A stretch of 64,000 nucleotides of DNA from Woeseia sp. GTDB lineage: Bacteria > Pseudomonadota > Gammaproteobacteria > Steroidobacterales > Woeseiaceae. The translations under genes were made by a program, and so were the position numbers. The notes beneath the pieces were generated by a model that ran no database searches, had not been told where the DNA came from, and was given only the letters and a program-made list of their open reading frames with translations. The stretch is from positions 310,001-374,000 of the forward strand of contig JAJFKW010000004.1 of the NCBI GenBank assembly GCA_021773015.1, in the 5' to 3' direction. This document shows, piece after piece, positions 1 to 64,000 of the stretch. Position 1 is the first letter of the stretch; the number at the start of each line of letters is the position of its first letter.

Positions 1-206
1 CTTGGTTTATCGTGTTTGTAAACGATAAGCGTCAGTAATGGACCTAAGACCAGATCGACGCCGACCAAAATCACGATAATGCTAAACGCTCCGGCAATGT
101 AAAAAGTCACCCCGGGATACCAAACGAAGAAAATCACCGCGAATATAGTGATTACAACGCCTGCACTTATTAGCATATGAATCGCGGATGCCTTCCACCT
201 GCTCAC
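1..206 (-). CDS. Type IV pilin accessory protein, TfpX/TfpZ family (partial)
   Basis: This is the N-terminal 68 codons of a gene running off the left edge. It starts at a GTG preceded by a GGAGGC ribosome binding site. The peptide opens SRWKASAIHMLIS, has two hydrophobic segments separated by FVWYPGV, and continues with LVGVDLVLGPLLTLIVY. That combination is characteristic of the TfpX/TfpZ accessory membrane proteins encoded beside minor or major type IV pilins, which help pilin assembly or modification. The family assignment rests on motif recognition; the rest of the gene and any pilin lie outside the window. Confidence 0.7.
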   Translation of the reverse strand, partial: MSRWKASAIHMLISAGVVITIFAVIFFVWYPGVTFYIAGAFSIIVILVGVDLVLGPLLTLIVYKHDKP

Positions 207-400
207 GACACGCCTCCAAAAAACCGCTTTGATTCAACCAATTTTCGACAGCGAAATTATATTTCGCAATAGGCTAGTCTACAAAACGAATTTCACATTT
301 TAGAGATATCGTGGGCGGATATGGGTAGCCTCTGGAAACATGAGGCAGTTAGCAATGGCGCAAGCCTGTTGCGTGCTAAGCGAGTGACCAACTCTGCTTC

Positions 401-505
401 TTAGACGTTTATTTTTCCGATAGCTATTCCGAAGAGAATTGCACCTATGCTAATGGCAGCAGCAATACCGCCAATCTTGCAAATCAGAAGTATCAAATCC
501 AGCAT
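401..505 (-). CDS. Small hydrophobic membrane peptide (34 aa)
   Basis: A 34-codon reading frame too short for usual gene calling. The ATG is preceded by GAGGTG at a spacing of five bases. The product has one hydrophobic helix (GGIAAAISIGAILFGIAIG) with Lys near both ends, as in single-span small membrane proteins. It lies alone between the pilin accessory gene and the TonB receptor, all on the minus strand. No function can be assigned. Support is the good ribosome binding site and the coherent membrane segment; a chance frame is still possible. Confidence 0.4.
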   Translation of the reverse strand: MLDLILLICKIGGIAAAISIGAILFGIAIGKINV

Positions 506-621
506 ATAGCACCTCATTGAGTATTCGCCGACGACCGCTTTCAGCCGCGCCGTAGCTCATTGGATGCCAACCAGTCGCTTGAAGAAATGCGTAATTTTAC
601 CTATGGGCGAGATCTTTGATG

Positions 622-649
622 CAAAAAAAAGCCCCTTGCGGGGCTTTTT
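622..649. terminator. Rho-independent terminator after the TonB receptor
   Basis: A stem of AAAAAGCCCC and GGGGCTTTTT around a TTGC loop, with A and T runs on both sides, so it can work in both directions. It lies 20 bases past the stop codon of the TonB-dependent receptor. Confidence 0.85.
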
Positions 650-668
650 CATGTAGCGATCTACTAAA

Positions 669-3185
669 TTACTCGAAAGTCGCGCTGAATGTCACACCGT
701 AGGTTCTCGGCTGATTGGGATAGCCACTAAAACTACCGTCTTGTGCCACTGACGGGAACGTGCTCAACAAAAACTCGTCGTCAGTCAGATTGCGGCCCCA
801 CAGCAGAATTTGATATCCGTTGTCCCATGAAACGCCGGCACTCGCATTGATGACGCTTTCTTCGCGTGAAGCAATGTCGAATGGAACGTTTTCAACGATT
901 TGCACCTCGTCTTCAAATCGATATTCGGCGCGAATGAAACCGGTCTTGTCTGCGCCAATATCGAATTCGTATGTGCCCGAAGTCGAGATGCTCACCTCGT
1001 GCACGCCTGCCGGTGCGGTACCGCTCAGATCCTCGATTCCGTCCACACCATTGCCGTTAGGAAAGGAATCATATTCGGGATCCAGCAAAGTTGCCGCAAA
1101 CGACCATTTAAAGGAATCGGTCGGCACCCACAATGCCTCGATTTCCAAACCCGTCGTTGACTGTTTGCCGGCATTCACTAACGCGAATCCCGTGCCCGTG
1201 AACACATTCGATTGGAAGCCTTCGATTTCTTGGTCGAAGATAGCGACGTTCACGTAATGTGGACCCCATCGACCTTTCATACCGATTTCGTAAACGGTCG
1301 AATCTTCGGGCCCTGCGAATCGAGTCCGATCAACGAGATTAGGAACACCTAAACCGGCCGCTATTAGGGCCGGAATATCGCCAGCGACAGGGCGCGTATC
1401 GCGGCTCAGATTCCAAGATGTCGCTTTAAAGCCCGTCGCGGCACTTGCGTAGACATTGATCGTGTCGGTTGCATCAAACGCGATTCGCGCAGTCCATGTC
1501 GTTTCCGAGTCGCTCGATTTGCCGTTTTCAACGGCATTCGGAAAACTAACAACCGGCGGTAGTAGCTGCAATTGGCCTTGCACGCTATCCGGCCCGAGCA
1601 GCGGATTGCAGGCAGGTCCCGTTGCTGCGGTACATATGACCGGGCTAAATGCTTGTGCAGCCCCCGCAGCAGCCGGATTGGCAGCAATATTCGCGGGTGT
1701 CGGCGGCAATCCACCGGTCAGTTGCCCGAATATCAAGCCAAAACCAACAGGCACCAAATCTACAGTCGAGAAAACGTCCGTGTTGGTTTGCCGTACGAAC
1801 GCATCTTTTTCTACGTTGGTAAAGTTTGCGCCTAAGGTAATCGTCGCCCGATCAGAAACATGCCAGTCAATTTGCCCGAAAATCGAGTACGTCTGATCGT
1901 CCTGGCCCGAATCTTCAATCGTGCCCTGGCCTGATGCCAGGAATGTTCCAGCGGGCACTCCCAAGGATGACTCTATTAAGGTAACCGCCCCACCGGTCAA
2001 CAAATCCCCGTAAGGTCTAAAGGCCGGCCCGAACGTGATTTCGTTGTCATAGTCCACCGTTTCATCAAAGTAGAAGCCGCCCACCATCCAATCGAGAGAA
2101 TCCGTTGAATTGCTTAGGCGCAACTCCTGGGTGAACGTATCCAGTTCCGTATCACCGCTATTTCTTGATACCAGCGAAGCGCTCGTGAAATCGACATCGC
2201 CATTGTCAAATCTCGACTGGTTTCTATACGCTGTTACTGAAGTCAGCAGCATGCCATTTTCGAAGTCGATATCTGCTTGCAACGACAAGCCGCTATTTTC
2301 GATCACATTAGTGGGGTCAAAATCTAAGAACTGCTCCAGCGCAAAAACATCGTCGCCGACAAGATTGCCGCCAACGGCAGCGATCGCCCCGCCAACCAGC
2401 GGGTTGGCAACAATATTGCCTACGCCACAGCATGCTTCGTCTATTTCGTCATAGTCTGCGATCACGCGAAGGCTGACTGAGTCACTCGGCAAAATCAGCA
2501 ATTGACCCCGAAGGCCGAATCGGTCACGTTCGTTGAGTTCATTGCCTGACACCAAATTTGTGAAATAGCCGTCACGTTGATTGCCTGTGGCAGATAAACT
2601 AAATGCGACATTTTCAGATATTGGACCTGTAATGTCGCCCTTCACGATGACTTGATCGAAATTGCCGATAACAACGCTCGCCCCGCCGCTATAGCTATCG
2701 ATATTTGGGGCCGCGGTAACAACGTTGATTACGCCTGCAGACGCGTTCTTGCCGAACAAGGTGCTTTGCGGTCCGCGCAAAACTTCAATGCGCTCAACGT
2801 TAGCCAGATCTGATATTGAACCGGATGTTCGTGAACGGTAAACACCGTCTACGAATACGCCGACCGACGGCTCAATGCCTGGATTGTTTGCACCGTTGCC
2901 GAATCCGCGAATAACGAAGTTCGTGTTACCAGCCGTCTGCAATTGTGTGATTCGCAGCGATGGCACAACAGACTGCAAGTCGAGAATGTCGTTGATCTGC
3001 GCACGCTCCAAATCTTCGGAACCAACAACAGTCACAGCAACCGGCACTTCTTGAAGCGTTTGCGGCCGCTTTGTCGCCATAACGATAATTTCTTCAAACT
3101 CGCCTTCAGATTGCGCATTGGCAACAGGCAATAACGATGCTGCAGCCAATGTAATAATGCTGGCGAAAAAATACTTTTTAGACAT
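669..3185 (-). CDS. TonB-dependent outer membrane receptor
   Basis: An outer membrane beta-barrel transporter of 838 residues that takes up a bulky substrate using TonB energy. The start chosen opens MSKKYFFASIITLAAASLLPVANA, a clear signal peptide, with a GGGGAA ribosome binding site; the longer frame upstream has no such features. A TonB-box-like EEIIVMATKR follows the cleavage site, then the plug domain (about 45-150, with VERIEVLRGPQSTLFGKNASAGVINVVT), then the barrel, ending in an aromatic-rich strand (GVTFSATFE). Length and architecture resemble the Pfam plug and barrel families, in the subgroup abundant in marine Gammaproteobacteria. The substrate cannot be read from sequence. It is transcribed away from a beta-oxidation gene; the region between carries two palindromes. 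Confidence 0.93.
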   Translation of the reverse strand: MSKKYFFASIITLAAASLLPVANAQSEGEFEEIIVMATKRPQTLQEVPVAVTVVGSEDLERAQINDILDLQSVVPSLRITQLQTAGNTNFVIRGFGNGANNPGIEPSVGVFVDGVYRSRTSGSISDLANVERIEVLRGPQSTLFGKNASAGVINVVTAAPNIDSYSGGASVVIGNFDQVIVKGDITGPISENVAFSLSATGNQRDGYFTNLVSGNELNERDRFGLRGQLLILPSDSVSLRVIADYDEIDEACCGVGNIVANPLVGGAIAAVGGNLVGDDVFALEQFLDFDPTNVIENSGLSLQADIDFENGMLLTSVTAYRNQSRFDNGDVDFTSASLVSRNSGDTELDTFTQELRLSNSTDSLDWMVGGFYFDETVDYDNEITFGPAFRPYGDLLTGGAVTLIESSLGVPAGTFLASGQGTIEDSGQDDQTYSIFGQIDWHVSDRATITLGANFTNVEKDAFVRQTNTDVFSTVDLVPVGFGLIFGQLTGGLPPTPANIAANPAAAGAAQAFSPVICTAATGPACNPLLGPDSVQGQLQLLPPVVSFPNAVENGKSSDSETTWTARIAFDATDTINVYASAATGFKATSWNLSRDTRPVAGDIPALIAAGLGVPNLVDRTRFAGPEDSTVYEIGMKGRWGPHYVNVAIFDQEIEGFQSNVFTGTGFALVNAGKQSTTGLEIEALWVPTDSFKWSFAATLLDPEYDSFPNGNGVDGIEDLSGTAPAGVHEVSISTSGTYEFDIGADKTGFIRAEYRFEDEVQIVENVPFDIASREESVINASAGVSWDNGYQILLWGRNLTDDEFLLSTFPSVAQDGSFSGYPNQPRTYGVTFSATFE

Positions 3186-3288
3186 TTGGAATATTCCCCA
3201 CATTGTGAGACCGTGTCCCCGATGACACTGATCTTTCGTCTCCAGTCGGCATTGTACAACAGCCACTATTGGTAACGATATACCTTTG

Positions 3289-3294
3289 ATTATA
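3289..3294 (-). promoter_or_regulatory. Candidate -10 box for the TonB receptor promoter
   Basis: On the minus strand this reads TATAAT, a perfect -10 box. The -35 position 17 bases upstream is a poor match and falls inside the large palindrome at 3309-3333, which fits a promoter controlled by a bound regulator. The leader would be about 97 nt. Confidence 0.45.
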
Positions 3295-3308
3295 TTGTCC
3301 ATCCCGTT

Positions 3309-3333
3309 GAATTTGCTCAATTTGAGCAAATTC
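3309..3333. promoter_or_regulatory. 25-bp palindrome, probable operator
   Basis: Two perfect 12-bp arms, GAATTTGCTCAA and its reverse complement, separated by one base. The site lies between the divergent TonB receptor and the fused beta-oxidation gene and overlaps the -35 region of the candidate receptor promoter. Such size and symmetry are typical of a dimeric transcription factor site. The regulator is not identified. Confidence 0.6.
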
Positions 3334-3364
3334 CAACACCCTGGTTAGAAACACATTATCGAAA

Positions 3365-3386
3365 AATGTTGCGATCGTGCAACATT
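3365..3386. promoter_or_regulatory. Second inverted repeat, probable operator for the beta-oxidation gene
   Basis: Perfect 8-bp arms AATGTTGC and GCAACATT around GATCGT, located about 90 bp before the start of the beta-oxidation gene. Its sequence differs from the palindrome 32 bp away, so two different regulators may act here. Confidence 0.5.
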
Positions 3387-3475
3387 ATTTGATTTCACTC
3401 GCCGCCGCAGCTACGCGGGATCCGCGGCAAAGCTTGGGAATACAAAAATCAAGCGACATCTACGGAGTTCAAGCA

Positions 3476-5572
3476 ATGCCGGTAGTTAGTTATGAAATGG
3501 TTGACGAGATTGGCGTTATTCGCGTCGATAATCCCCCTGTCAACGCGCTTTCGCATGCCGTTAGAGCGGGTCTTCTTAATGCCATAGAGAGTGCGCAGCT
3601 CGACGATTCGCAAGCGATATTAATTATTTGTACCGGCCGTACATTCTTCGCTGGTGCCGACATAAGCGAATTTGGCCAGCCAGCAAAAGAGCCATATTTG
3701 CCCGATCTGTTAAACGCGATCGAATCGTCAAATAAGGTTGTGATCGCGGCGTTGCATGGCACCGCCCTTGGCGGCGGCTTTGAAACCGCATTAGCCAGTC
3801 ATTATCGATGTGCCCTCGATACTGCAAAAGTTGGCCTGCCGGAAGTGCACCTCGGTCTTTTGCCCGGTGCCGGCGGCACTCAACGGTTACCACGCCTTGC
3901 AGGTGCACAAGCATCATTGGATATCATGACCAGCGGCAAGCCGTTTGGGGCCGCGAAAGCGGCTGAGCTTGGAATTGTCGACCGTATCATCGATGGTGAT
4001 CTGGAAAGTGGCGCGCTCGGTTACGCAAAGGAACTCATTGCTGAATCGGCACCAACCAGAAGAGTTGCCGAACTGACAGTAGATCCCAAAACGGCGTCGC
4101 GGGAAATGTTCGCGGCTTACCGAAAGAACATAGGCAAACGTGCCCGCGGTCAGATCGCGCCGTTTAAGATTGTCGATTGCGTACAAGCCGCGGTCGAGTT
4201 GCCGTTCGCTGACGGCATGAAGCTGGAACGGCAAAGTTTTGCAGACTGTATGGCGTCGCCACAATCTGCTGCGATGCGGCACATGTTTTTCGCCGAACGC
4301 GAAGCTGCCAAAGTTAAAGATGTATCCAAAGATACTCCATTAAGGCCGATTCAAACTGTGGGCATCATCGGCGGCGGCACGATGGGCGGCGGCATCGCGA
4401 TGAATTTCGCGAACGTGGGCATCGGTGTAAAGCTCCTCGAAATAAACGATGAAGCGTTGGCTCGAGGAATGTCCATCGTTGAAAAAAATTACAGCATAAC
4501 GATGAAGAAGGGCAAATTGAGCAGCGAACAAGTCGCCGAATGCCTGGCGCTAATCAGCGGCACAACGTCGTACGACGATCTCGCGGATGTCGACCTGATG
4601 ATCGAAGCGGTCTTTGAGAATCTTGATATTAAAAAGGAAGTATTCAGCAAACTCGATGCGGTTTGCAAGAGCGGTGCAATTCTCGCGACGAATACTTCTT
4701 ATCAAGACGTCAATCAGATCGCGAACGCCACAAAGCGGGCACAAGATGTGATTGGACTGCACTTTTTTAGTCCGGCGAATGTCATGAAGCTGCTAGAGAT
4801 TGTGCGGGCCGACAAAACAGCAGACGATGTAATCGCAACGTGCATGAAAATGGCCAAAAGCATTCGTAAGGTACCGGTTCTATCGGGCGTTTGTTACGGG
4901 TTTATTGGCAATCGAATGCTGAATAAGTATTTTCGAGAAGCACAACTCTGTTTGCTTGAAGGTGCAAGTCCGGAACAAATCGACAACGCGATGCAGTCCT
5001 GGGGAATGGCGATGGGGCCGATGGCGGTAGGCGACTTGGCCGGACTCGATATCGGCTACAAAGCACGCCAGGGAATCCCCGCGGATCAACTTGGCGACCA
5101 AAAAATTTGGGCGGTGGCCGACGCGCTGGTCGAGCTGGGACGGCTCGGACAGAAATCCGGTTCCGGTTACTACCAATACGATGCGGAAACCCGGGCACGC
5201 AACAATGACCCGGCTGTAGTAAAAGTAGTTGAGGAAAAAGCCGCGGAGTTTGGTGTGGAGCGACGAAACATTAACGACGAAGAAATTGTCAATCGACTCA
5301 TATTCGCATTGGTCAATGAAGGTGCGTTTATCCTAGAAGAAGGGATCGCGCAGCGCTCCGGCGACATCGATGTGGTTTATGTTTATGGCTACGGATTTCC
5401 GGCCGCACGCGGCGGCCCAATGCAATACGCGGATCAAATTGGAACGAAGACCGTTTATGACGCCGTGATTCAATTCGGCAAAGATCACAATCCTGATCAT
5501 TGGACCGTTGCGCCACTGTTGGAGCGGCTCGCAAAAGACGAAGCAACATTTTCGGAATGGTCCGCGGCATAG
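3476..5572 (+). CDS. Fused enoyl-CoA hydratase / 3-hydroxyacyl-CoA dehydrogenase (FadJ/FadB type)
   Basis: A 698-residue multifunctional beta-oxidation enzyme that hydrates 2-enoyl-CoA and oxidises the 3-hydroxyacyl-CoA with NAD. Residues 1 to about 190 are a crotonase domain (GADIS, ALGGGFETALASHYR and PEVHLGLLPGAGGTQ hold the two acidic residues of FadB-type hydratases). From about 296, GIIGGGTMGGG is the NAD-binding Rossmann motif, and HFFSP near 428 carries the catalytic histidine. Two C-terminal dehydrogenase domains follow. The ATG chosen follows GGAG and starts MPVVSYEMVD. No thiolase gene is adjacent, unlike fadBA operons, so I give no symbol. It is divergent from the TonB receptor. 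Confidence 0.9.
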   Translation: MPVVSYEMVDEIGVIRVDNPPVNALSHAVRAGLLNAIESAQLDDSQAILIICTGRTFFAGADISEFGQPAKEPYLPDLLNAIESSNKVVIAALHGTALGGGFETALASHYRCALDTAKVGLPEVHLGLLPGAGGTQRLPRLAGAQASLDIMTSGKPFGAAKAAELGIVDRIIDGDLESGALGYAKELIAESAPTRRVAELTVDPKTASREMFAAYRKNIGKRARGQIAPFKIVDCVQAAVELPFADGMKLERQSFADCMASPQSAAMRHMFFAEREAAKVKDVSKDTPLRPIQTVGIIGGGTMGGGIAMNFANVGIGVKLLEINDEALARGMSIVEKNYSITMKKGKLSSEQVAECLALISGTTSYDDLADVDLMIEAVFENLDIKKEVFSKLDAVCKSGAILATNTSYQDVNQIANATKRAQDVIGLHFFSPANVMKLLEIVRADKTADDVIATCMKMAKSIRKVPVLSGVCYGFIGNRMLNKYFREAQLCLLEGASPEQIDNAMQSWGMAMGPMAVGDLAGLDIGYKARQGIPADQLGDQKIWAVADALVELGRLGQKSGSGYYQYDAETRARNNDPAVVKVVEEKAAEFGVERRNINDEEIVNRLIFALVNEGAFILEEGIAQRSGDIDVVYVYGYGFPAARGGPMQYADQIGTKTVYDAVIQFGKDHNPDHWTVAPLLERLAKDEATFSEWSAA

Positions 5573-5586
5573 ATATGGTGGAGTTA

Positions 5587-5976
5587 ATGAATATGCATCA
5601 CTTTATCGTTGTTTTCGTTTTCGTCGGTTTGTCCGCTTACGCCGCAGAAAATATCGCACCGGGGGAGCGTGACGGACAGATTCAATCACGCGGTGACAAT
5701 ACGTTTTTGGTGTGGGACGCGGGGCAAAACACGTGGAGCGACCCGGAAACGTTTTGGATTGGCTTTGCCGAGCGAAACAGCGGCAAGTTCTGGGGCACCA
5801 GCCATCAATACCCACCGTATTCAGAAGTTCAAGAGCATGACACACTGCTTGTTGAGGTTGATAGCGGCAAATGCCTAATGTATTTTTTCCACACTCGCTG
5901 GAGGCGCGCAAACGATGTACGCCGTTGGGGTGATGAATTTAATCGTTATGGCGGATGTAAAAACGTATTTAACTAA
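5587..5976 (+). CDS. Small exported protein of unknown function
   Basis: About 129 residues. The N-terminus is a signal peptide (HHFIVVFVFVGLSAYA followed by AEN), so the mature protein is periplasmic or secreted. It has many aromatic residues and two cysteines, in KCLMYFF and GGCKNVF near the end, which could form a disulfide. A GGTGGAG ribosome binding site serves either the ATG at 5587 or the one at 5593; 5593 has the better spacing. It begins only 14 bases after the beta-oxidation gene, so the two are probably co-transcribed. I do not recognise a family. Confidence 0.65.
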   Translation: MNMHHFIVVFVFVGLSAYAAENIAPGERDGQIQSRGDNTFLVWDAGQNTWSDPETFWIGFAERNSGKFWGTSHQYPPYSEVQEHDTLLVEVDSGKCLMYFFHTRWRRANDVRRWGDEFNRYGGCKNVFN

Positions 5977-6010
5977 TTGGCTTACTGGTTGATTTTTTGG
6001 CACTGCAAGA

Positions 6011-6874
6011 TCAATGACTAAGTATATCTGTTCTTGCCGGTTGCCAACCTAATTCACGCATTGCCTTTTGTCCGCTCATTTGTTGATCAATCGCATAGCC
6101 GTCGGCCCAACTCCCTAGCGTCTTTACTGCGGTTTCAACGTCAATTATTTCGGGCTGCCAACTAATGTCTAAATGGTCTGCAATTTTTCGCGCAATATTG
6201 CCGACCGTCATGCCCTCAACAGATGCCGCATTGTAGACATCACCCCTGCTGCCCTTTTCAATCATGAGCGCATAGAGCTCGGCGAGATCCTTTCTATGAA
6301 TAAGCGGCCAGCGAACAGACTCGCTACCCACCATTCGAATTTTCCCGGTCTCCTTCGCATCCCTAAAAAAGGTTTCAAATACGCCGCCGGCATAATCGAA
6401 AACCATCGCGGGATGTATCACCATCCCAGCAACATTCTTATTTTCCAACACGAGACGCATGTTTTCGACTGACCAGTCGAAACTTAGCCGGGAATCGTGT
6501 GCTGAATCCTCCGTCGCAACGTTATCGCCGGTCGTACCGTATAACCAGCAACCGCCTGTATAGAGAAATGGTTTATTCGTTTTGCCGTTCTCATTTGCCT
6601 GCATTATCGACTCGACCACTTGCCGATCGATGTCTCCCATATCGGCATCCCAGGTTAGCGCGGCATGTATCACTGCGTCGACCCGCTGGATCACATCGCA
6701 CCATTCGAGCGAAGATCGCAGATCGCCAGCTAGAGGTTCCGCACCGAGCGCCACCACCTTCTCTCGCGCCTCCACGGACCGGCAGAGCGCGACGACATCA
6801 TGGCCGCGCTGCACCAGCACCTCGACGACTGTGCTACCTATCGATCCGCTGCCGCCAAGGACAAACACTTTCAC
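6011..6874 (-). CDS. NAD(P)-dependent epimerase/dehydratase (extended SDR)
   Basis: A 287-residue Rossmann-fold protein. The N-terminus MKVFVLGGSGSIGSTVVEVL has the glycine motif of extended short-chain dehydrogenases, and VDAVIHAA and FLYTGGCWLYG match the NAD-dependent epimerase family. The substrate is unknown. The usual YxxxK pair is not clear, so it may be an atypical SDR (NmrA-like) rather than a sugar epimerase. Its ATG overlaps the stop of the upstream glyoxalase-like gene by four bases (ATGA), so the two are translationally coupled. Confidence 0.82.
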   Translation of the reverse strand: MKVFVLGGSGSIGSTVVEVLVQRGHDVVALCRSVEAREKVVALGAEPLAGDLRSSLEWCDVIQRVDAVIHAALTWDADMGDIDRQVVESIMQANENGKTNKPFLYTGGCWLYGTTGDNVATEDSAHDSRLSFDWSVENMRLVLENKNVAGMVIHPAMVFDYAGGVFETFFRDAKETGKIRMVGSESVRWPLIHRKDLAELYALMIEKGSRGDVYNAASVEGMTVGNIARKIADHLDISWQPEIIDVETAVKTLGSWADGYAIDQQMSGQKAMRELGWQPARTDILSH

Positions 6875-7305
6875 CAGATTTCCCCAAGCTTGTAATCGTT
6901 TCGGTCCGCTTCGTGATCACTTAAGTACTGCACGAACTCCCAATCGTTGCCGTCTGGGTCATGAAAATAGGCGCGTTTCCGGTGCGGATGCGCATTAGGC
7001 ACCGTCGAGTTTTCGTAGCCACCCGCTGTCATACGTTCAACCAGTTTTGCAACGTCGTCGACCTCATATCCCAGATGGTTGACTCCCGGCAGACCGCTGT
7101 AGGGTCGCCATGGTTCGCGTGGCTCCACTGTCGCTTCCTGCAGTGCCAGATAGGTATCGCTAGTACCAACGTGCAACCAGCGTTGGCCTTGACTGTTTTT
7201 GCCCTCGTGCCGCACGACGAATTCAGGAAATGCGTGCTGAAGAAAGCGTACGATGCCGTCGACATCTTTTACCACCAAATTAGCGTGTTCAAGTTTAACT
7301 GCCAT
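6871..7305 (-). CDS. Glyoxalase/bleomycin resistance/dioxygenase superfamily protein
   Basis: A 144-residue vicinal oxygen chelate protein. MAVKLEHANLVVKDVDGIVRFL is the typical first beta-alpha-beta module with the metal-ligand histidine (LEHANL), and VNHLGYEVDDVAKLVERM plus RAYFHDPDGNDWEFVQYL form the second, with H and E ligands. The family includes lyases, isomerases and dioxygenases acting on small organic substrates; the exact reaction is not readable. It leads a two-gene operon with the epimerase and is divergent from an XRE-cupin regulator that probably controls it. Confidence 0.85.
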   Translation of the reverse strand: MAVKLEHANLVVKDVDGIVRFLQHAFPEFVVRHEGKNSQGQRWLHVGTSDTYLALQEATVEPREPWRPYSGLPGVNHLGYEVDDVAKLVERMTAGGYENSTVPNAHPHRKRAYFHDPDGNDWEFVQYLSDHEADRNDYKLGEIW

Positions 7306-7369
7306 GTTGCCTCTCCTCTATCTTCTTACTGGTACATTGTCGTTGGAGACTGCACGACGTCCTCTTTTT

Positions 7370-7386
7370 TATCAACATAATTGATA
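7370..7386. promoter_or_regulatory. Inverted repeat, probable operator of the XRE-cupin regulator
   Basis: Perfect arms TATCAA and TTGATA separated by five bases, centred in the 114-bp gap between the divergent glyoxalase and regulator genes. A further half site TTGATATT recurs at 7400-7407, one short step downstream. This fits autoregulation plus control of the glyoxalase-epimerase pair. Confidence 0.5.
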
Positions 7387-7419
7387 TTTTACGAGCGGAT
7401 TGATATTGTCGCAACCATC

Positions 7420-7971
7420 ATGAAGGACGTTCGTTACAACCTCGCCAGCAATCTGCGACGACTCCGCGAAGCGCGAGAATTGTCGCAACAGAAAATGGCT
7501 GAACTTTCCGGAATCCCTCGGCCCACTTGGGCCAGCCTGGAATCTGGCAGTGCCAACCCAACCCTTAATGTCCTAATGCGTGCCGCTACCGCGCTGCAGG
7601 TCTCAATAGAGGAGTTGATTGGTCCGCCACGCACAGCGGTGCAGATCGTGCGTGCGGAAAACGTACGTTCACGCCGTCGACAGGGTGCGACGTTAACCCC
7701 GCTGGTACCCGAGAGCATTCCTGGTTTGGAGATCTCACGGCTAGAATTGATTGCAGGCGGGCACATGGTTGGAATACCGCATACCGCAGGCACCAGAGAG
7801 TATTTGACTTGCGAGCGGGGCCGAGTAGAACTGGTTCTGTCGGGCGAACATTGGGAGCTTGCTGCCGGCGACATGATTTCGTTTCGTGCGGATCAGAAAC
7901 ACACTTATAAGAATTTGGACAAGCGTAATGCGTCTATCGCGATGTCCGTTGTGTGCTTCGCGCCAAGCTGA
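7420..7971 (+). CDS. XRE-family transcriptional regulator with C-terminal cupin
   Basis: A 183-residue DNA-binding regulator. Residues about 8-65 are a helix-turn-helix of the XRE type (NLRRLREARELSQQKMAELSG, then WASLESGSANPTLNVLMRAATAL). From about 110, a cupin barrel (GGHMVGIPHTAGTREYLTCERGRVEL...LAAGDMISFRADQKHTYKN) probably senses a small molecule. The start at the internal ATG is preferred because the upstream TTG overlaps the inverted repeat. It is transcribed away from the glyoxalase-epimerase operon, the likely target. Confidence 0.88.
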   Translation: MKDVRYNLASNLRRLREARELSQQKMAELSGIPRPTWASLESGSANPTLNVLMRAATALQVSIEELIGPPRTAVQIVRAENVRSRRRQGATLTPLVPESIPGLEISRLELIAGGHMVGIPHTAGTREYLTCERGRVELVLSGEHWELAAGDMISFRADQKHTYKNLDKRNASIAMSVVCFAPS

Positions 7972-8202
7972 AAATCACGAAAAGTTCCAAAACACCGATC
8001 GAGTTGTACTTATAGTGTTTTTTGCTGCCCCTAGTGGTTGACTGCAAAGCTCAACGATTTGCAGTGCCTAGAGTCCACGCAGAGTCAATTTGCCCACCGT
8101 CACGCTAGCAAGGCTAATGATGATTGGTGCGGTCGCGTAACAAGTCGCCCTTTGCTCCGGTCTTCTGAAGTGTGGCTTAACTCGTTAACCCAGGAGATAT
8201 AG

Positions 8203-8667
8203 TTGAACAAATTCAGACGATCAGTTGCATTCCTCGCACTGGTGAGCGGTGTATTGCTTAACGCTGCCGCATACGCACAGAACAAAGTCGAAACGACCGC
8301 GGCCCCCTCCATCGGAGGCTACAGCCCTGTTTCGTATTTCACTGAGAACAAAGCCGAACGCGGTAGCGCCGAATTTGCGGTTGAGCACGAAGGACGTGTG
8401 TACTTTCTAACTTCGCAAGAACAGGTCGAAATATATTCGAAAAACCCAGAGAAATATCGGCCTCGACATAAATCGTGCCCGTTTAGCCTCGCCTACGGCA
8501 TGGTGTTGCCACTGGATCCAACCAATTTCAAAATCGTTGGTGATAGCCTGTTACTGTTTCACCGATCTGAAGAAAAGAATGCGCTGCTGGAATGGAATTC
8601 TTCGAAATTGACGGATGAAGAATTATTACGACGCGCGGATGCGAATGTTTTTCTGATTGACTTTTGA
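8203..8667 (+). CDS. Exported YHS-domain protein
   Basis: A 154-residue protein starting at TTG with a strong AGGAG six bases upstream; no ATG fits. MNKFRRSVAFLALVSGVLLNAAAYAQ is a signal peptide. Residues about 35-95 (GGYSPVSYFTENKAERGSAEFAVEHEGRVYFLTS...EIYSKNPEKYRP) form a YHS-like domain, found in metal-handling and copper-related proteins, including stand-alone exported ones. A lone cysteine follows in KSCPFS. The function is not known; metal binding is inferred from the family. Confidence 0.75.
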   Translation: MNKFRRSVAFLALVSGVLLNAAAYAQNKVETTAAPSIGGYSPVSYFTENKAERGSAEFAVEHEGRVYFLTSQEQVEIYSKNPEKYRPRHKSCPFSLAYGMVLPLDPTNFKIVGDSLLLFHRSEEKNALLEWNSSKLTDEELLRRADANVFLIDF

Positions 8668-8841
8668 GCGTTTTACGTCGGTTATTCAGGCGTAACTTAG
8701 TTTCTATTCACTTAGTCTGCTTTCGGCATAACTGGTCGAGCAACGAATCGGCAGTCATGGAGTTATGATGGGTGTCCCAATAATTCTGTTTAAGTGCGGT
8801 AATTGAGAGCTAAACCGTTGAATAAAGATTCGCCGACTCGA

Positions 8842-9276
8842 ATGATAGTTCCGAGCATTGGCTACTTGTATGCATTTTTTTACGTTGTTTTGCTTGATCA
8901 CTATTTGAAGCAAACCAAACATGGCGAACCCGAAAGCGACGCAACTTACTATGCTTGGGCTATATTGTCATATTTTGGAAATGTAACATTTGTATCTCTG
9001 GAAGCGTTGTTTGAAATATTAGGGATAATTCCTTCCTTTTGGCTTCACATAGCGGAAAACGTCCCAGAATTGATTCGATACGGTTGGATGCTTCCGGTGC
9101 TGCTAGTAGTCAATTACAGACTGCTTGTTCGAAACGGGATGGGGTTTCGCTACCAAGCTTACTATCGGGCTGTCGAGACTCCGAAGCTCAAAATCTGGCG
9201 TCATATAGTCCGGGGCGGATATTTCGTTCTGTTTTTCGGATCGCTATTCTTAGTGTATGTCGCACAATCGACTTAG
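8842..9276 (+). CDS. Small integral membrane protein of unknown function
   Basis: About 144 residues with three or four hydrophobic spans (MIVPSIGYLYAFFYVVLLD, YYAWAILSYFGNVTFVSL, YGWMLPVLLVVNY, GGYFVLFFGSLFLVYVA). No recognised domain. The start is unsure: this ATG gives a natural membrane N-terminus, but TTG codons at 8803 and 8818 are in frame and none has a clear ribosome binding site. It has no obvious operon partner. It could also be a poorly expressed or decaying gene. Confidence 0.5.
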   Translation: MIVPSIGYLYAFFYVVLLDHYLKQTKHGEPESDATYYAWAILSYFGNVTFVSLEALFEILGIIPSFWLHIAENVPELIRYGWMLPVLLVVNYRLLVRNGMGFRYQAYYRAVETPKLKIWRHIVRGGYFVLFFGSLFLVYVAQST

Positions 9277-9617
9277 GTACCGAACAGAGTAGGAGGCCAT
9301 TTGTCAGTCCAGCGGGAATTACAGGAACACCCGCAATAGACTTGAGTCTTGACCTGAAGCTCGTGCTGCATACTTGTCACTAGCGCGATTAACTTCGTGG
9401 CATGACATTGCCACGCAGACTACTATTCGATCCCGAGCGAACGCCCTACTACCACTGCGTCAGTGGCTGTGTCCGCAGAGCTTTTCTATGTGGCAGAGAC
9501 TCTATATCAGGTTACAACTTCGAACACTGTCGACAATGGATTGAGTCCCGGTTCAAGAATTAGCCGATACCCTTGCAGTTGGTCTTATCGCTTACGCAAA
9601 CCACATAGACTTCGAAG
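9277..9617. other. Intergenic region, no gene seen
   Basis: 341 bases between a small membrane protein gene and the 3' end of the heme-motif membrane protein gene. The only structure seen is a perfect 7-bp inverted repeat (CGTGGCA and TGCCACG, 9396-9415) without a T run. No coding frame is convincing. Confidence 0.4.
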
Positions 9618-10352
9618 CTACTTCGCCCTCAACGGCAGCATCCACATCTGATACAACGACGTCGTCAACATAATCGTCGATGCGATTGAATAGCCGACAC
9701 CACCGATTATCGTAAACACCGCGAATCCCGGATACCACTTCGTTAGCCACCACGACAACACGTCAACCAACAAGAAGGCAAAGGGTGTGACGATCAACGC
9801 CGCTTGTAGCCAAGGCTGAAAACCAATCGCATGAATGAAAATATAGCCTACGAAAAAGAAGATAAACGCAATACCGAATAGGTGGATATGCGAAACACGC
9901 GCAAGCGCGTCGATAGTCTCGCCCGTATCGACCGCTGCCGAAGGCAATACGCCTTCATAGGTTTTAAACGATGGCAACGCTGGGATAACACTGTGGCACG
10001 CGACGCAGTACTGCTGAAAATGCGCGCCAATCTTTGTGTCCCACACCTCTTTTGATGCGCCCTGTTGTGCCCAGCGGATTATTTCTCGTTTCACTTCCAT
10101 CGGCGCCTTGTCCCGCATCGACCCGTTCAGCTTGGTTTCGAGTTTGCTGTTACTGCGGTTTCCGTAATAGCTGTAAACGATATCGTCAATCGAAATACCA
10201 AACTTGCCGTCCGCCATGCCGTGCGTCAGCAAAATCTGTGCGCCTGACATGAGCAGGCCGATTCCGATCACCAGGATATAGCCGGTAAACAACGAACGTA
10301 TAGGCAGCGATAGATCGGCCAGTCTGGTGCGATCAGAATTTGTGAATGTCAC
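9618..10352 (-). CDS. Multi-span membrane protein with one c-type heme motif
   Basis: 244 residues. The GTG start is chosen because a GAGGAG lies seven bases before it; an ATG five codons upstream would overlap that site. The protein has an N-terminal span (LFTGYILVIGIGLLMSGAQ), a periplasmic part with one CXXCH heme-binding motif (CVACH), then about four more spans. Similar proteins are often mislabelled elongation factor-1 alpha in databases, to my recollection. Covalent heme and a role in electron transfer or sensing are inferred from the motif. It is divergent from the PQQ-type dehydrogenase gene, a possible electron donor partner. Confidence 0.72.
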   Translation of the reverse strand: MTFTNSDRTRLADLSLPIRSLFTGYILVIGIGLLMSGAQILLTHGMADGKFGISIDDIVYSYYGNRSNSKLETKLNGSMRDKAPMEVKREIIRWAQQGASKEVWDTKIGAHFQQYCVACHSVIPALPSFKTYEGVLPSAAVDTGETIDALARVSHIHLFGIAFIFFFVGYIFIHAIGFQPWLQAALIVTPFAFLLVDVLSWWLTKWYPGFAVFTIIGGVGYSIASTIMLTTSLYQMWMLPLRAK

Positions 10353-10496
10353 GAATGGTCTCCTCATGTTGGCTCAATCGATTCTAACAGCCCGCGCAAA
10401 CATGGCAGCTATCCGATCATTTGCAAGCGCCTTTGAACCTTTTCCCACTCCGCGTGCACTGACCAGCAGCGAAACAACTCATCGGAGGAGCACCCC

Positions 10497-12779
10497 ATGT
10501 CATTTCTCAGTTCACTGAGGCGCCATTTTCGTCTCATATTCTTGATTTCATTGTTCGCGCCGGGTTTTGCTGTTGCGGACACCGTATCCACCAGCTTCGA
10601 AACCCAAGTTGCTGGCGATTTCACGCTCGGAACGACACCACTGTCAGCCGATTTTAGCGGCGGCAACGTGATGGTCGTTGGTATTCCGGCGTATTACCGA
10701 ACCGGCACCCACTCTTGGCATGTCGCACCGGGCGTAACTGCAACCGTCACTTTCGAAACGCCGGCCAGCTCGGTCGACCTGTGGTTTCGCGATACCGCAA
10801 ACGCGGGTCCAAGTGAAGTTCGAATCATCGATACGGACGGCGCGGTCGTCGCATCATTGACTGGCTCACAGACCTTCCAAAATGTGGCTGCTCTTCGAGC
10901 AGCCGGCGAAACGCTCATCGCGAGCGTTGAGGTGCAGAATTCAGGTGCGGCGGAAGACGTCGTCGTTGATGATTTCGAATTCGTCGCCGACGTTGCGGCA
11001 CCTGGACCAACGCCGCTAGATGATCCTATTCCCGAAAGTATCCCAATGGGCACGGAAATCCAACTAACGGGCGTTGCGAGTGGCCTCACCGCACCTGTCT
11101 GGGCAACCTACCCGCCTGGCGATACAACGCGGCTAATAATTGTCGATCAAGCCGGATTTCTGGTGGCGCTCGATCTTGCGACTGAGCAAACCAGTATCTT
11201 CCACGACGTAACCGGGCAGTTGGTACCGTTGGGTGCCTTCGGTCCAGGTACATTTGACGAGCGCGGATTATTAGGCGTCGCGTTTCACCCCGACTATGCC
11301 GCGAATGGGCTGTTGTACACCTATACGTCCGAACCGGTCGCAGGTGCCGCCGATTTCTCAACCATCCCGATCAACGAAACAGCAAATCACCAAACGGTAG
11401 TTAACGAATGGGCTGTTATCGCGCCGGCGGATCCAACGTCGGTAGTCGATACAACGAGCGCACGGGAACTGCTACGCATTGATCAACCGCAGTTTAATCA
11501 CAATGCGGGCGCACTCGTGTTCGACGCCAACGGCTATCTTTATATCGCGCTTGGCGACGGTGGTGGCGCGGACGATGTCGACGGACAGAACTTTATTGGT
11601 TCACCGATCATCGGCCATGGCACCGGCAATGCCAAAGACAAATCGAATCCATTGGGCTCCATTTTACGCATCGATCCGCTTGGCACAGACTCCACGAACG
11701 GCTCGTACGGCATTCCCGCAACTAATCCATACTTTGGGCAAGCAGGCGTCGTACAGGAAATGTTCGCTAGTGGCCTACGCAACCCGTTCCGTATGTCTTT
11801 CGATAGTGTGACGTCTGATCTTTACGTCGCAGACGTTGGTCAAAACGACATTGAAGAAGTCAATATCGTTTCTGCCGGCGACAACCTCGGTTGGAACTAC
11901 AAAGAGGGCACGTTCTTCTTTGATGCAAACGGCAATGAAGCGGGCTTTGTAACCGATGTCGATCCTGGCGTACCGGCGGGTCTCGTCGATCCGATCGCTC
12001 AATATGACCATGACGAAGGCGTGGCGATTATCGGCGGCTTCGTGTATCGCGATGGCGGCGCTTCGTCGCTGGATGGAAGTTACATCTTCGGCGACTTCGG
12101 CGGACCGAACGGTGATATCGGTCGACTCTTCTACCTAAACGGTGCAAACGACATTGTCGAATTCGATATTCGCGGCCGCGCCAATCTGGGCACACCGTTG
12201 CTCGGCTTCGGGCAGGACGCAACCGGAAATATCTATGTTCTGGCCAACACAACCGGCACTCCTAGTGGTACAACCGGAATTGTCTACCGAATCGACCCCG
12301 GTCCAGGCCGATTGAATGTCGATATGGCCGCTGTCGCAGTCGCTGAAGACGCGGGCATGGCGACAGTCACCGTTAACCGTAGCGGTGGCGATAACGGTGC
12401 CGCGTCAGTTGATTTTGCGACAGCAGGAGGCACGGCGACAGAAGACACGGACTACACCGCAGCGACAGGCACCTTGGATTGGGCAGATGGCGAGGTAGGT
12501 CCTAAGACCATCGATGTTGCAATTACCGACGATGCGGACCAAGAAGCTGACGAGACTTTCACGCTAACCCTTAGCAATGCAGTTGGCGCCGATCTAGGAA
12601 CGATGACTGACGTTACCGTCACCATCTCGGCTAATGATGCACCACCGCCACCTCCTCCTCCGCCACCACCTCCACCCCGTCGCGGCGGTAGTGGTTCAAC
12701 AGATGGCTGGATGTTGCAATTGATGCTGGTATCAGCGTTAGTCAGCGTAGTCGGCAGGCGGCGCAGGAAACGACTCTAG
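10497..12779 (+). CDS. Exported PQQ-type sugar dehydrogenase with Calx-beta domain and C-terminal sorting-like tail
   Basis: 760 residues with GGAGGAG before the ATG. Order: signal peptide (1-27); an N-terminal beta domain (to about 165); a glucose/sorbosone dehydrogenase propeller (about 195-590; FDERGLLGVAFHPDY, NHNAGALVFDANGYLYIALGDGG, GLRNPFRMSFD, YVADVGQNDIEEVN); a Calx-beta repeat (about 610-715); a run of 12 prolines; and a tail of GGSGST, a hydrophobic segment and GRRRRKRL. The tail resembles GlyGly-CTERM type sorting signals. The family oxidises sugars in the periplasm with PQQ. The substrate, and whether PQQ is made, cannot be judged here. Confidence 0.85.
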   Translation: MSFLSSLRRHFRLIFLISLFAPGFAVADTVSTSFETQVAGDFTLGTTPLSADFSGGNVMVVGIPAYYRTGTHSWHVAPGVTATVTFETPASSVDLWFRDTANAGPSEVRIIDTDGAVVASLTGSQTFQNVAALRAAGETLIASVEVQNSGAAEDVVVDDFEFVADVAAPGPTPLDDPIPESIPMGTEIQLTGVASGLTAPVWATYPPGDTTRLIIVDQAGFLVALDLATEQTSIFHDVTGQLVPLGAFGPGTFDERGLLGVAFHPDYAANGLLYTYTSEPVAGAADFSTIPINETANHQTVVNEWAVIAPADPTSVVDTTSARELLRIDQPQFNHNAGALVFDANGYLYIALGDGGGADDVDGQNFIGSPIIGHGTGNAKDKSNPLGSILRIDPLGTDSTNGSYGIPATNPYFGQAGVVQEMFASGLRNPFRMSFDSVTSDLYVADVGQNDIEEVNIVSAGDNLGWNYKEGTFFFDANGNEAGFVTDVDPGVPAGLVDPIAQYDHDEGVAIIGGFVYRDGGASSLDGSYIFGDFGGPNGDIGRLFYLNGANDIVEFDIRGRANLGTPLLGFGQDATGNIYVLANTTGTPSGTTGIVYRIDPGPGRLNVDMAAVAVAEDAGMATVTVNRSGGDNGAASVDFATAGGTATEDTDYTAATGTLDWADGEVGPKTIDVAITDDADQEADETFTLTLSNAVGADLGTMTDVTVTISANDAPPPPPPPPPPPPRRGGSGSTDGWMLQLMLVSALVSVVGRRRRKRL

Positions 12780-12807
12780 TTCACTTATCCCCAGAGTGAA
12801 GAGGCGA

Positions 12808-12843
12808 AAGCGGCTATCGCGCAAGCGGTCGCCGCTTTTTTTT
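12808..12843 (+). terminator. Rho-independent terminator of the dehydrogenase gene
   Basis: Perfect 8-bp stem AAAGCGGC and GCCGCTTT followed by seven T, about 30 bases after the stop codon. Confidence 0.8.
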
Positions 12844-12873
12844 GTCGCAGTCAACCGAGTTAGATACAGAATT

Positions 12874-12939
12874 AGGAGATTGCTTCGCTGCGCTCGCAAT
12901 GACGAGACCTTTGCCGTGCTGCGCTCGCAAAGACGAGAC
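12874..12939. repeat. Dispersed palindromic repeat, copy pair A
   Basis: Two units, 12874-12908 and 12915-12939, share the core CTGCGCTCGCAA(T/A)GACGAGAC. The same core recurs at 13930-14045 on the other side of the alpha/beta hydrolase gene. The pattern GATTGCTTCGCTGCGCTCG is known from intergenic repeats in many bacteria. It ends three bases before the hydrolase stop codon. Confidence 0.75.
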
Positions 12940-12941
12940 GG

Positions 12942-13829
12942 TTACTGCGCCGCTTTCGCGTGCTCCACGATATCGTGCGTAATGTGCGGAAGAAGTTCGC
13001 CCGGCAAATCATGCCCCATGCCATCGAATGTACGCATCCTCGCTCCCGGAACCGCGTTTGCCGTTGCATAGCCGCAGGCAACCGGAACCAAAGGATCGGC
13101 CTTTCCGTGAATCACCAAAGTAGGCAGATCAACATCACAGAGTCTTTGCGTACGATCGCGCGCAGCCAGGATCGCCAGAATTTGTTGTACCGCACCGCGT
13201 TCCGTCCTTCCGCGACCGTTGACCCGCTGCAGAAACTCAAGCATATATTGTTCGGTGGCCGGGTAATCTGGGCTGCCAATTAGCCGCCATGTTTGCATTT
13301 GATGGGCCAATAAATCCTCTGGACTCCCGCCTTCAGGCCGCTGCAGCAATTGCCGGGTAATGCGGAAGTTTTGCTCGGGAAGATTTCTGGCGCTCGTCGA
13401 CGACATGATCGATGTCAGGCTGTTCAGCCTGTGTCTTGCATGAATTGCCAACAATTGCGAAATCATGCCACCCATAGAGATGCCGACAACGTGCGCTTTC
13501 TCGATCTCCAATTCGTCCAGGAGTCCCAGCAAATCAAGCATCATGTCGTCCAACTGATACGGTGCTGTGACTTTTAGATTCAGCTTTCGTCGAATTGCCT
13601 GCAATACGAGGTTCGGTAATTTCGCGTCTTGCAGAAGTTGCGACTCTCCAATATCGCGATTGTCGACCGTCAACACACGAAAACCCGCATCAACAATCGA
13701 TTCAATCATTTCCGGCGGCCATGCCGTCAGCGGCATCGCCAGACCCTGCACCAGCAGCATGGCCGGATCGCTTGCTCGGCCATGTTCCTCGTATGCGATG
13801 TCTACACTATTGACGTTAACTTTTGGCAT
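12942..13829 (-). CDS. Alpha/beta-fold hydrolase
   Basis: 295 residues, cytoplasmic, with no signal peptide. The nucleophile elbow is GISMGG (Ser about 118), the acid lies in HGKADPLVP and the histidine in GMGHDLPGE, so the catalytic triad is complete. VQGLAMPLTAWP supplies the oxyanion region. The substrate is unknown; relatives are esterases and C-C bond hydrolases. The start MPKVNVNSVDIAYEEHG is preferred over the ATG four codons earlier, but neither has a good ribosome binding site. The gene is bracketed by repeats of one family on both sides, with no co-directional partner. Confidence 0.85.
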   Translation of the reverse strand: MPKVNVNSVDIAYEEHGRASDPAMLLVQGLAMPLTAWPPEMIESIVDAGFRVLTVDNRDIGESQLLQDAKLPNLVLQAIRRKLNLKVTAPYQLDDMMLDLLGLLDELEIEKAHVVGISMGGMISQLLAIHARHRLNSLTSIMSSTSARNLPEQNFRITRQLLQRPEGGSPEDLLAHQMQTWRLIGSPDYPATEQYMLEFLQRVNGRGRTERGAVQQILAILAARDRTQRLCDVDLPTLVIHGKADPLVPVACGYATANAVPGARMRTFDGMGHDLPGELLPHITHDIVEHAKAAQ

Positions 13830-13929
13830 TATTCGGACCATTTTGTACGGGCTGCTGTCATGGCCGAATAGTAATCGGAAATCGTACTCACGTCGTCCTT
13901 GCGATGACCCCTGCGGCCCTCAACCCTAT

Positions 13930-14045
13930 CGTCTTTGCGAGGAGCGTAGCGTCGCGGCAATCTCATCTATAGGGCAATAAAGTCAGGAGATTGCTTCGCT
14001 GCGCTCGCAAAGACGAGACTGTGGCCGTGCTACGCTCGCAATGCC
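13930..14045. repeat. Dispersed palindromic repeat, inverted copies B
   Basis: 13930-13964 is an inverted copy and 13985-14019 a direct copy of the unit seen at 12874-12908, with a partial third unit at 14026-14045. The inverted pair can form a long hairpin of about 35-bp arms around a 20-base loop. It lies upstream of the alpha/beta hydrolase start. Confidence 0.75.
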
Positions 14046-14129
14046 AACTCTTACACTCTATTCGGCACGTTCGCCGTCAATGTCAGTGTATTTCGGTCTC
14101 AGCTGCGTACTCGCTCGCCATCACCTGCT

Positions 14130-14939
14130 CTAATTCTTATTGATATGAATATCTCCGTTCAGCGATTTCAACTTCACGATTGGGCCGCCACCGTTCACGT
14201 TGGCGATGATGACACTTTCCACCAACACCTCGATGCCGCCGCGGTTTTCCTTACGCTGTACGATAGGCTTGTTGGGTTGAACCTCTACCTCAAAGTCGGA
14301 ATATATTTCGCCGCGCGCCGTATCGATGTGTAATTGCGCGCCCTCGTCGGCAGCTAATCCGATCTTCAAGTCGCCATTGACCGAAGTGAAAGAGATCGTG
14401 TCACTATCATTCAACTCCGAGAAACTAACATCGATCGTTTGATTTATAGCTTCGGCAATAACGGAACCTCTGACATTAGTCGCCGTGATAGGTCCATTAA
14501 CATTTTCGAGTTGCATATCACCCGTAATGTTGCGAACGATGATCTCCCCGTCGTTGACCGTACCAAGACGTAGGTCCGCACGCTTCGGTAAACGGACAAC
14601 GATACTCGCTTTATTCATACGCCAATCGGTATCCACCGATATGTGATTATCGTCTTCATCAATTTCCAGCGCATAACTGCCTACGGAAAGCGATTTCGGG
14701 CCGGACGGCGTGATGATTCTTCTACTGCCTTCTACCACTGAAAACGAAACTTCTGCGTCGTCCCTGTCTTCACCGATCACCTCAATGCGAGCTGACATCA
14801 ATTCAATATCCAAAGTCACGGGTTCACCAGGACGCGATAGCGGAATAGGGATTACCTGTTGATTCGCTTGCCCAAATACGGCGCTGCTGCCAAGCAACAA
14901 CGTAACTGCAAAGGCGATTCGGGTTAGAAGTTTATTCAT
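14130..14939 (-). CDS. Exported toastrack-like (DUF4097-type) protein, second of pair
   Basis: 269 residues. NKLLTRIAFAVTLLLGSSAVFGQ is a signal peptide. The mature part repeats short beta motifs: ISVDTDWRMNKASIVVRLPKRADLRLGTVNDGEIIVRNITGDMQLENVNGPI..., then SVNGDLKIGL and LKSLNGDIHINKN. This ladder of NG-D-I turns is the signature of the toastrack fold (DUF4097), found beside sigma/anti-sigma genes and in envelope sensors. The start at 14939 has GGAG six bases upstream. It is last in the first ECF operon, starting 11 bases after the preceding gene. Confidence 0.75.
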   Translation of the reverse strand: MNKLLTRIAFAVTLLLGSSAVFGQANQQVIPIPLSRPGEPVTLDIELMSARIEVIGEDRDDAEVSFSVVEGSRRIITPSGPKSLSVGSYALEIDEDDNHISVDTDWRMNKASIVVRLPKRADLRLGTVNDGEIIVRNITGDMQLENVNGPITATNVRGSVIAEAINQTIDVSFSELNDSDTISFTSVNGDLKIGLAADEGAQLHIDTARGEIYSDFEVEVQPNKPIVQRKENRGGIEVLVESVIIANVNGGGPIVKLKSLNGDIHINKN

Positions 14940-14950
14940 CATTGTCTCCA

Positions 14951-15814
14951 CTACTGATTTTCTTTAATTTGGATATCGCCGTTAAGCGACGTCAAAGTGA
15001 ACGTCGGGCCACCCGCACCTAAGCGAATGCCCGCTGGCTGCTCGATACGATACGTATAGCGCCCATCCTGCGTTGTCTGCTCCACCCGGGCAGGGATTGC
15101 CAGCGCGTCGACATCGAATTCTGATGTCGTGCGGCCATTAAACTGATCGAGCGCAACGTCCAAACCGGCCCCTGCCGGTAACCCAACGGTAATGTCACCA
15201 TTGATTGTTTCAATGCCACAGTCCTCGTTGGGCGCGCGCGAAAATTGTAGTTCGACCGCGCCGTTAACGCTTTCGACTAGTGAGCAGTCATGTATCCCCG
15301 CTACGCTAACCGGCCCATTGACGTTGCTGGCAGCCACACGTCCGGTAATGCCCTCGACACTGACGCGACCGTCCATGACAGTGCTAACGTCAATCTCGCT
15401 TCCAGGCGGTACGAAAACATCGAATTGCAGATCAAGTCGACAGCCCCGGCATCGGTCCATGCGGCGCCAGTTACGGTCCGGTTCGCCAACAACCATAGAT
15501 AGACTCGATGAATCTGCGTTGATGTGCAGGCGCAGTGTTTCCAACGACCGTTCGAGTGACTCTCGACTGGGCGCGGAACGGTTTTCGTCAACCGTAACCT
15601 TGATCTGGCCCGGCTCACCGGCGCGCACCCGGACGCTGCCCCAGATATTGCTGATTACGACGAGTGGATGATCGTCATTGACCGAATACGTTTCGGTCCA
15701 CACATTACTCTCGCTGGCGTCTTCGCGGGCATATAACGATGAGCTCAGCAACAACAACATTACGATGATTGTTGTTGCTCTCACGGCCATTGCCATTTCG
15801 GTCGTAACCTTCAT
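14951..15814 (-). CDS. Exported toastrack-like (DUF4097-type) protein, first of pair
   Basis: 287 residues with a signal peptide (RATTIIVMLLLLSSSLYA). The mature part has the same ladder as the next gene: SNIWGSVRVRAG, VMDGRVSVEGITGRVAASNVNGPVSV, ESVNGAVELQF, ETINGDITVGL and LTSLNGDIQI. Four cysteines (RCRGCRL, HDCS, NEDCG) may form disulfides in the periplasm. The ATG overlaps the stop of the anti-sigma-like gene (ATGA). The two toastrack proteins probably arose by tandem duplication. A periplasmic sensing or scaffold role is inferred from operon position. Confidence 0.75.
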   Translation of the reverse strand: MKVTTEMAMAVRATTIIVMLLLLSSSLYAREDASESNVWTETYSVNDDHPLVVISNIWGSVRVRAGEPGQIKVTVDENRSAPSRESLERSLETLRLHINADSSSLSMVVGEPDRNWRRMDRCRGCRLDLQFDVFVPPGSEIDVSTVMDGRVSVEGITGRVAASNVNGPVSVAGIHDCSLVESVNGAVELQFSRAPNEDCGIETINGDITVGLPAGAGLDVALDQFNGRTTSEFDVDALAIPARVEQTTQDGRYTYRIEQPAGIRLGAGGPTFTLTSLNGDIQIKENQ

Positions 15815-16521
15815 ATTTTTTCCCCTTGCACAGACGATTCGACGTATTGCACCAAATCTTCATGCAACCGTCCTAAGTCGGCTAATTGAATAAGTCGTTG
15901 TAGCTGCGCTGTACTACCGTGACGCAAGACAAGGTCCACCAGTGCGAGCTGCACCAGAGGAGACTCGGCTGCCTCCAACGACGCCATGAGTTCTCCGCCC
16001 ACTTCCGGCTCCCGTAGTTGCGGTCCCAGCGCATCTATTGCCGCTGATCTGACAGACGAAACGCTGTCCTCCGTTGCGCGAGTCAATAATGCCCTAGCCA
16101 CTTCGACGTCGTATTCAGCGATACTGCTCGCGTCGAATACACCGCGCAGGCGTTTACTGGCGGACGCGTTTTCGAGCCGATCCAGAATAAGGCTCCGATT
16201 CAAGATCGTTACTTGTTGCTGCAATGCCGCTAGAGATTGCGAATCGCCCGCTGGCACACGATCTTGCAGCTGGCCAACAGTCAATCCGAGCGCAAGACAG
16301 ACCGTTGCTGTCAACCACCCAAGGTTGCCGCTGAAGCCCAGAAAGTTACGTAGCCGGTCATGCCAGCGAAGCGAGCTCGTGCGATCCAATTCCTGGAAAA
16401 ACGATCGTCGCAGATGCGCCGATGGCGACGCTTGCGGATAATCCTCAAGCGCATCCCAAAGTTGCTGTTCGCTGGCATCAGCCGCAGTGAATGGCACGCC
16501 CGTGTTATTTTTGTCAGACAT
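15811..16521 (-). CDS. Membrane anti-sigma-like protein with HEAT-like periplasmic repeats
   Basis: 236 residues. The N-terminal 70 residues are polar and would be cytoplasmic (EQQLWDALEDYPQASPSAHLRRSFFQEL). One span follows (GWLTATVCLALGLTVGQL), then a heptad-like stretch (SLAALQQQVTILNRSLILDRL) and an alpha-helical region resembling HEAT repeats (EDSVSSVRSAAIDALGPQL, ESPLVQLALVDLVLRHGS). No zinc-binding HxxxCxxC motif is seen. Position between an ECF sigma gene (8-base overlap) and toastrack genes (4-base overlap) makes it the likely anti-sigma factor; that role is inferred. Confidence 0.7.
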   Translation of the reverse strand: MSDKNNTGVPFTAADASEQQLWDALEDYPQASPSAHLRRSFFQELDRTSSLRWHDRLRNFLGFSGNLGWLTATVCLALGLTVGQLQDRVPAGDSQSLAALQQQVTILNRSLILDRLENASASKRLRGVFDASSIAEYDVEVARALLTRATEDSVSSVRSAAIDALGPQLREPEVGGELMASLEAAESPLVQLALVDLVLRHGSTAQLQRLIQLADLGRLHEDLVQYVESSVQGEKI

Positions 16522-17083
16522 CGATTGGTGCTCCGTTCAATGTTGCAAATGTCTCGTTGAGTAACTTCATTGCGCGATGCATGCGCACACGTGCGGCATC
16601 GCGTTTACAACCCAATGCTTGGCCGAGTTCTTCGTAATTTTGAAATTCAAACCGGCCCAGCCAGATCACTTCTCTCACCGCAGCAGGCATTTCTGCGAGC
16701 GCTTGCTGCAACAATTGCACGTTCTGTTTGCCGGCAGCGGCCTGTTCGGCCGAGCGAGAGTCGACTAACTGCTCTTCGAAGGACTCATCGACACGGCTCA
16801 GTGCTCCCTGGCGCTGCGTTTTGCGTAGATAGTCGAAGGTCTCATTTCTGGCGATGTTGAACATCCACGCTTTGAAACTGCCGTCACCGCGAAAACTCGC
16901 TGCTTTTCGTAGAATCTTCAGGAAGATGTCCTGCACCAAGTCCTCGCTCAACGCGTCGCGTCGCGTCATTTGCAGGCAATATTTGAATAGCGCGCGATGG
17001 TGGCGCTCAAACAGAGTCCCCAGGCAAGACGAATCGCCACCGGCGACCCACTGAATGAGTTGTTCGTCAGATACCGCTTGCAT
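16514..17083 (-). CDS. ECF sigma factor (first module)
   Basis: About 189 residues of sigma-70 region 2 and region 4 only, the plan of extracytoplasmic function sigma factors. Region 2 is SSCLGTLFERHHRALFKYCLQMTRRDALSEDLVQDIFLKILRKAASFRGDGSFKAWMFNIARN (about 20-90); region 4 is LAEMPAAVREVIWLGRFEFQNYEELGQALGCKRDAARVRMHRAMKLL. In-frame ATGs at 17089 and 17095 are alternative starts; 17083 has GGAA six bases upstream. It leads the first four-gene operon and carries a candidate promoter of its own type upstream, which fits self-regulation. Confidence 0.88.
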   Translation of the reverse strand: MQAVSDEQLIQWVAGGDSSCLGTLFERHHRALFKYCLQMTRRDALSEDLVQDIFLKILRKAASFRGDGSFKAWMFNIARNETFDYLRKTQRQGALSRVDESFEEQLVDSRSAEQAAAGKQNVQLLQQALAEMPAAVREVIWLGRFEFQNYEELGQALGCKRDAARVRMHRAMKLLNETFATLNGAPIDV

Positions 17084-17110
17084 GGTCATTTCCATCAATC
17101 ATGTAAGCAA

Positions 17111-17137
17111 AGACGCGGTAGCGTCAGAAACGTTACA
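17111..17137 (-). promoter_or_regulatory. Candidate ECF-type promoter of the first sigma operon
   Basis: On the minus strand a TGTAAC box (17132-17137) is separated by 16 bases from CGTCT (17111-17115). AAC-type -35 and CGTC-type -10 boxes at this spacing are the common form of ECF sigma promoters, so the operon may be transcribed by its own sigma factor. The match is by eye. Confidence 0.45.
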
Positions 17138-17264
17138 AAATATTGGATCAACACTTGAACTGTGTAGATATTTCGTCGGCATCTGGTGCAGTTTACGCAA
17201 ATTCGATCAGGTAACATGTCGCCCTATTGTTCTAAGCACAAGACGCACGTATTGGAGAATGGTC

Positions 17265-18497
17265 ATGCATAGACGTGATTTTATGCTCATGCTGCCGGCC
17301 AGTTTACTGATGCCGAAATACGGCACTGCTGCCACCGCTGCGCCATTTAAGATTCGCACGATAACCGCTGGACTGAATCTCGGTGCGCGCGGCGGTATGC
17401 GGCAGCTCACAGACGCGCTGCGTTTTCTGCAAGCTGCCAAGTCGGCATATGAAGCGGAAGGCTACGCGGTGCAGACATTACGCATTGCGACGCAGCCGTT
17501 AGCGGATTACATGGATGACTGGCTGGGCGACGATGCGTTGCGTGAATTGGCCGACATGGACGCTTTCTGCCAGGAAAACAATCTCCGCCTAAGCGTGGGA
17601 CCTGTCATCAACACGGATCGCTACTATCCGGAGTTGGCAGTCTGGGCGACAGAGCTAGTCAATACGACCAAGCGAATCAGCTTCGCAATCAATGTCGCTT
17701 CAAACGTTGGAATACACAAGCAGGCGATTCGTGCGGCCGCGGAAGCGATGTCAGAGGTCGCCAATGCCACCGCGGGTGGTGAGGGTAATTTCCGTTTTGC
17801 AGCGACGGCACATTGTCCGCCAGGAACGCCATTTTTCCCGGCGGCGTGGCACCAAGGCGAAGCCTCGTTTGCTATCGGCTTAGAGACCCCGCCACTGCTG
17901 TACGAAGCTGTTCGGTCTTGGACAAAAGATCGATCGGTAACCAATTACCTCCAAAAAATATTGAATAGTGCGTTGGCGCCGGTACAGGTCATTGCAAATC
18001 GCATATCGGCAGATACACAGCAAAACTACCTTGGCATTGACACTTCCCCTGCTCCTGGCCCAAATGCCAGTATCGGTGAAGTTATTGAAAAAATTTCTGG
18101 CAAACCGTTTGGCAGCTCCTCCACGCTTGGTGCTTGTGCCAGCATTACAGATGCGCTGAGAAGCCTGGATGTGCAGACTTGTGGCTATTCGGGACTCATG
18201 TTGCCTGTGCTTGAAGACAAGATTTTGGCCAAGCGTGCTGTGGAGCGGCGGTATCGGATTTCCGACCTGCTGCTATTTTCCAGCGTTTGTGGCACCGGCC
18301 TAGATGTGATTCCGCTGCCCGGCGACACATCTGCCGAATCATTGGCTTCAATTATCGGGGACGTTGCTGCTTTATCGCATAAATATCAGAAACCGCTATC
18401 TGCAAGACTATTGCCTGTTCCCGGAAAATCTGTTGGAGACGAGGTCTCTTTCGATAACCCGTTTTTGACAGATTCGGTGGTCATGAGCCCGCAATAA
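17265..18497 (+). CDS. Tat-exported DUF711 (UPF0210) family protein
   Basis: 410 residues. The N-terminus MHRRDFMLMLPASLLM has the twin-arginine pattern RRDFM, then a hydrophobic stretch ending in ATAA, so export by Tat is expected. The body matches the DUF711/UPF0210 family: FKIRTITAGLNLG at the start, AAKSAYEAEGYAVQTLRIATQP, and a C-terminal ADTQQNYLGIDTSPAPGP. Biochemical function of the family is unknown to me; most members lack a signal peptide. GGAG lies eight bases before the chosen ATG. It sits between two ECF sigma operons, divergent from the first and co-directional with the second. Confidence 0.78.
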   Translation: MHRRDFMLMLPASLLMPKYGTAATAAPFKIRTITAGLNLGARGGMRQLTDALRFLQAAKSAYEAEGYAVQTLRIATQPLADYMDDWLGDDALRELADMDAFCQENNLRLSVGPVINTDRYYPELAVWATELVNTTKRISFAINVASNVGIHKQAIRAAAEAMSEVANATAGGEGNFRFAATAHCPPGTPFFPAAWHQGEASFAIGLETPPLLYEAVRSWTKDRSVTNYLQKILNSALAPVQVIANRISADTQQNYLGIDTSPAPGPNASIGEVIEKISGKPFGSSSTLGACASITDALRSLDVQTCGYSGLMLPVLEDKILAKRAVERRYRISDLLLFSSVCGTGLDVIPLPGDTSAESLASIIGDVAALSHKYQKPLSARLLPVPGKSVGDEVSFDNPFLTDSVVMSPQ

Positions 18498-18591
18498 CCC
18501 CGCGATTCTCTAAGATTTCGTAGTAGATTGATGCAACGCAGATCGCGAGTTGATGATCCAGTGATCTTTAGGTCACCGCTAAAAGAGAAAA

Positions 18592-19173
18592 ATGCGGTCT
18601 GTAGCTAACCAATTATCGCATCCGGACATCAAACCCAAGATGGTGGCAGTAATCAAAAGCGCCGGGCAACCCACCCAAGCGGAATTTCACGATGCGATCG
18701 CGAATCGAGCAGATCGTTGGTACGCGGCGTGCCTGCGCATAACGCGCGACCGCCAGTTAGCGGAAGATGCGGTACAAGACGCATTGCTGAATGCCTGGGC
18801 CAAGCGGCATCAGTTTGAGCATGGTGCAAGACTCGATACCTGGATTCATCGCATCGCAGTGAACGCCGCATTGCAGTTGCTGCGCAAGCGACGGCCAGCC
18901 CAATGGGAATCGCTAGTGGACGACGTATTGGATGACTCATCGCCGCCCGAAGCTGCCAGATCACACGACGAACTCAATCGCGACCTCGGCCAGGCTTTGC
19001 AACAACTTACGGAAATAGAACGTGTGTGCTTCGTACTCAAACATCTTGAGCAATGGCGGCTTCGAGAAATCGCAGATGAACTGAAAACCAATGTCGGCAC
19101 CGTCAAACAAGCCATTTTTCGGTCGGTTAAGAAACTACGCAATACGATGACACCAGAGCAGGTGACACAATGA
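18592..19173 (+). CDS. ECF sigma factor (second module)
   Basis: 193 residues with sigma region 2 (ADRWYAACLRITRDRQLAEDAVQDALLNAWAKRHQFEHGARLDTWIHRIAVNAALQLLRKRRP) and region 4 (LTEIERVCFVLKHLEQWRLREIADELKTNVGTVKQAIFRSVKKLR). It is not a close copy of the sigma factor 1.5 kb away. The start is uncertain; an internal ATG at 18640 is possible. Its stop overlaps the next start (ATGA), so sigma and anti-sigma are translated together. No promoter of ECF type was found upstream. Confidence 0.87.
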   Translation: MRSVANQLSHPDIKPKMVAVIKSAGQPTQAEFHDAIANRADRWYAACLRITRDRQLAEDAVQDALLNAWAKRHQFEHGARLDTWIHRIAVNAALQLLRKRRPAQWESLVDDVLDDSSPPEAARSHDELNRDLGQALQQLTEIERVCFVLKHLEQWRLREIADELKTNVGTVKQAIFRSVKKLRNTMTPEQVTQ

Positions 19174-19910
19174 ATGATGAAAAAACCAGCGAAGACAAAC
19201 TTACGCTTTACTACTACGGTGAGCTCGATCTCGCCCAGAAAAGTGAATTGGAAGAGATTCTTAGACACGACGCCGCATGTGCTCGCCGTTATCAACGACT
19301 GTGCGACGAATTGGAATCTTTGTCCGTGACTGAAGAGGAACAAGCACCTCCACAAGCCGTGGCCCGGTGGCACGCCGCGTTGGATACCGCAATTTCGCGA
19401 GAACAACGTACAACGACACAAAAAAAGCCGTGGTTTGATATTTCGTCATTTGTGTGGGGCACGGCGGTAACTGCGACGTTGGTTGTTGGATTCTCGATCG
19501 GTGTTTGGTATTCGGACACGACCGCTGTGAATACACTGTCCGAAACAGGCACCGCGCACGACGTTCCGGAAAATAGCACAACCGTCCCAATATCTTTCGC
19601 GCGTGGGCTGCATGCCCATTTGAAACAAAGTCACGCGGATATTCGTGATAACACAATCGACGACCAAACCAGTGTGCTACTTCTGGAAATCGTCCGGCAG
19701 AACAGACTATTTGAACGCGCAGCGGACGCCAATAACTCGCCGCAGCTAGCAAGAGTGTTGAGATCCTTCGAGCCTATTCTGCTGCAGCTGGCGAGTGATG
19801 AGCTTACGCAAGGTGATGCCGACGCACTACGCTCGCAGCTCGCATTCGAACTCAACGTCATGCTAACCAAATTGCAGCGCGATACATCTGAACAATCACA
19901 TTCAACCTAA
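19170..19910 (+). CDS. Membrane anti-sigma-like protein (second module)
   Basis: 246 residues. The first 90 are cytoplasmic and resemble anti-sigma N-termini (DKLTLYYYGELDLAQKSELEEILRHDAACARRYQRLCDEL), although a full zinc-binding HxxxCxxC is absent. One span follows (FVWGTAVTATLVVGFSIGVWY, about 90-112). The periplasmic part is helical (TSVLLLEIVRQNRLFERAADANNSPQLARVLRSFEPILLQLAS). Translational coupling to the sigma gene and the single span support an anti-sigma role; direct evidence is lacking. Confidence 0.72.
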   Translation: MNDEKTSEDKLTLYYYGELDLAQKSELEEILRHDAACARRYQRLCDELESLSVTEEEQAPPQAVARWHAALDTAISREQRTTTQKKPWFDISSFVWGTAVTATLVVGFSIGVWYSDTTAVNTLSETGTAHDVPENSTTVPISFARGLHAHLKQSHADIRDNTIDDQTSVLLLEIVRQNRLFERAADANNSPQLARVLRSFEPILLQLASDELTQGDADALRSQLAFELNVMLTKLQRDTSEQSHST

Positions 19911-19925
19911 TTTGAGGCACGCCAA

Positions 19926-20834
19926 ATGCAACGTAATCGACTGTCCGCCTTGTTTCTATTTGCCATATTCGTTTGTGGCGACGCAATAGCGCAAGACTCA
20001 GAAAATGGCGCGACCGACGCGACGGAAGATTTGAAAATTGCCGCGATTGAAGCGCTAATCTCCGCACCGCCGCACCGCGCCCTACCAATTATCAAAAAAG
20101 TTCTGTCGGGAAACCATAGCAACGACTTAAAGGAGCGCGCGCTTTTCATACTCAGCCAACTTGATATTGCCGAAGCGCAACAGATTCTGCTGGATACAGC
20201 GAAAAACGGCAGTGGAGAATTGCGGAACGAGTCGATTCGAATGATCGGTATCGGTGGCGATACTGATGCACTCCGTGGCCTCGCAGAGATTTATGCTAGC
20301 GGCGATGCTGAGACGAAGGAAAGCGTGTTGGAAGCTTACTTAATTGCAGACGACGCGGAATCCGTTTACCAGATCGCCGCCAATTCGAGTAGCGATGGCG
20401 AGTTTGAAACTGCTGTCGACATTCTAGGTGCAATGGGTGCAACCGAGCAACTCAGAAAGCTGCGGGGACGCGGCGGAAGCTCAGAAAGCCTGGTCCAGGC
20501 GTACGCGATAGCTGGCGATTATGAATCGCTGAGTGAGATGGCACATGACATTAGCGATCCGGAAACACAAATGCACGCAATCAGCGGCCTCGGCATTGTC
20601 GGCGGCGAACAAGTGAACACCACTTTGATGTCTATCTACCACGGAACCGACAACGCTGACGTCAAAGAGGCTGCACTGGAAGGAATGATGATCTCGGGAT
20701 ACGACGCAGGTGTTCTTGAGCTGTTTCGCGCGAGCGACGACCCAGCCGAAAAGCGCGAGCTGTTGGAGATGTTGGTAATCATGGACAGCGATGAAGTCCT
20801 CGATTTGATTGATCAAATGCTCGACGGAAACTAG
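19926..20834 (+). CDS. Exported HEAT-repeat protein A
   Basis: 302 residues with a signal peptide (LSALFLFAIFVCGDAIAQ). The mature part is a chain of about eight HEAT-like helical pairs, for example DLKERALFILSQLDIAEAQQILLDTAK, GELRNESIRMIGIGGDTDALRGLAEIYA and NADVKEAALEGMMISGYDAGVLELF. HEAT solenoids bind protein partners. It starts 16 bases after the anti-sigma-like gene and ends two bases before the next gene, so it belongs to the same operon. Its partner is probably in the periplasm. Confidence 0.78.
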   Translation: MQRNRLSALFLFAIFVCGDAIAQDSENGATDATEDLKIAAIEALISAPPHRALPIIKKVLSGNHSNDLKERALFILSQLDIAEAQQILLDTAKNGSGELRNESIRMIGIGGDTDALRGLAEIYASGDAETKESVLEAYLIADDAESVYQIAANSSSDGEFETAVDILGAMGATEQLRKLRGRGGSSESLVQAYAIAGDYESLSEMAHDISDPETQMHAISGLGIVGGEQVNTTLMSIYHGTDNADVKEAALEGMMISGYDAGVLELFRASDDPAEKRELLEMLVIMDSDEVLDLIDQMLDGN

Positions 20835-20836
20835 AC

Positions 20837-21832
20837 ATGAATACCCCAATTTCAAAACTAAAGATGAAATTGACTGCCGCGTTGATTCTGACAACCAGTC
20901 TGAGTACTACCGTGCACGGTCAGTCATTACAATTCGGCAATGACGGGTGGTACACATGGCGTGTCGAGGCCGCGGCTGATGCGCCTAGCTGGTGCTGCTT
21001 TACTTGGAACACTGGCGACGCCAAAGTTAAGGCGTGTAACCTCGACCGTCGGCACGGAAATTACAGCAGTACCGACCGATTGTCGTTCGACAATAGTGAG
21101 ATGCAAGTCTACGCGCACTTCGATCGCGGTAAAGCTGACAAAATTCAGACACTCAGCCCGGAGTGCCCAATCGCGTCGCCAATGGAGATTCAAGATCTTG
21201 GCAGCGTCGACATAGATACGAGCATCGATTGGCTACAGAAACGAATCACTGCAAATCATCGCCTGAGTAGCGATGCGATGGCGGCTATCTCCGTACACGA
21301 CGGCGACCGTGCGACGAACGCTCTGCTTAGGACGGCGAAAGGCGACCAACACTTCGAGAATCGCAAGGATGCACTATTCTGGCTGGCGATGGTTCGAGGT
21401 ACGGAAGTGCATCGGGACATTGAGAGATTGATGCTCGCCGACAGAGATCCCGAGTTCCGGGAACATGCGGCATTTGCGATGGCGCAGTCGAAAGCCCCGC
21501 AACGCACCGAGTCACTGATCAAGCTAGGCAAAAACGACGCGAACGCGGATGTCCGCTCGCAAGCATGGTTTTGGCTCGCACAGACCGGTGCCAGCGAAAG
21601 CGAAGCGGCAATTTACACGGCAATTCAAAACGACAAAGATCATGACGTCAGAGAAGAAGCCGTTTTTGCATTATCGCAACTACCCGATCAGCGTGCTCTA
21701 AAGGCGCTCGTCGAGATCTTGGAAAATCGCGAATTCGGCCGTGACGAACGTAAGCAAGCGTTGTTTTGGCTTGCGCAAATTGATTCGGACGATGCCGCTA
21801 GCTATCTACAAAAGATACTGAGTGATACCTGA
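20837..21832 (+). CDS. Exported HEAT-repeat protein B with N-terminal cysteine-rich beta domain
   Basis: 331 residues. A signal peptide (LTAALILTTSLSTTVHGQ) precedes a beta-rich domain of about 100 residues with four cysteines (WYTWRVEAAADAPSWCCFTW, KACNLD, PECP). After about 140 come HEAT-like repeats with a strict pattern: RKDALFWLAMVRG, REHAAFAMAQSKA, RSQAWFWLAQTGA, REEAVFALSQLPD, RKQALFWLAQID. The repeats are more regular than in protein A. It closes the second ECF operon, two bases after protein A. Binding of a ligand or the partner toastrack proteins is speculation. Confidence 0.8.
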   Translation: MNTPISKLKMKLTAALILTTSLSTTVHGQSLQFGNDGWYTWRVEAAADAPSWCCFTWNTGDAKVKACNLDRRHGNYSSTDRLSFDNSEMQVYAHFDRGKADKIQTLSPECPIASPMEIQDLGSVDIDTSIDWLQKRITANHRLSSDAMAAISVHDGDRATNALLRTAKGDQHFENRKDALFWLAMVRGTEVHRDIERLMLADRDPEFREHAAFAMAQSKAPQRTESLIKLGKNDANADVRSQAWFWLAQTGASESEAAIYTAIQNDKDHDVREEAVFALSQLPDQRALKALVEILENREFGRDERKQALFWLAQIDSDDAASYLQKILSDT

Positions 21833-21969
21833 CAAAGGGATCTCCAAGCATGTCCGTATTCGACGCGCATATAACGATGGGGCCTGGGGCATGTCACTCA
21901 CATAAATAGCTTCGCCATCTACGGCCAACTAGCGCAAACTAGACGGGTCGTTTGGTCTGGGTGAGCGGA

Positions 21970-22722
21970 GTGTCGAAACAACAAATTGCTATAGTGACCG
22001 GTGGCGGTCGCGGAATTGGTGCCGCTACCGCAAAACTCCTCGCGCGTAACGGCTACGCGGTTTGCGTCAATTTTCGTGCCAACGGCGACGCCGCAAATAG
22101 GGTCGTTGAATCGGTTGTCTCAGACGGCGGCCACGCGATTCCTGTGCAGGCCGATATCTCGATTGAGTCTGACGTCGTGAGATTATTTGAATCGGTCGAT
22201 AAGACGTTGGGCAAAATTACGGCGTTGGTCAACAACGCGGGAATTGTGCTTCCGCAGTCGCGTTTGGTCGATATGAGCGCTGACAGAGTTAATCGCATGC
22301 TTGCAACGAATGTCACCGGGGCGTTTATGTGCTGCCGCGAAGCAGTCAAGCGAATGCAGTCAAACCAAGGCGGAAATGGCGGCGCTATCGTCAATGTATC
22401 GTCAGCCGCAGCGCGGATCGGTTCGCCAGGCGAGTACATAGACTACGCGGCATCCAAAGGCGCCATCGACACACTGACGCGAGGTCTAGCACTGGAAGTC
22501 GCGGCTGACAGAATACGCGTTAATTGCGTACGTCCAGGGTTCATACGAACGGACATGCACGCCGATGGTGGCGAGCCCGATCGGGTTGATCGGTTGGTGG
22601 AATCTATTCCACTAAAACGTGGCGGTGAGGTCGATGATGTCGCGAACGCTATTCACTGGTTACTGTCTGACGACGCATCCTATTGCACCGGAGCGTTTAT
22701 CGATGTCGCGGGTGGACGTTAG
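21970..22722 (+). CDS. SDR-family oxidoreductase
   Basis: 250 residues of classical short-chain dehydrogenase. Cofactor motif TGGGRGIG, NNAG, catalytic Ser in VNVSSAAARIGSP and YAASK are all present; the last gives Tyr and Lys at the standard spacing. The C-terminus (CTGAFIDVAGGR) is that of FabG-like enzymes. It reduces or oxidises a hydroxy/keto group with NAD(P); the substrate is not evident. The start GTG at 21970 follows GGTGA; TTG 21952 and GTG 21961 are in-frame alternatives. It stands alone. Confidence 0.87.
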   Translation: MSKQQIAIVTGGGRGIGAATAKLLARNGYAVCVNFRANGDAANRVVESVVSDGGHAIPVQADISIESDVVRLFESVDKTLGKITALVNNAGIVLPQSRLVDMSADRVNRMLATNVTGAFMCCREAVKRMQSNQGGNGGAIVNVSSAAARIGSPGEYIDYAASKGAIDTLTRGLALEVAADRIRVNCVRPGFIRTDMHADGGEPDRVDRLVESIPLKRGGEVDDVANAIHWLLSDDASYCTGAFIDVAGGR

Positions 22723-22748
22723 GTCGCAGCGTTGGTTAGCCGTTTATT

Positions 22749-22970
22749 CTATTTGCCTTGTTCAGCATGAGCCTCGAACCAAGCCATCTCAGTCGTAGTC
22801 TTAATCATTCTGTTGCTCAACTTGGCAAAACTGTGTTTTTCGCCCGGAGCTAAGTAAAACGCGACTGGTGTTCCGGATTCCCGAATGCCACGGTAAAGCA
22901 TGAGCGACTGCGTTGGATGAACGCGCTTGTCTTTTTCGAACGCAAATAATCGCAGGGGTGCGAACTTTCC
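22749..22970 (-). pseudogene. Remnant of an S9 prolyl oligopeptidase-family peptidase, C-terminus only
   Basis: About 73 codons in one minus-strand frame ending at TAG translate to the C-terminal part of an S9 family peptidase: KFAPLRLFAF, KDKRVHPTQSLMLYRGIRESG and APGEKHSF. These hold the catalytic Asp (KDKRVHP) and His (EKHSF) segments of that family. A TGA at 22971 ends the frame, and nothing of the rest is found because the metallophosphoesterase gene begins 25 bases further on. This is the tail of a gene otherwise deleted. Confidence 0.65.
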
Positions 22971-22998
22971 TCAAATGATGGTATAGCTTAGGATTTAA

Positions 22999-24045
22999 CT
23001 ACGCAGCAGATAATTCGAACAGTGTAATCTCACTCTTAGTACCAATCCGCAACACCGGACCCCACGTTCCTGACCCTTCGTTAACATACAAATGTGTGTT
23101 TTTGTAAGTGTATAGGCCACGTGTATATTCGAAAACTCGACCGACCGCCAAGTTGAACGGCACTATCTGCCCGTTGTGCGTGTGGCCAGACAGTTTAAGG
23201 TCCACACCATGTTCGTGCGCCGCCTCCAAGCCGCGCGGCCGGTGATAAAGGAGAATCGAGTACAGATCGTCACGAATATCCAGATCTGGCAATATTTTCG
23301 CCACCTGTTCTGAATCGGAACTGTCATCGATACCAATTATCTGCAGGCCATCGACCTCAACGGAGCGATTTCTAAGAACTTCCACGCCAAGCGACTGTAA
23401 CCTGTCGATAATGTCGTCAAGGTCTTCGTAGTGTTCGTGATTACCAGTGCAATAGTAGATTGGACTCGAAAACGACGTAAGCGCCCGCAATTTATCGACC
23501 GACACACCAGGCTGATCGATGAAGTCGCCGGTAATGCACAAGAAGTCCGGATCCAAGTCAACAACTGTTTGCATGATGCTGTCGAGATAGCGAGACGTTC
23601 TCGACCCTATATGCACATCAGAGATTTGCACGAAACGCACCGGCTTAGACAGTCGGCGTGACGACAGCGGAACGGTGACAATTTTGGGCCGCCAGGCCTT
23701 GACGACGCCCAACACACTAAGCGCAACGGTCGCCGCGAGAATCGTAGTCGCAACATTCACACCTTGCCAACCAAAAATAAGCACACCGATTTCAGCGGCA
23801 AGCACCATCAACAGGACAATCGGCGACAAGCCCAATAGGAAATCCGCAATGTGGCGCAAGACAAAAGCAAAGTTACTGCGATTCTTGCGCAGTCCAAAGC
23901 GGGCAATAAACTGCGACAGGAATATTGGAATGGTAAACGCGAGGTTGGCCGACAGCGAAAGCTGTAACCAATCGCCCATCCGCCATACAGGGTACGCGAA
24001 CAGGAGAATTGACAGGCTGAGGACAATCAGAAAAACACGAAGCAT
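22999..24045 (-). CDS. Membrane-anchored metallophosphoesterase
   Basis: 348 residues. Four hydrophobic segments fill the first 120 residues. The catalytic domain follows with the complete calcineurin-like metal site: ISDVHIG, TGDFID, TGNHEHY, LLYHRP and GHTHNGQ. Relatives include YkuE/YaeI-type phosphoesterases acting on phospholipid intermediates; the substrate is unknown here. The active site would face the side reached after an even number of spans. No operon partner; it lies between a decayed peptidase and an exported protein. Confidence 0.87.
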   Translation of the reverse strand: MLRVFLIVLSLSILLFAYPVWRMGDWLQLSLSANLAFTIPIFLSQFIARFGLRKNRSNFAFVLRHIADFLLGLSPIVLLMVLAAEIGVLIFGWQGVNVATTILAATVALSVLGVVKAWRPKIVTVPLSSRRLSKPVRFVQISDVHIGSRTSRYLDSIMQTVVDLDPDFLCITGDFIDQPGVSVDKLRALTSFSSPIYYCTGNHEHYEDLDDIIDRLQSLGVEVLRNRSVEVDGLQIIGIDDSSDSEQVAKILPDLDIRDDLYSILLYHRPRGLEAAHEHGVDLKLSGHTHNGQIVPFNLAVGRVFEYTRGLYTYKNTHLYVNEGSGTWGPVLRIGTKSEITLFELSAA

Positions 24046-24093
24046 ATTGTTTCGGGAAAATAGCGTGAGAACAATCCCACACTATAGACGTGT

Positions 24094-25278
24094 TTACTTC
24101 ATGCGCAATGCGGATTGATTGATATAACCCTCAATATCCTGCTGGTATTTCGTTAGTAATGGCACCGGGTCTTCATCCAGAACCACGATCTGATGAGTCG
24201 TGACGTACTGATTATTTCTTCGGTGCAAGAAAATTGCGGTTCCGCCGCGCGGGTCGGGCAGGCCATAGCTAATCCACTCCGGATCGACGTTCAATATCGG
24301 TACTTCCGACACAACGCTCGTGTCCCAGCCCATTTCGACCAACCGATCAATCCTCAGCTCTATATAAGGATCCAAAGACTCGAAGTCTTGTCCGAACTCC
24401 TTGATCAAGAGGTCGATGTCAGTGACGATCGCGACTTGCTTTTTATCTTTCTTTGGCTCATTGCTGAACAGATACGGAGTGCCCGTTCTCGGTGTACGCC
24501 AGCCTTTCAACTTCGGCCGATCAAAGTCGAACAACGCAGATTGACGCTTAAGCAGTGCCTCTATAGATGGAAACGCCTGCGCATGCGGCGTGTTTTTGGC
24601 AATGGAATGTAGTCCATTGCGTCCATTGAGGCGCCAGTACAAACCAAATCCCAAGGCTCTAACGGCGGATGGATAGGTCTTTAAGAAAAACTCTGGCGAA
24701 TCGAGTGCGGTGTCGATGTCATCAGTATGCGGGCCAATGCCCTGTATCTTCTCTTTGATTATTCGCTTTTTTGTTTTCGTATCGTAGAGGCGTAGTTTCA
24801 ACGTGCTTTGTGCGACCAACGATCCCCAGCGAATATTGGGCGTTGACAGGCCGGCATACTCCTCAACAACCAATACATGCGAATTTCTCTTTGCGTCAAA
24901 CCTGGCAAAGTTTGGTTTACCCTTACGTAGGTAATCGTTCGGTAAAAAGTCCAGTACCAAATGAGGCGTTTCCCTGGCGAATGCTTCCGCTAGACCCAAT
25001 TGTAGTTCCAGGTCGCGGCTCGCACGTGAACCTACTGATGCACGCAGCCTTTCCTCCAACGACTTGTCCTTACTGGCGATACTTGCCCCGTGAATGAGTC
25101 CGCCGACTAAGCCGCCAAGCGCGGAAACCTGCACGTTCTTCTTAAATTTAGGACTGACGTATCTCACCTGCAGCGGTTCGCTGGTGTCCAAAATAACAGC
25201 CAATCTGATTGGCTCATCTTGAGCGAAACCGGACGTATTTGTCAGCACGAACAAGAGTACGAGTAGCATTTTTCTCAT
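24094..25278 (-). CDS. Exported protein of unknown function
   Basis: 394 residues with a signal peptide (KMLLVLLFVLTNTSGFAQ); GGGGA precedes the ATG. A glycine-rich helical hairpin (SALGGLVGGLIHGASIAS) is followed by mixed alpha/beta sequence with conserved-looking patterns (SHVLVVEEYAGLSTPNIRW, YDTKTKKRIIKEKIQG). I recognise no family. The glycine hairpin may touch the membrane. It starts 217 bp from the tandem repeat block. Confidence 0.6.
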   Translation of the reverse strand: MRKMLLVLLFVLTNTSGFAQDEPIRLAVILDTSEPLQVRYVSPKFKKNVQVSALGGLVGGLIHGASIASKDKSLEERLRASVGSRASRDLELQLGLAEAFARETPHLVLDFLPNDYLRKGKPNFARFDAKRNSHVLVVEEYAGLSTPNIRWGSLVAQSTLKLRLYDTKTKKRIIKEKIQGIGPHTDDIDTALDSPEFFLKTYPSAVRALGFGLYWRLNGRNGLHSIAKNTPHAQAFPSIEALLKRQSALFDFDRPKLKGWRTPRTGTPYLFSNEPKKDKKQVAIVTDIDLLIKEFGQDFESLDPYIELRIDRLVEMGWDTSVVSEVPILNVDPEWISYGLPDPRGGTAIFLHRRNNQYVTTHQIVVLDEDPVPLLTKYQQDIEGYINQSALRMK

Positions 25279-25495
25279 TTCAGTCCCCAAACTGAATTGT
25301 CGTACCTGGAACAATATCATCGAAATACGAAATAAAATGTGACTGAGATCTAGTGAATGTCACGTATTACTATCACTCGTGTCGACGTTGTAGGGGCACT
25401 GGTGTCCTTTTCAGCATCGCAATAACGGTCGGTCCGCGTTTTACGGTATCGACATATTTGTCCCGGTAGGCGGACTCGGGCAGTAACCTTGAGTC
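25279..25495. other. Intergenic region before the tandem repeats
   Basis: Presumed promoter region of the exported protein gene. A degenerate fragment of the repeat (GGCGGACTCGGGCAGTAACC, around 25470-25490) precedes the first full copy. Nothing else is seen. Confidence 0.3.
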
Positions 25496-26060
25496 GTGAT
25501 CGGCAGAACGAACAACTCTCACAATAATTCGGTCAGTGCATTTGTAGTGTAACCACACAAATAATCGACGCTACCCATCATTCGGGGAAACCGCCAATCC
25601 AACTAACGGCACCATCGGTAAAAAGTCCTCTCATCGGGATAACTCACTAAAGGTCAGTCCGCACCTACCACTAACGCTTTTGTCGACTGCGCAGGCGGAC
25701 TGGATGGACTTGAAACGTGATCGGCAGAACGAATTACTCTCACAACACTTCAGCCAATATAGCTGTGGTGTAACCACACAAGTAATCGACACAACCCGTC
25801 ACTCGGGGAAGCCCCCTCACCACCAATGGCACCATCGGTAAAAATCCCTCTCATCGGGATGAGTCACTAAAGGTCAGTCCGCACCTACCACTAACGCTTT
25901 TGTCGACTGCGCAGGCGGACTGGGTGGACTTGAAACGTGATCGGCAGAACGAACAACTCTCACAATAATTCGGTCAGTGCATTTGTAGTGTAACCACACA
26001 AATAATCGACGCCACCCATCATTCGGGGAAACCGCCAATCCAACTAACGGCACCATCGGA
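25496..26060. repeat. About 220-bp tandem repeats (2.6 copies) beside tRNA-Met
   Basis: Copies start at 25496, 25717 and 25937 with GTGATCGGCAGAACGAA. Periods are 221 and 220 bases and the third copy is cut short. Copy 1 and copy 3 differ at one base over their first 124 bases, while copy 2 is diverged there. In contrast, 25644-25703 and 25864-25923 in copies 1 and 2 are identical over 60 bases. Each copy has a small GTG-TAAC-CAC hairpin. The unit junctions carry TGG(A/G)TGGACTTGAAAC next to CGCTTTTGT, resembling the tRNA-Met 3' end and its flank. Short frames in the repeats are probably not genes. Confidence 0.85.
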
Positions 26061-26083
26061 AACAAGTCCGCCCATATCGCAAA

Positions 26084-26117
26084 CAAAAAAGGCCCCCTAA
26101 AAGGGGGCCGCTTTTGT
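26084..26117 (-). terminator. Rho-independent terminator of tRNA-Met
   Basis: Stem GGCCCCCT and AGGGGGCC with a three-base loop. On the minus strand it is followed by a T run, and it begins just past the tRNA 3' end. Confidence 0.85.
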
Positions 26118-26118
26118 T

Positions 26119-26195
26119 TGGTGGTGATGGGTGGACTTGAACCACCGACCTCAGCATTATGAATGCCGCGCTCTAACCAGCTGAGCTACATCACC
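26119..26195 (-). tRNA. tRNA-Met (CAT)
   Basis: 77 nt cloverleaf: acceptor GGTGATG with CATCACC, D-arm GCTC...GAGC, anticodon stem CGGCA/TGCTG around TTCATAA (anticodon CAT), T-arm GGTGG TTCAAGT CCACC, and encoded CCA. The anticodon loop and acceptor suit the elongator rather than the initiator; a tRNA-Ile2 with modified CAT is not excluded. A promoter and a terminator flank it, so it is a single-gene unit. Confidence 0.93.
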
Positions 26196-26225
26196 TTTCG
26201 GCAGCCGTGCGGCTGCGGGGCGCAG

Positions 26226-26253
26226 ATTCTCCTGATACGGCAGGCAATGTCAA
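26226..26253 (-). promoter_or_regulatory. Sigma-70 promoter of tRNA-Met
   Basis: TTGACA (26248-26253) is 16 bases from GAGAAT (26226-26231) on the minus strand, with a GC-rich stretch between the -10 and the tRNA, as in stringently controlled stable RNA promoters. Confidence 0.55.
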
Positions 26254-26599
26254 GAGTCGCCTAAAAAACATTGAGTAGAAAACATCGAGATCGTGCCCCA
26301 CCACCATGTCGAATGCCCTTCGCGCACCTTGGATTAAGCAGCACCTTCCGTCTAGCCCCAAAATAGCACGTGATAGAGGACAAGATGCCCCTGCTCCGCA
26401 CGACTGACCAGCTCGCCAAGTTCGTCTGCTGAGCTGTGATTGCCGTTCGTAAACTTCCGTCAGACCTCACCGCGCCGCACGAACACCAAAATCTAGCGGA
26501 CAGTATGAAACGGTACGCTTACCCGTTTCGCATGTCATTTAAGTGTAGTGTCCGGTAATTAGGTCCACAAAATGACAATGTGACGAAGCATAGCTGCCG

Positions 26600-26605
26600 T
26601 ATAAT
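26600..26605 (+). promoter_or_regulatory. Candidate -10 box for the PH-domain operon
   Basis: TATAAT precedes the first PH-domain gene by about 28 bases. The -35 region is a poor match. Confidence 0.35.
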
Positions 26606-26632
26606 GTGCCCATTCCAAAATTGAGAACAATG

Positions 26633-27151
26633 ATGTTCCAGAATCCAGAGATTGCGATTGATGACTTACCGGACTGCGGCAACGTGAGTTGGCTGGCACT
26701 GCACGCGCGATACCGCAGCATGATTCAACTGGAAATCGGTGTTTTGTTTCTATTTTTCGCCATCGTGATGGGTGTCGCGCAGTTTTTCGCACGCCCGCCG
26801 CTAGCCGTGAGTGTCATTTTTTGGCTGCTGTGGGCCCTGTTAACTTCGACATTATTGTATTGGCCAAGACTTGCAATTCCGCGCCGCGGTTATGTCGCCC
26901 GCGACAAAGATATTTTGTTTCGCAAGGGCATCATCTGGCGCTCGGTAACGGCAGTCCCATTCAATCGCATTCAACACGTCGAAACCAGCAGCACACCGCT
27001 CGATCGAAAATTCGGTCTTGCAACACTGCAGTTGTTCACGGCTGGCGGATCCGGCGGCGACCTTAAGATCTATGGCCTGGGCGCCGACACCGCCGAACAA
27101 TTGCGCGTATTCATTCTGCAACGAGCTGGCGCCAGCGTTGAAAACAACTGA
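26633..27151 (+). CDS. PH-domain membrane protein, YdbS-like
   Basis: About 172 residues. Two hydrophobic segments (EIGVLFLFFAIVMGVAQFF, VSVIFWLLWALLTSTLLYW) are followed by a bacterial PH domain (RDKDILFRKGIIWRSVTAVPFNRIQHVETSSTPLDRKFGLATLQLFTAGG). This is the YdbS/bPH2 plan. YdbS and YdbT proteins occur as a pair at the membrane. It is immediately followed by its YdbT-like partner in an overlapping frame. The upstream GTG at 26606 would lie inside the promoter, so a downstream ATG is used. Confidence 0.82.
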   Translation: MFQNPEIAIDDLPDCGNVSWLALHARYRSMIQLEIGVLFLFFAIVMGVAQFFARPPLAVSVIFWLLWALLTSTLLYWPRLAIPRRGYVARDKDILFRKGIIWRSVTAVPFNRIQHVETSSTPLDRKFGLATLQLFTAGGSGGDLKIYGLGADTAEQLRVFILQRAGASVENN

Positions 27152-28643
27152 TACCGGCGCCTGGCACCGAACGTCGCCGTTCGCAATTCTGTTTTTTCTG
27201 GGCAGGATCATTCGGCTGATCACCCAGAACGCCTGGCAGTCTTTGGCACCGTTAGTCGTTTTCGCCGTCTCGTATAAGGGTGACATCGTCAGCATGGTGA
27301 CACTGATCGGCGGCGGCGTAGTCACGTTGTTGCTCATCGGCTCTGTCTTAAGCTGGATGTTTTTTCGCTATCAGATACTCGAGCACTCAATCCTGATTCG
27401 CTCAGGCGTACTCAAAAAGAAGCAGCTGGACATCAAATTCGATCGCATCCAGGGCGTGAACACAGAGCAAAATCCGATCTATCGTTATCTTGGCCTGGTG
27501 ACTGTGGCGTTCGACACCGCTGGATCGTCAGGCAGCGAGGGCAACCTTCCTGCCGTGACTCGGGAGTTTGCCGAAGCGCTACAGCGGCAAGTTGGCGGCA
27601 GCACGATGCAGATTGGCGGCGAGCAGCAAGCCGAGGCAACGCCGGCTCAGGCGCTCCTGCGCCTAGACTGGCGCGATATGCTACGGATCGCACTGGTAGA
27701 TCGCCGCGCACTGATTGTTCTTGCGCTGCTTGGCCCGCTGCTCGAAAAAATGAAAGGCCGAGTCGGAGGGATCGTCGAAGATCTGATATCGCAGACGATT
27801 TTTGGTGCCTCACAAATCGGCTTTAGCGCGGGTTTCATCATCGTTGCCGCACTGCTACTTGGCGTCGCGCTCCTACTCCTGCTAATTTCCGTCGCTGCTG
27901 CGTTTCTTCGATTTCACAAATTCGAACTTTTTCTGGAGCGGCGAACATTGCGCTCGACTGGCGGCTTGTTGACGCACCACGTTCATAGCATGGATCTGGA
28001 AAAAATACAGACCCTGCGCTTGCAGCAGGGCGTCATCCAATCGTGGTTGCGTCGTTTCAGGCTGACCGCCCAGCAAGCTGTCAGCAGCGGCAGACAGCGC
28101 AACAAAAAGTTATTCGTTATACCCGTGGTCACGGCGGCACAGGCGGACGAGTTGCGATCGTTGTTGATGGCACCCGAGGGCGGTGCGCTCACGCAGGACC
28201 CTCGAGATAGGCGATTCCGCCCCGTGTCGCCTTACTACATGCGTTCGAAGATTCTGTTCGTCGGGCTGATTCCTGCACTAATAGTCGGTACCACACTGTA
28301 TTTCACAAAGGGCGCCATCGGTCTTGCGGCGTTGCTTTGGCTGCCCATCACGGTCCTCGCCGCGTGGCGTCATTGGCGACGTGCAGGTTTTTTGTACGAT
28401 GGCGAAGAAATCGTACGCCGCTCAGGAATGCTGGGCTACAGAACCGTGAGCCTGCTGTTTCGCAAGGTCCAGCGGGTCACCGTAACGCAGTCTCGATATC
28501 AGGGCCGCAAGCATCTCGCGAGTCTGCGTATGCACATGGCATCAGGCAGTGTGCATATTCCTTACATTGACCACGATGCAGCCAGGAAATTACGTGACTA
28601 TATTCTCTATAAGGTGGAATCCAGCAAAAAAGCCTGGCACTGA
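27138..28643 (+). CDS. PH-domain membrane protein, YdbT-like
   Basis: 501 residues with several PH-domain copies alternating with membrane segments: LEHSILIRSGVLKKKQLDIKFDRIQGVNTEQNPIYRYLGLVTVAFDTAGS, then FELFLERRTLRSTGGLLTHHVHSMDLEKIQTLRLQQGVIQSWL, then YDGEEIVRRSGMLGYRTVSLLFRKVQRVTVTQS. TTG at 27138 overlaps the YdbS-like stop by 14 bases, so the pair is coupled. The ribosome binding site is weak. Role unknown; membrane-associated. Confidence 0.82.
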   Translation: MKTTDTGAWHRTSPFAILFFLGRIIRLITQNAWQSLAPLVVFAVSYKGDIVSMVTLIGGGVVTLLLIGSVLSWMFFRYQILEHSILIRSGVLKKKQLDIKFDRIQGVNTEQNPIYRYLGLVTVAFDTAGSSGSEGNLPAVTREFAEALQRQVGGSTMQIGGEQQAEATPAQALLRLDWRDMLRIALVDRRALIVLALLGPLLEKMKGRVGGIVEDLISQTIFGASQIGFSAGFIIVAALLLGVALLLLLISVAAAFLRFHKFELFLERRTLRSTGGLLTHHVHSMDLEKIQTLRLQQGVIQSWLRRFRLTAQQAVSSGRQRNKKLFVIPVVTAAQADELRSLLMAPEGGALTQDPRDRRFRPVSPYYMRSKILFVGLIPALIVGTTLYFTKGAIGLAALLWLPITVLAAWRHWRRAGFLYDGEEIVRRSGMLGYRTVSLLFRKVQRVTVTQSRYQGRKHLASLRMHMASGSVHIPYIDHDAARKLRDYILYKVESSKKAWH

Positions 28644-28655
28644 CGCCGGAACCGA

Positions 28656-29747
28656 TCAGACATTGAACCGAAAATGCATTACGTCGCCTTCCTGCACAAT
28701 ATACTCCTTACCTTCCAGCCGAAGTCGGCCAACCTCCTTTGCCCCCTGCTCGCCATTTCCCGCGATAAAGTCGGCATAGGCAATGACCTCCGCGCGAATG
28801 AACCCCTTTTCAAAGTCCGTATGAATTTCCGCAGCCGCCTTTGGCGCCGTTGCGCCAACTTTCGTCGTCCATGCACGCACCTCTTTGACCCCAGCGGTGA
28901 AGTAGGTCTGCAGCCCGAGCAAGGTGTATCCGCAACGTATTACCCGATCCAGACCGGGTTCATCCAGGCCAAGATCTGCAAGAAAATCGGCCTTATCCAC
29001 GTCATCTAGCAATGCGATTTCTGCCTCAATCGCCGCGCAGACAGCAACCACCTGCGAACCCTCATCGACGGCAAATTTTTCTACTGCCGCAAGATGTGGG
29101 TTGTCTGCAAAACCGCTTTCGTCGACATTAGCGACATACATCACTGGCTTGGCGGTTATCAAATGCAATTCTCGAATCGCAGCGTCTTCGTTTTCGTCCA
29201 GCGTCAGCGAGCGAATAGGAAGACCCTTGTCTAGGTGATCCTTAACTTTCTTCAATACGTCGCGCAGAAAGACTGCCGATTTCTCATTTGCCTTGGCATT
29301 TTTTTCCGCTTTGTAGAGTTGCTTTTCGACAGATTCCAGATCTGCCAACGCCAACTCCGTATTGATCGTTTCAATATCGTCAACGGGATTTATTGAGCCC
29401 GCGACATGTGTCACATCATCGTTTTCAAAACAACGAACGACGTGCGCAATTGCGTTGGTCTCGCGGATGTTTGCCAGAAATTGATTGCCAAGCCCTTCAC
29501 CCTTCGATGCACCTGCCACAAGACCGGCGATATCGACAAATTCCATTGTCGTCGCAATTATTTTTTGCGGATTGACAATTCCCGCCAACGCCTCTAACCG
29601 CAGATCCGGTACTGGCACGACACCGACATTCGGTTCAATCGTGCAAAACGGGTAATTTTCGGCAGGAATTTCTGCTGCCGTGAGTGCATTGAACAAAGTC
29701 GACTTTCCAACATTCGGCAGACCGACGATGCCACATTTAATTGCCAT
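28656..29747 (-). CDS. ychF: Redox-regulated ATPase YchF
   Basis: 363 residues, the usual length. The OBG-type P-loop [14 protein letters not shown], switch region, DxxG ([22 protein letters not shown]) and C-terminal TGS domain are clear. YchF hydrolyses ATP rather than GTP and binds ribosomes. It is downstream of pth by five bases, the conserved order. It ends 12 bases from the YdbT-like gene, convergently. Confidence 0.95.
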
Positions 29748-29752
29748 AACGA

Positions 29753-30337
29753 CTACTCACTACTTTTTGTATGCAGCTTTTTCATCGCAGCATTTAGGCC
29801 ATTTTCTATCAACAGCGGTATGACATCTGCCGCTTCGTCAATATTGCTATTCAGTGACGCCTCGACGTCACTCGATGCTCGCTTTAACACGTAGCCAGTT
29901 ACCATTTCTTTGTCGCCAGGATGACCTACACCAAGGCGAAGACGCACAAAATTGGCACCACAATGCTGAATTACGTCTCGAATGCCGTTGTGCCCACCAT
30001 GACCACCAGCATTTTTTAGCTTCACGGTCCCCGCAGGCAGGTCGATCTCATCGTGCGCCACCAACAAATCGTTGACCGACAATCGGTAGTAGTCGAGTAC
30101 GGCACGAACTGGCCCGCCGCTCAGATTCATGTAGCTTTGTGGCTTCACCAACCAAATGTCGCTGCCGGATAAGTCAACCTTGCAGACTTCCGCGTCAAAT
30201 CGCTTTTCGTAGCGGAACCGCCCGTTCGCGCGCCTAGCCAATTCGTCGACAAACCAGAATCCAGCATTATGCGGCGTTCGCGCATAGCGATCTTCAGGAT
30301 TGCCTAGACCGGCAATGATACTGAGATGAGTACTCAT
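29753..30337 (-). CDS. pth: Peptidyl-tRNA hydrolase
   Basis: 194 residues. [27 protein letters not shown] has the catalytic His and Asn; [29 protein letters not shown] and [12 protein letters not shown] are family hallmarks. It recycles tRNA from prematurely released peptidyl-tRNA. It lies between rplY and ychF as in other Gammaproteobacteria, but a terminator separates it from rplY. Confidence 0.95.
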
Positions 30338-30375
30338 TTCGTTACTCTAAATAATTGCGATTGCAGTCACAGGCA

Positions 30376-30406
30376 CAAAAAAGGCCGCCAATTGGCGACC
30401 CTTTTC
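30376..30406 (-). terminator. Terminator after rplY
   Basis: CGCCAATTGGCG core flanked by AAAAGG and CCTTTT; on the minus strand a T run follows. It lies between rplY and pth, so pth may rely on readthrough or a weak own promoter. Confidence 0.75.
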
Positions 30407-30424
30407 TTGATAGAACGCGTCGCC

Positions 30425-31117
30425 CTAGTCTGCCGACGAATCGCCGGCGTCTCCGCCGTCGTCGCCATCTGCCGCAGGCTCTTCACCTTCGGCTTCAGCT
30501 GCATCGCCTTCCACAACCTCTTCTTCAATCTGTGCCGCCTTGATGATGTGAATCGCAACCATTGCATGATCGTGTTCCGGTCCCTGTGCCAACTGGGTTA
30601 TTTCAACACCCTCCGGTACAGATATATCTGACAAGTGCATCATTGCGTCCACTTCCAGGTCCTGAATATCAACCTCGAAATACTCGGGCAGGTCCTTCGG
30701 CAAACAGGACACCTCCACATCGTTGATCAATTGTGAGACCGAACCGCCACCCACCTTCACACCAACTGAAGATTCAGCATTGAGAAAGTGAATCGGCACG
30801 TTCATCTTGATCTTTTCGTCCGCCACAATACGCTGCATATCCATATGCATAATTCGCGCTTTTGCAGGATGACGCTGAATGTCCTTAACGATCGCTGCCT
30901 GGCTTTTGTCGCCGACTTTGATCGTCAGAATACTCGAGTAAAAAGACTCGTTCTCAAGCTGCTTAATGACCTTATTGTGGTCAAATGACAACGCACGCGG
31001 CGCGCGACCGGCGCCATAAATGATTGCAGGTACCTTTCCGGCTCGACGCAGGCGGCGGCTCGCACCTTTGCCCTGATCTTCGCGGATTTCTGCAATCAGA
31101 TCGAATTTTTCAGCCAT
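30425..31117 (-). CDS. rplY: 50S ribosomal protein L25/general stress protein Ctc
   Basis: 230 residues, the long Ctc-type L25. The N-terminal half is the 5S rRNA-binding domain (REDQGKGASRRLRRAGKVPAIIYGAGRAP, HPAKARIMHMDMQRI); the C-terminal half is the beta domain, ending in a very acidic tail (DGDDGGDAGDSSAD). It has its own promoter and a hairpin in its leader. Neighbours are prs and pth as usual, but an extra membrane protein gene stands between it and prs. Confidence 0.95.
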   Translation of the reverse strand: MAEKFDLIAEIREDQGKGASRRLRRAGKVPAIIYGAGRAPRALSFDHNKVIKQLENESFYSSILTIKVGDKSQAAIVKDIQRHPAKARIMHMDMQRIVADEKIKMNVPIHFLNAESSVGVKVGGGSVSQLINDVEVSCLPKDLPEYFEVDIQDLEVDAMMHLSDISVPEGVEITQLAQGPEHDHAMVAIHIIKAAQIEEEVVEGDAAEAEGEEPAADGDDGGDAGDSSAD

Positions 31118-31171
31118 AATAGCTCTCCGACATCTGATATCTTTCTTTGCCTTTTCAGGCAGTTATGGGGA

Positions 31172-31193
31172 ACCTGATCGCGACCAATCAGGT
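31172..31193 (-). promoter_or_regulatory. Hairpin in the rplY leader
   Basis: Perfect 7-bp stem ACCTGAT/ATCAGGT with an 8-base loop, about 55 bases before the rplY start and downstream of its promoter. Role unknown; ribosomal protein leaders often carry such elements. Confidence 0.35.
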
Positions 31194-31240
31194 AAGCTTG
31201 CTTCCCGCCGACGACACGTCACCAGCCTGGAAGGGCGCGC

Positions 31241-31269
31241 ATGATAGCCGATCGCCCTTGCTGGGGCAA
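31241..31269 (-). promoter_or_regulatory. Sigma-70 promoter of rplY
   Basis: TTGCCC (31264-31269) and TATCAT (31241-31246) at 17-base spacing on the minus strand, followed by a GC-rich GCGCGCCC discriminator as in growth-regulated promoters. Confidence 0.5.
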
Positions 31270-31396
31270 TGCTCTGGCGCTGAGGATGCAGATTTTTTGA
31301 TTCGGCGGCTTATCTGGGGCCTGTTCACACTGATCAGGTCGCATCGGCAACGTCAGCTAAGGCCGCACGCCGATTGTCCAGGATTGCTGATAGTTA

Positions 31397-32272
31397 CTAT
31401 GAATTCGTTCCGAATCCCATCCGGGCGCCGGACTGCATACAATCAGCAGCGGGTATTCGCTGTTCTAGAGCTGCGGCCGTAATTGGTCGCGACCACCCGA
31501 TCCAAACGGCGGCGACACCAAAACCAAAACCGATACCAACGGAAAGCCATTCTGGAACGCGAGAATACAATGCAAATGCTTGGTGCAGCCACGCAGCGTC
31601 TGCGAACAGGTATATCCCGACGACCTCTATAGTTATCAAGAGTGCAGCCAGTAGAAATGGCAGCCCATATTCTCGATTTCGGAAATAAATCACCATCGCA
31701 GCAACGGCTGCGAGGATGTCTGGAATTACAATGGAGTCCAGCGCGCTTCGAAAATCACCGGATCCATCAAAACTCATAGAAGGTATGGTCTGCTGCAGTA
31801 ATCTTCCAAATGCCGACTCAGCAAGTATGACAGCCGTAGCCAACATATAGAGTCCGTGCAGACGAACATTCATCCTGTGACGAAGCGCGAGGGTAAACAA
31901 CAACAGATACGCAACAATCGCGGTTAACATCACGAAGCCAAGGATAGGGCCAGCTTGCTCGAAGAAAGGACTCTCTCCACTCACGAAACGAGCAGCAGAT
32001 ACGTTGATTATCAAAACGAAGCTGGCAATGATCGGCGGGAACAGCAAAAGGCTGAATCCTCCTACCCAACGGTGAAACGCAACTGCGCCCCGATGTATAG
32101 ACCAACTTTGCAGCGCCACCAGACAGATCCAAATAGTGGTTGCCAATCCGTGTGCGTGAAATGCGAACGGGGCCATACGCATGCTGGAAAAGTAGCTTGG
32201 CCAAAAAGCGATGAATGTTAGTGCCAGTGCCAATAGAACGAAAAAATGCGCGTTCCTATATGGCAGCTTCAC
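31397..32272 (-). CDS. Multi-span membrane protein of unknown function between prs and rplY
   Basis: 291 residues with seven or eight hydrophobic spans (FFVLLALALTFIAFWPSYF, HGLATTIWICLVALQSW, PILGFVMLTAIVAYLLLFTLA and others). Histidines occur at span borders (FAFHAHG, AFHRWVG, RLHGLYML), as in DUF2306-like proteins, to which it is loosely similar by eye. GTG start. Unlike its neighbours it is not part of the usual prs-rplY order, so it is probably an insertion. It begins 122 bp after prs in the same direction. Confidence 0.6.
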   Translation of the reverse strand: MKLPYRNAHFFVLLALALTFIAFWPSYFSSMRMAPFAFHAHGLATTIWICLVALQSWSIHRGAVAFHRWVGGFSLLLFPPIIASFVLIINVSAARFVSGESPFFEQAGPILGFVMLTAIVAYLLLFTLALRHRMNVRLHGLYMLATAVILAESAFGRLLQQTIPSMSFDGSGDFRSALDSIVIPDILAAVAAMVIYFRNREYGLPFLLAALLITIEVVGIYLFADAAWLHQAFALYSRVPEWLSVGIGFGFGVAAVWIGWSRPITAAALEQRIPAADCMQSGARMGFGTNS

Positions 32273-32314
32273 GCCCCAGTTCCCGTCAATTCGTCTCTAG
32301 CGTGCCGGCGCCGC

Positions 32315-32374
32315 GACCTCAATTGCCGATGCAGCTGCCATTGAGGTCGGCTGAATCTGACACTGCCTGTCAGA
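32315..32374. other. Two strong hairpins downstream of prs
   Basis: GACCTCAAT...ATTGAGGTC (9-bp stem, 32315-32348) and TCTGACA-CTGCC-TGTCAGA (7-bp stem, 32356-32374). Neither has a T run, so they are not ordinary terminators. Confidence 0.5.
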
Positions 32375-32394
32375 TCAAGCACCGATGATCAGAC

Positions 32395-33348
32395 CTAGTC
32401 TACGTACAACGAGCTGACCGATTCGTCATCCGAGATGCGGCGCATCGTTTCAGCTAGTAATTGAGCGATCGAAAGCTGGCGAATTTTGCCGCAGGCTGTG
32501 GCGGCCTCATTCAATGGAATCGTATCGGTCACCACAACTTCGTCCAGCTCGGATTCTGAAATCCTGGATACCGCAGGACCAGACAGAACCGCGTGAGTAA
32601 TATAGGCCGCAACGCTCGCCGCACCGTGCGATTTTAACGCATTGGCTGCATGGCATAGTGTTCCCGCTGTATCCACCATGTCATCGATCATCACACACGG
32701 TCGTCCTGCTACCTCACCGATTATGTTCATGACCTCAGATTGGTTCGCCTTCGAACGCCGTTTGTCGATGATGACGAGGTCCGCGTCGTCCAAGCGCTTC
32801 GCCAAAGCCCGCGCGCGAACAACGCCACCTACATCGGGGGACACTACAACCATATCTTCATATTTTTGCCGCCAAACGTCGCCAAGCAAGACCGGCGATG
32901 CGTACACGTTGTCGACTGCAATATCGAAGAAGCCCTGAATCTGATCGGCGTGTAAATCCACGGTCAATACCCGGTCTACACCTGCTGTGCCGATTAGTTT
33001 GGCCACAAGTTTTGCAGTAATCGGCACGCGCGAGGAGCGCGGACGTCGATCCTGACGTGCGTAGCCAAAATAGGGAATCACCGCGGTAATTCTCGAAGCG
33101 GAAGCGCGTCTTGCCGCATCCACCATCGTCAACAATTCCATCAGATTTTCGGCCGCTGGCGGACACGTGGGCTGCACGATGAAGGTCTCGCGACCGCGGA
33201 TATTCTCTAAGATCTCTACGTTGATTTCGCCGTCACTGAATCGGTCAACGTGTGCACGCGCCAACGGTACATGCAGTACCCGTGCTATATCCTGAGCAAG
33301 TTTCGGGTGCGCGTTCCCGGAAAAGATCGCCATTGTCGCCAGATCCAC
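32395..33348 (-). CDS. prs: Ribose-phosphate pyrophosphokinase
   Basis: 317 residues. [17 protein letters not shown] opens the family pattern; [31 protein letters not shown] and the PRPP loop [13 protein letters not shown] are intact. It makes PRPP from ribose 5-phosphate and ATP. A GTG start follows GAGGGAAA and fits better than the ATG five codons later. tRNA-Gln lies just upstream, as is common; ispE, expected beyond the tRNA, is absent. Confidence 0.95.
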
Positions 33349-33401
33349 GGAATTTCCCTCCCTATATCCGTAGCTTCACGTTTCTTATCGTGATCATTGG
33401 A

Positions 33402-33476
33402 TGGCTGGGGTGGCAGGATTCGAACCTGCGCATGACGGGATCAAAACCCGCTGCCTTACCACTTGGCTACACCCCA
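33402..33476 (-). tRNA. tRNA-Gln (TTG)
   Basis: 75 nt. Acceptor TGGGGTG pairs with CACCCCA, with an encoded CCA and a discriminator G. The anticodon loop TTTTGAT has anticodon TTG. The first pair is T1-A72, the weak pair characteristic of tRNA-Gln and read by both GlnRS and GatCAB. It lies between lolB and prs. Confidence 0.93.
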
Positions 33477-33527
33477 TTTGATCAGGCCAACCCCGAATCC
33501 TGGCCTGCGTATATTGTGTCGCGCGCA

Positions 33528-33556
33528 ATTGTGAGCTGCGCGTCCTGGGGTGTCAA
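33528..33556 (-). promoter_or_regulatory. Sigma-70 promoter of tRNA-Gln (and prs)
   Basis: TTGACA (33551-33556), 17 bases, CACAAT (33528-33533), then a GC-rich GCGCGCGAC stretch, on the minus strand upstream of the tRNA. Confidence 0.6.
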
Positions 33557-33631
33557 CGCCCGAAGTGAGACGGTCGAAATTCCCGCGGATTCAGCACTAA
33601 TTTCTGCGGGACCGGTGGTTTTTTTCGCGCG

Positions 33632-34237
33632 CTAATAGAATAGCCAGCGGTCGATGACGAGGCGCACTTTCGACGATTCGTTTTCGGCCACCAGTCTGCG
33701 CGGCATAGTTTGGCCGCCACCTTCGCGATATTGCCGAACAACGACTTGCCAGCCAGCCTGCCGCAGCTTGCTGAGCGAGCCATCCGCCGCGAACTCGGTC
33801 ACCGCAGGAATGCTGGGATCGGGAATCCCCAACGCCCAATATCGCAAACTCTTGACGGGAATGGTCCAACCGTAGCGGAGCTGCAAGTCTCTCTCCGCAT
33901 CCTCAAGACGCGTAACGACGCCTTTACGATCTGTCAAATTTACGCTCTCGCCGACACCATCAAGCTTGACGGTGCCGATGCCTAAAGGCCCGCTAACGGA
34001 TGCTTGAAATCTGTCGGCCTTCTGCACCCAATTCAGCTTGCCATTGAAGCCCTCGTCGCCAGCGCTTACGCCGACTCGACCTTTGAACTCCCAATGTTCA
34101 ATACTCGTAAGTACGGCCTGGCGCGTCTTCCAATCCGTCAATTCGGGTAGCAACGCGCTGCGCTTTGTTGCGCAGGAGGTCAGTACCAGCACGGCTAGCG
34201 CAAATAGGATTAATCGATGAAACGAACGCGGGCTCAC
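33632..34237 (-). CDS. lolB: Outer membrane lipoprotein LolB
   Basis: 201 residues. Lipobox LTSC ends the signal peptide (LILFALAVLVLTSCA), so it is a lipoprotein. HWEFKGRVGVSAGDEGFNGKLNWVQ and YGWTIPVKSLRYWALG are LolB patterns. LolB receives lipoproteins from LolA and inserts them in the outer membrane. GTG start with a GCGG just upstream, three bases after the TPR gene stop. The next gene downstream should be ispE, but tRNA-Gln follows instead. Confidence 0.9.
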   Translation of the reverse strand: MSPRSFHRLILFALAVLVLTSCATKRSALLPELTDWKTRQAVLTSIEHWEFKGRVGVSAGDEGFNGKLNWVQKADRFQASVSGPLGIGTVKLDGVGESVNLTDRKGVVTRLEDAERDLQLRYGWTIPVKSLRYWALGIPDPSIPAVTEFAADGSLSKLRQAGWQVVVRQYREGGGQTMPRRLVAENESSKVRLVIDRWLFY

Positions 34238-34240
34238 CGC

Positions 34241-35944
34241 TTATTCGGCAGAATCTTCAGGTGCGACCAAAGCGCGCACCTTCTCAAGAAGTTCATTCTC
34301 CGGCCACTGTTCTTCAGCATCAACCAGTCTTTCCATGGCGTCTGCGCTACGACCCAGTTTCCACAGCACTTCGACGATATGCGATGCAACTTCGGGGTCC
34401 TCAAAATTGCTGTAGGCCTCCTCGAGCTGCAGCAACGCGTTGGCATAATCGCCTTGTCGATAGAGAACCCAACCATAACTATCAATTATCGCTGCGCTGC
34501 CTGGATCTAACTTCAGTGCCTTTTTAATCAGTTTCGCTGCTTCATCAATCTGATCTGTCCTGTCGGCAAGCGTATAGCCCAACGCATTCAACGACATCGC
34601 GCTATCAGACCAACGCTTTGCCGCATCGCGGTAGACAGCGATCGAGTCCTCCAGACGCCCCATGCGCAGAAGCAACTCGGCTTTGCCCAGCAACGTCTCC
34701 TCTCTATCCGGGCGAATGGCGACGACTCGATCCATGTATTCCAATGCGTCGTCGTAGCGCTCGATCGAGGCATATAATCGCGCCTGCGCTTCGATCATAT
34801 CCACCGCATACTGCGGATACTCGTCACCGAATCTTTCAAGGTGCGACTCGGCTTCATCGTATTTCTCTTGCTCAGCCAAAATACCGCCGACGCGCCGTTG
34901 AGATATTACGGCGTTATCGCCCTGTACCACTCGCGAATACAACGCAATGGCGCGGTCTGATTCGTCACGACGGTCGGCTATTCGTGCCAGGTAATAGTAG
35001 GCATCCATCGAGTATTGGCCGGTTGCCAAAAGGTCCTCAAAATCTTGCCAAGACGCGTCCAGATTACCCAGACGGAAATTCAAGATCGCCAGAAGTCGCA
35101 GCGCATCCGTACGCGACGGTTGCTCCAGGAGCACCTGGTTGACCTGGCTCAGGGCGTCGTCATTGCGACCTGCCGACAGATACATAATCGCAAGTTCCAA
35201 GCGCGCTTCAGGATCTGGATCGGCGTTATCGCCCACTAAACGAGCCGTGTAATCTATCGCGCCTTCGTCGTCGCCAGCGAGCAACAATGCACGCGCGTAC
35301 AATAGATGCGGCCGCAACCAATCGGGTTTTAGTTTCACCGCAATTTGCGCGCGTTTGCGAGCTTCCTCGTCGTCGCCGGCGTAAAGGGCGATAACCGCCG
35401 CCGCATAGTGCGCATCGGCGGAATCCTTATACGGTTTGCTCAGCTGACGCATGAGCTTATCTGCCATCACCGGATCTTCATCTGCCAGCAACGGCACCAT
35501 GCCGACAAGACGCTCTGCGGCAGGCTCATCGCCTAGATCAAGTACGATCTCAAAACTCCTGCGGGCCCGGCGCAGGTTGCCGTCTCGCAGTTCTGCCAGT
35601 CCGAGATACACCAGCGCACGCTGATTGTCCTTATCTAATTCAAGCCAGCGCTTCGCAGCGGCACGGGTGTCATCGTTGAATTCGTATCGAAAGGCGAAGC
35701 CCGCTGCACGCTCCGCCACTTTGGCACTGTTGCTCAATTCTGCGGCTTTGCGGTATTCAGCCGAGGCGGCCCGAAATTCCTGAGCACCAAATGCGGCTTC
35801 AGCCGCTGCTACATGTTCACTGATCTCTGCCTCATGCGAATCCGCCTGGAGCGGCGATGCAATTAGCAGCGACAAGGCCGACAAGCCGGCAAAATAGGCA
35901 GGTCGAAGCAGGGTTCGCCAATGTGCGAATTTATTCAAATTCAT
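34241..35944 (-). CDS. Exported TPR-repeat protein
   Basis: About 567 residues. A hydrophobic leader (PAYFAGLSALSLLIASPLQA) precedes many TPR helices, for example YAAAVIALYAGDDEEARKRAQIAVKLKPDW, LELAIMYLSAGRNDDALSQVNQVLLEQP and INSYGWVLYRQG-like repeats near the end. It is the TPR gene usual next to lolB and hemA in many Gammaproteobacteria. Exact role unknown; TPRs mediate protein contacts. It begins divergently from hemA. Confidence 0.85.
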   Translation of the reverse strand: MNLNKFAHWRTLLRPAYFAGLSALSLLIASPLQADSHEAEISEHVAAAEAAFGAQEFRAASAEYRKAAELSNSAKVAERAAGFAFRYEFNDDTRAAAKRWLELDKDNQRALVYLGLAELRDGNLRRARRSFEIVLDLGDEPAAERLVGMVPLLADEDPVMADKLMRQLSKPYKDSADAHYAAAVIALYAGDDEEARKRAQIAVKLKPDWLRPHLLYARALLLAGDDEGAIDYTARLVGDNADPDPEARLELAIMYLSAGRNDDALSQVNQVLLEQPSRTDALRLLAILNFRLGNLDASWQDFEDLLATGQYSMDAYYYLARIADRRDESDRAIALYSRVVQGDNAVISQRRVGGILAEQEKYDEAESHLERFGDEYPQYAVDMIEAQARLYASIERYDDALEYMDRVVAIRPDREETLLGKAELLLRMGRLEDSIAVYRDAAKRWSDSAMSLNALGYTLADRTDQIDEAAKLIKKALKLDPGSAAIIDSYGWVLYRQGDYANALLQLEEAYSNFEDPEVASHIVEVLWKLGRSADAMERLVDAEEQWPENELLEKVRALVAPEDSAE

Positions 35945-35998
35945 TCCAGTATTCAGTTTTCTTTCGGGGCTGAGAAACACAGACAAGCAACTTGACCA

Positions 35999-36023
35999 TC
36001 AGTTCGATTATCATACGAACTGA
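35999..36023. promoter_or_regulatory. Inverted repeat between TPR and hemA genes
   Basis: 8-bp arms TCAGTTCG and CGAACTGA around nine bases (ATTATCATA), midway between the divergent starts. A candidate shared operator or leader hairpin of hemA. Confidence 0.45.
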
Positions 36024-36050
36024 AACTTACCAGATACGCCACTAACCCTT

Positions 36051-37322
36051 ATGCCTCTTACGATTCTCGGGCTGAACCATACCACGGCACCTGTCGAAAT
36101 TCGCGAACAGGTCGTCTATAGCAGCGACGAATTGCCGCGCGCGCTACGCGATCTTGTGGCGCACCCAGGCATCGATGAGGCAGTCATTATTTCTACTTGT
36201 AACCGGACGGAATTATTCCTGGAAGCATCACTAGAAAGCACCGATAGCGCGCTCGCTTGGCTCAAGGATGATCAGAAACTCTCGCCGGTGGCCGAAGATT
36301 CACTATTTCAATTGGCGGGAGACGCCGCACTTCAGCATTTGTTCCGGGTCGCCTGTGGCTTGGATTCAATGGTACTGGGAGAACCGCAGATCCTCGGCCA
36401 GTTGAAAGAGGCATATCGTCAGGCCGACGCTGTCGGTACCGTTGGACCGATATTCTCAAGACTGTTCGGCCACACGTTTTCCGTTGCGAAGAAAGTGCGC
36501 ACGGACACCAAGATTGGCAGTAGCCCAGTTTCTGTCGCCTATGCGGCGGTCAATTTGGCCAACCAGTTTTTTGCAGGCTTCCAGCAGCACACAGCATTGC
36601 TTATCGGGGCCGGCAGCACGATGGAACTTGTGGCCAAACATCTGGCCCGGAAAAAAATCGGCCGCTTGTTTGTTGCCAATCGTGATTTTTCCCGTGCCCA
36701 GAGTCTCGCGGCACAATTTGACGGCTTCGCACTACCGCTGTCGGAACTCGCCGGCACGCTGCCGGATGCGGATATATTGATTAGCTCAACGGCGAGCCCC
36801 AATTTAATTGTTGATCTCGAGATGATGAATCAAGCCGTCAGATCGCGGAAACGAAAACCGGTTTTCGCTGTCGATATCGCCGTTCCACGAGACATCGATC
36901 CGCAAATATCGGCACTCAGCGACATTTATCTCTATTCCGTTGATGATCTCAAGCAAGTCATTTTGGACGGTCAATCGCAGCGTGAATCGGCGGCCACGGA
37001 CGCCAAACGAATACTTGACGAAGAAACGGAGCGTTACCTCAATATGGAGCGCGCGCGCGACGTGGCACCGCTGATTACGGCGCTGCGCGATCAGGGCAAT
37101 GAGGTCCGCCAAGCGGTGCTTGCGCAGGCTGAGCGGCGACTCGCAAAGGGTGCAGATAGCCGCGAAGTATTAGACTACGTCACTGCTGCATTGCTAAAGA
37201 AACTCTTGCATCAGCCTAGCGTCAGCCTACGGGCCGCGGGCGAAAAATCGGATGAGACTCTAATTGAAGCGGCACGCGTATTGTTTGGATTGAGTGACGC
37301 AAGCAAAGAAAACAAAAAATGA
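36051..37322 (+). CDS. hemA: Glutamyl-tRNA reductase
   Basis: 423 residues. [17 protein letters not shown] opens the family pattern; STCNRTELF carries the catalytic cysteine; VLIGAG-type NADPH motif ([18 protein letters not shown]) and C-terminal helical domain follow. It makes glutamate-1-semialdehyde for heme. Its stop overlaps the prfA start (ATGA). Order hemA-prfA is the conserved gammaproteobacterial one. Confidence 0.96.
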
Positions 37323-38404
37323 AGGCTTCAATTAGAACTAAACTTGAGAATAGTCGGGATCGATTCGAAGAGATCGCGGGTCTGCTTGCTGAACCGGAAA
37401 TTATCGGTGATCAAAATAAATTTCGCGATCTGTCACGCGAGTATTCGCGCCTGGAGCCGGTGGTGCGCCTCTTTGAACGATTCGACAGTATGCGCAGCGA
37501 TATTTCGGCAGCCAAGGAAATGGCCGACGACGACGATCCCGAAATCCGTGAGATGGGTGCGCAAGAACTTGAGTTGCTGCGCCAGCAAAGCGAGCAGGTC
37601 AATAGTGAATTGCAGAGATCGCTGATTCCTGCCGATCCACACGACGACAGCAATGTATATCTTGAGATTCGTGCCGGCACCGGCGGCGACGAAGCCGCCA
37701 TATTTGCTGGGGACCTTTTTCGGATGTACTCGAAATACGCCGAAAATATGCGCTGGCCGGTCGAAGTTGTCAGTGCACGAGAAGGCGACCATGGTGGCTA
37801 CAAGGAGATCGTCAGTCGCCTGACTGGCAATGGAATCTACGCCAAGTTGAAATTCGAATCGGGCGCTCATCGTGTGCAGCGCGTCCCTGCGACCGAGTCT
37901 CAAGGTAGAATCCATACCTCAGCTTGCACTGTCGCCGTACTGCCGGAGCCAGGCGAAGTGGAAGAAATAGACATTAACACTAATGATTTGCGAGTCGATA
38001 CTTATCGCGCGTCAGGCGCTGGCGGCCAACACGTCAACAAGACCGACTCTGCCGTGCGATTAACGCATATACCCAGCGGTATTGTTGTCGAATGCCAGGA
38101 CGAACGTTCGCAACACAAAAACAAAGCACGTGCGATGTCATTGTTGCAGGCCAAATTGCTGGACGCCGAGATTAGTGCAAGAGAATCGGCACAAGCAGCA
38201 GAGCGCAAATTACAAGTTGGCAGCGGCGACCGGTCTGAGCGAATTCGCACCTACAACTACCCACAAGGTCGCGTGACAGATCACCGAATCAACCTGACGC
38301 TCTATAAACTAGCCGAAGTCCTGGAAGGTGGAATGCACCAGGTCGTCGAACCACTGATCAGCGAGTACCAAGCCGACCAACTCGCTCAGATTGCGCGAGA
38401 ATAA
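37319..38404 (+). CDS. prfA: Peptide chain release factor 1
   Basis: 361 residues. GGQ is in [19 protein letters not shown] and the RF1 specificity region [26 protein letters not shown] holds PAT. RF1 ends translation at UAA and UAG. Translationally coupled to hemA. prmC, its methyltransferase, follows only after two unrelated genes. Confidence 0.96.
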
Positions 38405-38547
38405 TTTGGCTCGAACATTAGTATCAAAGCACTCCAAAGGTTGAGTTGGTACTGACGAGCTAAGCAACACTTAAGTGACAATGCGAGATGAACAATCGAC
38501 CATCGCCAAATTTGTCATTACTCGGAACAATACCTAAGGAGCAAAAC

Positions 38548-38868
38548 ATGGCTATTCGATTTCTCATTGTACTTCTATCTGCAGTATTGCTGTCTGCGAC
38601 AGCGCCCGTTCAAGCTGAGCAATGGCAACCGCTAGGTGCAACCACCGCATCGCTACGCACCGGAGGCGCGCATTTGGTATCCAGCGACGCACTGTTATTG
38701 AATGATAAGAAAACTGCACTCATCACTTATTGGGAAGCACCGCGTGGTACGAAGGATCAAGACGTCTATCGGTGCGTTGACGTCGTCGCCGAAGATTTCT
38801 CACCCATTAGCCAGTCGTGTTGGAAAGTACTCACCGCCGCGGGCCGGCGACCCATTATTAGTGACTAG
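38548..38868 (+). CDS. Small exported protein of unknown function
   Basis: 106 residues with a signal peptide (FLIVLLSAVLLSATAPVQA) and AAGGAG seven bases upstream. Two cysteines (YRCVDV, SCWKV) may pair. No recognised family. It ends convergently with the cystathionine beta-synthase gene. Confidence 0.6.
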   Translation: MAIRFLIVLLSAVLLSATAPVQAEQWQPLGATTASLRTGGAHLVSSDALLLNDKKTALITYWEAPRGTKDQDVYRCVDVVAEDFSPISQSCWKVLTAAGRRPIISD

Positions 38869-38913
38869 TCGTCCGGTTATGGCCACTCATCGCAGCTTAC
38901 CTGTCTCCTGGCA

Positions 38914-40278
38914 CTAAACCTGTTTGCGGAGGTTATTCAAGACGTCGGAACGTGTCACTAAGCCGAGAAACTCGTCGCCATTCATTATGGCCGCATAGGG
39001 TTGCACGTGAAGCATTGCAACAAGATTGTTGATGCTTTCAGTATTTTGCAATCGAATAAACTCAGTCTGCATCGCATCCTTGACTGGAGAATTCAGTAAT
39101 TCCGGCTTGCCAAATACGTAGCGAATAATCGTGTCCTCGGTAACGACGCCGACCAATTGACCGTCGTCCATCACCGGCAGTTGAGAAAAACCCGCATTGC
39201 GCAGTCTGTTGTGAGCCGTGGTTAATATATCGCTTGAGCCAACGGTAATCGTTGCACGTTCGCCATGCGGGCGGCCAACGAGATCACGCAGATCGCCATG
39301 TTGTTCGCGTTTGATAAACCCCTGGTCTTCCATCCAAAAATCATTGAACAACTTAGATAGGTATTTGTTGCCCGTATCGCAAGCTAGAGAGACCACTCGC
39401 TTCGGCGACGTTTGTTCGCGGCAATACTGTAGCGCCGCACTCAAGAGCGTGCCGCTGGACGAACCCGCTAGTAGGCCTTCTTTGAGCAGTAAATCCCGCG
39501 CCGCATCAAACGATTCCGCATCCGATACCGCGTACGCTTTTTTGACTTTGCTGAAATCGGCGATTGACGGTATGAAATCCTCTCCGATACCCTCTACTAA
39601 CCAACTACTACTCTTGGTACTTAGGTGGCCGGTATTAATATATTCGGCAAGGATGGAGCCAACCGGATCAGCAAGAATCAGATCGACGTTTGGCGCGTGC
39701 TCAGTCAAGTACTTGCTCATACCGCTGACGGTACCGCTTGAACCGACGCCAATAACCACCGCGTCAACGTCGCCATTCATCTGCTCCATGATTTCCGGCA
39801 TCGTTGTGTTCTCATGCGCGAGTGGATTGTCCGAGTTGCCGAATTGGTTGATGAAATACGCGCCTTTTTCGTCAGCGATGCTCTTTCCCAAGTCTTGGTA
39901 GTACTCCGGATGCCCCTTGGCAACATCTGATCGCGTTAGAACGATTTCAGCACCCATTGCCCGCAGATTAAAGATCTTTTCCTGCGACATTTTGTCCGGA
40001 ATCACTAGTACTAGCTGATAGCCTTTTTGAGCTGCAACCAATGCCAACCCGATTCCGGTATTTCCAGCGGTTGCTTCAACGAGTGTGTCGCCAGGCTTGA
40101 TATCGCCGCGTTTTTCCGCTTCCTCAATCATCGATATTCCGATACGGTCTTTGATTGAACCGCCGGGATTCATCAATTCCAGCTTTAGAAACAGCTGGCA
40201 AGACCCGGTGTCGATATTGGATACTTCGAGCATTGGCGTTTTGCCAACCATCTCGAGAATATTTGAATAAACTTGCAT
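38914..40278 (-). CDS. Cystathionine beta-synthase with two CBS domains
   Basis: 454 residues. PLP domain (1-330): GKTPMLEVSNIDT, PGGSIKDRIG with the PLP lysine, EATAGNTGIGLALVA, and GSSGTVSGMSKYL binding PLP phosphate. Two CBS domains follow (QLPVMDDGQLVGVVTEDTIIRYVF, PYAAIMNGDEFLGLVTRSDVLNNL). It makes cystathionine from homocysteine and serine in transsulfuration; cysteine synthase is a possible alternative. AGGTGA precedes the ATG. No heme-binding N-terminus, unlike animal CBS. It points against its neighbours prfA and prmC. Confidence 0.88.
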   Translation of the reverse strand: MQVYSNILEMVGKTPMLEVSNIDTGSCQLFLKLELMNPGGSIKDRIGISMIEEAEKRGDIKPGDTLVEATAGNTGIGLALVAAQKGYQLVLVIPDKMSQEKIFNLRAMGAEIVLTRSDVAKGHPEYYQDLGKSIADEKGAYFINQFGNSDNPLAHENTTMPEIMEQMNGDVDAVVIGVGSSGTVSGMSKYLTEHAPNVDLILADPVGSILAEYINTGHLSTKSSSWLVEGIGEDFIPSIADFSKVKKAYAVSDAESFDAARDLLLKEGLLAGSSSGTLLSAALQYCREQTSPKRVVSLACDTGNKYLSKLFNDFWMEDQGFIKREQHGDLRDLVGRPHGERATITVGSSDILTTAHNRLRNAGFSQLPVMDDGQLVGVVTEDTIIRYVFGKPELLNSPVKDAMQTEFIRLQNTESINNLVAMLHVQPYAAIMNGDEFLGLVTRSDVLNNLRKQV

Positions 40279-40344
40279 CACGCTCACCTGACTGTGGTTC
40301 GTGCGGCAATACTAAGCGATCCCCATTGGCTGGAGCCAGCGGCA

Positions 40345-41220
40345 ATGAACGATGAGTTGCGAATTGACACGGCACTGACGCACGCGGCAAAACAACTTTC
40401 TGACGCCAGCGACAGCCCAAGACTTGACGCTGAGTTGCTGCTGTGTCGCACACTAGACGTTACGCGCAGCTATTTATTCGCACATCCAGATGACACGCTC
40501 GACGCACTTGCCACCGAGCGCTTTGAAAGTTTGCTTCAGCGACGCGCGAGTGGTTTGCCAATGGCGTACATCGAAGGGCGAAGGGAGTTCTGGTCGCTGC
40601 CCCTGATGGTCAGTCCAGCCACCCTCATTCCGCGCCCAGATACTGAAATCCTCGTTCAGCAAGCGCTAATGCTAATCCCCCGCGAATCTGCGTTCAGTGT
40701 CGTGGACTTAGGCACCGGCAGCGGCGCCATTGCCCTTGCGTTGGCCAACGAACGTCCACTGGCCAGCATTACCGCGACCGACTGCAGCAAAGACGCGCTT
40801 GCAATCGCGCAGGAAAATGCCCGCCAGTTAGGAATTAGCAATGTCGAATTCCGAGCTGGCAACTGGACCGCGGCTGTTACCGAAAACCAATACGATCTGA
40901 TAGTCAGCAATCCACCGTACGTTGCTGAAAACGACCCTGCCCTCGCGGCACTATCGTTTGAGCCGCAGACGGCATTACGCTCCGGGGCTGATGGCCTAGC
41001 CGATATCCGACTTTTGAGTAGACAATGCCCCACAATTCTCAAACCTGGGGGCACGATGCTGCTTGAACATGGTGCGGATCAGCAATCTGCTGTCGAGAGA
41101 ATTTTACTTGCTGACCACTGGACGAACATCGCTTGCGTCACCGATCTCGCCGGATTACCACGCGTTACGAGTGCAAGTTTCAACGCTGACATTGATGTCA
41201 GTAATCCAAGCAGTCCATAA
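40345..41220 (+). CDS. prmC: Peptide chain release factor N5-glutamine methyltransferase
   Basis: 291 residues. N-terminal helical domain, then LIPRPDTEIL, SAM motif VVDLGTGSGAIALALA and the catalytic NPPY (DLIVSNPPYVAEND). It methylates the GGQ glutamine of release factors. The first ATG of the ORF upstream lies in the divergent cystathionine beta-synthase gene, so the later ATG is used. Confidence 0.93.
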   Translation: MNDELRIDTALTHAAKQLSDASDSPRLDAELLLCRTLDVTRSYLFAHPDDTLDALATERFESLLQRRASGLPMAYIEGRREFWSLPLMVSPATLIPRPDTEILVQQALMLIPRESAFSVVDLGTGSGAIALALANERPLASITATDCSKDALAIAQENARQLGISNVEFRAGNWTAAVTENQYDLIVSNPPYVAENDPALAALSFEPQTALRSGADGLADIRLLSRQCPTILKPGGTMLLEHGADQQSAVERILLADHWTNIACVTDLAGLPRVTSASFNADIDVSNPSSP

Positions 41221-41274
41221 TCGCGAAACCGAATATCGCTCGGCCACTAATCTCTTTTAATCTGGAATTTCACA

Positions 41275-41760
41275 ATGATCACAATTGTCACAAATCATGG
41301 CGACATCTCAGTCGAGTTGTTCGAAGACGCAGCGCCATTATCCTGCGAGAATTTCAAGCAATACGTTGCCGACAGCTTTTTCAATGACACCGTATTTCAC
41401 CGCGTCATACCCAACTTTATGATTCAAGGTGGCGGCATGCCAGCAGATCTCAGCCGTAAGGAAACGCGGGCGCCGATTAAGAATGAGGCGGCCAATGGCG
41501 AGAAAAACCTCCGTGGAACCCTGGCGATGGCGCGCACGGGGGAAGTGGATAGCGCGACATCGCAGTTTTTCATCAACCTGAATGACAACGCATTTCTTGA
41601 CCACAGCGGCAGAGACTATGGCTATGCGGTGTTCGCCAAGGTGGTTGGCGGAATGGATGTTGTAGACACCATTGCAGGAGTCGCAACCGGTGGTCATGCA
41701 GGACATCAGGACGTGCCGTTGGAAGCGGTCACTATCAAAGAAGTTCGCAGCGAAGACTAG
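41275..41760 (+). CDS. Cyclophilin-type peptidyl-prolyl isomerase
   Basis: 161 residues, cytoplasmic (no signal peptide). [17 protein letters not shown] and [20 protein letters not shown] are the active-site segments. It speeds proline isomerisation in folding. The genome may have other isomers; PpiB is likely but not certain. Confidence 0.92.
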
Positions 41761-41781
41761 GCACGTAGAAGCGATGATTGT

Positions 41782-42531
41782 ATGTCTGCCGCAACGCTAG
41801 ATCGCACCGCTCGCCATTTGGCGCTACCGAATGTTGGCAATGCCGGTGTTGCCAAGATTGCGGCGGGCAGTGTATTGGTTATAGGCGTTGGCGGAATCGG
41901 CTGCACGGTTGCAACCTACTTGGCAAGCGGTGGTATCGGCGATCTCGTCCTGGTCGATTTTGACACCGTCGATGCAAGCAATCTCGGTCGACAACCCCTT
42001 TACACACCACAGGATATCGGCAAGCTCAAAGTAGTATCTGCCGCCGAGCGCCTTCGAGAAATCAATCCCGATATCCAGATTACAACAATTGACACTCGCC
42101 TGCAGGGTGAATCGCTGAAAGATGCTGTCGCCGCGGCTGACGTCGTTGTCGACTGTTGCGACAACTTTGCGACACGATTTGCCGTCAACGAGGTCTGTGT
42201 CGCCGCGAATCGATGTTTGATCAGTACCGCAGCCATCCGATTTGAAGGGCAGCTCTCTGTATTCGGTCCAAATTACGACGACTCGGCCTGCTATCGCTGC
42301 GTTTATTCTGAGACTGACGAGTCGCTTGACGACTGCGCCGGTAACGGCGTTTTGGCTCCCGTACCCGCTGTGATTGGCGCGATGGGCGCCGTAGAGTGTC
42401 TAAAGGAAATCGTCGGGCTACGTGCCTCAGATTCAACACTTAGCTTGTACGATGGATTAACAACAGAGTGGCAAAAGATTGTTATCTCGAAGCAAAAAAA
42501 TTGTCCGACTTGTGGCATTCCCAATATCTGA
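41782..42531 (+). CDS. moeB: Molybdopterin-synthase adenylyltransferase MoeB/ThiF family
   Basis: 249 residues. Nucleotide motif VLVIGVGGIGCTVATYLASGG, catalytic region DVVVDCCDNFATRFAVN, and zinc-binding pairs CYRC and CPTC. It adenylates the C-terminal glycine of MoaD-type proteins. The hemA-prfA-prmC-moeB neighbourhood favours MoeB over ThiF, but a ThiF role cannot be excluded. Confidence 0.85.
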   Translation: MSAATLDRTARHLALPNVGNAGVAKIAAGSVLVIGVGGIGCTVATYLASGGIGDLVLVDFDTVDASNLGRQPLYTPQDIGKLKVVSAAERLREINPDIQITTIDTRLQGESLKDAVAAADVVVDCCDNFATRFAVNEVCVAANRCLISTAAIRFEGQLSVFGPNYDDSACYRCVYSETDESLDDCAGNGVLAPVPAVIGAMGAVECLKEIVGLRASDSTLSLYDGLTTEWQKIVISKQKNCPTCGIPNI

Positions 42532-42683
42532 AATACCTACTCATTTGCGATAAAACTCGTCTCGATTGCGTTTTATCCAGCGCCAGCAGCAATCGACTAG
42601 TTATTTCAAGAAATCGATGAGACCTTCTACCCGTCATTGGACATAGTGACGGAATCGATCGTACACATCACGGATCACCGCCG

Positions 42684-43469
42684 ATGACTGACGGCCTACT
42701 TCGCGAATTGGCAATTGTTTGGCCAATTATTTTTGCCAATGATTTTGTTCGCTACGCGCTCGCTGCGAGCATTCTGTTCGGCATTCTGACCCTCTTTCGT
42801 CGACAGCTCGCGCATCGACGAATCCAGCAACGCATCGCGACTCGCCCGGACATTCGCCGAGAGATGTCATATTCGTTGTCGACAATTTTCATATTCTCAC
42901 TCGTTGGCCTGAGCGTTTATCTCGGCAATAAGGCGGGCGTTTTCCAAATTGACGATGCCCTGCCGTCGCTTTCCACCGGACTACTGCAGTTCGGCGCGTT
43001 TGTCCTCGCACATGATGCCTATTTCTATTGGATTCATCGGGCGATGCATCATCCACGCTTATTCCGCAAATTTCATCGCGTACATCATCTTTCACTTTCA
43101 CCAACGCCGTGGGCAGCCTATTCGTTCGCGCCGCTGGAAGCCGTTGTTGAAGCTGCCTTTTTGCCGCTATTTTTGCTGGTATTCGACACCTCCGCAATCG
43201 TTGTCCTGGGCTTCACGACGCATATGATCATACGTAACGTGATGGGCCATGCCGGCATCGAAATTTACCCAAAACGATGGCTGAATTGGCCGCTTCTACG
43301 GCTCATTACTACGACGACCCACCACGACCTTCACCATGCAGAATTTCGTAGCAATTTTGGCTTGTACTTCACTTGGTGGGATCGACTCATGGGAACGGAA
43401 CACCCGCAATATCGCCAGGAATTTGCAAAGTCGTGCATGCAGAATGTGAACGCCGATAGTCAAGTCTAG
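42684..43469 (+). CDS. Fatty acid hydroxylase/sterol desaturase family membrane enzyme
   Basis: 261 residues with about four spans. Histidine boxes HRAMHH, HRVHHLSL and HHDLHH bind the diiron centre. The family hydroxylates or desaturates lipids; the substrate is unknown. No neighbouring sterol gene is seen. Confidence 0.85.
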   Translation: MTDGLLRELAIVWPIIFANDFVRYALAASILFGILTLFRRQLAHRRIQQRIATRPDIRREMSYSLSTIFIFSLVGLSVYLGNKAGVFQIDDALPSLSTGLLQFGAFVLAHDAYFYWIHRAMHHPRLFRKFHRVHHLSLSPTPWAAYSFAPLEAVVEAAFLPLFLLVFDTSAIVVLGFTTHMIIRNVMGHAGIEIYPKRWLNWPLLRLITTTTHHDLHHAEFRSNFGLYFTWWDRLMGTEHPQYRQEFAKSCMQNVNADSQV

Positions 43470-43838
43470 CGAGTTGCTGTCCAGAACAGTCATTACCTGG
43501 CAGTCAATTAGCTCGGCACAGGGAGGTGCCGACATTTCGGCGGCATTAGCCGTTGAAATGAAAGGCAATTGGAAATCGCATATTCAAATGCCGCGTCCGG
43601 ATTGGCCAGGACGGCCAATTCCGGACGAGAACGAGCAGACTGGAGGATGCGGCTTTCGCCACTAGCCACCACACACTACCGCGGCGAAGGCGCCTAAGGA
43701 TGACGGAAAGTCCACCTGGTGTGTCGTAATTTGACTTGCCACTACGTCAATATTGCGTGTATATGAACCGTATTCTCGTCATCTTGGCTTGGGCGCTGCC
43801 AACACTGTACTTACAAGAAATCTAATCAGGAGCACGTC
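43470..43838. other. Intergenic region with a strong hairpin
   Basis: 369 bases without a convincing gene. It contains a 14-bp hairpin with one bulged base at 43594-43627 (arms beginning CGTCCGGATTGGCC) and no T run. A putative frame of 63 codons at 43474 is not supported. Confidence 0.45.
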
Positions 43839-44246
43839 ATGCAGGTACCAATTACAGCGTTATACGCTGGTATTTTCGCTTTATTCGCATTCTTTCTTAG
43901 TTTCAAAGCCGGCAGTTATCGCGGCACGGCGGGCGTTTCAGTGCTGTACGGCGACCCAGCCAACATGGAATTGGCACAACGCGTTCGCCGGCACCAAAAC
44001 TTCCTCGAATACGTGCCGATGATTGTCATATTAATGGCTGCGATCGAGCTCAACGGTGGTTCGGCAACGATGCTGCACAGCGTAGGCATCGCACTGATCA
44101 TTACACGCATCGCACATGCAATTGGCTTGCGCCACGACAACATGGGGCACCCTGGCCGGCTTGTTGGTGCCGGTGGAACCGCGCTGATTACGGTGGTGGC
44201 GGCTGGCTACGCAATTTGGATTGGCGGCAACGCACTGCTGGGTTAG
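43839..44246 (+). CDS. MAPEG-family membrane protein
   Basis: 135 residues, four spans. RVRRHQNFLEYVPMIVILMAAIELNGG and ITRIAHAIGL match the MAPEG superfamily (glutathione-linked membrane enzymes and relatives such as YecN). Function in bacteria is mostly unknown. AGGAG lies eight bases upstream. Confidence 0.85.
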   Translation: MQVPITALYAGIFALFAFFLSFKAGSYRGTAGVSVLYGDPANMELAQRVRRHQNFLEYVPMIVILMAAIELNGGSATMLHSVGIALIITRIAHAIGLRHDNMGHPGRLVGAGGTALITVVAAGYAIWIGGNALLG

Positions 44247-44288
44247 AGCGCAACGCGAATATTTCGATTGAAATGACAAAATATGCCG

Positions 44289-44317
44289 ATGCATGGTCGC
44301 GAAATGCGGCCATGCAT
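44289..44317. terminator. Inverted repeat between convergent genes
   Basis: Perfect 8-bp arms ATGCATGG and CCATGCAT with 13 bases between, between the MAPEG and metH 3' ends. No T run, so intrinsic termination is uncertain. Confidence 0.3.
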
Positions 44318-44321
44318 ACAG

Positions 44322-47300
44322 CTACGCCGCGCTGGCCGCATCCCGATCGTAGCCTAAATTCGGCGCCAACCACTTTTCGACTTCGCCAACGGTCATTTGC
44401 TTTCGCTCCGCCAACGACTCAATCTGATCTCTGGATACTTGCCCCACCGAAAAGTATTTCGCTTCCGGATGTGAGAAATAAAAGCCGCTAACCGCCGCTG
44501 TCGGGAACATTGCGAACGATTCGGTTAGCTGCAGGCCGATCTGTTTTTCGACATTCAGTAATTCCCAAAGCTTCGCTTTCTCTGTGTGATCCGGACACGC
44601 CGGGTAGCCAGGTGCCGGTCGAATACCCTGATAGCTCTCTGCAATTAGCTCGTTATTGGCTAACGTCTCATCGCTTGCGTAAGCCCATAATTCCTTGCGC
44701 GCACGCTCGTGCATGTGCTCCGCAAGTGCCTCGGCCAATCGATCTGCCAGCGCCTTCAACAAAATACTGCTGTAATCATCATGATCGGCTTCGAACCTCT
44801 GCACGTGCTCGTCGATACCGATGCCCGCCGTAACTGCAAATCCCCCGACATAATCGGCAACACCGACCGGAGCAACAAAGTCTGCAATGCAGTTATGGAA
44901 TTGCCCCGGAGGTTTGCTTCGCTGTTGCCGCAAATGGCACAAACGCTGGGCTTGCGTCTTTCTACTGTCATCGGCAAACACAATGATGTCATCGTCGTCG
45001 ACTGAATTCGCTGGGTGAAAACCCACAACAGCACGCGCTTCAAGCCACCGCTGATTGATGATCTTATCCAGCATGATCGACGCATCGCTAAACAGCGAAC
45101 GCGCCGCTTCGCCAACGACGGCGTCGCTTAGTATCTGAGGATATTTGCCATGAAATTCCCAGGCGTTAAAAAATGGCATCCAATCGATGTAGTCTCGCAG
45201 GACTTTGAGATCGACATTCCTGTATACACGATTGCCAATAAAACTTGGCTTTTGTGGTTGATATCCATCCCAATCGCAAATATGTTTGTTTGCTCGAGCA
45301 CGCTGCAGAGAAAGTTGCGGCGCAAGTCTCGTTTTGCCAGCATGCCGCTCACGGCGCTTCGCGTTTTCTTTTCGTGTCTTATCGATCAGTTTGACGCGCG
45401 ATTCTGAGCCAACCAATGCCTGCGCCACACCCACTGAACGCGACGCGTCCTTCACATAGATTACTGGCCCTTCGTAATTGGGCTCAATTTTGACCGCAGT
45501 GTGTGCCGGCGACGTGGTTGCGCCACCAATTAGCAATGGCAATTCAAGGTCAAGGCGTTGCATCTCTTGCGCGACGAACACCATTTCATCCAGAGATGGC
45601 GTAATTAACCCCGACAAGCCGACTATTTGTGCATTCTCGCGTTTGGCCGTTTCCAATATTTTTTGACACGGCACCATGACGCCGAGGTCGATGACTTCAA
45701 AGTTGTTACATTGCAATACTACGCCGACAATATTCTTGCCGATGTCGTGCACGTCGCCCTTGACGGTAGCCATTACAATTTTGCCGTTGGTCTGAATCAC
45801 CCCACCTTTTTCTTTTTCGATAAAAGGCACCAAATGTCCAACCGCCTTCTTCATCACGCGCGCTGACTTTACGACTTGCGGAAGGAACATTTTGCCCTCG
45901 CCGAACAGATCACCAACAACGTTCATGCCGGCCATCAAAGGCCCTTCAATCACGTCCAACGGGCGACTTGTCGCGAGTCGTGCCTCCTCAGTATCCGCAA
46001 CGACAAATTCGTCGATACCGTTGACGAGCGCATATTCTAGTCGATTCTCAACCTCTGCTTCGCGCCAGCTCATGTCCTGCGCCCTGGCTTTGGCGCCGCT
46101 GGCCTGGCCTTTGAAGTCTTCGGCGACCGTCAGTAAGCGCTCCGTCGCATCGTCCCGCCGATTGAGTACGACATCTTCAACAGCATCGCGAAGATTTGTT
46201 GGTAGATCTTCGTAAATCGCCAATTGACCTGCATTGACGATTCCCATATCCAATCCAGCCTTGATCGCGTGATACAAGAACACCGAGTGAATTGCTTCGC
46301 GAACAATATTATTGCCGCGAAAAGAAAATGAGACGTTGCTTACCCCACCGCTTACAATTACGTTCGGCAGCGATCGCTTTATTTCCCGCGTCGCCTCGAT
46401 AAAATCCATACCATAGCTGTTGTGTTCCTCGATACCTGTCGCCACTGCGAATATGTTGGGGTCAAAAATAATGTCGGCGGGATCAAAGCCAACTTGATCG
46501 ACCAAAATGCGATAGCAGCGCTTAGAGATCTCAATTTTGCGTTTCACATTGTCGGCCTGACCCTGCTCGTCAAATGCCATTACAACGACGGCAGCACCGT
46601 AGTCCAATATTCGCTGCGCCTGAGATTTGAATATGTCCTCGCCTTCCTTCAGGCTGATCGAGTTGACGATCGGCTTCCCTTGCACACAACGCAACCCGGC
46701 CTCAATGACCGACCATTTTGATGAGTCAATCATGACCGGTACGCGTGCAACGTCTGGCTCCGAAGCGATGAGATTTAAATATGTCACCATCGCCTTTTCC
46801 GAATCGAGCATGCCTTCATCCATGTTCACGTCGACTATCTGCGCACCATTTTCTACTTGTTGCCGCGCCACTTTGACGGCGTCGGCGTAGTTATCGGCTT
46901 CGATAAGTTTTCGGAAAACCGCAGACCCGGTAACGTTGCTACGCTCACCTACATTCACAAACAAATCGTCTGGACCGATATTGAATGGTTCGAGTCCCGA
47001 CAATCGACAGCGTGCGGGCACTTGCACAATGGCTCGCGGTGGCAGCGAGCTTACCGCCGCAGCGATCGCTCGAATATGCTCGGGCGTTGTGCCACAGCAT
47101 CCGCCAACAATATTGACCAGTCCATGTGCCGCAAACTCGCCGATGATCGAGGCAGTTTGCTCCGGCGTCTCATCGTATTCGCCGAATTCATTGGGCAGTC
47201 CGGCGTTCGGATGCGCACTAACTGCGGTATCTGCTATTCGCGCAAGCTCCGCAACGTAAGGTCGAAGCTCTGCAGCACCCAACGCGCAATTGAGCCCCAC

Positions 47301-48032
47301 GGCAAACGGCTGAATGTGCCGCACAGAGTTCCAGAATGCTTCGGTCGTCTGACCCGAAAGCGTCCTACCTGACGCGTCTGTAATCGTGCCGGAAATCATA
47401 ACCGGAATTTCCGAATCCAGTTTTTCGAACGCACGGCGTATGCCAAAAATTGCAGCTTTCGCATTTAGCGTATCGAAAATAGTTTCAACCATTAGAAAAT
47501 CTGCGCCACCTTCGACCAGTGCAATTGCCGCAACTGAATAAGTCTCCGCCAGTGCCGCATAAGTGATATTACGAAATCCAGGGTCGTTGACGTCGGGTGA
47601 TATGGATGCTGTTCTATTCGTCGGGCCCAAAACGCCCGCAACAAATTTTTGTACACCGTGTCGTTGCGAAAACGCATCGGCAGCCTCACGTGCGAGGCGC
47701 GCAGACGCCAAATTCAGTTCCTCAACGAGCGACTCCATTCCGTAGTCGCCCATTGACGGCGCATTGGCGTTAAACGTATTGGTTTCAACGATATCGGCGC
47801 CCGCTTCCAAGTAGGCATCGTGAATTTGTCGAATTACCTTTGGCTGTGTGAGTGACAACAGATCGTTGTTACCTTTGAGATCGGATACCCAGTCCGCGAA
47901 ACGATCGCCGCGATAATCAGACTCGCCGAGCTTATAAGATTGGATCATCGTGCCCATTGCGCCGTCGAGCACAAGAATTCTCTTGGCAAGCGCCTGCTGT
48001 AGTGCGCTGGTATGCGCAGTGGTTTTTTTCAT
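44322..48032 (-). CDS. metH: Cobalamin-dependent methionine synthase
   Basis: 1236 residues, full length. Order: homocysteine domain with zinc cysteines (GLNCALG near 249, GGCCGT near 312), pterin-binding domain ([23 protein letters not shown]), cobalamin domain with DVHDIGKN near 760, and AdoMet activation domain at the end ([15 protein letters not shown]). It methylates homocysteine from 5-methyl-THF. AGGA is seven bases before the ATG, seven bases after the metF stop. Cobalamin must be supplied or made. Confidence 0.96.
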
Positions 48033-48039
48033 GATGTTC

Positions 48040-49820
<1,781 letters not shown>

Positions 49821-49831
49821 AAATAAATAAA

Positions 49832-49849
49832 CAATTCTTTATATGATTG
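49832..49849. promoter_or_regulatory. Candidate operator upstream of the methionine operon
   Basis: An AT-rich imperfect inverted repeat, CAATTC and GATTG arms around TTTATAT, shortly before the regulator start. It resembles ArsR-type sites in form. Weak evidence. Confidence 0.3.
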
Positions 49850-49957
49850 CCGAAGCTTACGTCTATCCAGCGCAAATTTCCAGCCAAAAGGCGCCAAAAG
49901 CCGCGCATGCAAGACCGCCTGCGAGCAATACCTCGGATTAGTCGATCGTTGGTTGCT

Positions 49958-50845
49958 TCAGTGGATGGCGTCGGAGTTATCGACAACATGTTCGGCAAAT
50001 AGCCGCCGGATATCGACCGAATCGAATGATTCCCGTTGTCCGCAATACTCGCAGGTCACTACGACCGAGCCCGAATCGTCAAGCGAGGCCTGTGCTTCGA
50101 CTTCGCCGAGGAGTTTTAGGATTTCGGCTGCGCGCTCGGGCGAACATCGACATTTAAAATTGACGGCTCGTGAGTCGAATATGCGCACATCGTCTTCCGC
50201 GAAAAGGCGACCAATTAAACCAGCACCTATGCCATCGGCAACATCGACAGTTCGCAGTGTGGCAGCAAGCAGACCGAGTCGCCCCCAATCGTCTGACTGT
50301 GGCATTCGCGCGTCCGGCATTTGTTGTAGCAGGATGCCGCCACAGACTGCCTGATCGGCCACCAAAATCACGTGGCTCTCGATCTGCGCCGACCGACTGA
50401 AATAGTTTTGCAAACTATGCGATAACGAATCGCCGACCATTTCGACAATTCCTTGATACGGCCTTTCCAGGTTCCCTTGATCGACTGTAATCGCACAATG
50501 TCCGCCCCGCACCAACGCTGCATACGGTTTGTTGGCATCCGCCGCGCCAATGCCTGCCATGCCGCGCATTTCAAGCGCCGAAGTACACTGCATCACCAAC
50601 ATTTCCAAGGCGCTGCCGCTAATTTGGAAAGTGATTTTCCCCTCAAACTTCAGCGATTGTGCAATTAACGCAGTTGCGGCCGCTGCTTGCCCAAGAATTT
50701 GCTCAACAGTTCCTTCGTAGGTCCGCGTTTGCCGCATGCCAGACCAGGCATCCTGTAATTGAACCAATGCGCCACGTACTGGCAAATTGTCGAACAAGAA
50801 TGGGACGACGATGTCGGTATTGTTAGGTTGTTCTTTGTCGCTCAC
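49958..50845 (-). CDS. hslO: Redox-regulated chaperone Hsp33
   Basis: 295 residues. The C-terminal redox switch FKCRCSPER and TCEYCGQ has the four zinc-binding cysteines (CXC and CXXC). The N-terminal fold VRGALVQLQDAWSGM...LLGQAAAATALIAQSLKFEG is typical. It holds unfolded proteins under oxidative stress. Confidence 0.95.
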   Translation of the reverse strand: MSDKEQPNNTDIVVPFLFDNLPVRGALVQLQDAWSGMRQTRTYEGTVEQILGQAAAATALIAQSLKFEGKITFQISGSALEMLVMQCTSALEMRGMAGIGAADANKPYAALVRGGHCAITVDQGNLERPYQGIVEMVGDSLSHSLQNYFSRSAQIESHVILVADQAVCGGILLQQMPDARMPQSDDWGRLGLLAATLRTVDVADGIGAGLIGRLFAEDDVRIFDSRAVNFKCRCSPERAAEILKLLGEVEAQASLDDSGSVVVTCEYCGQRESFDSVDIRRLFAEHVVDNSDAIH

Positions 50846-50869
50846 GAGCGGCGCGCTTCTTTTGGAAAC

Positions 50870-52306
50870 TTAGCGAAGTTTTCGACGAACAGCGTCATTG
50901 ACCTGAGCCGGGTTCGCCTGACCCTTGGAGGCCTTCATTACTTGGCCAACGAAAAATCCCAGTAGTTTGTCCTTGCCGGCACGGTATTCGCTCGCTTGTG
51001 ACGGATTGTTAGCGATTACCTCGTCAACAATCGCATCGATCGCGCTGGAATCCGTAATTTGCCGCAATCCCTTGCTCTCGATAATTTCGTCGGCTGTTCC
51101 CTGCCCCGCCCACATTGCTTCAAATACGTCCTTGGCGATTTTTCCTGAAATCGTCGCGTCCGCAATACGCGTCAATAGTCCCGCCAAGGCCGCAGGTGCG
51201 ATCTGACTTGCCGAAATATCGATGCTGTCGCGATTGAGTGCGGCCGAGAGTTCGCCGAGCATCCAATTTGCAATCACCTGCGCGCCGGCGTTTGTCGATT
51301 CGCTACACGCTTCGAAATAGTCAGCCATCGCGCGGCTCACGGTCAGAATCTCGGCATCCTCGGACTTGAGGTCATATTGCTGTACAAAACGCGCTTGTTT
51401 CGCCGCGGGTAACTCTGGTAGTGATGCACGCACCGCGTTTATGTAAGCGTCGTCGATCACTACAGGTAGTAAATCCGGGTCCGGGAAATATCGGTAATCG
51501 TTGGCCTCTTCCTTGCTGCGCATGGAACGTGTTTCATCTTTGTCTGAATCATAGAGCCGGGTCTCCTGAACGACTTCGCCGCCATCCTCGATTAGATTGA
51601 CTTGCCGCTCAATTTCGAAATTTATCGCTTTTTCAACAAAGCGAAACGAATTCAGGTTTTTTAGCTCGGCGCGCGTACCCAATTCGGATTGTCCAACGGG
51701 TCGCACGGATACATTGGCATCGCAGCGAAACGATCCTTCTTGCATATTGCCATCCGAAATTTCCAGATAGCGAACGATAGCGTGGATCTTGCGCAAATAG
51801 GCGACTGCCTCTTTTGCCGAGCGCAGGTCGGGTTCGGAAACGATCTCGAGCAGCGGCGTACCCGCACGATTGAGATCGATGCCGGAATTTTCGGCAAAGC
51901 CTTCGTGAACGGATTTACCCGCATCCTCCTCCAAGTGCGCACGCGTGATAGCGATTCGTTTGGCTTTGCCAGTGGCGTCGGTAATGACCATTTCGCCACC
52001 TTCAACAATTGGCAGCTCATACTGACTAATCTGGTAACCCTTTGGTAAATCGGGATAAAAGTAGTTCTTTCTCGCAAAAACCGAGCGTCTGGAGATATTC
52101 GCACCGACCGCCAGACCGAATTTGCACGCCATACGAACGACTTCCTCGTTGAGCACCGGCAGCACACCCGGGTAACCCAAATCAACCAAGCAAGCTTGCG
52201 TGTTGGGCGTAGCACCATACGCAGTCGCCGCGCCCGAAAAAATCTTGCTGCGCGTCGCAAGTTGGGTGTGAATCTCCAGGCCGATAACGACTTCCCATGC
52301 GCTCAT
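50870..52306 (-). CDS. gatB: Asp/Glu-tRNA(Asn/Gln) amidotransferase subunit B
   Basis: 478 residues. [39 protein letters not shown] and [33 protein letters not shown] are hallmarks; the C-terminal tail binds tRNA. With GatA and GatC it converts Glu-tRNA-Gln or Asp-tRNA-Asn. Start overlaps the gatA stop (ATGA). Confidence 0.96.
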
Positions 52307-53775
52307 CGGAAATTCTCGGGGCACTGTCTATGCCAGTCGGTTATCGATTGGTATTGATGAGCGCAGCGCAAAACAACGTCTTCTGCGAAGTGTGGTCCGA
52401 CGAGCTGCAAACCAACAGGCAACGAATCCGAAAAGCCACATGGTATTGAGATGCCGGGCAACCCGGCGAGATTAGCACCGATTGTGTAAATATCGTTGAG
52501 ATACATCGTAATCGGATCGTCGGTTTTTTCACCTAACGCGAATGCCGGCGTCGGCGCGGTTGGCCCGGCAATTAGATCTACTTTATCGAACGCTTGCTTG
52601 AAATCTTGACTGATTAGCTGGCGGACTTTTTGTGCCTGCAAGTAATAAGCGTCGTAGTAACCCGCTGACAGCACGTAAGTTCCGGTCATTATTCTACGCT
52701 TGACCTCGGGCCCAAACCCTTCCGCACGTGAGCGGCAATACAGGTCGAGCAGATCCTTGGGGTCTTCAGCCCGATGCCCAAAACGGACGCCATCAAAGCG
52801 CGATAGATTTGACGAACATTCTGCCGGTGCCACTACATAGTAGGTTGGAACCGACAAATCGAGGTTTGGTAAATCAACCTCTACCAAGCTCGCACCCCGA
52901 CCTTCTAGTGCGACAAGCGCTTCTTTCACCCTCGCGGCACACTGCGCGTCCAAACCGTCGTCAAAATGCTGTTTGACGATACCTATTCTTAAACCTTTTA
53001 GCGGGGCGTCCAGCAAGGATACGTAATCGGGCACCGGATGATCGACAGAGGTCGAGTCGCGTTCATCAAAGCCTGCCATCGCTCCGAGCATTAAGGCAGC
53101 ATCTTCTGCGGAGCGCGTAATGACGCCGGCCTGATCAAGACTCGAGGCAAACGCAACCATCCCGTAGCGCGATACGCGACCGTAGGTTGGTTTTAGTCCG
53201 GTCGTTCCGGTTAGCGCCGCAGGTTGCCGAATCGAACCGCCCGTATCGGTCCCGGTTGCGGCGGGAATTAGCCGCGCTGCGACAGCCGCGGCAGACCCGC
53301 CCGAGGAACCGCCAGGCGATTTGCTTGCATCCCAGGGATTTTTTACGTCGCCAAAATAGCTGGTCTCATTGGACGAACCCATGGCAAATTCGTCCATGTT
53401 GGTTTTACCCAAGTAGACCGCCCCGGCATTCGCGAGATTTGCGACGACCGTCGCATCGTAAGGTGCGACAAAATTATCTAACATTCGCGACGCACAAGTG
53501 GTGCGCACGCCCGCCGTACAAAACAGATCTTTGTGCACAATCGGTAGTCCGCAAAGCGGACCCCCGCTGCCGGCTGCGCGTGCTTGATCGGCGGTATCTG
53601 CCGCAGCCAGAGCACCTTCAGCCGTAATGGTGATGAACGCGTTTAGCGACTTGTTGTCGTCGATGCGGCGCAAAAGCAGATCGACCAACTCACGTGAGGA
53701 AAAATCACCCGCCGCGAGTCCCGCCGATAACTCGCTGAGTGTCTGCAAATGCAGGGATTCCGGTCCATCGCTCAT
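52303..53775 (-). CDS. gatA: Asp/Glu-tRNA amidotransferase subunit A
   Basis: 490 residues. Amidase signature [33 protein letters not shown] includes the Ser-cisSer-Lys triad (with [10 protein letters not shown]). It releases ammonia from glutamine for GatB. The start ATG shares one base with the gatC stop (TGATG). Confidence 0.96.
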
Positions 53776-54062
53776 CACTCGATGACCTTGGGCACCAAAT
53801 ACACGCCATCGCTTACCGACGGCGCATTTTGCTGCACGCGATCACGCTCATTGGGTTCGGTAACGGCGTCAGCGCGCAGTCTCTGTACCTGGTTCATCGG
53901 GTGCGCCATAGGCGACACATCGTCCGTTGGAGCGGCCTGCAGTTGGTCGACAAATTCGACGATGCTGGATAGTTTTTCGACGACTTCGTCAATGTCGCGG
54001 TCATCCAGACTCAATCTGGCGAGCATCGCGATGTGCTGAACCTGTTGTTTACTTAGTGACAC
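53775..54062 (-). CDS. gatC: Asp/Glu-tRNA amidotransferase subunit C
   Basis: 95 residues. [34 protein letters not shown] is the GatC helix pair. GTG start with GGA upstream. It leads the gatCAB operon and is divergent from mreB. Confidence 0.93.
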
Positions 54063-54120
54063 TTGGAAATCCGATAATCGATGGCGAAAGCGCGGCCCTG
54101 CGACCGGGGCGCAGCAATGA

Positions 54121-55239
<1,119 letters not shown>

Positions 55240-55303
55240 TCGTCAAGGACAAATTCTTGGCACATCTACGGAGCCTGCGGCTTGACTGAAGCAAAAGACT
55301 GCA

Positions 55304-56257
55304 ATGGTTGCCGCTAACTCCAATAGCACCCATCGTGCTGCACATTCGCAGGCGTTGGGATTGCGTTTCCTGTTGCTTGCCGCGCTCAGTATTGCGTTAC
55401 TGGTTGTCGATCACCGCGACCGACACTTGGATACTGTTCGCAAAGCCATTGGCGCAGCTGTATTCCCGCTTAGAGTCATTGTTGACGCGCCCGTCTCGAC
55501 CTGGAATTGGCTTGCCGAAACAACGGCGACGCGCAATGAATTGCAGTCAGAAAACGATCGCTTGCATGACGAACGCCTGCTAACGCATGCCCGGCTGCAG
55601 CGTTTCGCCGCTCTCGAAGCCGAGAATGCCCGGCTGCGAGCTATGCTTGAGGCAACAGAGGTCGTGCGCAATAGGGTGCGCGTTGCCGAGATCATGTCGG
55701 TTAGCGCAAATCCGTTTCGCCACATGTTGGTAATCGACAAAGGCTCAAGAGAGGGCGTCTTTAACGGCCAAGCGATGATCGATGCCGAGGGCGTTGTTGG
55801 GCAAGTCACACAAACCGGCCTTCTATCCTCGCAAGGCCTCCTGATAAGCGACCCGGATCACGCTCTTCCGGTTGAGGTCAATCGCAACGGCTTACGAACG
55901 ATCGCTAGAGGCACCGGCGCTTTTGATCAATTGGATCTACCTTTTTTACCGAACAATGCTGATATTCAAGCCGGCGACCTGCTAGTGACATCAGGCCTTG
56001 GCGGCGCTTTTCCGGCCGGTTACCCAGTCGCCATCGTCGACACGGTTATTCGGGTGCCGCAAGAACCGTTCGCCGATGTTTCCGCTGTGCCCTCGGCGGC
56101 ACTGAATCAGGTCAGGGAACTGATGTTGGTTTGGATCGAAAATACGGAGTATGCGGTGCCAGTCGATAATTCGGACACGCCGCAAGACACGTCGGCAGAG
56201 TCTGCCGAGCCTGTCGCGCAGCCCAATACCGAAAATCAGGGAGAAGCCGGTGGCTAG
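55304..56257 (+). CDS. mreC: Rod shape-determining protein MreC
   Basis: 317 residues: one span (LRFLLLAALSIALLVVDH), a coiled coil (ETTATRNELQSENDRLHDERLLTHARLQRFAALEAENARLRAML) and a periplasmic beta domain. The stop overlaps the mreD start by eight bases. Confidence 0.95.
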   Translation: MVAANSNSTHRAAHSQALGLRFLLLAALSIALLVVDHRDRHLDTVRKAIGAAVFPLRVIVDAPVSTWNWLAETTATRNELQSENDRLHDERLLTHARLQRFAALEAENARLRAMLEATEVVRNRVRVAEIMSVSANPFRHMLVIDKGSREGVFNGQAMIDAEGVVGQVTQTGLLSSQGLLISDPDHALPVEVNRNGLRTIARGTGAFDQLDLPFLPNNADIQAGDLLVTSGLGGAFPAGYPVAIVDTVIRVPQEPFADVSAVPSAALNQVRELMLVWIENTEYAVPVDNSDTPQDTSAESAEPVAQPNTENQGEAGG

Positions 56258-56741
56258 CGAACGCGCGGCTCGGCGCATGCCGGTCATATTGTGTATCGTC
56301 GCAGCGCTAATGCTGACGATGGCACCGCTTCCTGACTGGGCCGATTCGTTTAGACCCAACTGGGTCGTCATCACGATGATCTATTGGGCAATGCTCTTAC
56401 CCAGAACCTACAGCGTCGGCACGGCCTGGGTTGTGGGCTTGGTGCTCGACGTTGCGCAGGGCACTCTATTTGGGCAACACGCACTTGCGCTGGCTTTAGT
56501 GGTCTACATTACGGTGAAATTCCACCTGCAAATTCGCGTGTTTCCGATATCGCAGATGACCGCCACAATTTTCGCGATGTTGGCGCTCTACCAATTCGTA
56601 TTGTTTTGGATAAACGGCGTCGCTGGCATCAACTCACCGGCAGTTGCGTATTGGGGTCCTGTGTTGACCAGTACGGTGTTCTGGCCATTTGTCTCGGCAA
56701 TATTCGGCAACATACGCTATAGGGTCCATTCTCGCAGCTGA
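56250..56741 (+). CDS. mreD: Rod shape-determining protein MreD
   Basis: 163 residues with about five spans (MPVILCIVAALMLTMAPLPDW at the start). GTG start after GGGAG, within the mreC end. Partner of MreC in the elongasome. Confidence 0.9.
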   Translation: MASERAARRMPVILCIVAALMLTMAPLPDWADSFRPNWVVITMIYWAMLLPRTYSVGTAWVVGLVLDVAQGTLFGQHALALALVVYITVKFHLQIRVFPISQMTATIFAMLALYQFVLFWINGVAGINSPAVAYWGPVLTSTVFWPFVSAIFGNIRYRVHSRS

Positions 56742-56749
56742 GTGCAGAT

Positions 56750-58645
56750 ATGGATCTCTTCGCGCCTATTAAGGATCACCACCACGAAAAGCGAATATTC
56801 GTCTCGCGGATATTCCTGTCCGTTGTGATCTCGATTTTGCTGCTCGGCACCGTTGTCGCAAGACTCGTCCAATTGCAGGTAATCGAGCACGAGCAATTTT
56901 CGGAGCTTTCACAGGGAAATAGGGTACGCACCGAGGCCGTGCCACCCATTCGTGGTCTGATCTATGACCGAAAAGGCAGAATTCTGGCGGAGAACCTGCC
57001 CGCCTATCAATTGGAGTTAATTCCCGAGCAAATTTCCGATATCGATGACACGTTAGAACGTCTTGCAAGATTAAGATTAATTGCTGCGGATGAGATCGAA
57101 CGTATTAAGAGCTTGGCGAAACAAGGACCGCGGTTTAAGCCCGTAACGCTGCGCTTTCGACTCAACGACGATGAAATATCCGATTTCGCGATTCATCGTC
57201 ACCGTTTTCCGGGCGTTGATTTTCAACCGAGACTGGTACGCCATTACCCGAACGCGAAGTACACAGCGCATGCGATCGGCTATGTTGGCGCGCTGAGTAG
57301 CAACGACTTACAGCGCCTCGATGCTGCCGAATACGCTGGCACCGCACATACCGGCAAAACCGGCATTGAATATGCCAACGAAGCAAAGCTGCACGGCGAC
57401 ACAGGCTTTCGAAAACTCGTGACCAACGCGCGCGGTCGGCAGATTCCAACCGATCCGCGGGATCTACCGGACACGCTACCCGCCAACGAGTCGCCGGAAC
57501 CCGGCGAAAACATTTATCTCAGTATTGACCTCGATTTGCAGAAAATCGCAACTGATGCCCTGGAAGGTCAGCGCGGATCCGCGGTCGCCATCGATCCGCG
57601 CAATGGCGAAATTCTTGCATTGGTCAGTGCGCCCTCATTTGACCCAAATCTATTTGCGCTGGGCATGACAAATGCCCAGTTCAGCAGCCTACAAAACGAT
57701 CAGGATCGTCCTCTTTTTAATCGTGCGGTTCGCGGCAATTATCCACCAGGATCAACGATCAAACCAATGCTTGCACTGGCGGCGCTGGAAATCGGCGCTA
57801 CCAATCTGACCAGGCGCACATTGTGTATCGGGCACTATAGCCTGCCTGGCAGTTCGCACCGCTATCGCGACTGGATACCGCAGGGCCACGGCGAAGTCGA
57901 TTTACATGACGCAATCGAACAATCATGCGACGTCTACTTTTATGAAATCAGCCGTAAAATCGGCATCGATAACATACATGACTATCTGCTGGAGTTCGGG
58001 CTGGGACAATTCACAGGCGTCGACATCTCCGGTGAGAAAAAAGGCCTAATGCCATCGATCAAATGGAAGCGCAACGCATTTCGCGAGCGCGCAGATCAGA
58101 CGTGGTTTCCTGGCGAAACGGTCATCGCATCGATTGGCCAGGGTTACATGTTGGCGACACCATTGCAGTTGGCAAACGCCGTCGCAGCACTAGCAACGCG
58201 CGGCAAACGATATAGACCACACATGGTCGCGGCAACCGAAGATCCAATGAGTGGCGAGCGCGACCTTATCTCACCTGAGGCGCTTCCAGACGTCAGCATA
58301 AATAATGAGTTTTACTGGGAAAGAGTCATCGGCGCGATGAATGGCGTCATGCAGGGGGCTCGCGGTACCGCACGTGCGGTCGGCGAAGGTGCCGACTACG
58401 ATATGGCCGGGAAGAGCGGTACCGCCCAAATTTTTAGCGTCGCGCAGGACGATGAATACGATGAGGAAGAGGTCGCTTTGCGACTTCGTGATCACGCACT
58501 GTTTATTGCGTTCGCACCGCTTGACGATCCGCAAATTGCGGTAGCCATTGTCGTTGAGAATGGCGCGAGCGGGAGTCGCGTCGCTGCGCCGATCGCCCGC
58601 GCAATTATGGATCATCACCTGGGTTTTGCTGCCAGTGCGCTTTAG
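56750..58645 (+). CDS. mrdA: Penicillin-binding protein 2
   Basis: 631 residues. N-terminal span (VSRIFLSVVISILLLGTVVARL), then transpeptidase motifs GSTIKP, QSCDVYFYE and KSGTA. It crosslinks peptidoglycan during elongation. Eight bases after mreD. Confidence 0.96.
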   Translation: MDLFAPIKDHHHEKRIFVSRIFLSVVISILLLGTVVARLVQLQVIEHEQFSELSQGNRVRTEAVPPIRGLIYDRKGRILAENLPAYQLELIPEQISDIDDTLERLARLRLIAADEIERIKSLAKQGPRFKPVTLRFRLNDDEISDFAIHRHRFPGVDFQPRLVRHYPNAKYTAHAIGYVGALSSNDLQRLDAAEYAGTAHTGKTGIEYANEAKLHGDTGFRKLVTNARGRQIPTDPRDLPDTLPANESPEPGENIYLSIDLDLQKIATDALEGQRGSAVAIDPRNGEILALVSAPSFDPNLFALGMTNAQFSSLQNDQDRPLFNRAVRGNYPPGSTIKPMLALAALEIGATNLTRRTLCIGHYSLPGSSHRYRDWIPQGHGEVDLHDAIEQSCDVYFYEISRKIGIDNIHDYLLEFGLGQFTGVDISGEKKGLMPSIKWKRNAFRERADQTWFPGETVIASIGQGYMLATPLQLANAVAALATRGKRYRPHMVAATEDPMSGERDLISPEALPDVSINNEFYWERVIGAMNGVMQGARGTARAVGEGADYDMAGKSGTAQIFSVAQDDEYDEEEVALRLRDHALFIAFAPLDDPQIAVAIVVENGASGSRVAAPIARAIMDHHLGFAASAL

Positions 58646-58664
58646 CGATACACAGCGCTTGATC

Positions 58665-59774
58665 ATGCGCAAAGCCGAGCCATTGGGTGACGTAGGCCGG
58701 CTATTACGTAGGATACATATCGACAGCATCCTGCTCGGCGGATTACTGATGATTTGCGCATTCGGCTTAGTTGTGTTGTATAGCGCGGTCGGTGAAAATA
58801 TGGATTTGTGGCTGTCGCAATGCATTCGATTGGGTGCAGCGGTGGTGGCACTGATTGTGGTCGCACAATTGCCGCCCGATTTGATGCGACGATGGACGCC
58901 CTGGGCCTACGTCTTTGGGCTGGGGTTGTTGCTGCTTGTCCTGTACCTTGGTGAAATCGGCCAAGGCGCACAGCGTTGGCTCGACCTCGGGATTCGCTTT
59001 CAACCATCTGAAATTATGAAACTGGCAGTGCCGATGGCGGCGGCTTGGTTTCTACATGAGCGGCAGTTGCCGCCGCGCCTCCCAGAGCTACTGGTCCTCG
59101 GCATCGTAATTGCGGTTCCCGCGGTACTAATTGCCATGCAGCCCGACCTAGGCACTGCGGTGCTTATTGCCTCATCGGGCATCCTGGTGGTCATCCTTGC
59201 CGGACTGCCAGTACGCGTCATGCTGATATTAGGTGTATTGGCAATCCCTGGTGCCTATTTGCTATGGCGCTTCATGGAGGATTACCAAAAACAGCGGGTA
59301 TTGACGCTTTTGAATCCTGACTCGGATCCGCTGGGAGCGGGTTACAACATTATTCAGTCAAAAATCGCGATCGGCTCCGGAGGCCTATTTGGCAAAGGCT
59401 GGACCAACGGCAGCCAGGCACAACTCGAATTCCTTCCAGAGCGTGACACCGATTTTATTTTTGCAGTCATGAGCGAAGAGTTTGGGCTACTGGGCGTCCT
59501 GACATTGCTTGGTTTATATGTGTTTGTTGTAGGTCGCGGCCTGTACATCGCTATGCAGGCACGCGACTCCTACACACGGATGCTCGCCGGCAGCATCAGT
59601 TTGACATTTTTTGTATACGTGTTTGTTAATACTGCGATGGTCACCGGACTGGTTCCAGTGGTGGGAATCCCGCTACCGCTAGTCAGTTTTGGGGGCACAT
59701 CTATGGTGACCCTAATGGCAGGATTCGGTATTCTCATGTCTATACATACACACAGGAAGTTGTTGCCCCATTAG
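58665..59774 (+). CDS. rodA: Rod shape-determining glycosyltransferase RodA
   Basis: 369 residues, about ten spans of SEDS type; PLPLVSFGGTSMVTLMAGFGILMSI is the family end. It polymerises glycan with PBP2. Start uncertain: no ribosome binding site is seen; a GTG at 58635 would overlap mrdA. Confidence 0.94.
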   Translation: MRKAEPLGDVGRLLRRIHIDSILLGGLLMICAFGLVVLYSAVGENMDLWLSQCIRLGAAVVALIVVAQLPPDLMRRWTPWAYVFGLGLLLLVLYLGEIGQGAQRWLDLGIRFQPSEIMKLAVPMAAAWFLHERQLPPRLPELLVLGIVIAVPAVLIAMQPDLGTAVLIASSGILVVILAGLPVRVMLILGVLAIPGAYLLWRFMEDYQKQRVLTLLNPDSDPLGAGYNIIQSKIAIGSGGLFGKGWTNGSQAQLEFLPERDTDFIFAVMSEEFGLLGVLTLLGLYVFVVGRGLYIAMQARDSYTRMLAGSISLTFFVYVFVNTAMVTGLVPVVGIPLPLVSFGGTSMVTLMAGFGILMSIHTHRKLLPH

Positions 59775-59831
59775 ATTTGGGCTGCAGCTAGGATCGGGAC
59801 ACGGGACTGACCGGAGCGAATTGACCGAGCA

Positions 59832-60821
59832 ATGAAATTTAGAACAACGCTAGTCGCAATTTCACTATTACTGGGCAACACAACAGCCAACGCATTTGAT
59901 GTTGATCGGCCCAGTGTCGCCAAATTTATTGACCGAATGGTCGTGGAGCATTCCTACGACCGCGATCGGCTGTGCGAAATTCTTGGCGACGCACAGTCGA
60001 AACAGTCGATTCTTGATGCAATCAGCAGACCTGCAGAGAAAACTTTGCAGTGGCACGAGTATCGCGCCATATTTTTGACGAAGGAACGCGTTGTTGCGGG
60101 TGCGGATTTTTGGCGGGAAAACGCTGCCGCGCTGCGCAGAATTAGCGATGAGACAGGCGTTACCATCGAAATGCTGGTCGGTATTATCGGTGTAGAAACT
60201 TACTTTGGCCGTATCACTGGCAGCTACCGAGTAATTGACGCACTGTCCACATTGGCATTCAATTATCCGAAACGCTCCAAGTTTTTTACTCGCGAGCTCG
60301 AACATTTTTTGTTGCTGGTGCGCGAGGAGCGCATGGATCCACGGGATGCGACCGGATCCTATGCAGGCGCTATGGGAAGACCGCAATTCATGCCGTCGAG
60401 TTTTCGTGCTTATGCAGTCGATTCCACCAACGACGGCAAACGCGATATTTGGGGAAACTGGGAAGATGTGATTGGCAGTGTCGCAAATTACTTTGTTCGG
60501 CACGGCTGGAAGTCGAGTAACGGTGTTGTGTCGCGTGCGACGCTAGGTCCAAATTGGGCCGGGCCATTGCCAAAAAATACGACGAAACCCAAAGCAACGA
60601 TCGGCGCGCTAAGTGAAAAAGGCGTGCTATTTAGTACCGAGCTACCTGCCGAACAAAAAAGTCATTTGTTGACGCTCGAGGGCACAGAAGGTACAGAGCA
60701 TTGGGTTGGATTCCATAATTTTTTCGTCATCACGCGATACAACACCAGCGTAATGTACGCCCTAGCCGCCCATCAATTAGGACAGGAAATTGCGATCGAG
60801 GTTGCACGTGAGCAGACTTGA
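59832..60821 (+). CDS. mltB: Lytic murein transglycosylase B
   Basis: 329 residues with a signal peptide (TTLVAISLLLGNTTANA), catalytic Glu in GIIGVETYFGR and ATGSYAGAMGRPQFMPSSFRAYAVD. No lipobox cysteine, so it may be soluble. It cleaves glycan strands. Confidence 0.92.
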   Translation: MKFRTTLVAISLLLGNTTANAFDVDRPSVAKFIDRMVVEHSYDRDRLCEILGDAQSKQSILDAISRPAEKTLQWHEYRAIFLTKERVVAGADFWRENAAALRRISDETGVTIEMLVGIIGVETYFGRITGSYRVIDALSTLAFNYPKRSKFFTRELEHFLLLVREERMDPRDATGSYAGAMGRPQFMPSSFRAYAVDSTNDGKRDIWGNWEDVIGSVANYFVRHGWKSSNGVVSRATLGPNWAGPLPKNTTKPKATIGALSEKGVLFSTELPAEQKSHLLTLEGTEGTEHWVGFHNFFVITRYNTSVMYALAAHQLGQEIAIEVAREQT

Positions 60822-61653
60822 GGTAATACGAAAGACACTCTGGATCGTCGTATCGATCGTATTTGTAGGCGCTTTTCTAGCAAGCTGCGGTAGCCAAATT
60901 AGAAAGGATGGCGCACCGAGCAAATCTGTTGCGACTGGCAATCAATTGCCAGTCGATGCGACACCTCGAAAAGAACCGAAAAGCCGCTACGGCAATCCGC
61001 CTGTTTATGAAGTATTCGGCGTTCGTTACAAGGTGATGAACAGCAGCTACGGTTACCAGGAGCGTGGTGTCGCGTCATGGTATGGCAAGAAATTTCACGG
61101 CCGGGCGACTTCCAGTCAAGAGACTTACGATATGTACGCCATGACGGCCGCGCATAAAACTTTGCCGCTGCCGACATACGCGCGAGTAAGAAATTTGCGC
61201 AACAACAAGAGCATTGTTGTGCGCATTAACGATCGCGGACCTTTTGTCGATAATCGAATTATCGATTTATCGTATTCAGCTGCAGCAAAGTTGGACATGA
61301 TCGGCGCTGGCACCAGCTTAGTTGAAGTAACCGCGCTGAGCTTCGATCAACCACCAGCGACGCAGCCAGTGCGCGCAAAAACAGACGCGAAACCGATCAC
61401 TGAGTTGGCTGTCGATGAACCGCGAGTGTTCGTTCAGGTAGGCGCATTTGGAGATCTCGACAACGCCAAGCGACGTTTCGCGCTTCTGCGTGACAGTGGT
61501 ATCGGTAAGGCGACTGTGCACAAAGATACCAGCCGGGCCCCTGCCCTATATCGCATAAGAGTTGGCCCCGTTGAAAACGTCGACGATTATGATCGGATCG
61601 TCGCGAAGCTCAACCAGATCGGCATTACCGAATCGCACCTCGTGACCAACTAA
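60808..61653 (+). CDS. rlpA: Rare lipoprotein A (septal lytic transglycosylase)
   Basis: 281 residues from GTG with GAGG six bases before, overlapping mltB by 14 bases. Lipobox LASC; double-psi beta barrel GVASWYGKKFHGRATSSQETYDMYAMTAAHKTLP; C-terminal SPOR domain (VFVQVGAFGDLDNAKRRFALLRDSG) that binds denuded septal glycan. Confidence 0.93.
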   Translation: MSRLEVIRKTLWIVVSIVFVGAFLASCGSQIRKDGAPSKSVATGNQLPVDATPRKEPKSRYGNPPVYEVFGVRYKVMNSSYGYQERGVASWYGKKFHGRATSSQETYDMYAMTAAHKTLPLPTYARVRNLRNNKSIVVRINDRGPFVDNRIIDLSYSAAAKLDMIGAGTSLVEVTALSFDQPPATQPVRAKTDAKPITELAVDEPRVFVQVGAFGDLDNAKRRFALLRDSGIGKATVHKDTSRAPALYRIRVGPVENVDDYDRIVAKLNQIGITESHLVTN

Positions 61654-61721
61654 CTACGGAAACGCACGCGGCATGCTAGCTCAGAGGTGCAATCGCTGAC
61701 CAAATCGAGGTAGTAGACAAC

Positions 61722-63002
61722 ATGAGATCCTTTCTGATCGTATGCACTTTGGCGATTTGCGGGCTAAGCCTGTTCTTCGAAAATGCCGATGCGAAGACGC
61801 GCGCCTACTATCAATACGAAAATAGTCATTTTATTGTCCTTAGCAATAGCTCCGAAGCACGAGTACGGAAGTTACTTAACGAGCTGGAATATTTTCGGGC
61901 CGCGGCAATCCAAGCGACTGACATAGCAACACGGTCTGACGCCGCGAAAGTTATCGTAGTGCTCACTGCGACAACCAAAGAATTTAAAGACATCCGCTAC
62001 TCTAAGGATCTTGCGGGATTTGCCTGGTCATTTTTGGGATCGTACATCATGGTGCTTCCGGCGAGCGGCGATATGGAGGATCGCCTAATAGTACTGCGAC
62101 ATGAGTTCACGCATACCCTTATGCGCTTCCGTGAGCACCGTTATCCAATGTGGTATCTCGAAGGTCTTGCTGAGATGACGACATCGATTGAAATTAGCAA
62201 AGATCGAAAATTTTTTACGTATGGAAAACCCGTCAAACGTCTGTGGAATAAGTCTGCAATGACGGTTGATTGGAATGAGCTCATACAACCAGAGTTTGAC
62301 GCACATGCATTGCGTTCCATCCGCTTGCGATCGTCTGCGTATTCACAAGCTTGGTTGTTGACACATTATTTAACGCTTGGTGAATCCCGCGGCAATACCG
62401 AAAAAATAGATCGTTATTTTCAGGCGGTGGAGGATGGCCGTGCGGCGACCGAAACGTTTATTCACATATTCGGAAAATCGCCGGCAGACTTGTGGAAAGA
62501 GACTCTGCGCCCGTACACCAAGCACCTGCTCAATGTCAGAAGGCCATTGATTGCGGATAATGTCGATCTCGAATTCTCAAAATCGGACCCGGGTAGCGCA
62601 CGAATTGAGTGGGTTTTTAGGGTACTGCACGCGATTCGCGATACAGTATTTTTTGCGAATTCCGCCAATATTGAAATCGAATCGGCGACCGGAAGTTGGG
62701 GATCTCTCGATCTTGAGGGCGCTTGCCCAGCAACGCACGAATTCAGCGTGGACGGGATGAACAAGCAATTTCGAATCGCCGACTATTACGTGAGATCGGA
62801 TGGCGAATCCATGGACGGTCATTTTGCATATGAGCCAAATGCGGATAATAGTTATCGTCTAACCGCAATACCGCAAGAATACGTCGTCACCGAGGATACA
62901 GATCTCAAGTTGAGTTTCGAAGATCTGGATACTATTTGCCTCAGCCAGTACGGCATTGGTGATGCCATTTGCTCTGGCACATTTCTTCGCTGTTACGAGT
63001 GA
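61722..63002 (+). CDS. Exported HEXXH protease-like (gluzincin/DUF1570-type) protein
   Basis: 426 residues with a signal peptide (LIVCTLAICGLSLFFENADA). Metal site LRHEFTHTLMRF with EGLAEM 24 residues later gives the HEXXH...E layout of gluzincin (peptidase MA) proteins. The C-terminal third is beta-rich with two cysteines (EGACPA, FLRCYE). Substrate unknown. It stands between rlpA and dacA, which are usually adjacent, so a cell-wall role is plausible but unproven. Confidence 0.78.
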   Translation: MRSFLIVCTLAICGLSLFFENADAKTRAYYQYENSHFIVLSNSSEARVRKLLNELEYFRAAAIQATDIATRSDAAKVIVVLTATTKEFKDIRYSKDLAGFAWSFLGSYIMVLPASGDMEDRLIVLRHEFTHTLMRFREHRYPMWYLEGLAEMTTSIEISKDRKFFTYGKPVKRLWNKSAMTVDWNELIQPEFDAHALRSIRLRSSAYSQAWLLTHYLTLGESRGNTEKIDRYFQAVEDGRAATETFIHIFGKSPADLWKETLRPYTKHLLNVRRPLIADNVDLEFSKSDPGSARIEWVFRVLHAIRDTVFFANSANIEIESATGSWGSLDLEGACPATHEFSVDGMNKQFRIADYYVRSDGESMDGHFAYEPNADNSYRLTAIPQEYVVTEDTDLKLSFEDLDTICLSQYGIGDAICSGTFLRCYE

Positions 63003-63046
63003 CAGGCGCTACAATACGCGTTTTTGCCACTTCGCTTCGGGTTCCA

Positions 63047-64000
63047 ATGTCTCCTAGATCATTTAAACGTCTGTTATTTCTTGCCTTTTTGGTTTTGCCG
63101 GGACTTCAGTCCTATGCCCAAAATATGCCGACCCCATCACCGCCCATTATCGGTGCTAAGAGCTATCTCGTGTTAGATGCGAACTCTGGGTACGAGATTG
63201 CGTCGCTAGAGGCAGATTCACGACTAGCGCCAGCCAGCTTGACCAAGCTGATGACCGCTTATGCAGTTTTTCGAGCGTTGGACGAAAATCAGATCGCGCT
63301 AGACGATCAAGTCACGGTCAGCGAAAAAGCCTGGCGTACACCGGGATCTAGAATGTTTATTGAGGTAGGTAGTCGCGTCAGTGTACAAGACTTGCTGCTA
63401 GGCATGATCGTCCAATCTGGCAACGATGCGAGCGTTGCGATGGCAGAGCACGTGGCAGGAACCGAAGCTGTGTTTGCTGAAGTCATGAACCAATACGCGG
63501 CCGCCCTCGGCATGCTTTCCAGCAATTTCAGAAACAGCACCGGCTTGCCCGCAGAGAATCACTATTCTACTGCTCGCGATTTGGCGATATTGGCTCGTGC
63601 GATCGTCACCGAATTCCCCGAGTACTACAAATGGTACTCGGTTAAGGAATTCACCTATGGCGATATCAAGCAAACAAACAGAAATGCGCTGTTGTGGCGC
63701 GACTCCAGTGTCGATGGTATGAAAACAGGCCATACCGACGATGCTGGTTATTGTCTCGTGTCGTCCGCCAAACGTGGCGACATGCGTATCGTTTCTGTCG
63801 TACTGGGTACCGCGAGCGCAAAATCGAGAATCGACGGCAGTCAGTCGCTGCTAAATTTCGGCTTTCGATTTTTCGAGACACGACTGCTGTATCGGGCGGG
63901 CGAAAAAATTACCGATGCGAGAATCTGGAAAGCGCAGTATGAAACGACCGCTCTCGGCTTGGCCGACGACCTGTATGTCACTTTTCCGCGCGGCAGCTAC
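63047..64000 (+). CDS. dacA: D-alanyl-D-alanine carboxypeptidase, PBP5/6 type (partial)
   Basis: At least 318 codons, running off the right edge. Signal peptide LLFLAFLVLPGLQSYAQ, then SxxK (PASLTKLMTAY), SGN (VQSGNDAS) and KTG (DGMKTGHTDDAGYC). It trims the pentapeptide terminal D-Ala. Downstream of rlpA in the usual cluster order. Confidence 0.94.
   Translation, partial: MSPRSFKRLLFLAFLVLPGLQSYAQNMPTPSPPIIGAKSYLVLDANSGYEIASLEADSRLAPASLTKLMTAYAVFRALDENQIALDDQVTVSEKAWRTPGSRMFIEVGSRVSVQDLLLGMIVQSGNDASVAMAEHVAGTEAVFAEVMNQYAAALGMLSSNFRNSTGLPAENHYSTARDLAILARAIVTEFPEYYKWYSVKEFTYGDIKQTNRNALLWRDSSVDGMKTGHTDDAGYCLVSSAKRGDMRIVSVVLGTASAKSRIDGSQSLLNFGFRFFETRLLYRAGEKITDARIWKAQYETTALGLADDLYVTFPRGSY

Follow-up and report, generated by a model that had tools for sequence, protein, structure and literature searches.

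Two neighbouring ECF sigma operons with zinc-less anti-sigma-like proteins and exported HEAT or toastrack partners in Woeseia sp.

Positions 14130-21832 of a 64,000-nucleotide stretch of Woeseia sp. DNA (the window) contain two ECF sigma operons, A on the minus strand and B on the plus strand. Operon A encodes an ECF sigma factor, an anti-sigma-like protein whose C-terminus is a HEAT domain and two exported toastrack proteins, in that order; operon B encodes an ECF sigma factor, an anti-sigma-like protein and two exported HEAT proteins. Both gene orders are found in other genomes, so the operons are more than chance. The best explanation, which we consider probable, is that A and B are two separate, largely self-contained and mainly self-regulating ECF switches lying side by side, and that both anti-sigma-like proteins are related to the zinc-type (class I) anti-sigmas of Acidobacteriota. 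The first-pass annotation described the operons as back-to-back. They are indeed side by side, but not directly adjacent, as a DUF711 gene (17265..18497, +) that belongs to neither separates A from B.

Genes and domains of the two operons

Sigma A (16514..17083, -) and sigma B (18640..19173, +) score 100.8 and 91.4 bits against the ECF family TIGR02937, for which the cut-off is 42.9. Both have Sigma70_r2 and Sigma70_r4_2 above cut-off and no match to other sigma regions. The start of sigma A was moved from 17098 and that of sigma B from 18592; judged by the starts of relatives, a comparison in which some N-termini are lengthened by fused upstream frames, the extra N-terminus of each longer open reading frame is promoter DNA. 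The sigma A gene overlaps the gene for anti-sigma-like protein A (15811..16521, -) by 8 bases, the sigma B gene overlaps that for anti-sigma-like protein B (19170..19910, +) by 4 bases, and coupling by overlap is also kept in the relatives of each. These matches and overlaps confirm that two ECF sigma genes each head a coupled operon.

Anti-sigma-like protein A consists of a short, presumably cytoplasmic part without a zinc bundle, a weak span and the HEAT domain. HEAT_2 scores 27.7 bits, exactly at the Pfam cut-off, and is matched at E 0.01 by 8/8 rows of the alignment, window protein included, so the earlier reading of HEAT-like helices in one anti-sigma-like protein holds. Anti-sigma-like protein B has a predicted zinc-less three-helix bundle, a fourth helix, a span and a four-helix domain beyond the span; its predicted helices (8-15, 21-33, 35-52 and 61-83) are compatible with the bundle plus fourth helix. 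Both had been described as single-span proteins. Measured as the best 19-residue hydropathy window, with a script threshold of 1.6 for a span, this is the case for B (1.76 from residue 94), while A stays below it (1.56 from residue 67). A Pfam search returned no anti-sigma family for either protein, and no match of any kind for B, which reaches the NCBIfam family 'antisigma' at 1.8e-8, under that family's cut-off. A fold search with the model of the four-helix domain of B gave nothing significant (best E 0.19), its matches being to designed four-helix bundles and, weakly, to sensor domains.

The toastrack assignment is carried largely by relatives. Toastrack 1 (14951..15814, -) has no Pfam match itself, but its relatives L059 and L060 pass the DUF4097 cut-off at 29.2 and 27.6 bits. 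Toastrack 2 (14130..14951, -) matches DUF4097 (PF13349; 5e-4, 19.8 bits against a cut-off of 22.9) and LiaG (1e-6), both under the curated cut-offs. DUF4097 is found at E 0.01 in 5/6 rows of its alignment, and its relatives L234 and L245 are above cut-off at 30.7 and 35.9 bits. A toastrack of the acidobacterium L110 also passes (27.8), with other relatives of the same set staying below. Relatives of the two toastracks match each other at 1e-16 to 1e-27, in agreement with the proposed pair.

Both exported partners in operon B are HEAT proteins by Pfam, as had been proposed. HEAT protein 1 (19926..20834, +) matches HEAT_2 at 4e-15 and is covered by an alignment. HEAT protein 2 (20837..21832, +) has a beta domain at residues 37-123, with cysteines at 53, 54, 67 and 110, followed by a HEAT solenoid at 126-329; its model matched HEAT solenoids in a fold search, with no fold match to the beta domain among the matches listed. 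Signal peptides of the exported proteins were called by inspection; HEAT protein 2 has a weak one (1.07). In a tree built from 58 HEAT protein 1 rows, each 220 residues or longer, a branch with 99/99 support sets apart the 13 acidobacterial rows together with one further bacterium; the tree is unrooted and silent on the direction of transfer or zinc change. In the same tree, the Gammaproteobacterium row L108 lies beside the acidobacterial group, and L096, from a record labelled Phycisphaerae, lies among proteobacteria.

Zinc motif and bundle in the anti-sigma-like proteins

The zinc-binding motif Hx3Cx2C is missing from both window proteins, as first annotated; B keeps HDAACARR. Among rows closest to the acidobacterial form, the motif is present in 48/48 of A type and 37/43 of B type, and among rows closest to the window form in 0/15 and 0/59, where rows were assigned by the better-scoring query (window or L110 form) and duplicates by their first 80 letters removed, in a set that still includes some partial or overlapping rows. 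No proteobacterial row of either type has it. Four of the six B-type rows on the acidobacterial side without the motif are partial or split (L223, L229, L215, L269); the other two, L109 and L111, are complete but zinc-less. zf-HC2 is matched at E 0.01 by 10/10 acidobacterial A-type proteins.

In A, the difference goes beyond the ligands. Alignment of the window A-type profile with the acidobacterial A type covers residues 44-268 of the latter (E 9e-30); it begins only at residue 44 and so leaves the zinc bundle without a counterpart. In anti-sigma-like protein A the whole bundle is missing and the following helix kept (14/14 rows); 15/44 proteobacterial B-type rows are likewise without bundle and with this helix. 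These counts leave out L249, L238 and L269, of which L249 and L238 carry zinc motifs. The segment after the bundle, LWxxLGxLPxExPSxxLRxxFYxxL, is conserved between phyla in the A type. With acidobacterial rows included, a B-type profile finds RsiW at 4e-4 and ChrR weakly. PDB searches with proteobacterial B-type rows alone found neither RsiW nor any anti-sigma, and the window A-type profile likewise found no anti-sigma there.

From these comparisons, the missing zinc motif is most likely the derived state. More tentatively, and with less than even confidence, we suggest that both circuits reduced a zinc-type anti-sigma in parallel, B by way of the zinc-less bundle, until only a membrane anchor with one helix for sigma binding was left. 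Control would have moved to the periplasm, either to the anti-sigma's own HEAT solenoid (A) or to exported HEAT proteins, often with a promoter inside the anti-sigma gene (B).

Promoter-like motifs and linkage

Each sigma gene is preceded by its own conserved promoter-like motif. That of sigma A, TGTAACR-N15-CGTC, is at 17112..17137 (-), and that of sigma B, GCTAACC-N15-RCATC, is at 18604..18630 (+). Only 9 bases lie between the latter and the ATG at 18640, and the transcript would therefore be nearly leaderless. A second B motif is inside the anti-sigma B gene at 19862..19888 (+), 37 bp before the HEAT 1 gene. Autoregulated ECF promoters are described with an AAC -35 and a CGT -10 in PMC8103513; at the level of motifs only, TGTAAC-N15-CGTC of A fits this form, and B has TAACC but a CATC -10.

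Strict patterns were used throughout, which looser copies elsewhere would escape. Over 1.53 Mb of loci, 61/61 matches of the B motif lie upstream of either sigma or HEAT 1 of a B operon, and 13/13 matches of the A motif upstream of the sigma gene of an A operon. Neither an A motif at B operons nor a B motif at A operons was seen in the scanned loci. The A motif occurs in 13/14 A loci with the gene order, always upstream of sigma A, at 14-45 bp in 10 loci and 202-380 bp in 3. In the window genome it has 2 further matches beyond operon A against 10 for a reversed control, so no regulon is defined by it. The B motif has exactly 2 matches in the window genome, before sigma B and before the HEAT genes. 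In 40 other B-bearing genomes, 40/59 matches are inside operon B and 19/59 elsewhere (G213, whose match to HEAT 1 is partial, was omitted); 27 of the 40 precede sigma, where the pattern was derived and matches are partly by construction, and 13 are 31-37 bp ahead of the HEAT 1 match. The reversed control gave 33 matches across 46 genomes searched, and 12/40 B-bearing genomes have no strict B motif in the operon.

The internal B motif could merely mirror conservation of the protein (MLTKL...TS). For the -35 half this is countered by codon choice: CTA is used in 30/30 genes with leucine at the site and makes up 5.6% of leucine codons. The strict -10 half is found in fewer genomes and in 0/15 bundle-less B rows. 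Accordingly, 13/29 full-bundle B rows but 0/15 bundle-less ones carry the internal motif in its strict form.

Operons A and B both recur in Woeseiaceae and Acidobacteriota. B is carried by 11/12 A-bearing Woeseiaceae and 44/61 A-bearing Terriglobia, with odds ratios of 23 and 9 and Fisher p of 1e-4 and 7e-13, values in which ancestry, genome size and completeness are uncontrolled. The tests speak against a chance meeting of two common operons, and co-occurrence, rather than being rare, is above expectation in two phyla. Physical linkage is another matter. A and B are within 20 kb in at least 2/11 Woeseiaceae and at least 2/44 Terriglobia with both, many contigs being short. In 9/11 and 41/44 they are on separate contigs or 383 kb from each other; of these, 4/9 and at least 8/41 have contigs of sufficient length to rule out linkage within 20 kb. 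Although the linkage counts are minimum values owing to contig ends, adjacency is only sporadic, so the joint locus is not the unit. Matches to the HEAT-bearing anti-sigma of L110 occur in 61/299 genomes of its class, a few of them partial and short of the HEAT part.

Proposed mechanism and comparison with known systems

Because in the scanned loci each motif keeps to its own operon, and linkage was seen in few genomes, we read A and B as two circuits rather than one. In each, a single-span anti-sigma would hold sigma at the inner membrane, with its C-terminal portion, the HEAT domain of A or the four-helix domain of B, facing the periplasm. There this portion most likely contacts the exported proteins of its own operon, the toastracks for A and the HEAT proteins for B. 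A shift in this contact would release sigma, which would transcribe its own operon; sigma B may also use the promoter inside the anti-sigma gene. That promoter would boost the HEAT genes and so restore the contact, a negative-feedback loop like that of RseA/RseB for sigma E. In this lineage the zinc ligands, and in A the entire bundle, were probably lost, which would leave the helix with which class I anti-sigmas bind sigma region 2.

The dual envelope-sensing circuit of the first-pass annotation survives in part. Two sigma/anti-sigma-like modules that would face the envelope, accompanied by solenoid and toastrack proteins, are supported, but the joint wiring is not. That HEAT and toastrack proteins of both operons meet in one sensor strikes us as very improbable: the odds ratios favor it, as do linked pairs elsewhere (4.3 kb from HEAT 1 to anti-sigma A in L110, and 14.5 kb, 18 kb and 30 kb between A and B in G078, G288 and G341) and the fragmentation that makes linkage counts minimal, yet no motif crosses between A and B in the scanned loci, most genomes with both have them on separate contigs (only part of these of a length that rules out 20 kb), and 31/42 B-bearing Woeseiaceae have no A match.

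Keeping the circuits separate, the exported HEAT and toastrack proteins may still be outputs only, for example envelope scaffolds or chaperones, with the anti-sigma sensing alone. We hold this to be rather unlikely. A promoter raising the HEAT genes without the anti-sigma would suit an effector, and ABC transporter genes follow operon A in the acidobacterial loci L110, L234 and L235 and also in G072 (L056). However, the exported partners keep a fixed order beside the anti-sigma in two phyla, as is usual for RseB-like co-regulators, and a HEAT solenoid, a fold that binds proteins, is part of anti-sigma A itself. We are more doubtful that protein A, its bundle gone, is now a partner anchor and no longer an anti-sigma, sigma A being controlled otherwise. 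The alignment start at residue 44 and the lack of an anti-sigma among the PDB matches favor such an anchor, but the segment conserved between phyla and the kept gene coupling argue for a retained function, and the same reduction in B-type rows goes with a strict B motif before sigma in 10/15.

Several described systems share parts of this arrangement. Like SigW/RsiW and SigE/ChrR (ECF with class I, ASDI), both operons pair sigma regions 2 and 4 with a coupled membrane anti-sigma-like protein, and the AAC-type -35 (in A also the CGT-type -10) suggests autoregulation by motif. Unlike zinc-type ASDI, neither window protein has zinc ligands and A has no three-helix bundle; unlike SigW/RsiW and SigE/ChrR, a HEAT solenoid or four-helix domain lies beyond the span and the exported partners are HEAT or toastrack proteins. 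CnrY, a class II anti-sigma, has a short cytoplasmic segment without zinc bundle. Anti-sigma-like protein A resembles it in both respects, but the short form here is related to a zinc-bundle form; CnrY is named as class II outgroup in PMC7406223.

In working, the operons resemble RpoE/RseA/RseB of E. coli, where, according to PMC8103513, a single-span anti-sigma has a periplasmic co-regulator encoded in the same operon. They differ in that the partners are HEAT or toastrack proteins and the four-gene operons have no protease gene. As in phage-shock and Lia contexts of toastracks (DUF4097), the toastracks are linked to transcriptional output, and an operonically linked sigma factor is mentioned for the toastrack context in PMC11237479. 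The same paper argues that the toastrack is an intracellular domain; the window toastracks, in contrast, have signal peptides by inspection. Profile searches of the operon proteins and the gene between them found no PspA, PspC or LiaF. Our literature search found no account of such modules, in line with the earlier failure to match them to a described system, and no description of a HEAT repeat combined with an anti-sigma.

Living relatives share this gene setting but differ in having a zinc bundle, a zinc-less bundle or no bundle, so what an anti-sigma needs its bundle for can be tested directly. An intragenic promoter, for its part, would give an ECF sigma a compact means of inducing an exported partner but not the inhibitor.

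Make-up and distribution of the two operons

Operon A lies on the minus strand (17083 to 14130). Its genes encode an ECF sigma factor, an anti-sigma-like protein whose C-terminal part is a HEAT domain, and the exported toastrack proteins toast1 and toast2. Operon B, on the plus strand (18640 to 21832), encodes an ECF sigma factor and an anti-sigma-like protein, followed by HEAT proteins 1 and 2, both exported. The contig carrying them is 504 kb of a 4.84 Mb genome. The related loci that were scanned yielded no DUF711 match, and the DUF711 gene between the operons (17265-18497) is accordingly treated as unrelated to them. Also in the window, at 10497-12779, a large exported sugar-dehydrogenase-like protein has a C-terminal tail of a glycine-rich stretch, a hydrophobic span, and arginines, which we take to resemble a GlyGly-CTERM-like sorting signal. 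A third operon lies elsewhere in the genome (L013:5877-8033; G000:C1, about 2549-2551 kb). It encodes an ECF sigma, a 191 aa protein that is called anti-sigma-like by position and matches no Pfam family, and a single exported toastrack (79.6 bits to DUF4097); HEAT parts are absent from it.

Among the 196 genomes of the order, window genome included, 9 have the A anti-sigma and 13 have HEAT protein 2. Within the family (107 genomes), the A profile matches in 12, the HEAT 1 profile in 42, and both in 11. Sigma, anti-sigma, and toast1 are kept in 13/13 fetched A loci of the order, two of them cut by contig ends, and toast2 wherever the contig continues. Among 18 fetched A regions from Acidobacteriota, none lacks sigma, anti-sigma, or toast2; toast1 was recognized in 12/18 and not found in the other six (L238, L239, L240, L243, L244, L250). 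A HEAT 1 scan of named genomes gave 66 loci, the majority being Gammaproteobacteria, Woeseiaceae, Lysobacterales, Chromatiales, or Proteobacteria by record name, along with 17 Acidobacteriota (within L109-L127), one record labelled Betaproteobacteria, and one Phycisphaerae. The acidobacterial locus L110 (Terriglobia) carries operon B, an extra toastrack, operon A, and an ABC ATPase in that order on one strand in <10 kb. Since these gene orders recur in Woeseiaceae-side genomes and in Acidobacteriota, both operons are modules common to the two phyla. Near another acidobacterial operon B, L113:12590-15722 encodes a sigma, a zinc anti-sigma-like protein, apparently with further HEAT-like helices, and a toastrack-matching protein of 524 aa.

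The first-pass annotation had proposed one dual envelope-sensing circuit built from both operons. In 299 Terriglobia genomes, A occurs in 61 and B (HEAT 1) in 97, and the two are together in 44 against 19.8 expected; in Woeseiaceae they are together in 11 against 4.7 expected (Fisher p = 7e-13 and 1e-4, respectively, uncorrected for ancestry, genome size, or completeness). Linkage, for which the counts are lower bounds, is less common than co-occurrence. Matches share a contig in 4 of the 44 Terriglobia genomes that have both, at 4.3, 18, 30, and 383 kb, and among Woeseiaceae with both operons in the window genome and G078 (14.5 kb), the other nine having them on different contigs. From contig extents and match positions, a 20 kb spacing is excludable in four of these nine (G072, G105, G129, G227) and still possible in G189, G199, G226, G249, and G252; in Terriglobia it is excludable in at least 8/41 unlinked cases (G300, G353, G382, G410, G419, G470, G494, G553). 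The operons therefore tend to share genomes, yet are no fixed pair; they look more like two separate switches than one circuit.

Zinc motif, bundle, and the parts beyond the span

Hx3Cx2C, the zinc motif of class I anti-sigmas, is present in 48/48 A-type and 37/43 B-type rows closest to the acidobacterial forms, and in 0/15 and 0/59 rows closest to the window forms. At E 0.01, zf-HC2 is matched in 10/10 acidobacterial A-type proteins (below the cut-off in L110, above it in L234). A B-type profile including acidobacterial rows matches the anti-sigma RsiW (4e-4); one of ten proteobacterial B-type rows alone gave no RsiW match, and the window A-type profile found HEAT-like proteins and no anti-sigma. 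What ties the window forms to anti-sigmas is therefore their acidobacterial relatives and their gene position, plus an NCBIfam match below threshold in the case of B.

In profile comparison, the window A type aligns to residues 44-268 of the acidobacterial A form (E 9e-30), so that the zinc bundle, the N-terminal three-helix part, has no counterpart and the segment after it, starting LWxxLG, is retained. In the order, all 14 A-type rows have a transmembrane span beginning at residue 67-78; in Acidobacteriota, the 18 rows whose start was picked correctly have it beginning at 89-115. The B type occurs in three states: with a zinc bundle (Acidobacteriota), with a zinc-less bundle (29/44 proteobacterial rows, window included), and with no bundle and the span at 52-61 (15/44). 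Two acidobacterial B-type rows, L109 and L111, are zinc-less with a full-length bundle, like the proteobacterial form.

According to the portion of PMC7406223 consulted, the contacts with sigma region 4 come from helices 1 to 3 and those with region 2 from helix 4, zinc and non-zinc forms are mixed within groups, and ~48% of the membrane-bound forms are zinc binders. Losing zinc is therefore ordinary in itself. What is unusual is that two circuits lack the bundle yet retain the helix that follows it. We infer that bundle and zinc were lost rather than gained; the HEAT protein 1 tree itself is unrooted.

The anti-sigma B model (mean pLDDT 80, pTM 0.48) has three helices, a fourth helix, the span, and four helices at 141-245; Foldseek returned no significant match for it. 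HEAT protein 2 (pLDDT 89.7, pTM 0.84) is modelled as a beta domain at 37-123 followed by a HEAT solenoid. The beta domain contains cysteines 53, 54, 67, and 110. Across 20 rows including the window, cysteine 110 never varies and conservation reaches at least 90% at 53 and 67, a pattern that would fit an exported, disulphide-bonded domain. In 5/11 rows, three others of which are cut by contig ends, HEAT 2 is short (about 170-220 residues) and keeps the beta domain with only the solenoid end, so the beta domain seems to be the constant part. Elsewhere, L012:86-5697 encodes a large protein with YD repeats and a Hint-like end and, directly after it, a small HEAT protein (226 aa), an arrangement that by eye looks like a toxin and immunity pair.

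Promoter-like motifs

Upstream of the sigma genes lie two distinct motifs, one per operon type: TGTAACR, 15 bases, CGTC for A and GCTAACC, 15 bases, RCATC for B. In 1.53 Mb of partly redundant loci, the strict A motif has 13 hits, all upstream of sigma A and one per locus (13/14 A loci of the order), 10 at 14-45 bp and 3 at 202-380 bp from the gene. The strict B motif has 61 hits there, all at the sigma or HEAT 1 gene. In the window genome, it occurs twice, once before sigma B and once within the gene for anti-sigma B, 37 bp upstream of HEAT 1; shuffles of the window predict 0.01 hits, and 0/100 gave two. The 46 further family genomes have 64 B hits against 33 for a reversed control pattern. 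The 40 of them with B account for 59 of these hits: 40 fall in operon B, with 27 upstream of sigma and 13 lying 31-37 bp ahead of the HEAT 1 match, and 19 fall outside it. The hits at sigma arise partly by construction; those at HEAT 1 and the lack of excess elsewhere do not. The six genomes without B have five hits. An operon hit is present in 28/40 and absent in 12/40. The window genome has 3 hits of the A motif, of which one is at operon A, and 10 of its control, so the A motif is silent on further targets.

Within the internal motif, the MLTKL leucine has a CTA codon in 30/30 rows with leucine at that position; the rows are related and hence non-independent. Among all leucine codons of these operon genes CTA accounts for 5.6%, a contrast that argues for selection on the DNA. 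Four more rows have isoleucine or glutamine instead. The full strict internal motif is found in 13/29 full-bundle B rows and 0/15 bundle-less rows, so the predicted internal promoter may be weak, different, or absent in the latter. In the window, the sigma B motif (18604-18630) ends 9 bases before the start codon at 18640, and it is close to the start in listed relatives too; sigma B transcripts would thus be nearly leaderless. In Acidobacteriota, related motifs precede sigma: by strict pattern, CTAAC with GTCTA in 14/21 B loci and GTAACC with GTAT in 10/20 A loci; the B-like motif has one hit elsewhere in 0.53 Mb.

Proposed working and relation to known systems

Beyond the gene order, domains, motifs, and absences that the sequence itself carries, we infer contacts, feedback, and signal as follows. 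The anti-sigma would hold its sigma, and its outer domain with the exported partners would form the sensor. Once released, the sigma would raise expression of its own operon; in B, the internal promoter would give the HEAT genes a further boost. In its working, this scheme of both switches would resemble RseA/RseB, as that system appears in part of PMC8103513. The available part of PMC11237479 mentions toastracks with a linked sigma and argues that the toastrack domain is intracellular, whereas those of operon A have signal peptides by inspection. We found no literature describing HEAT repeats paired with an anti-sigma; PMC3174227, in the portion consulted, has both words, but apart. A Woeseiales transcription paper (PMC7451513), in the part consulted, names SigV transcripts and not the genes of operon A or B. 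An ECF group number may already exist for sigmas A and B.

ABC transporter genes, ATPase first, follow operon A in three Acidobacteriota loci (L234:6368-13238, L235:226-7707, L110:11547-15537) and one from the Woeseiaceae genome G072 (L056:820-7083). Permease genes are present in 3/4 and are FtsX/MacB-like by eye; L234 and L235 have another weak toastrack-like match following. Because of these neighbours, there are hints that the signal is envelope or antimicrobial stress. We judge operons A and B to be a new variation on ECF/anti-sigma systems.
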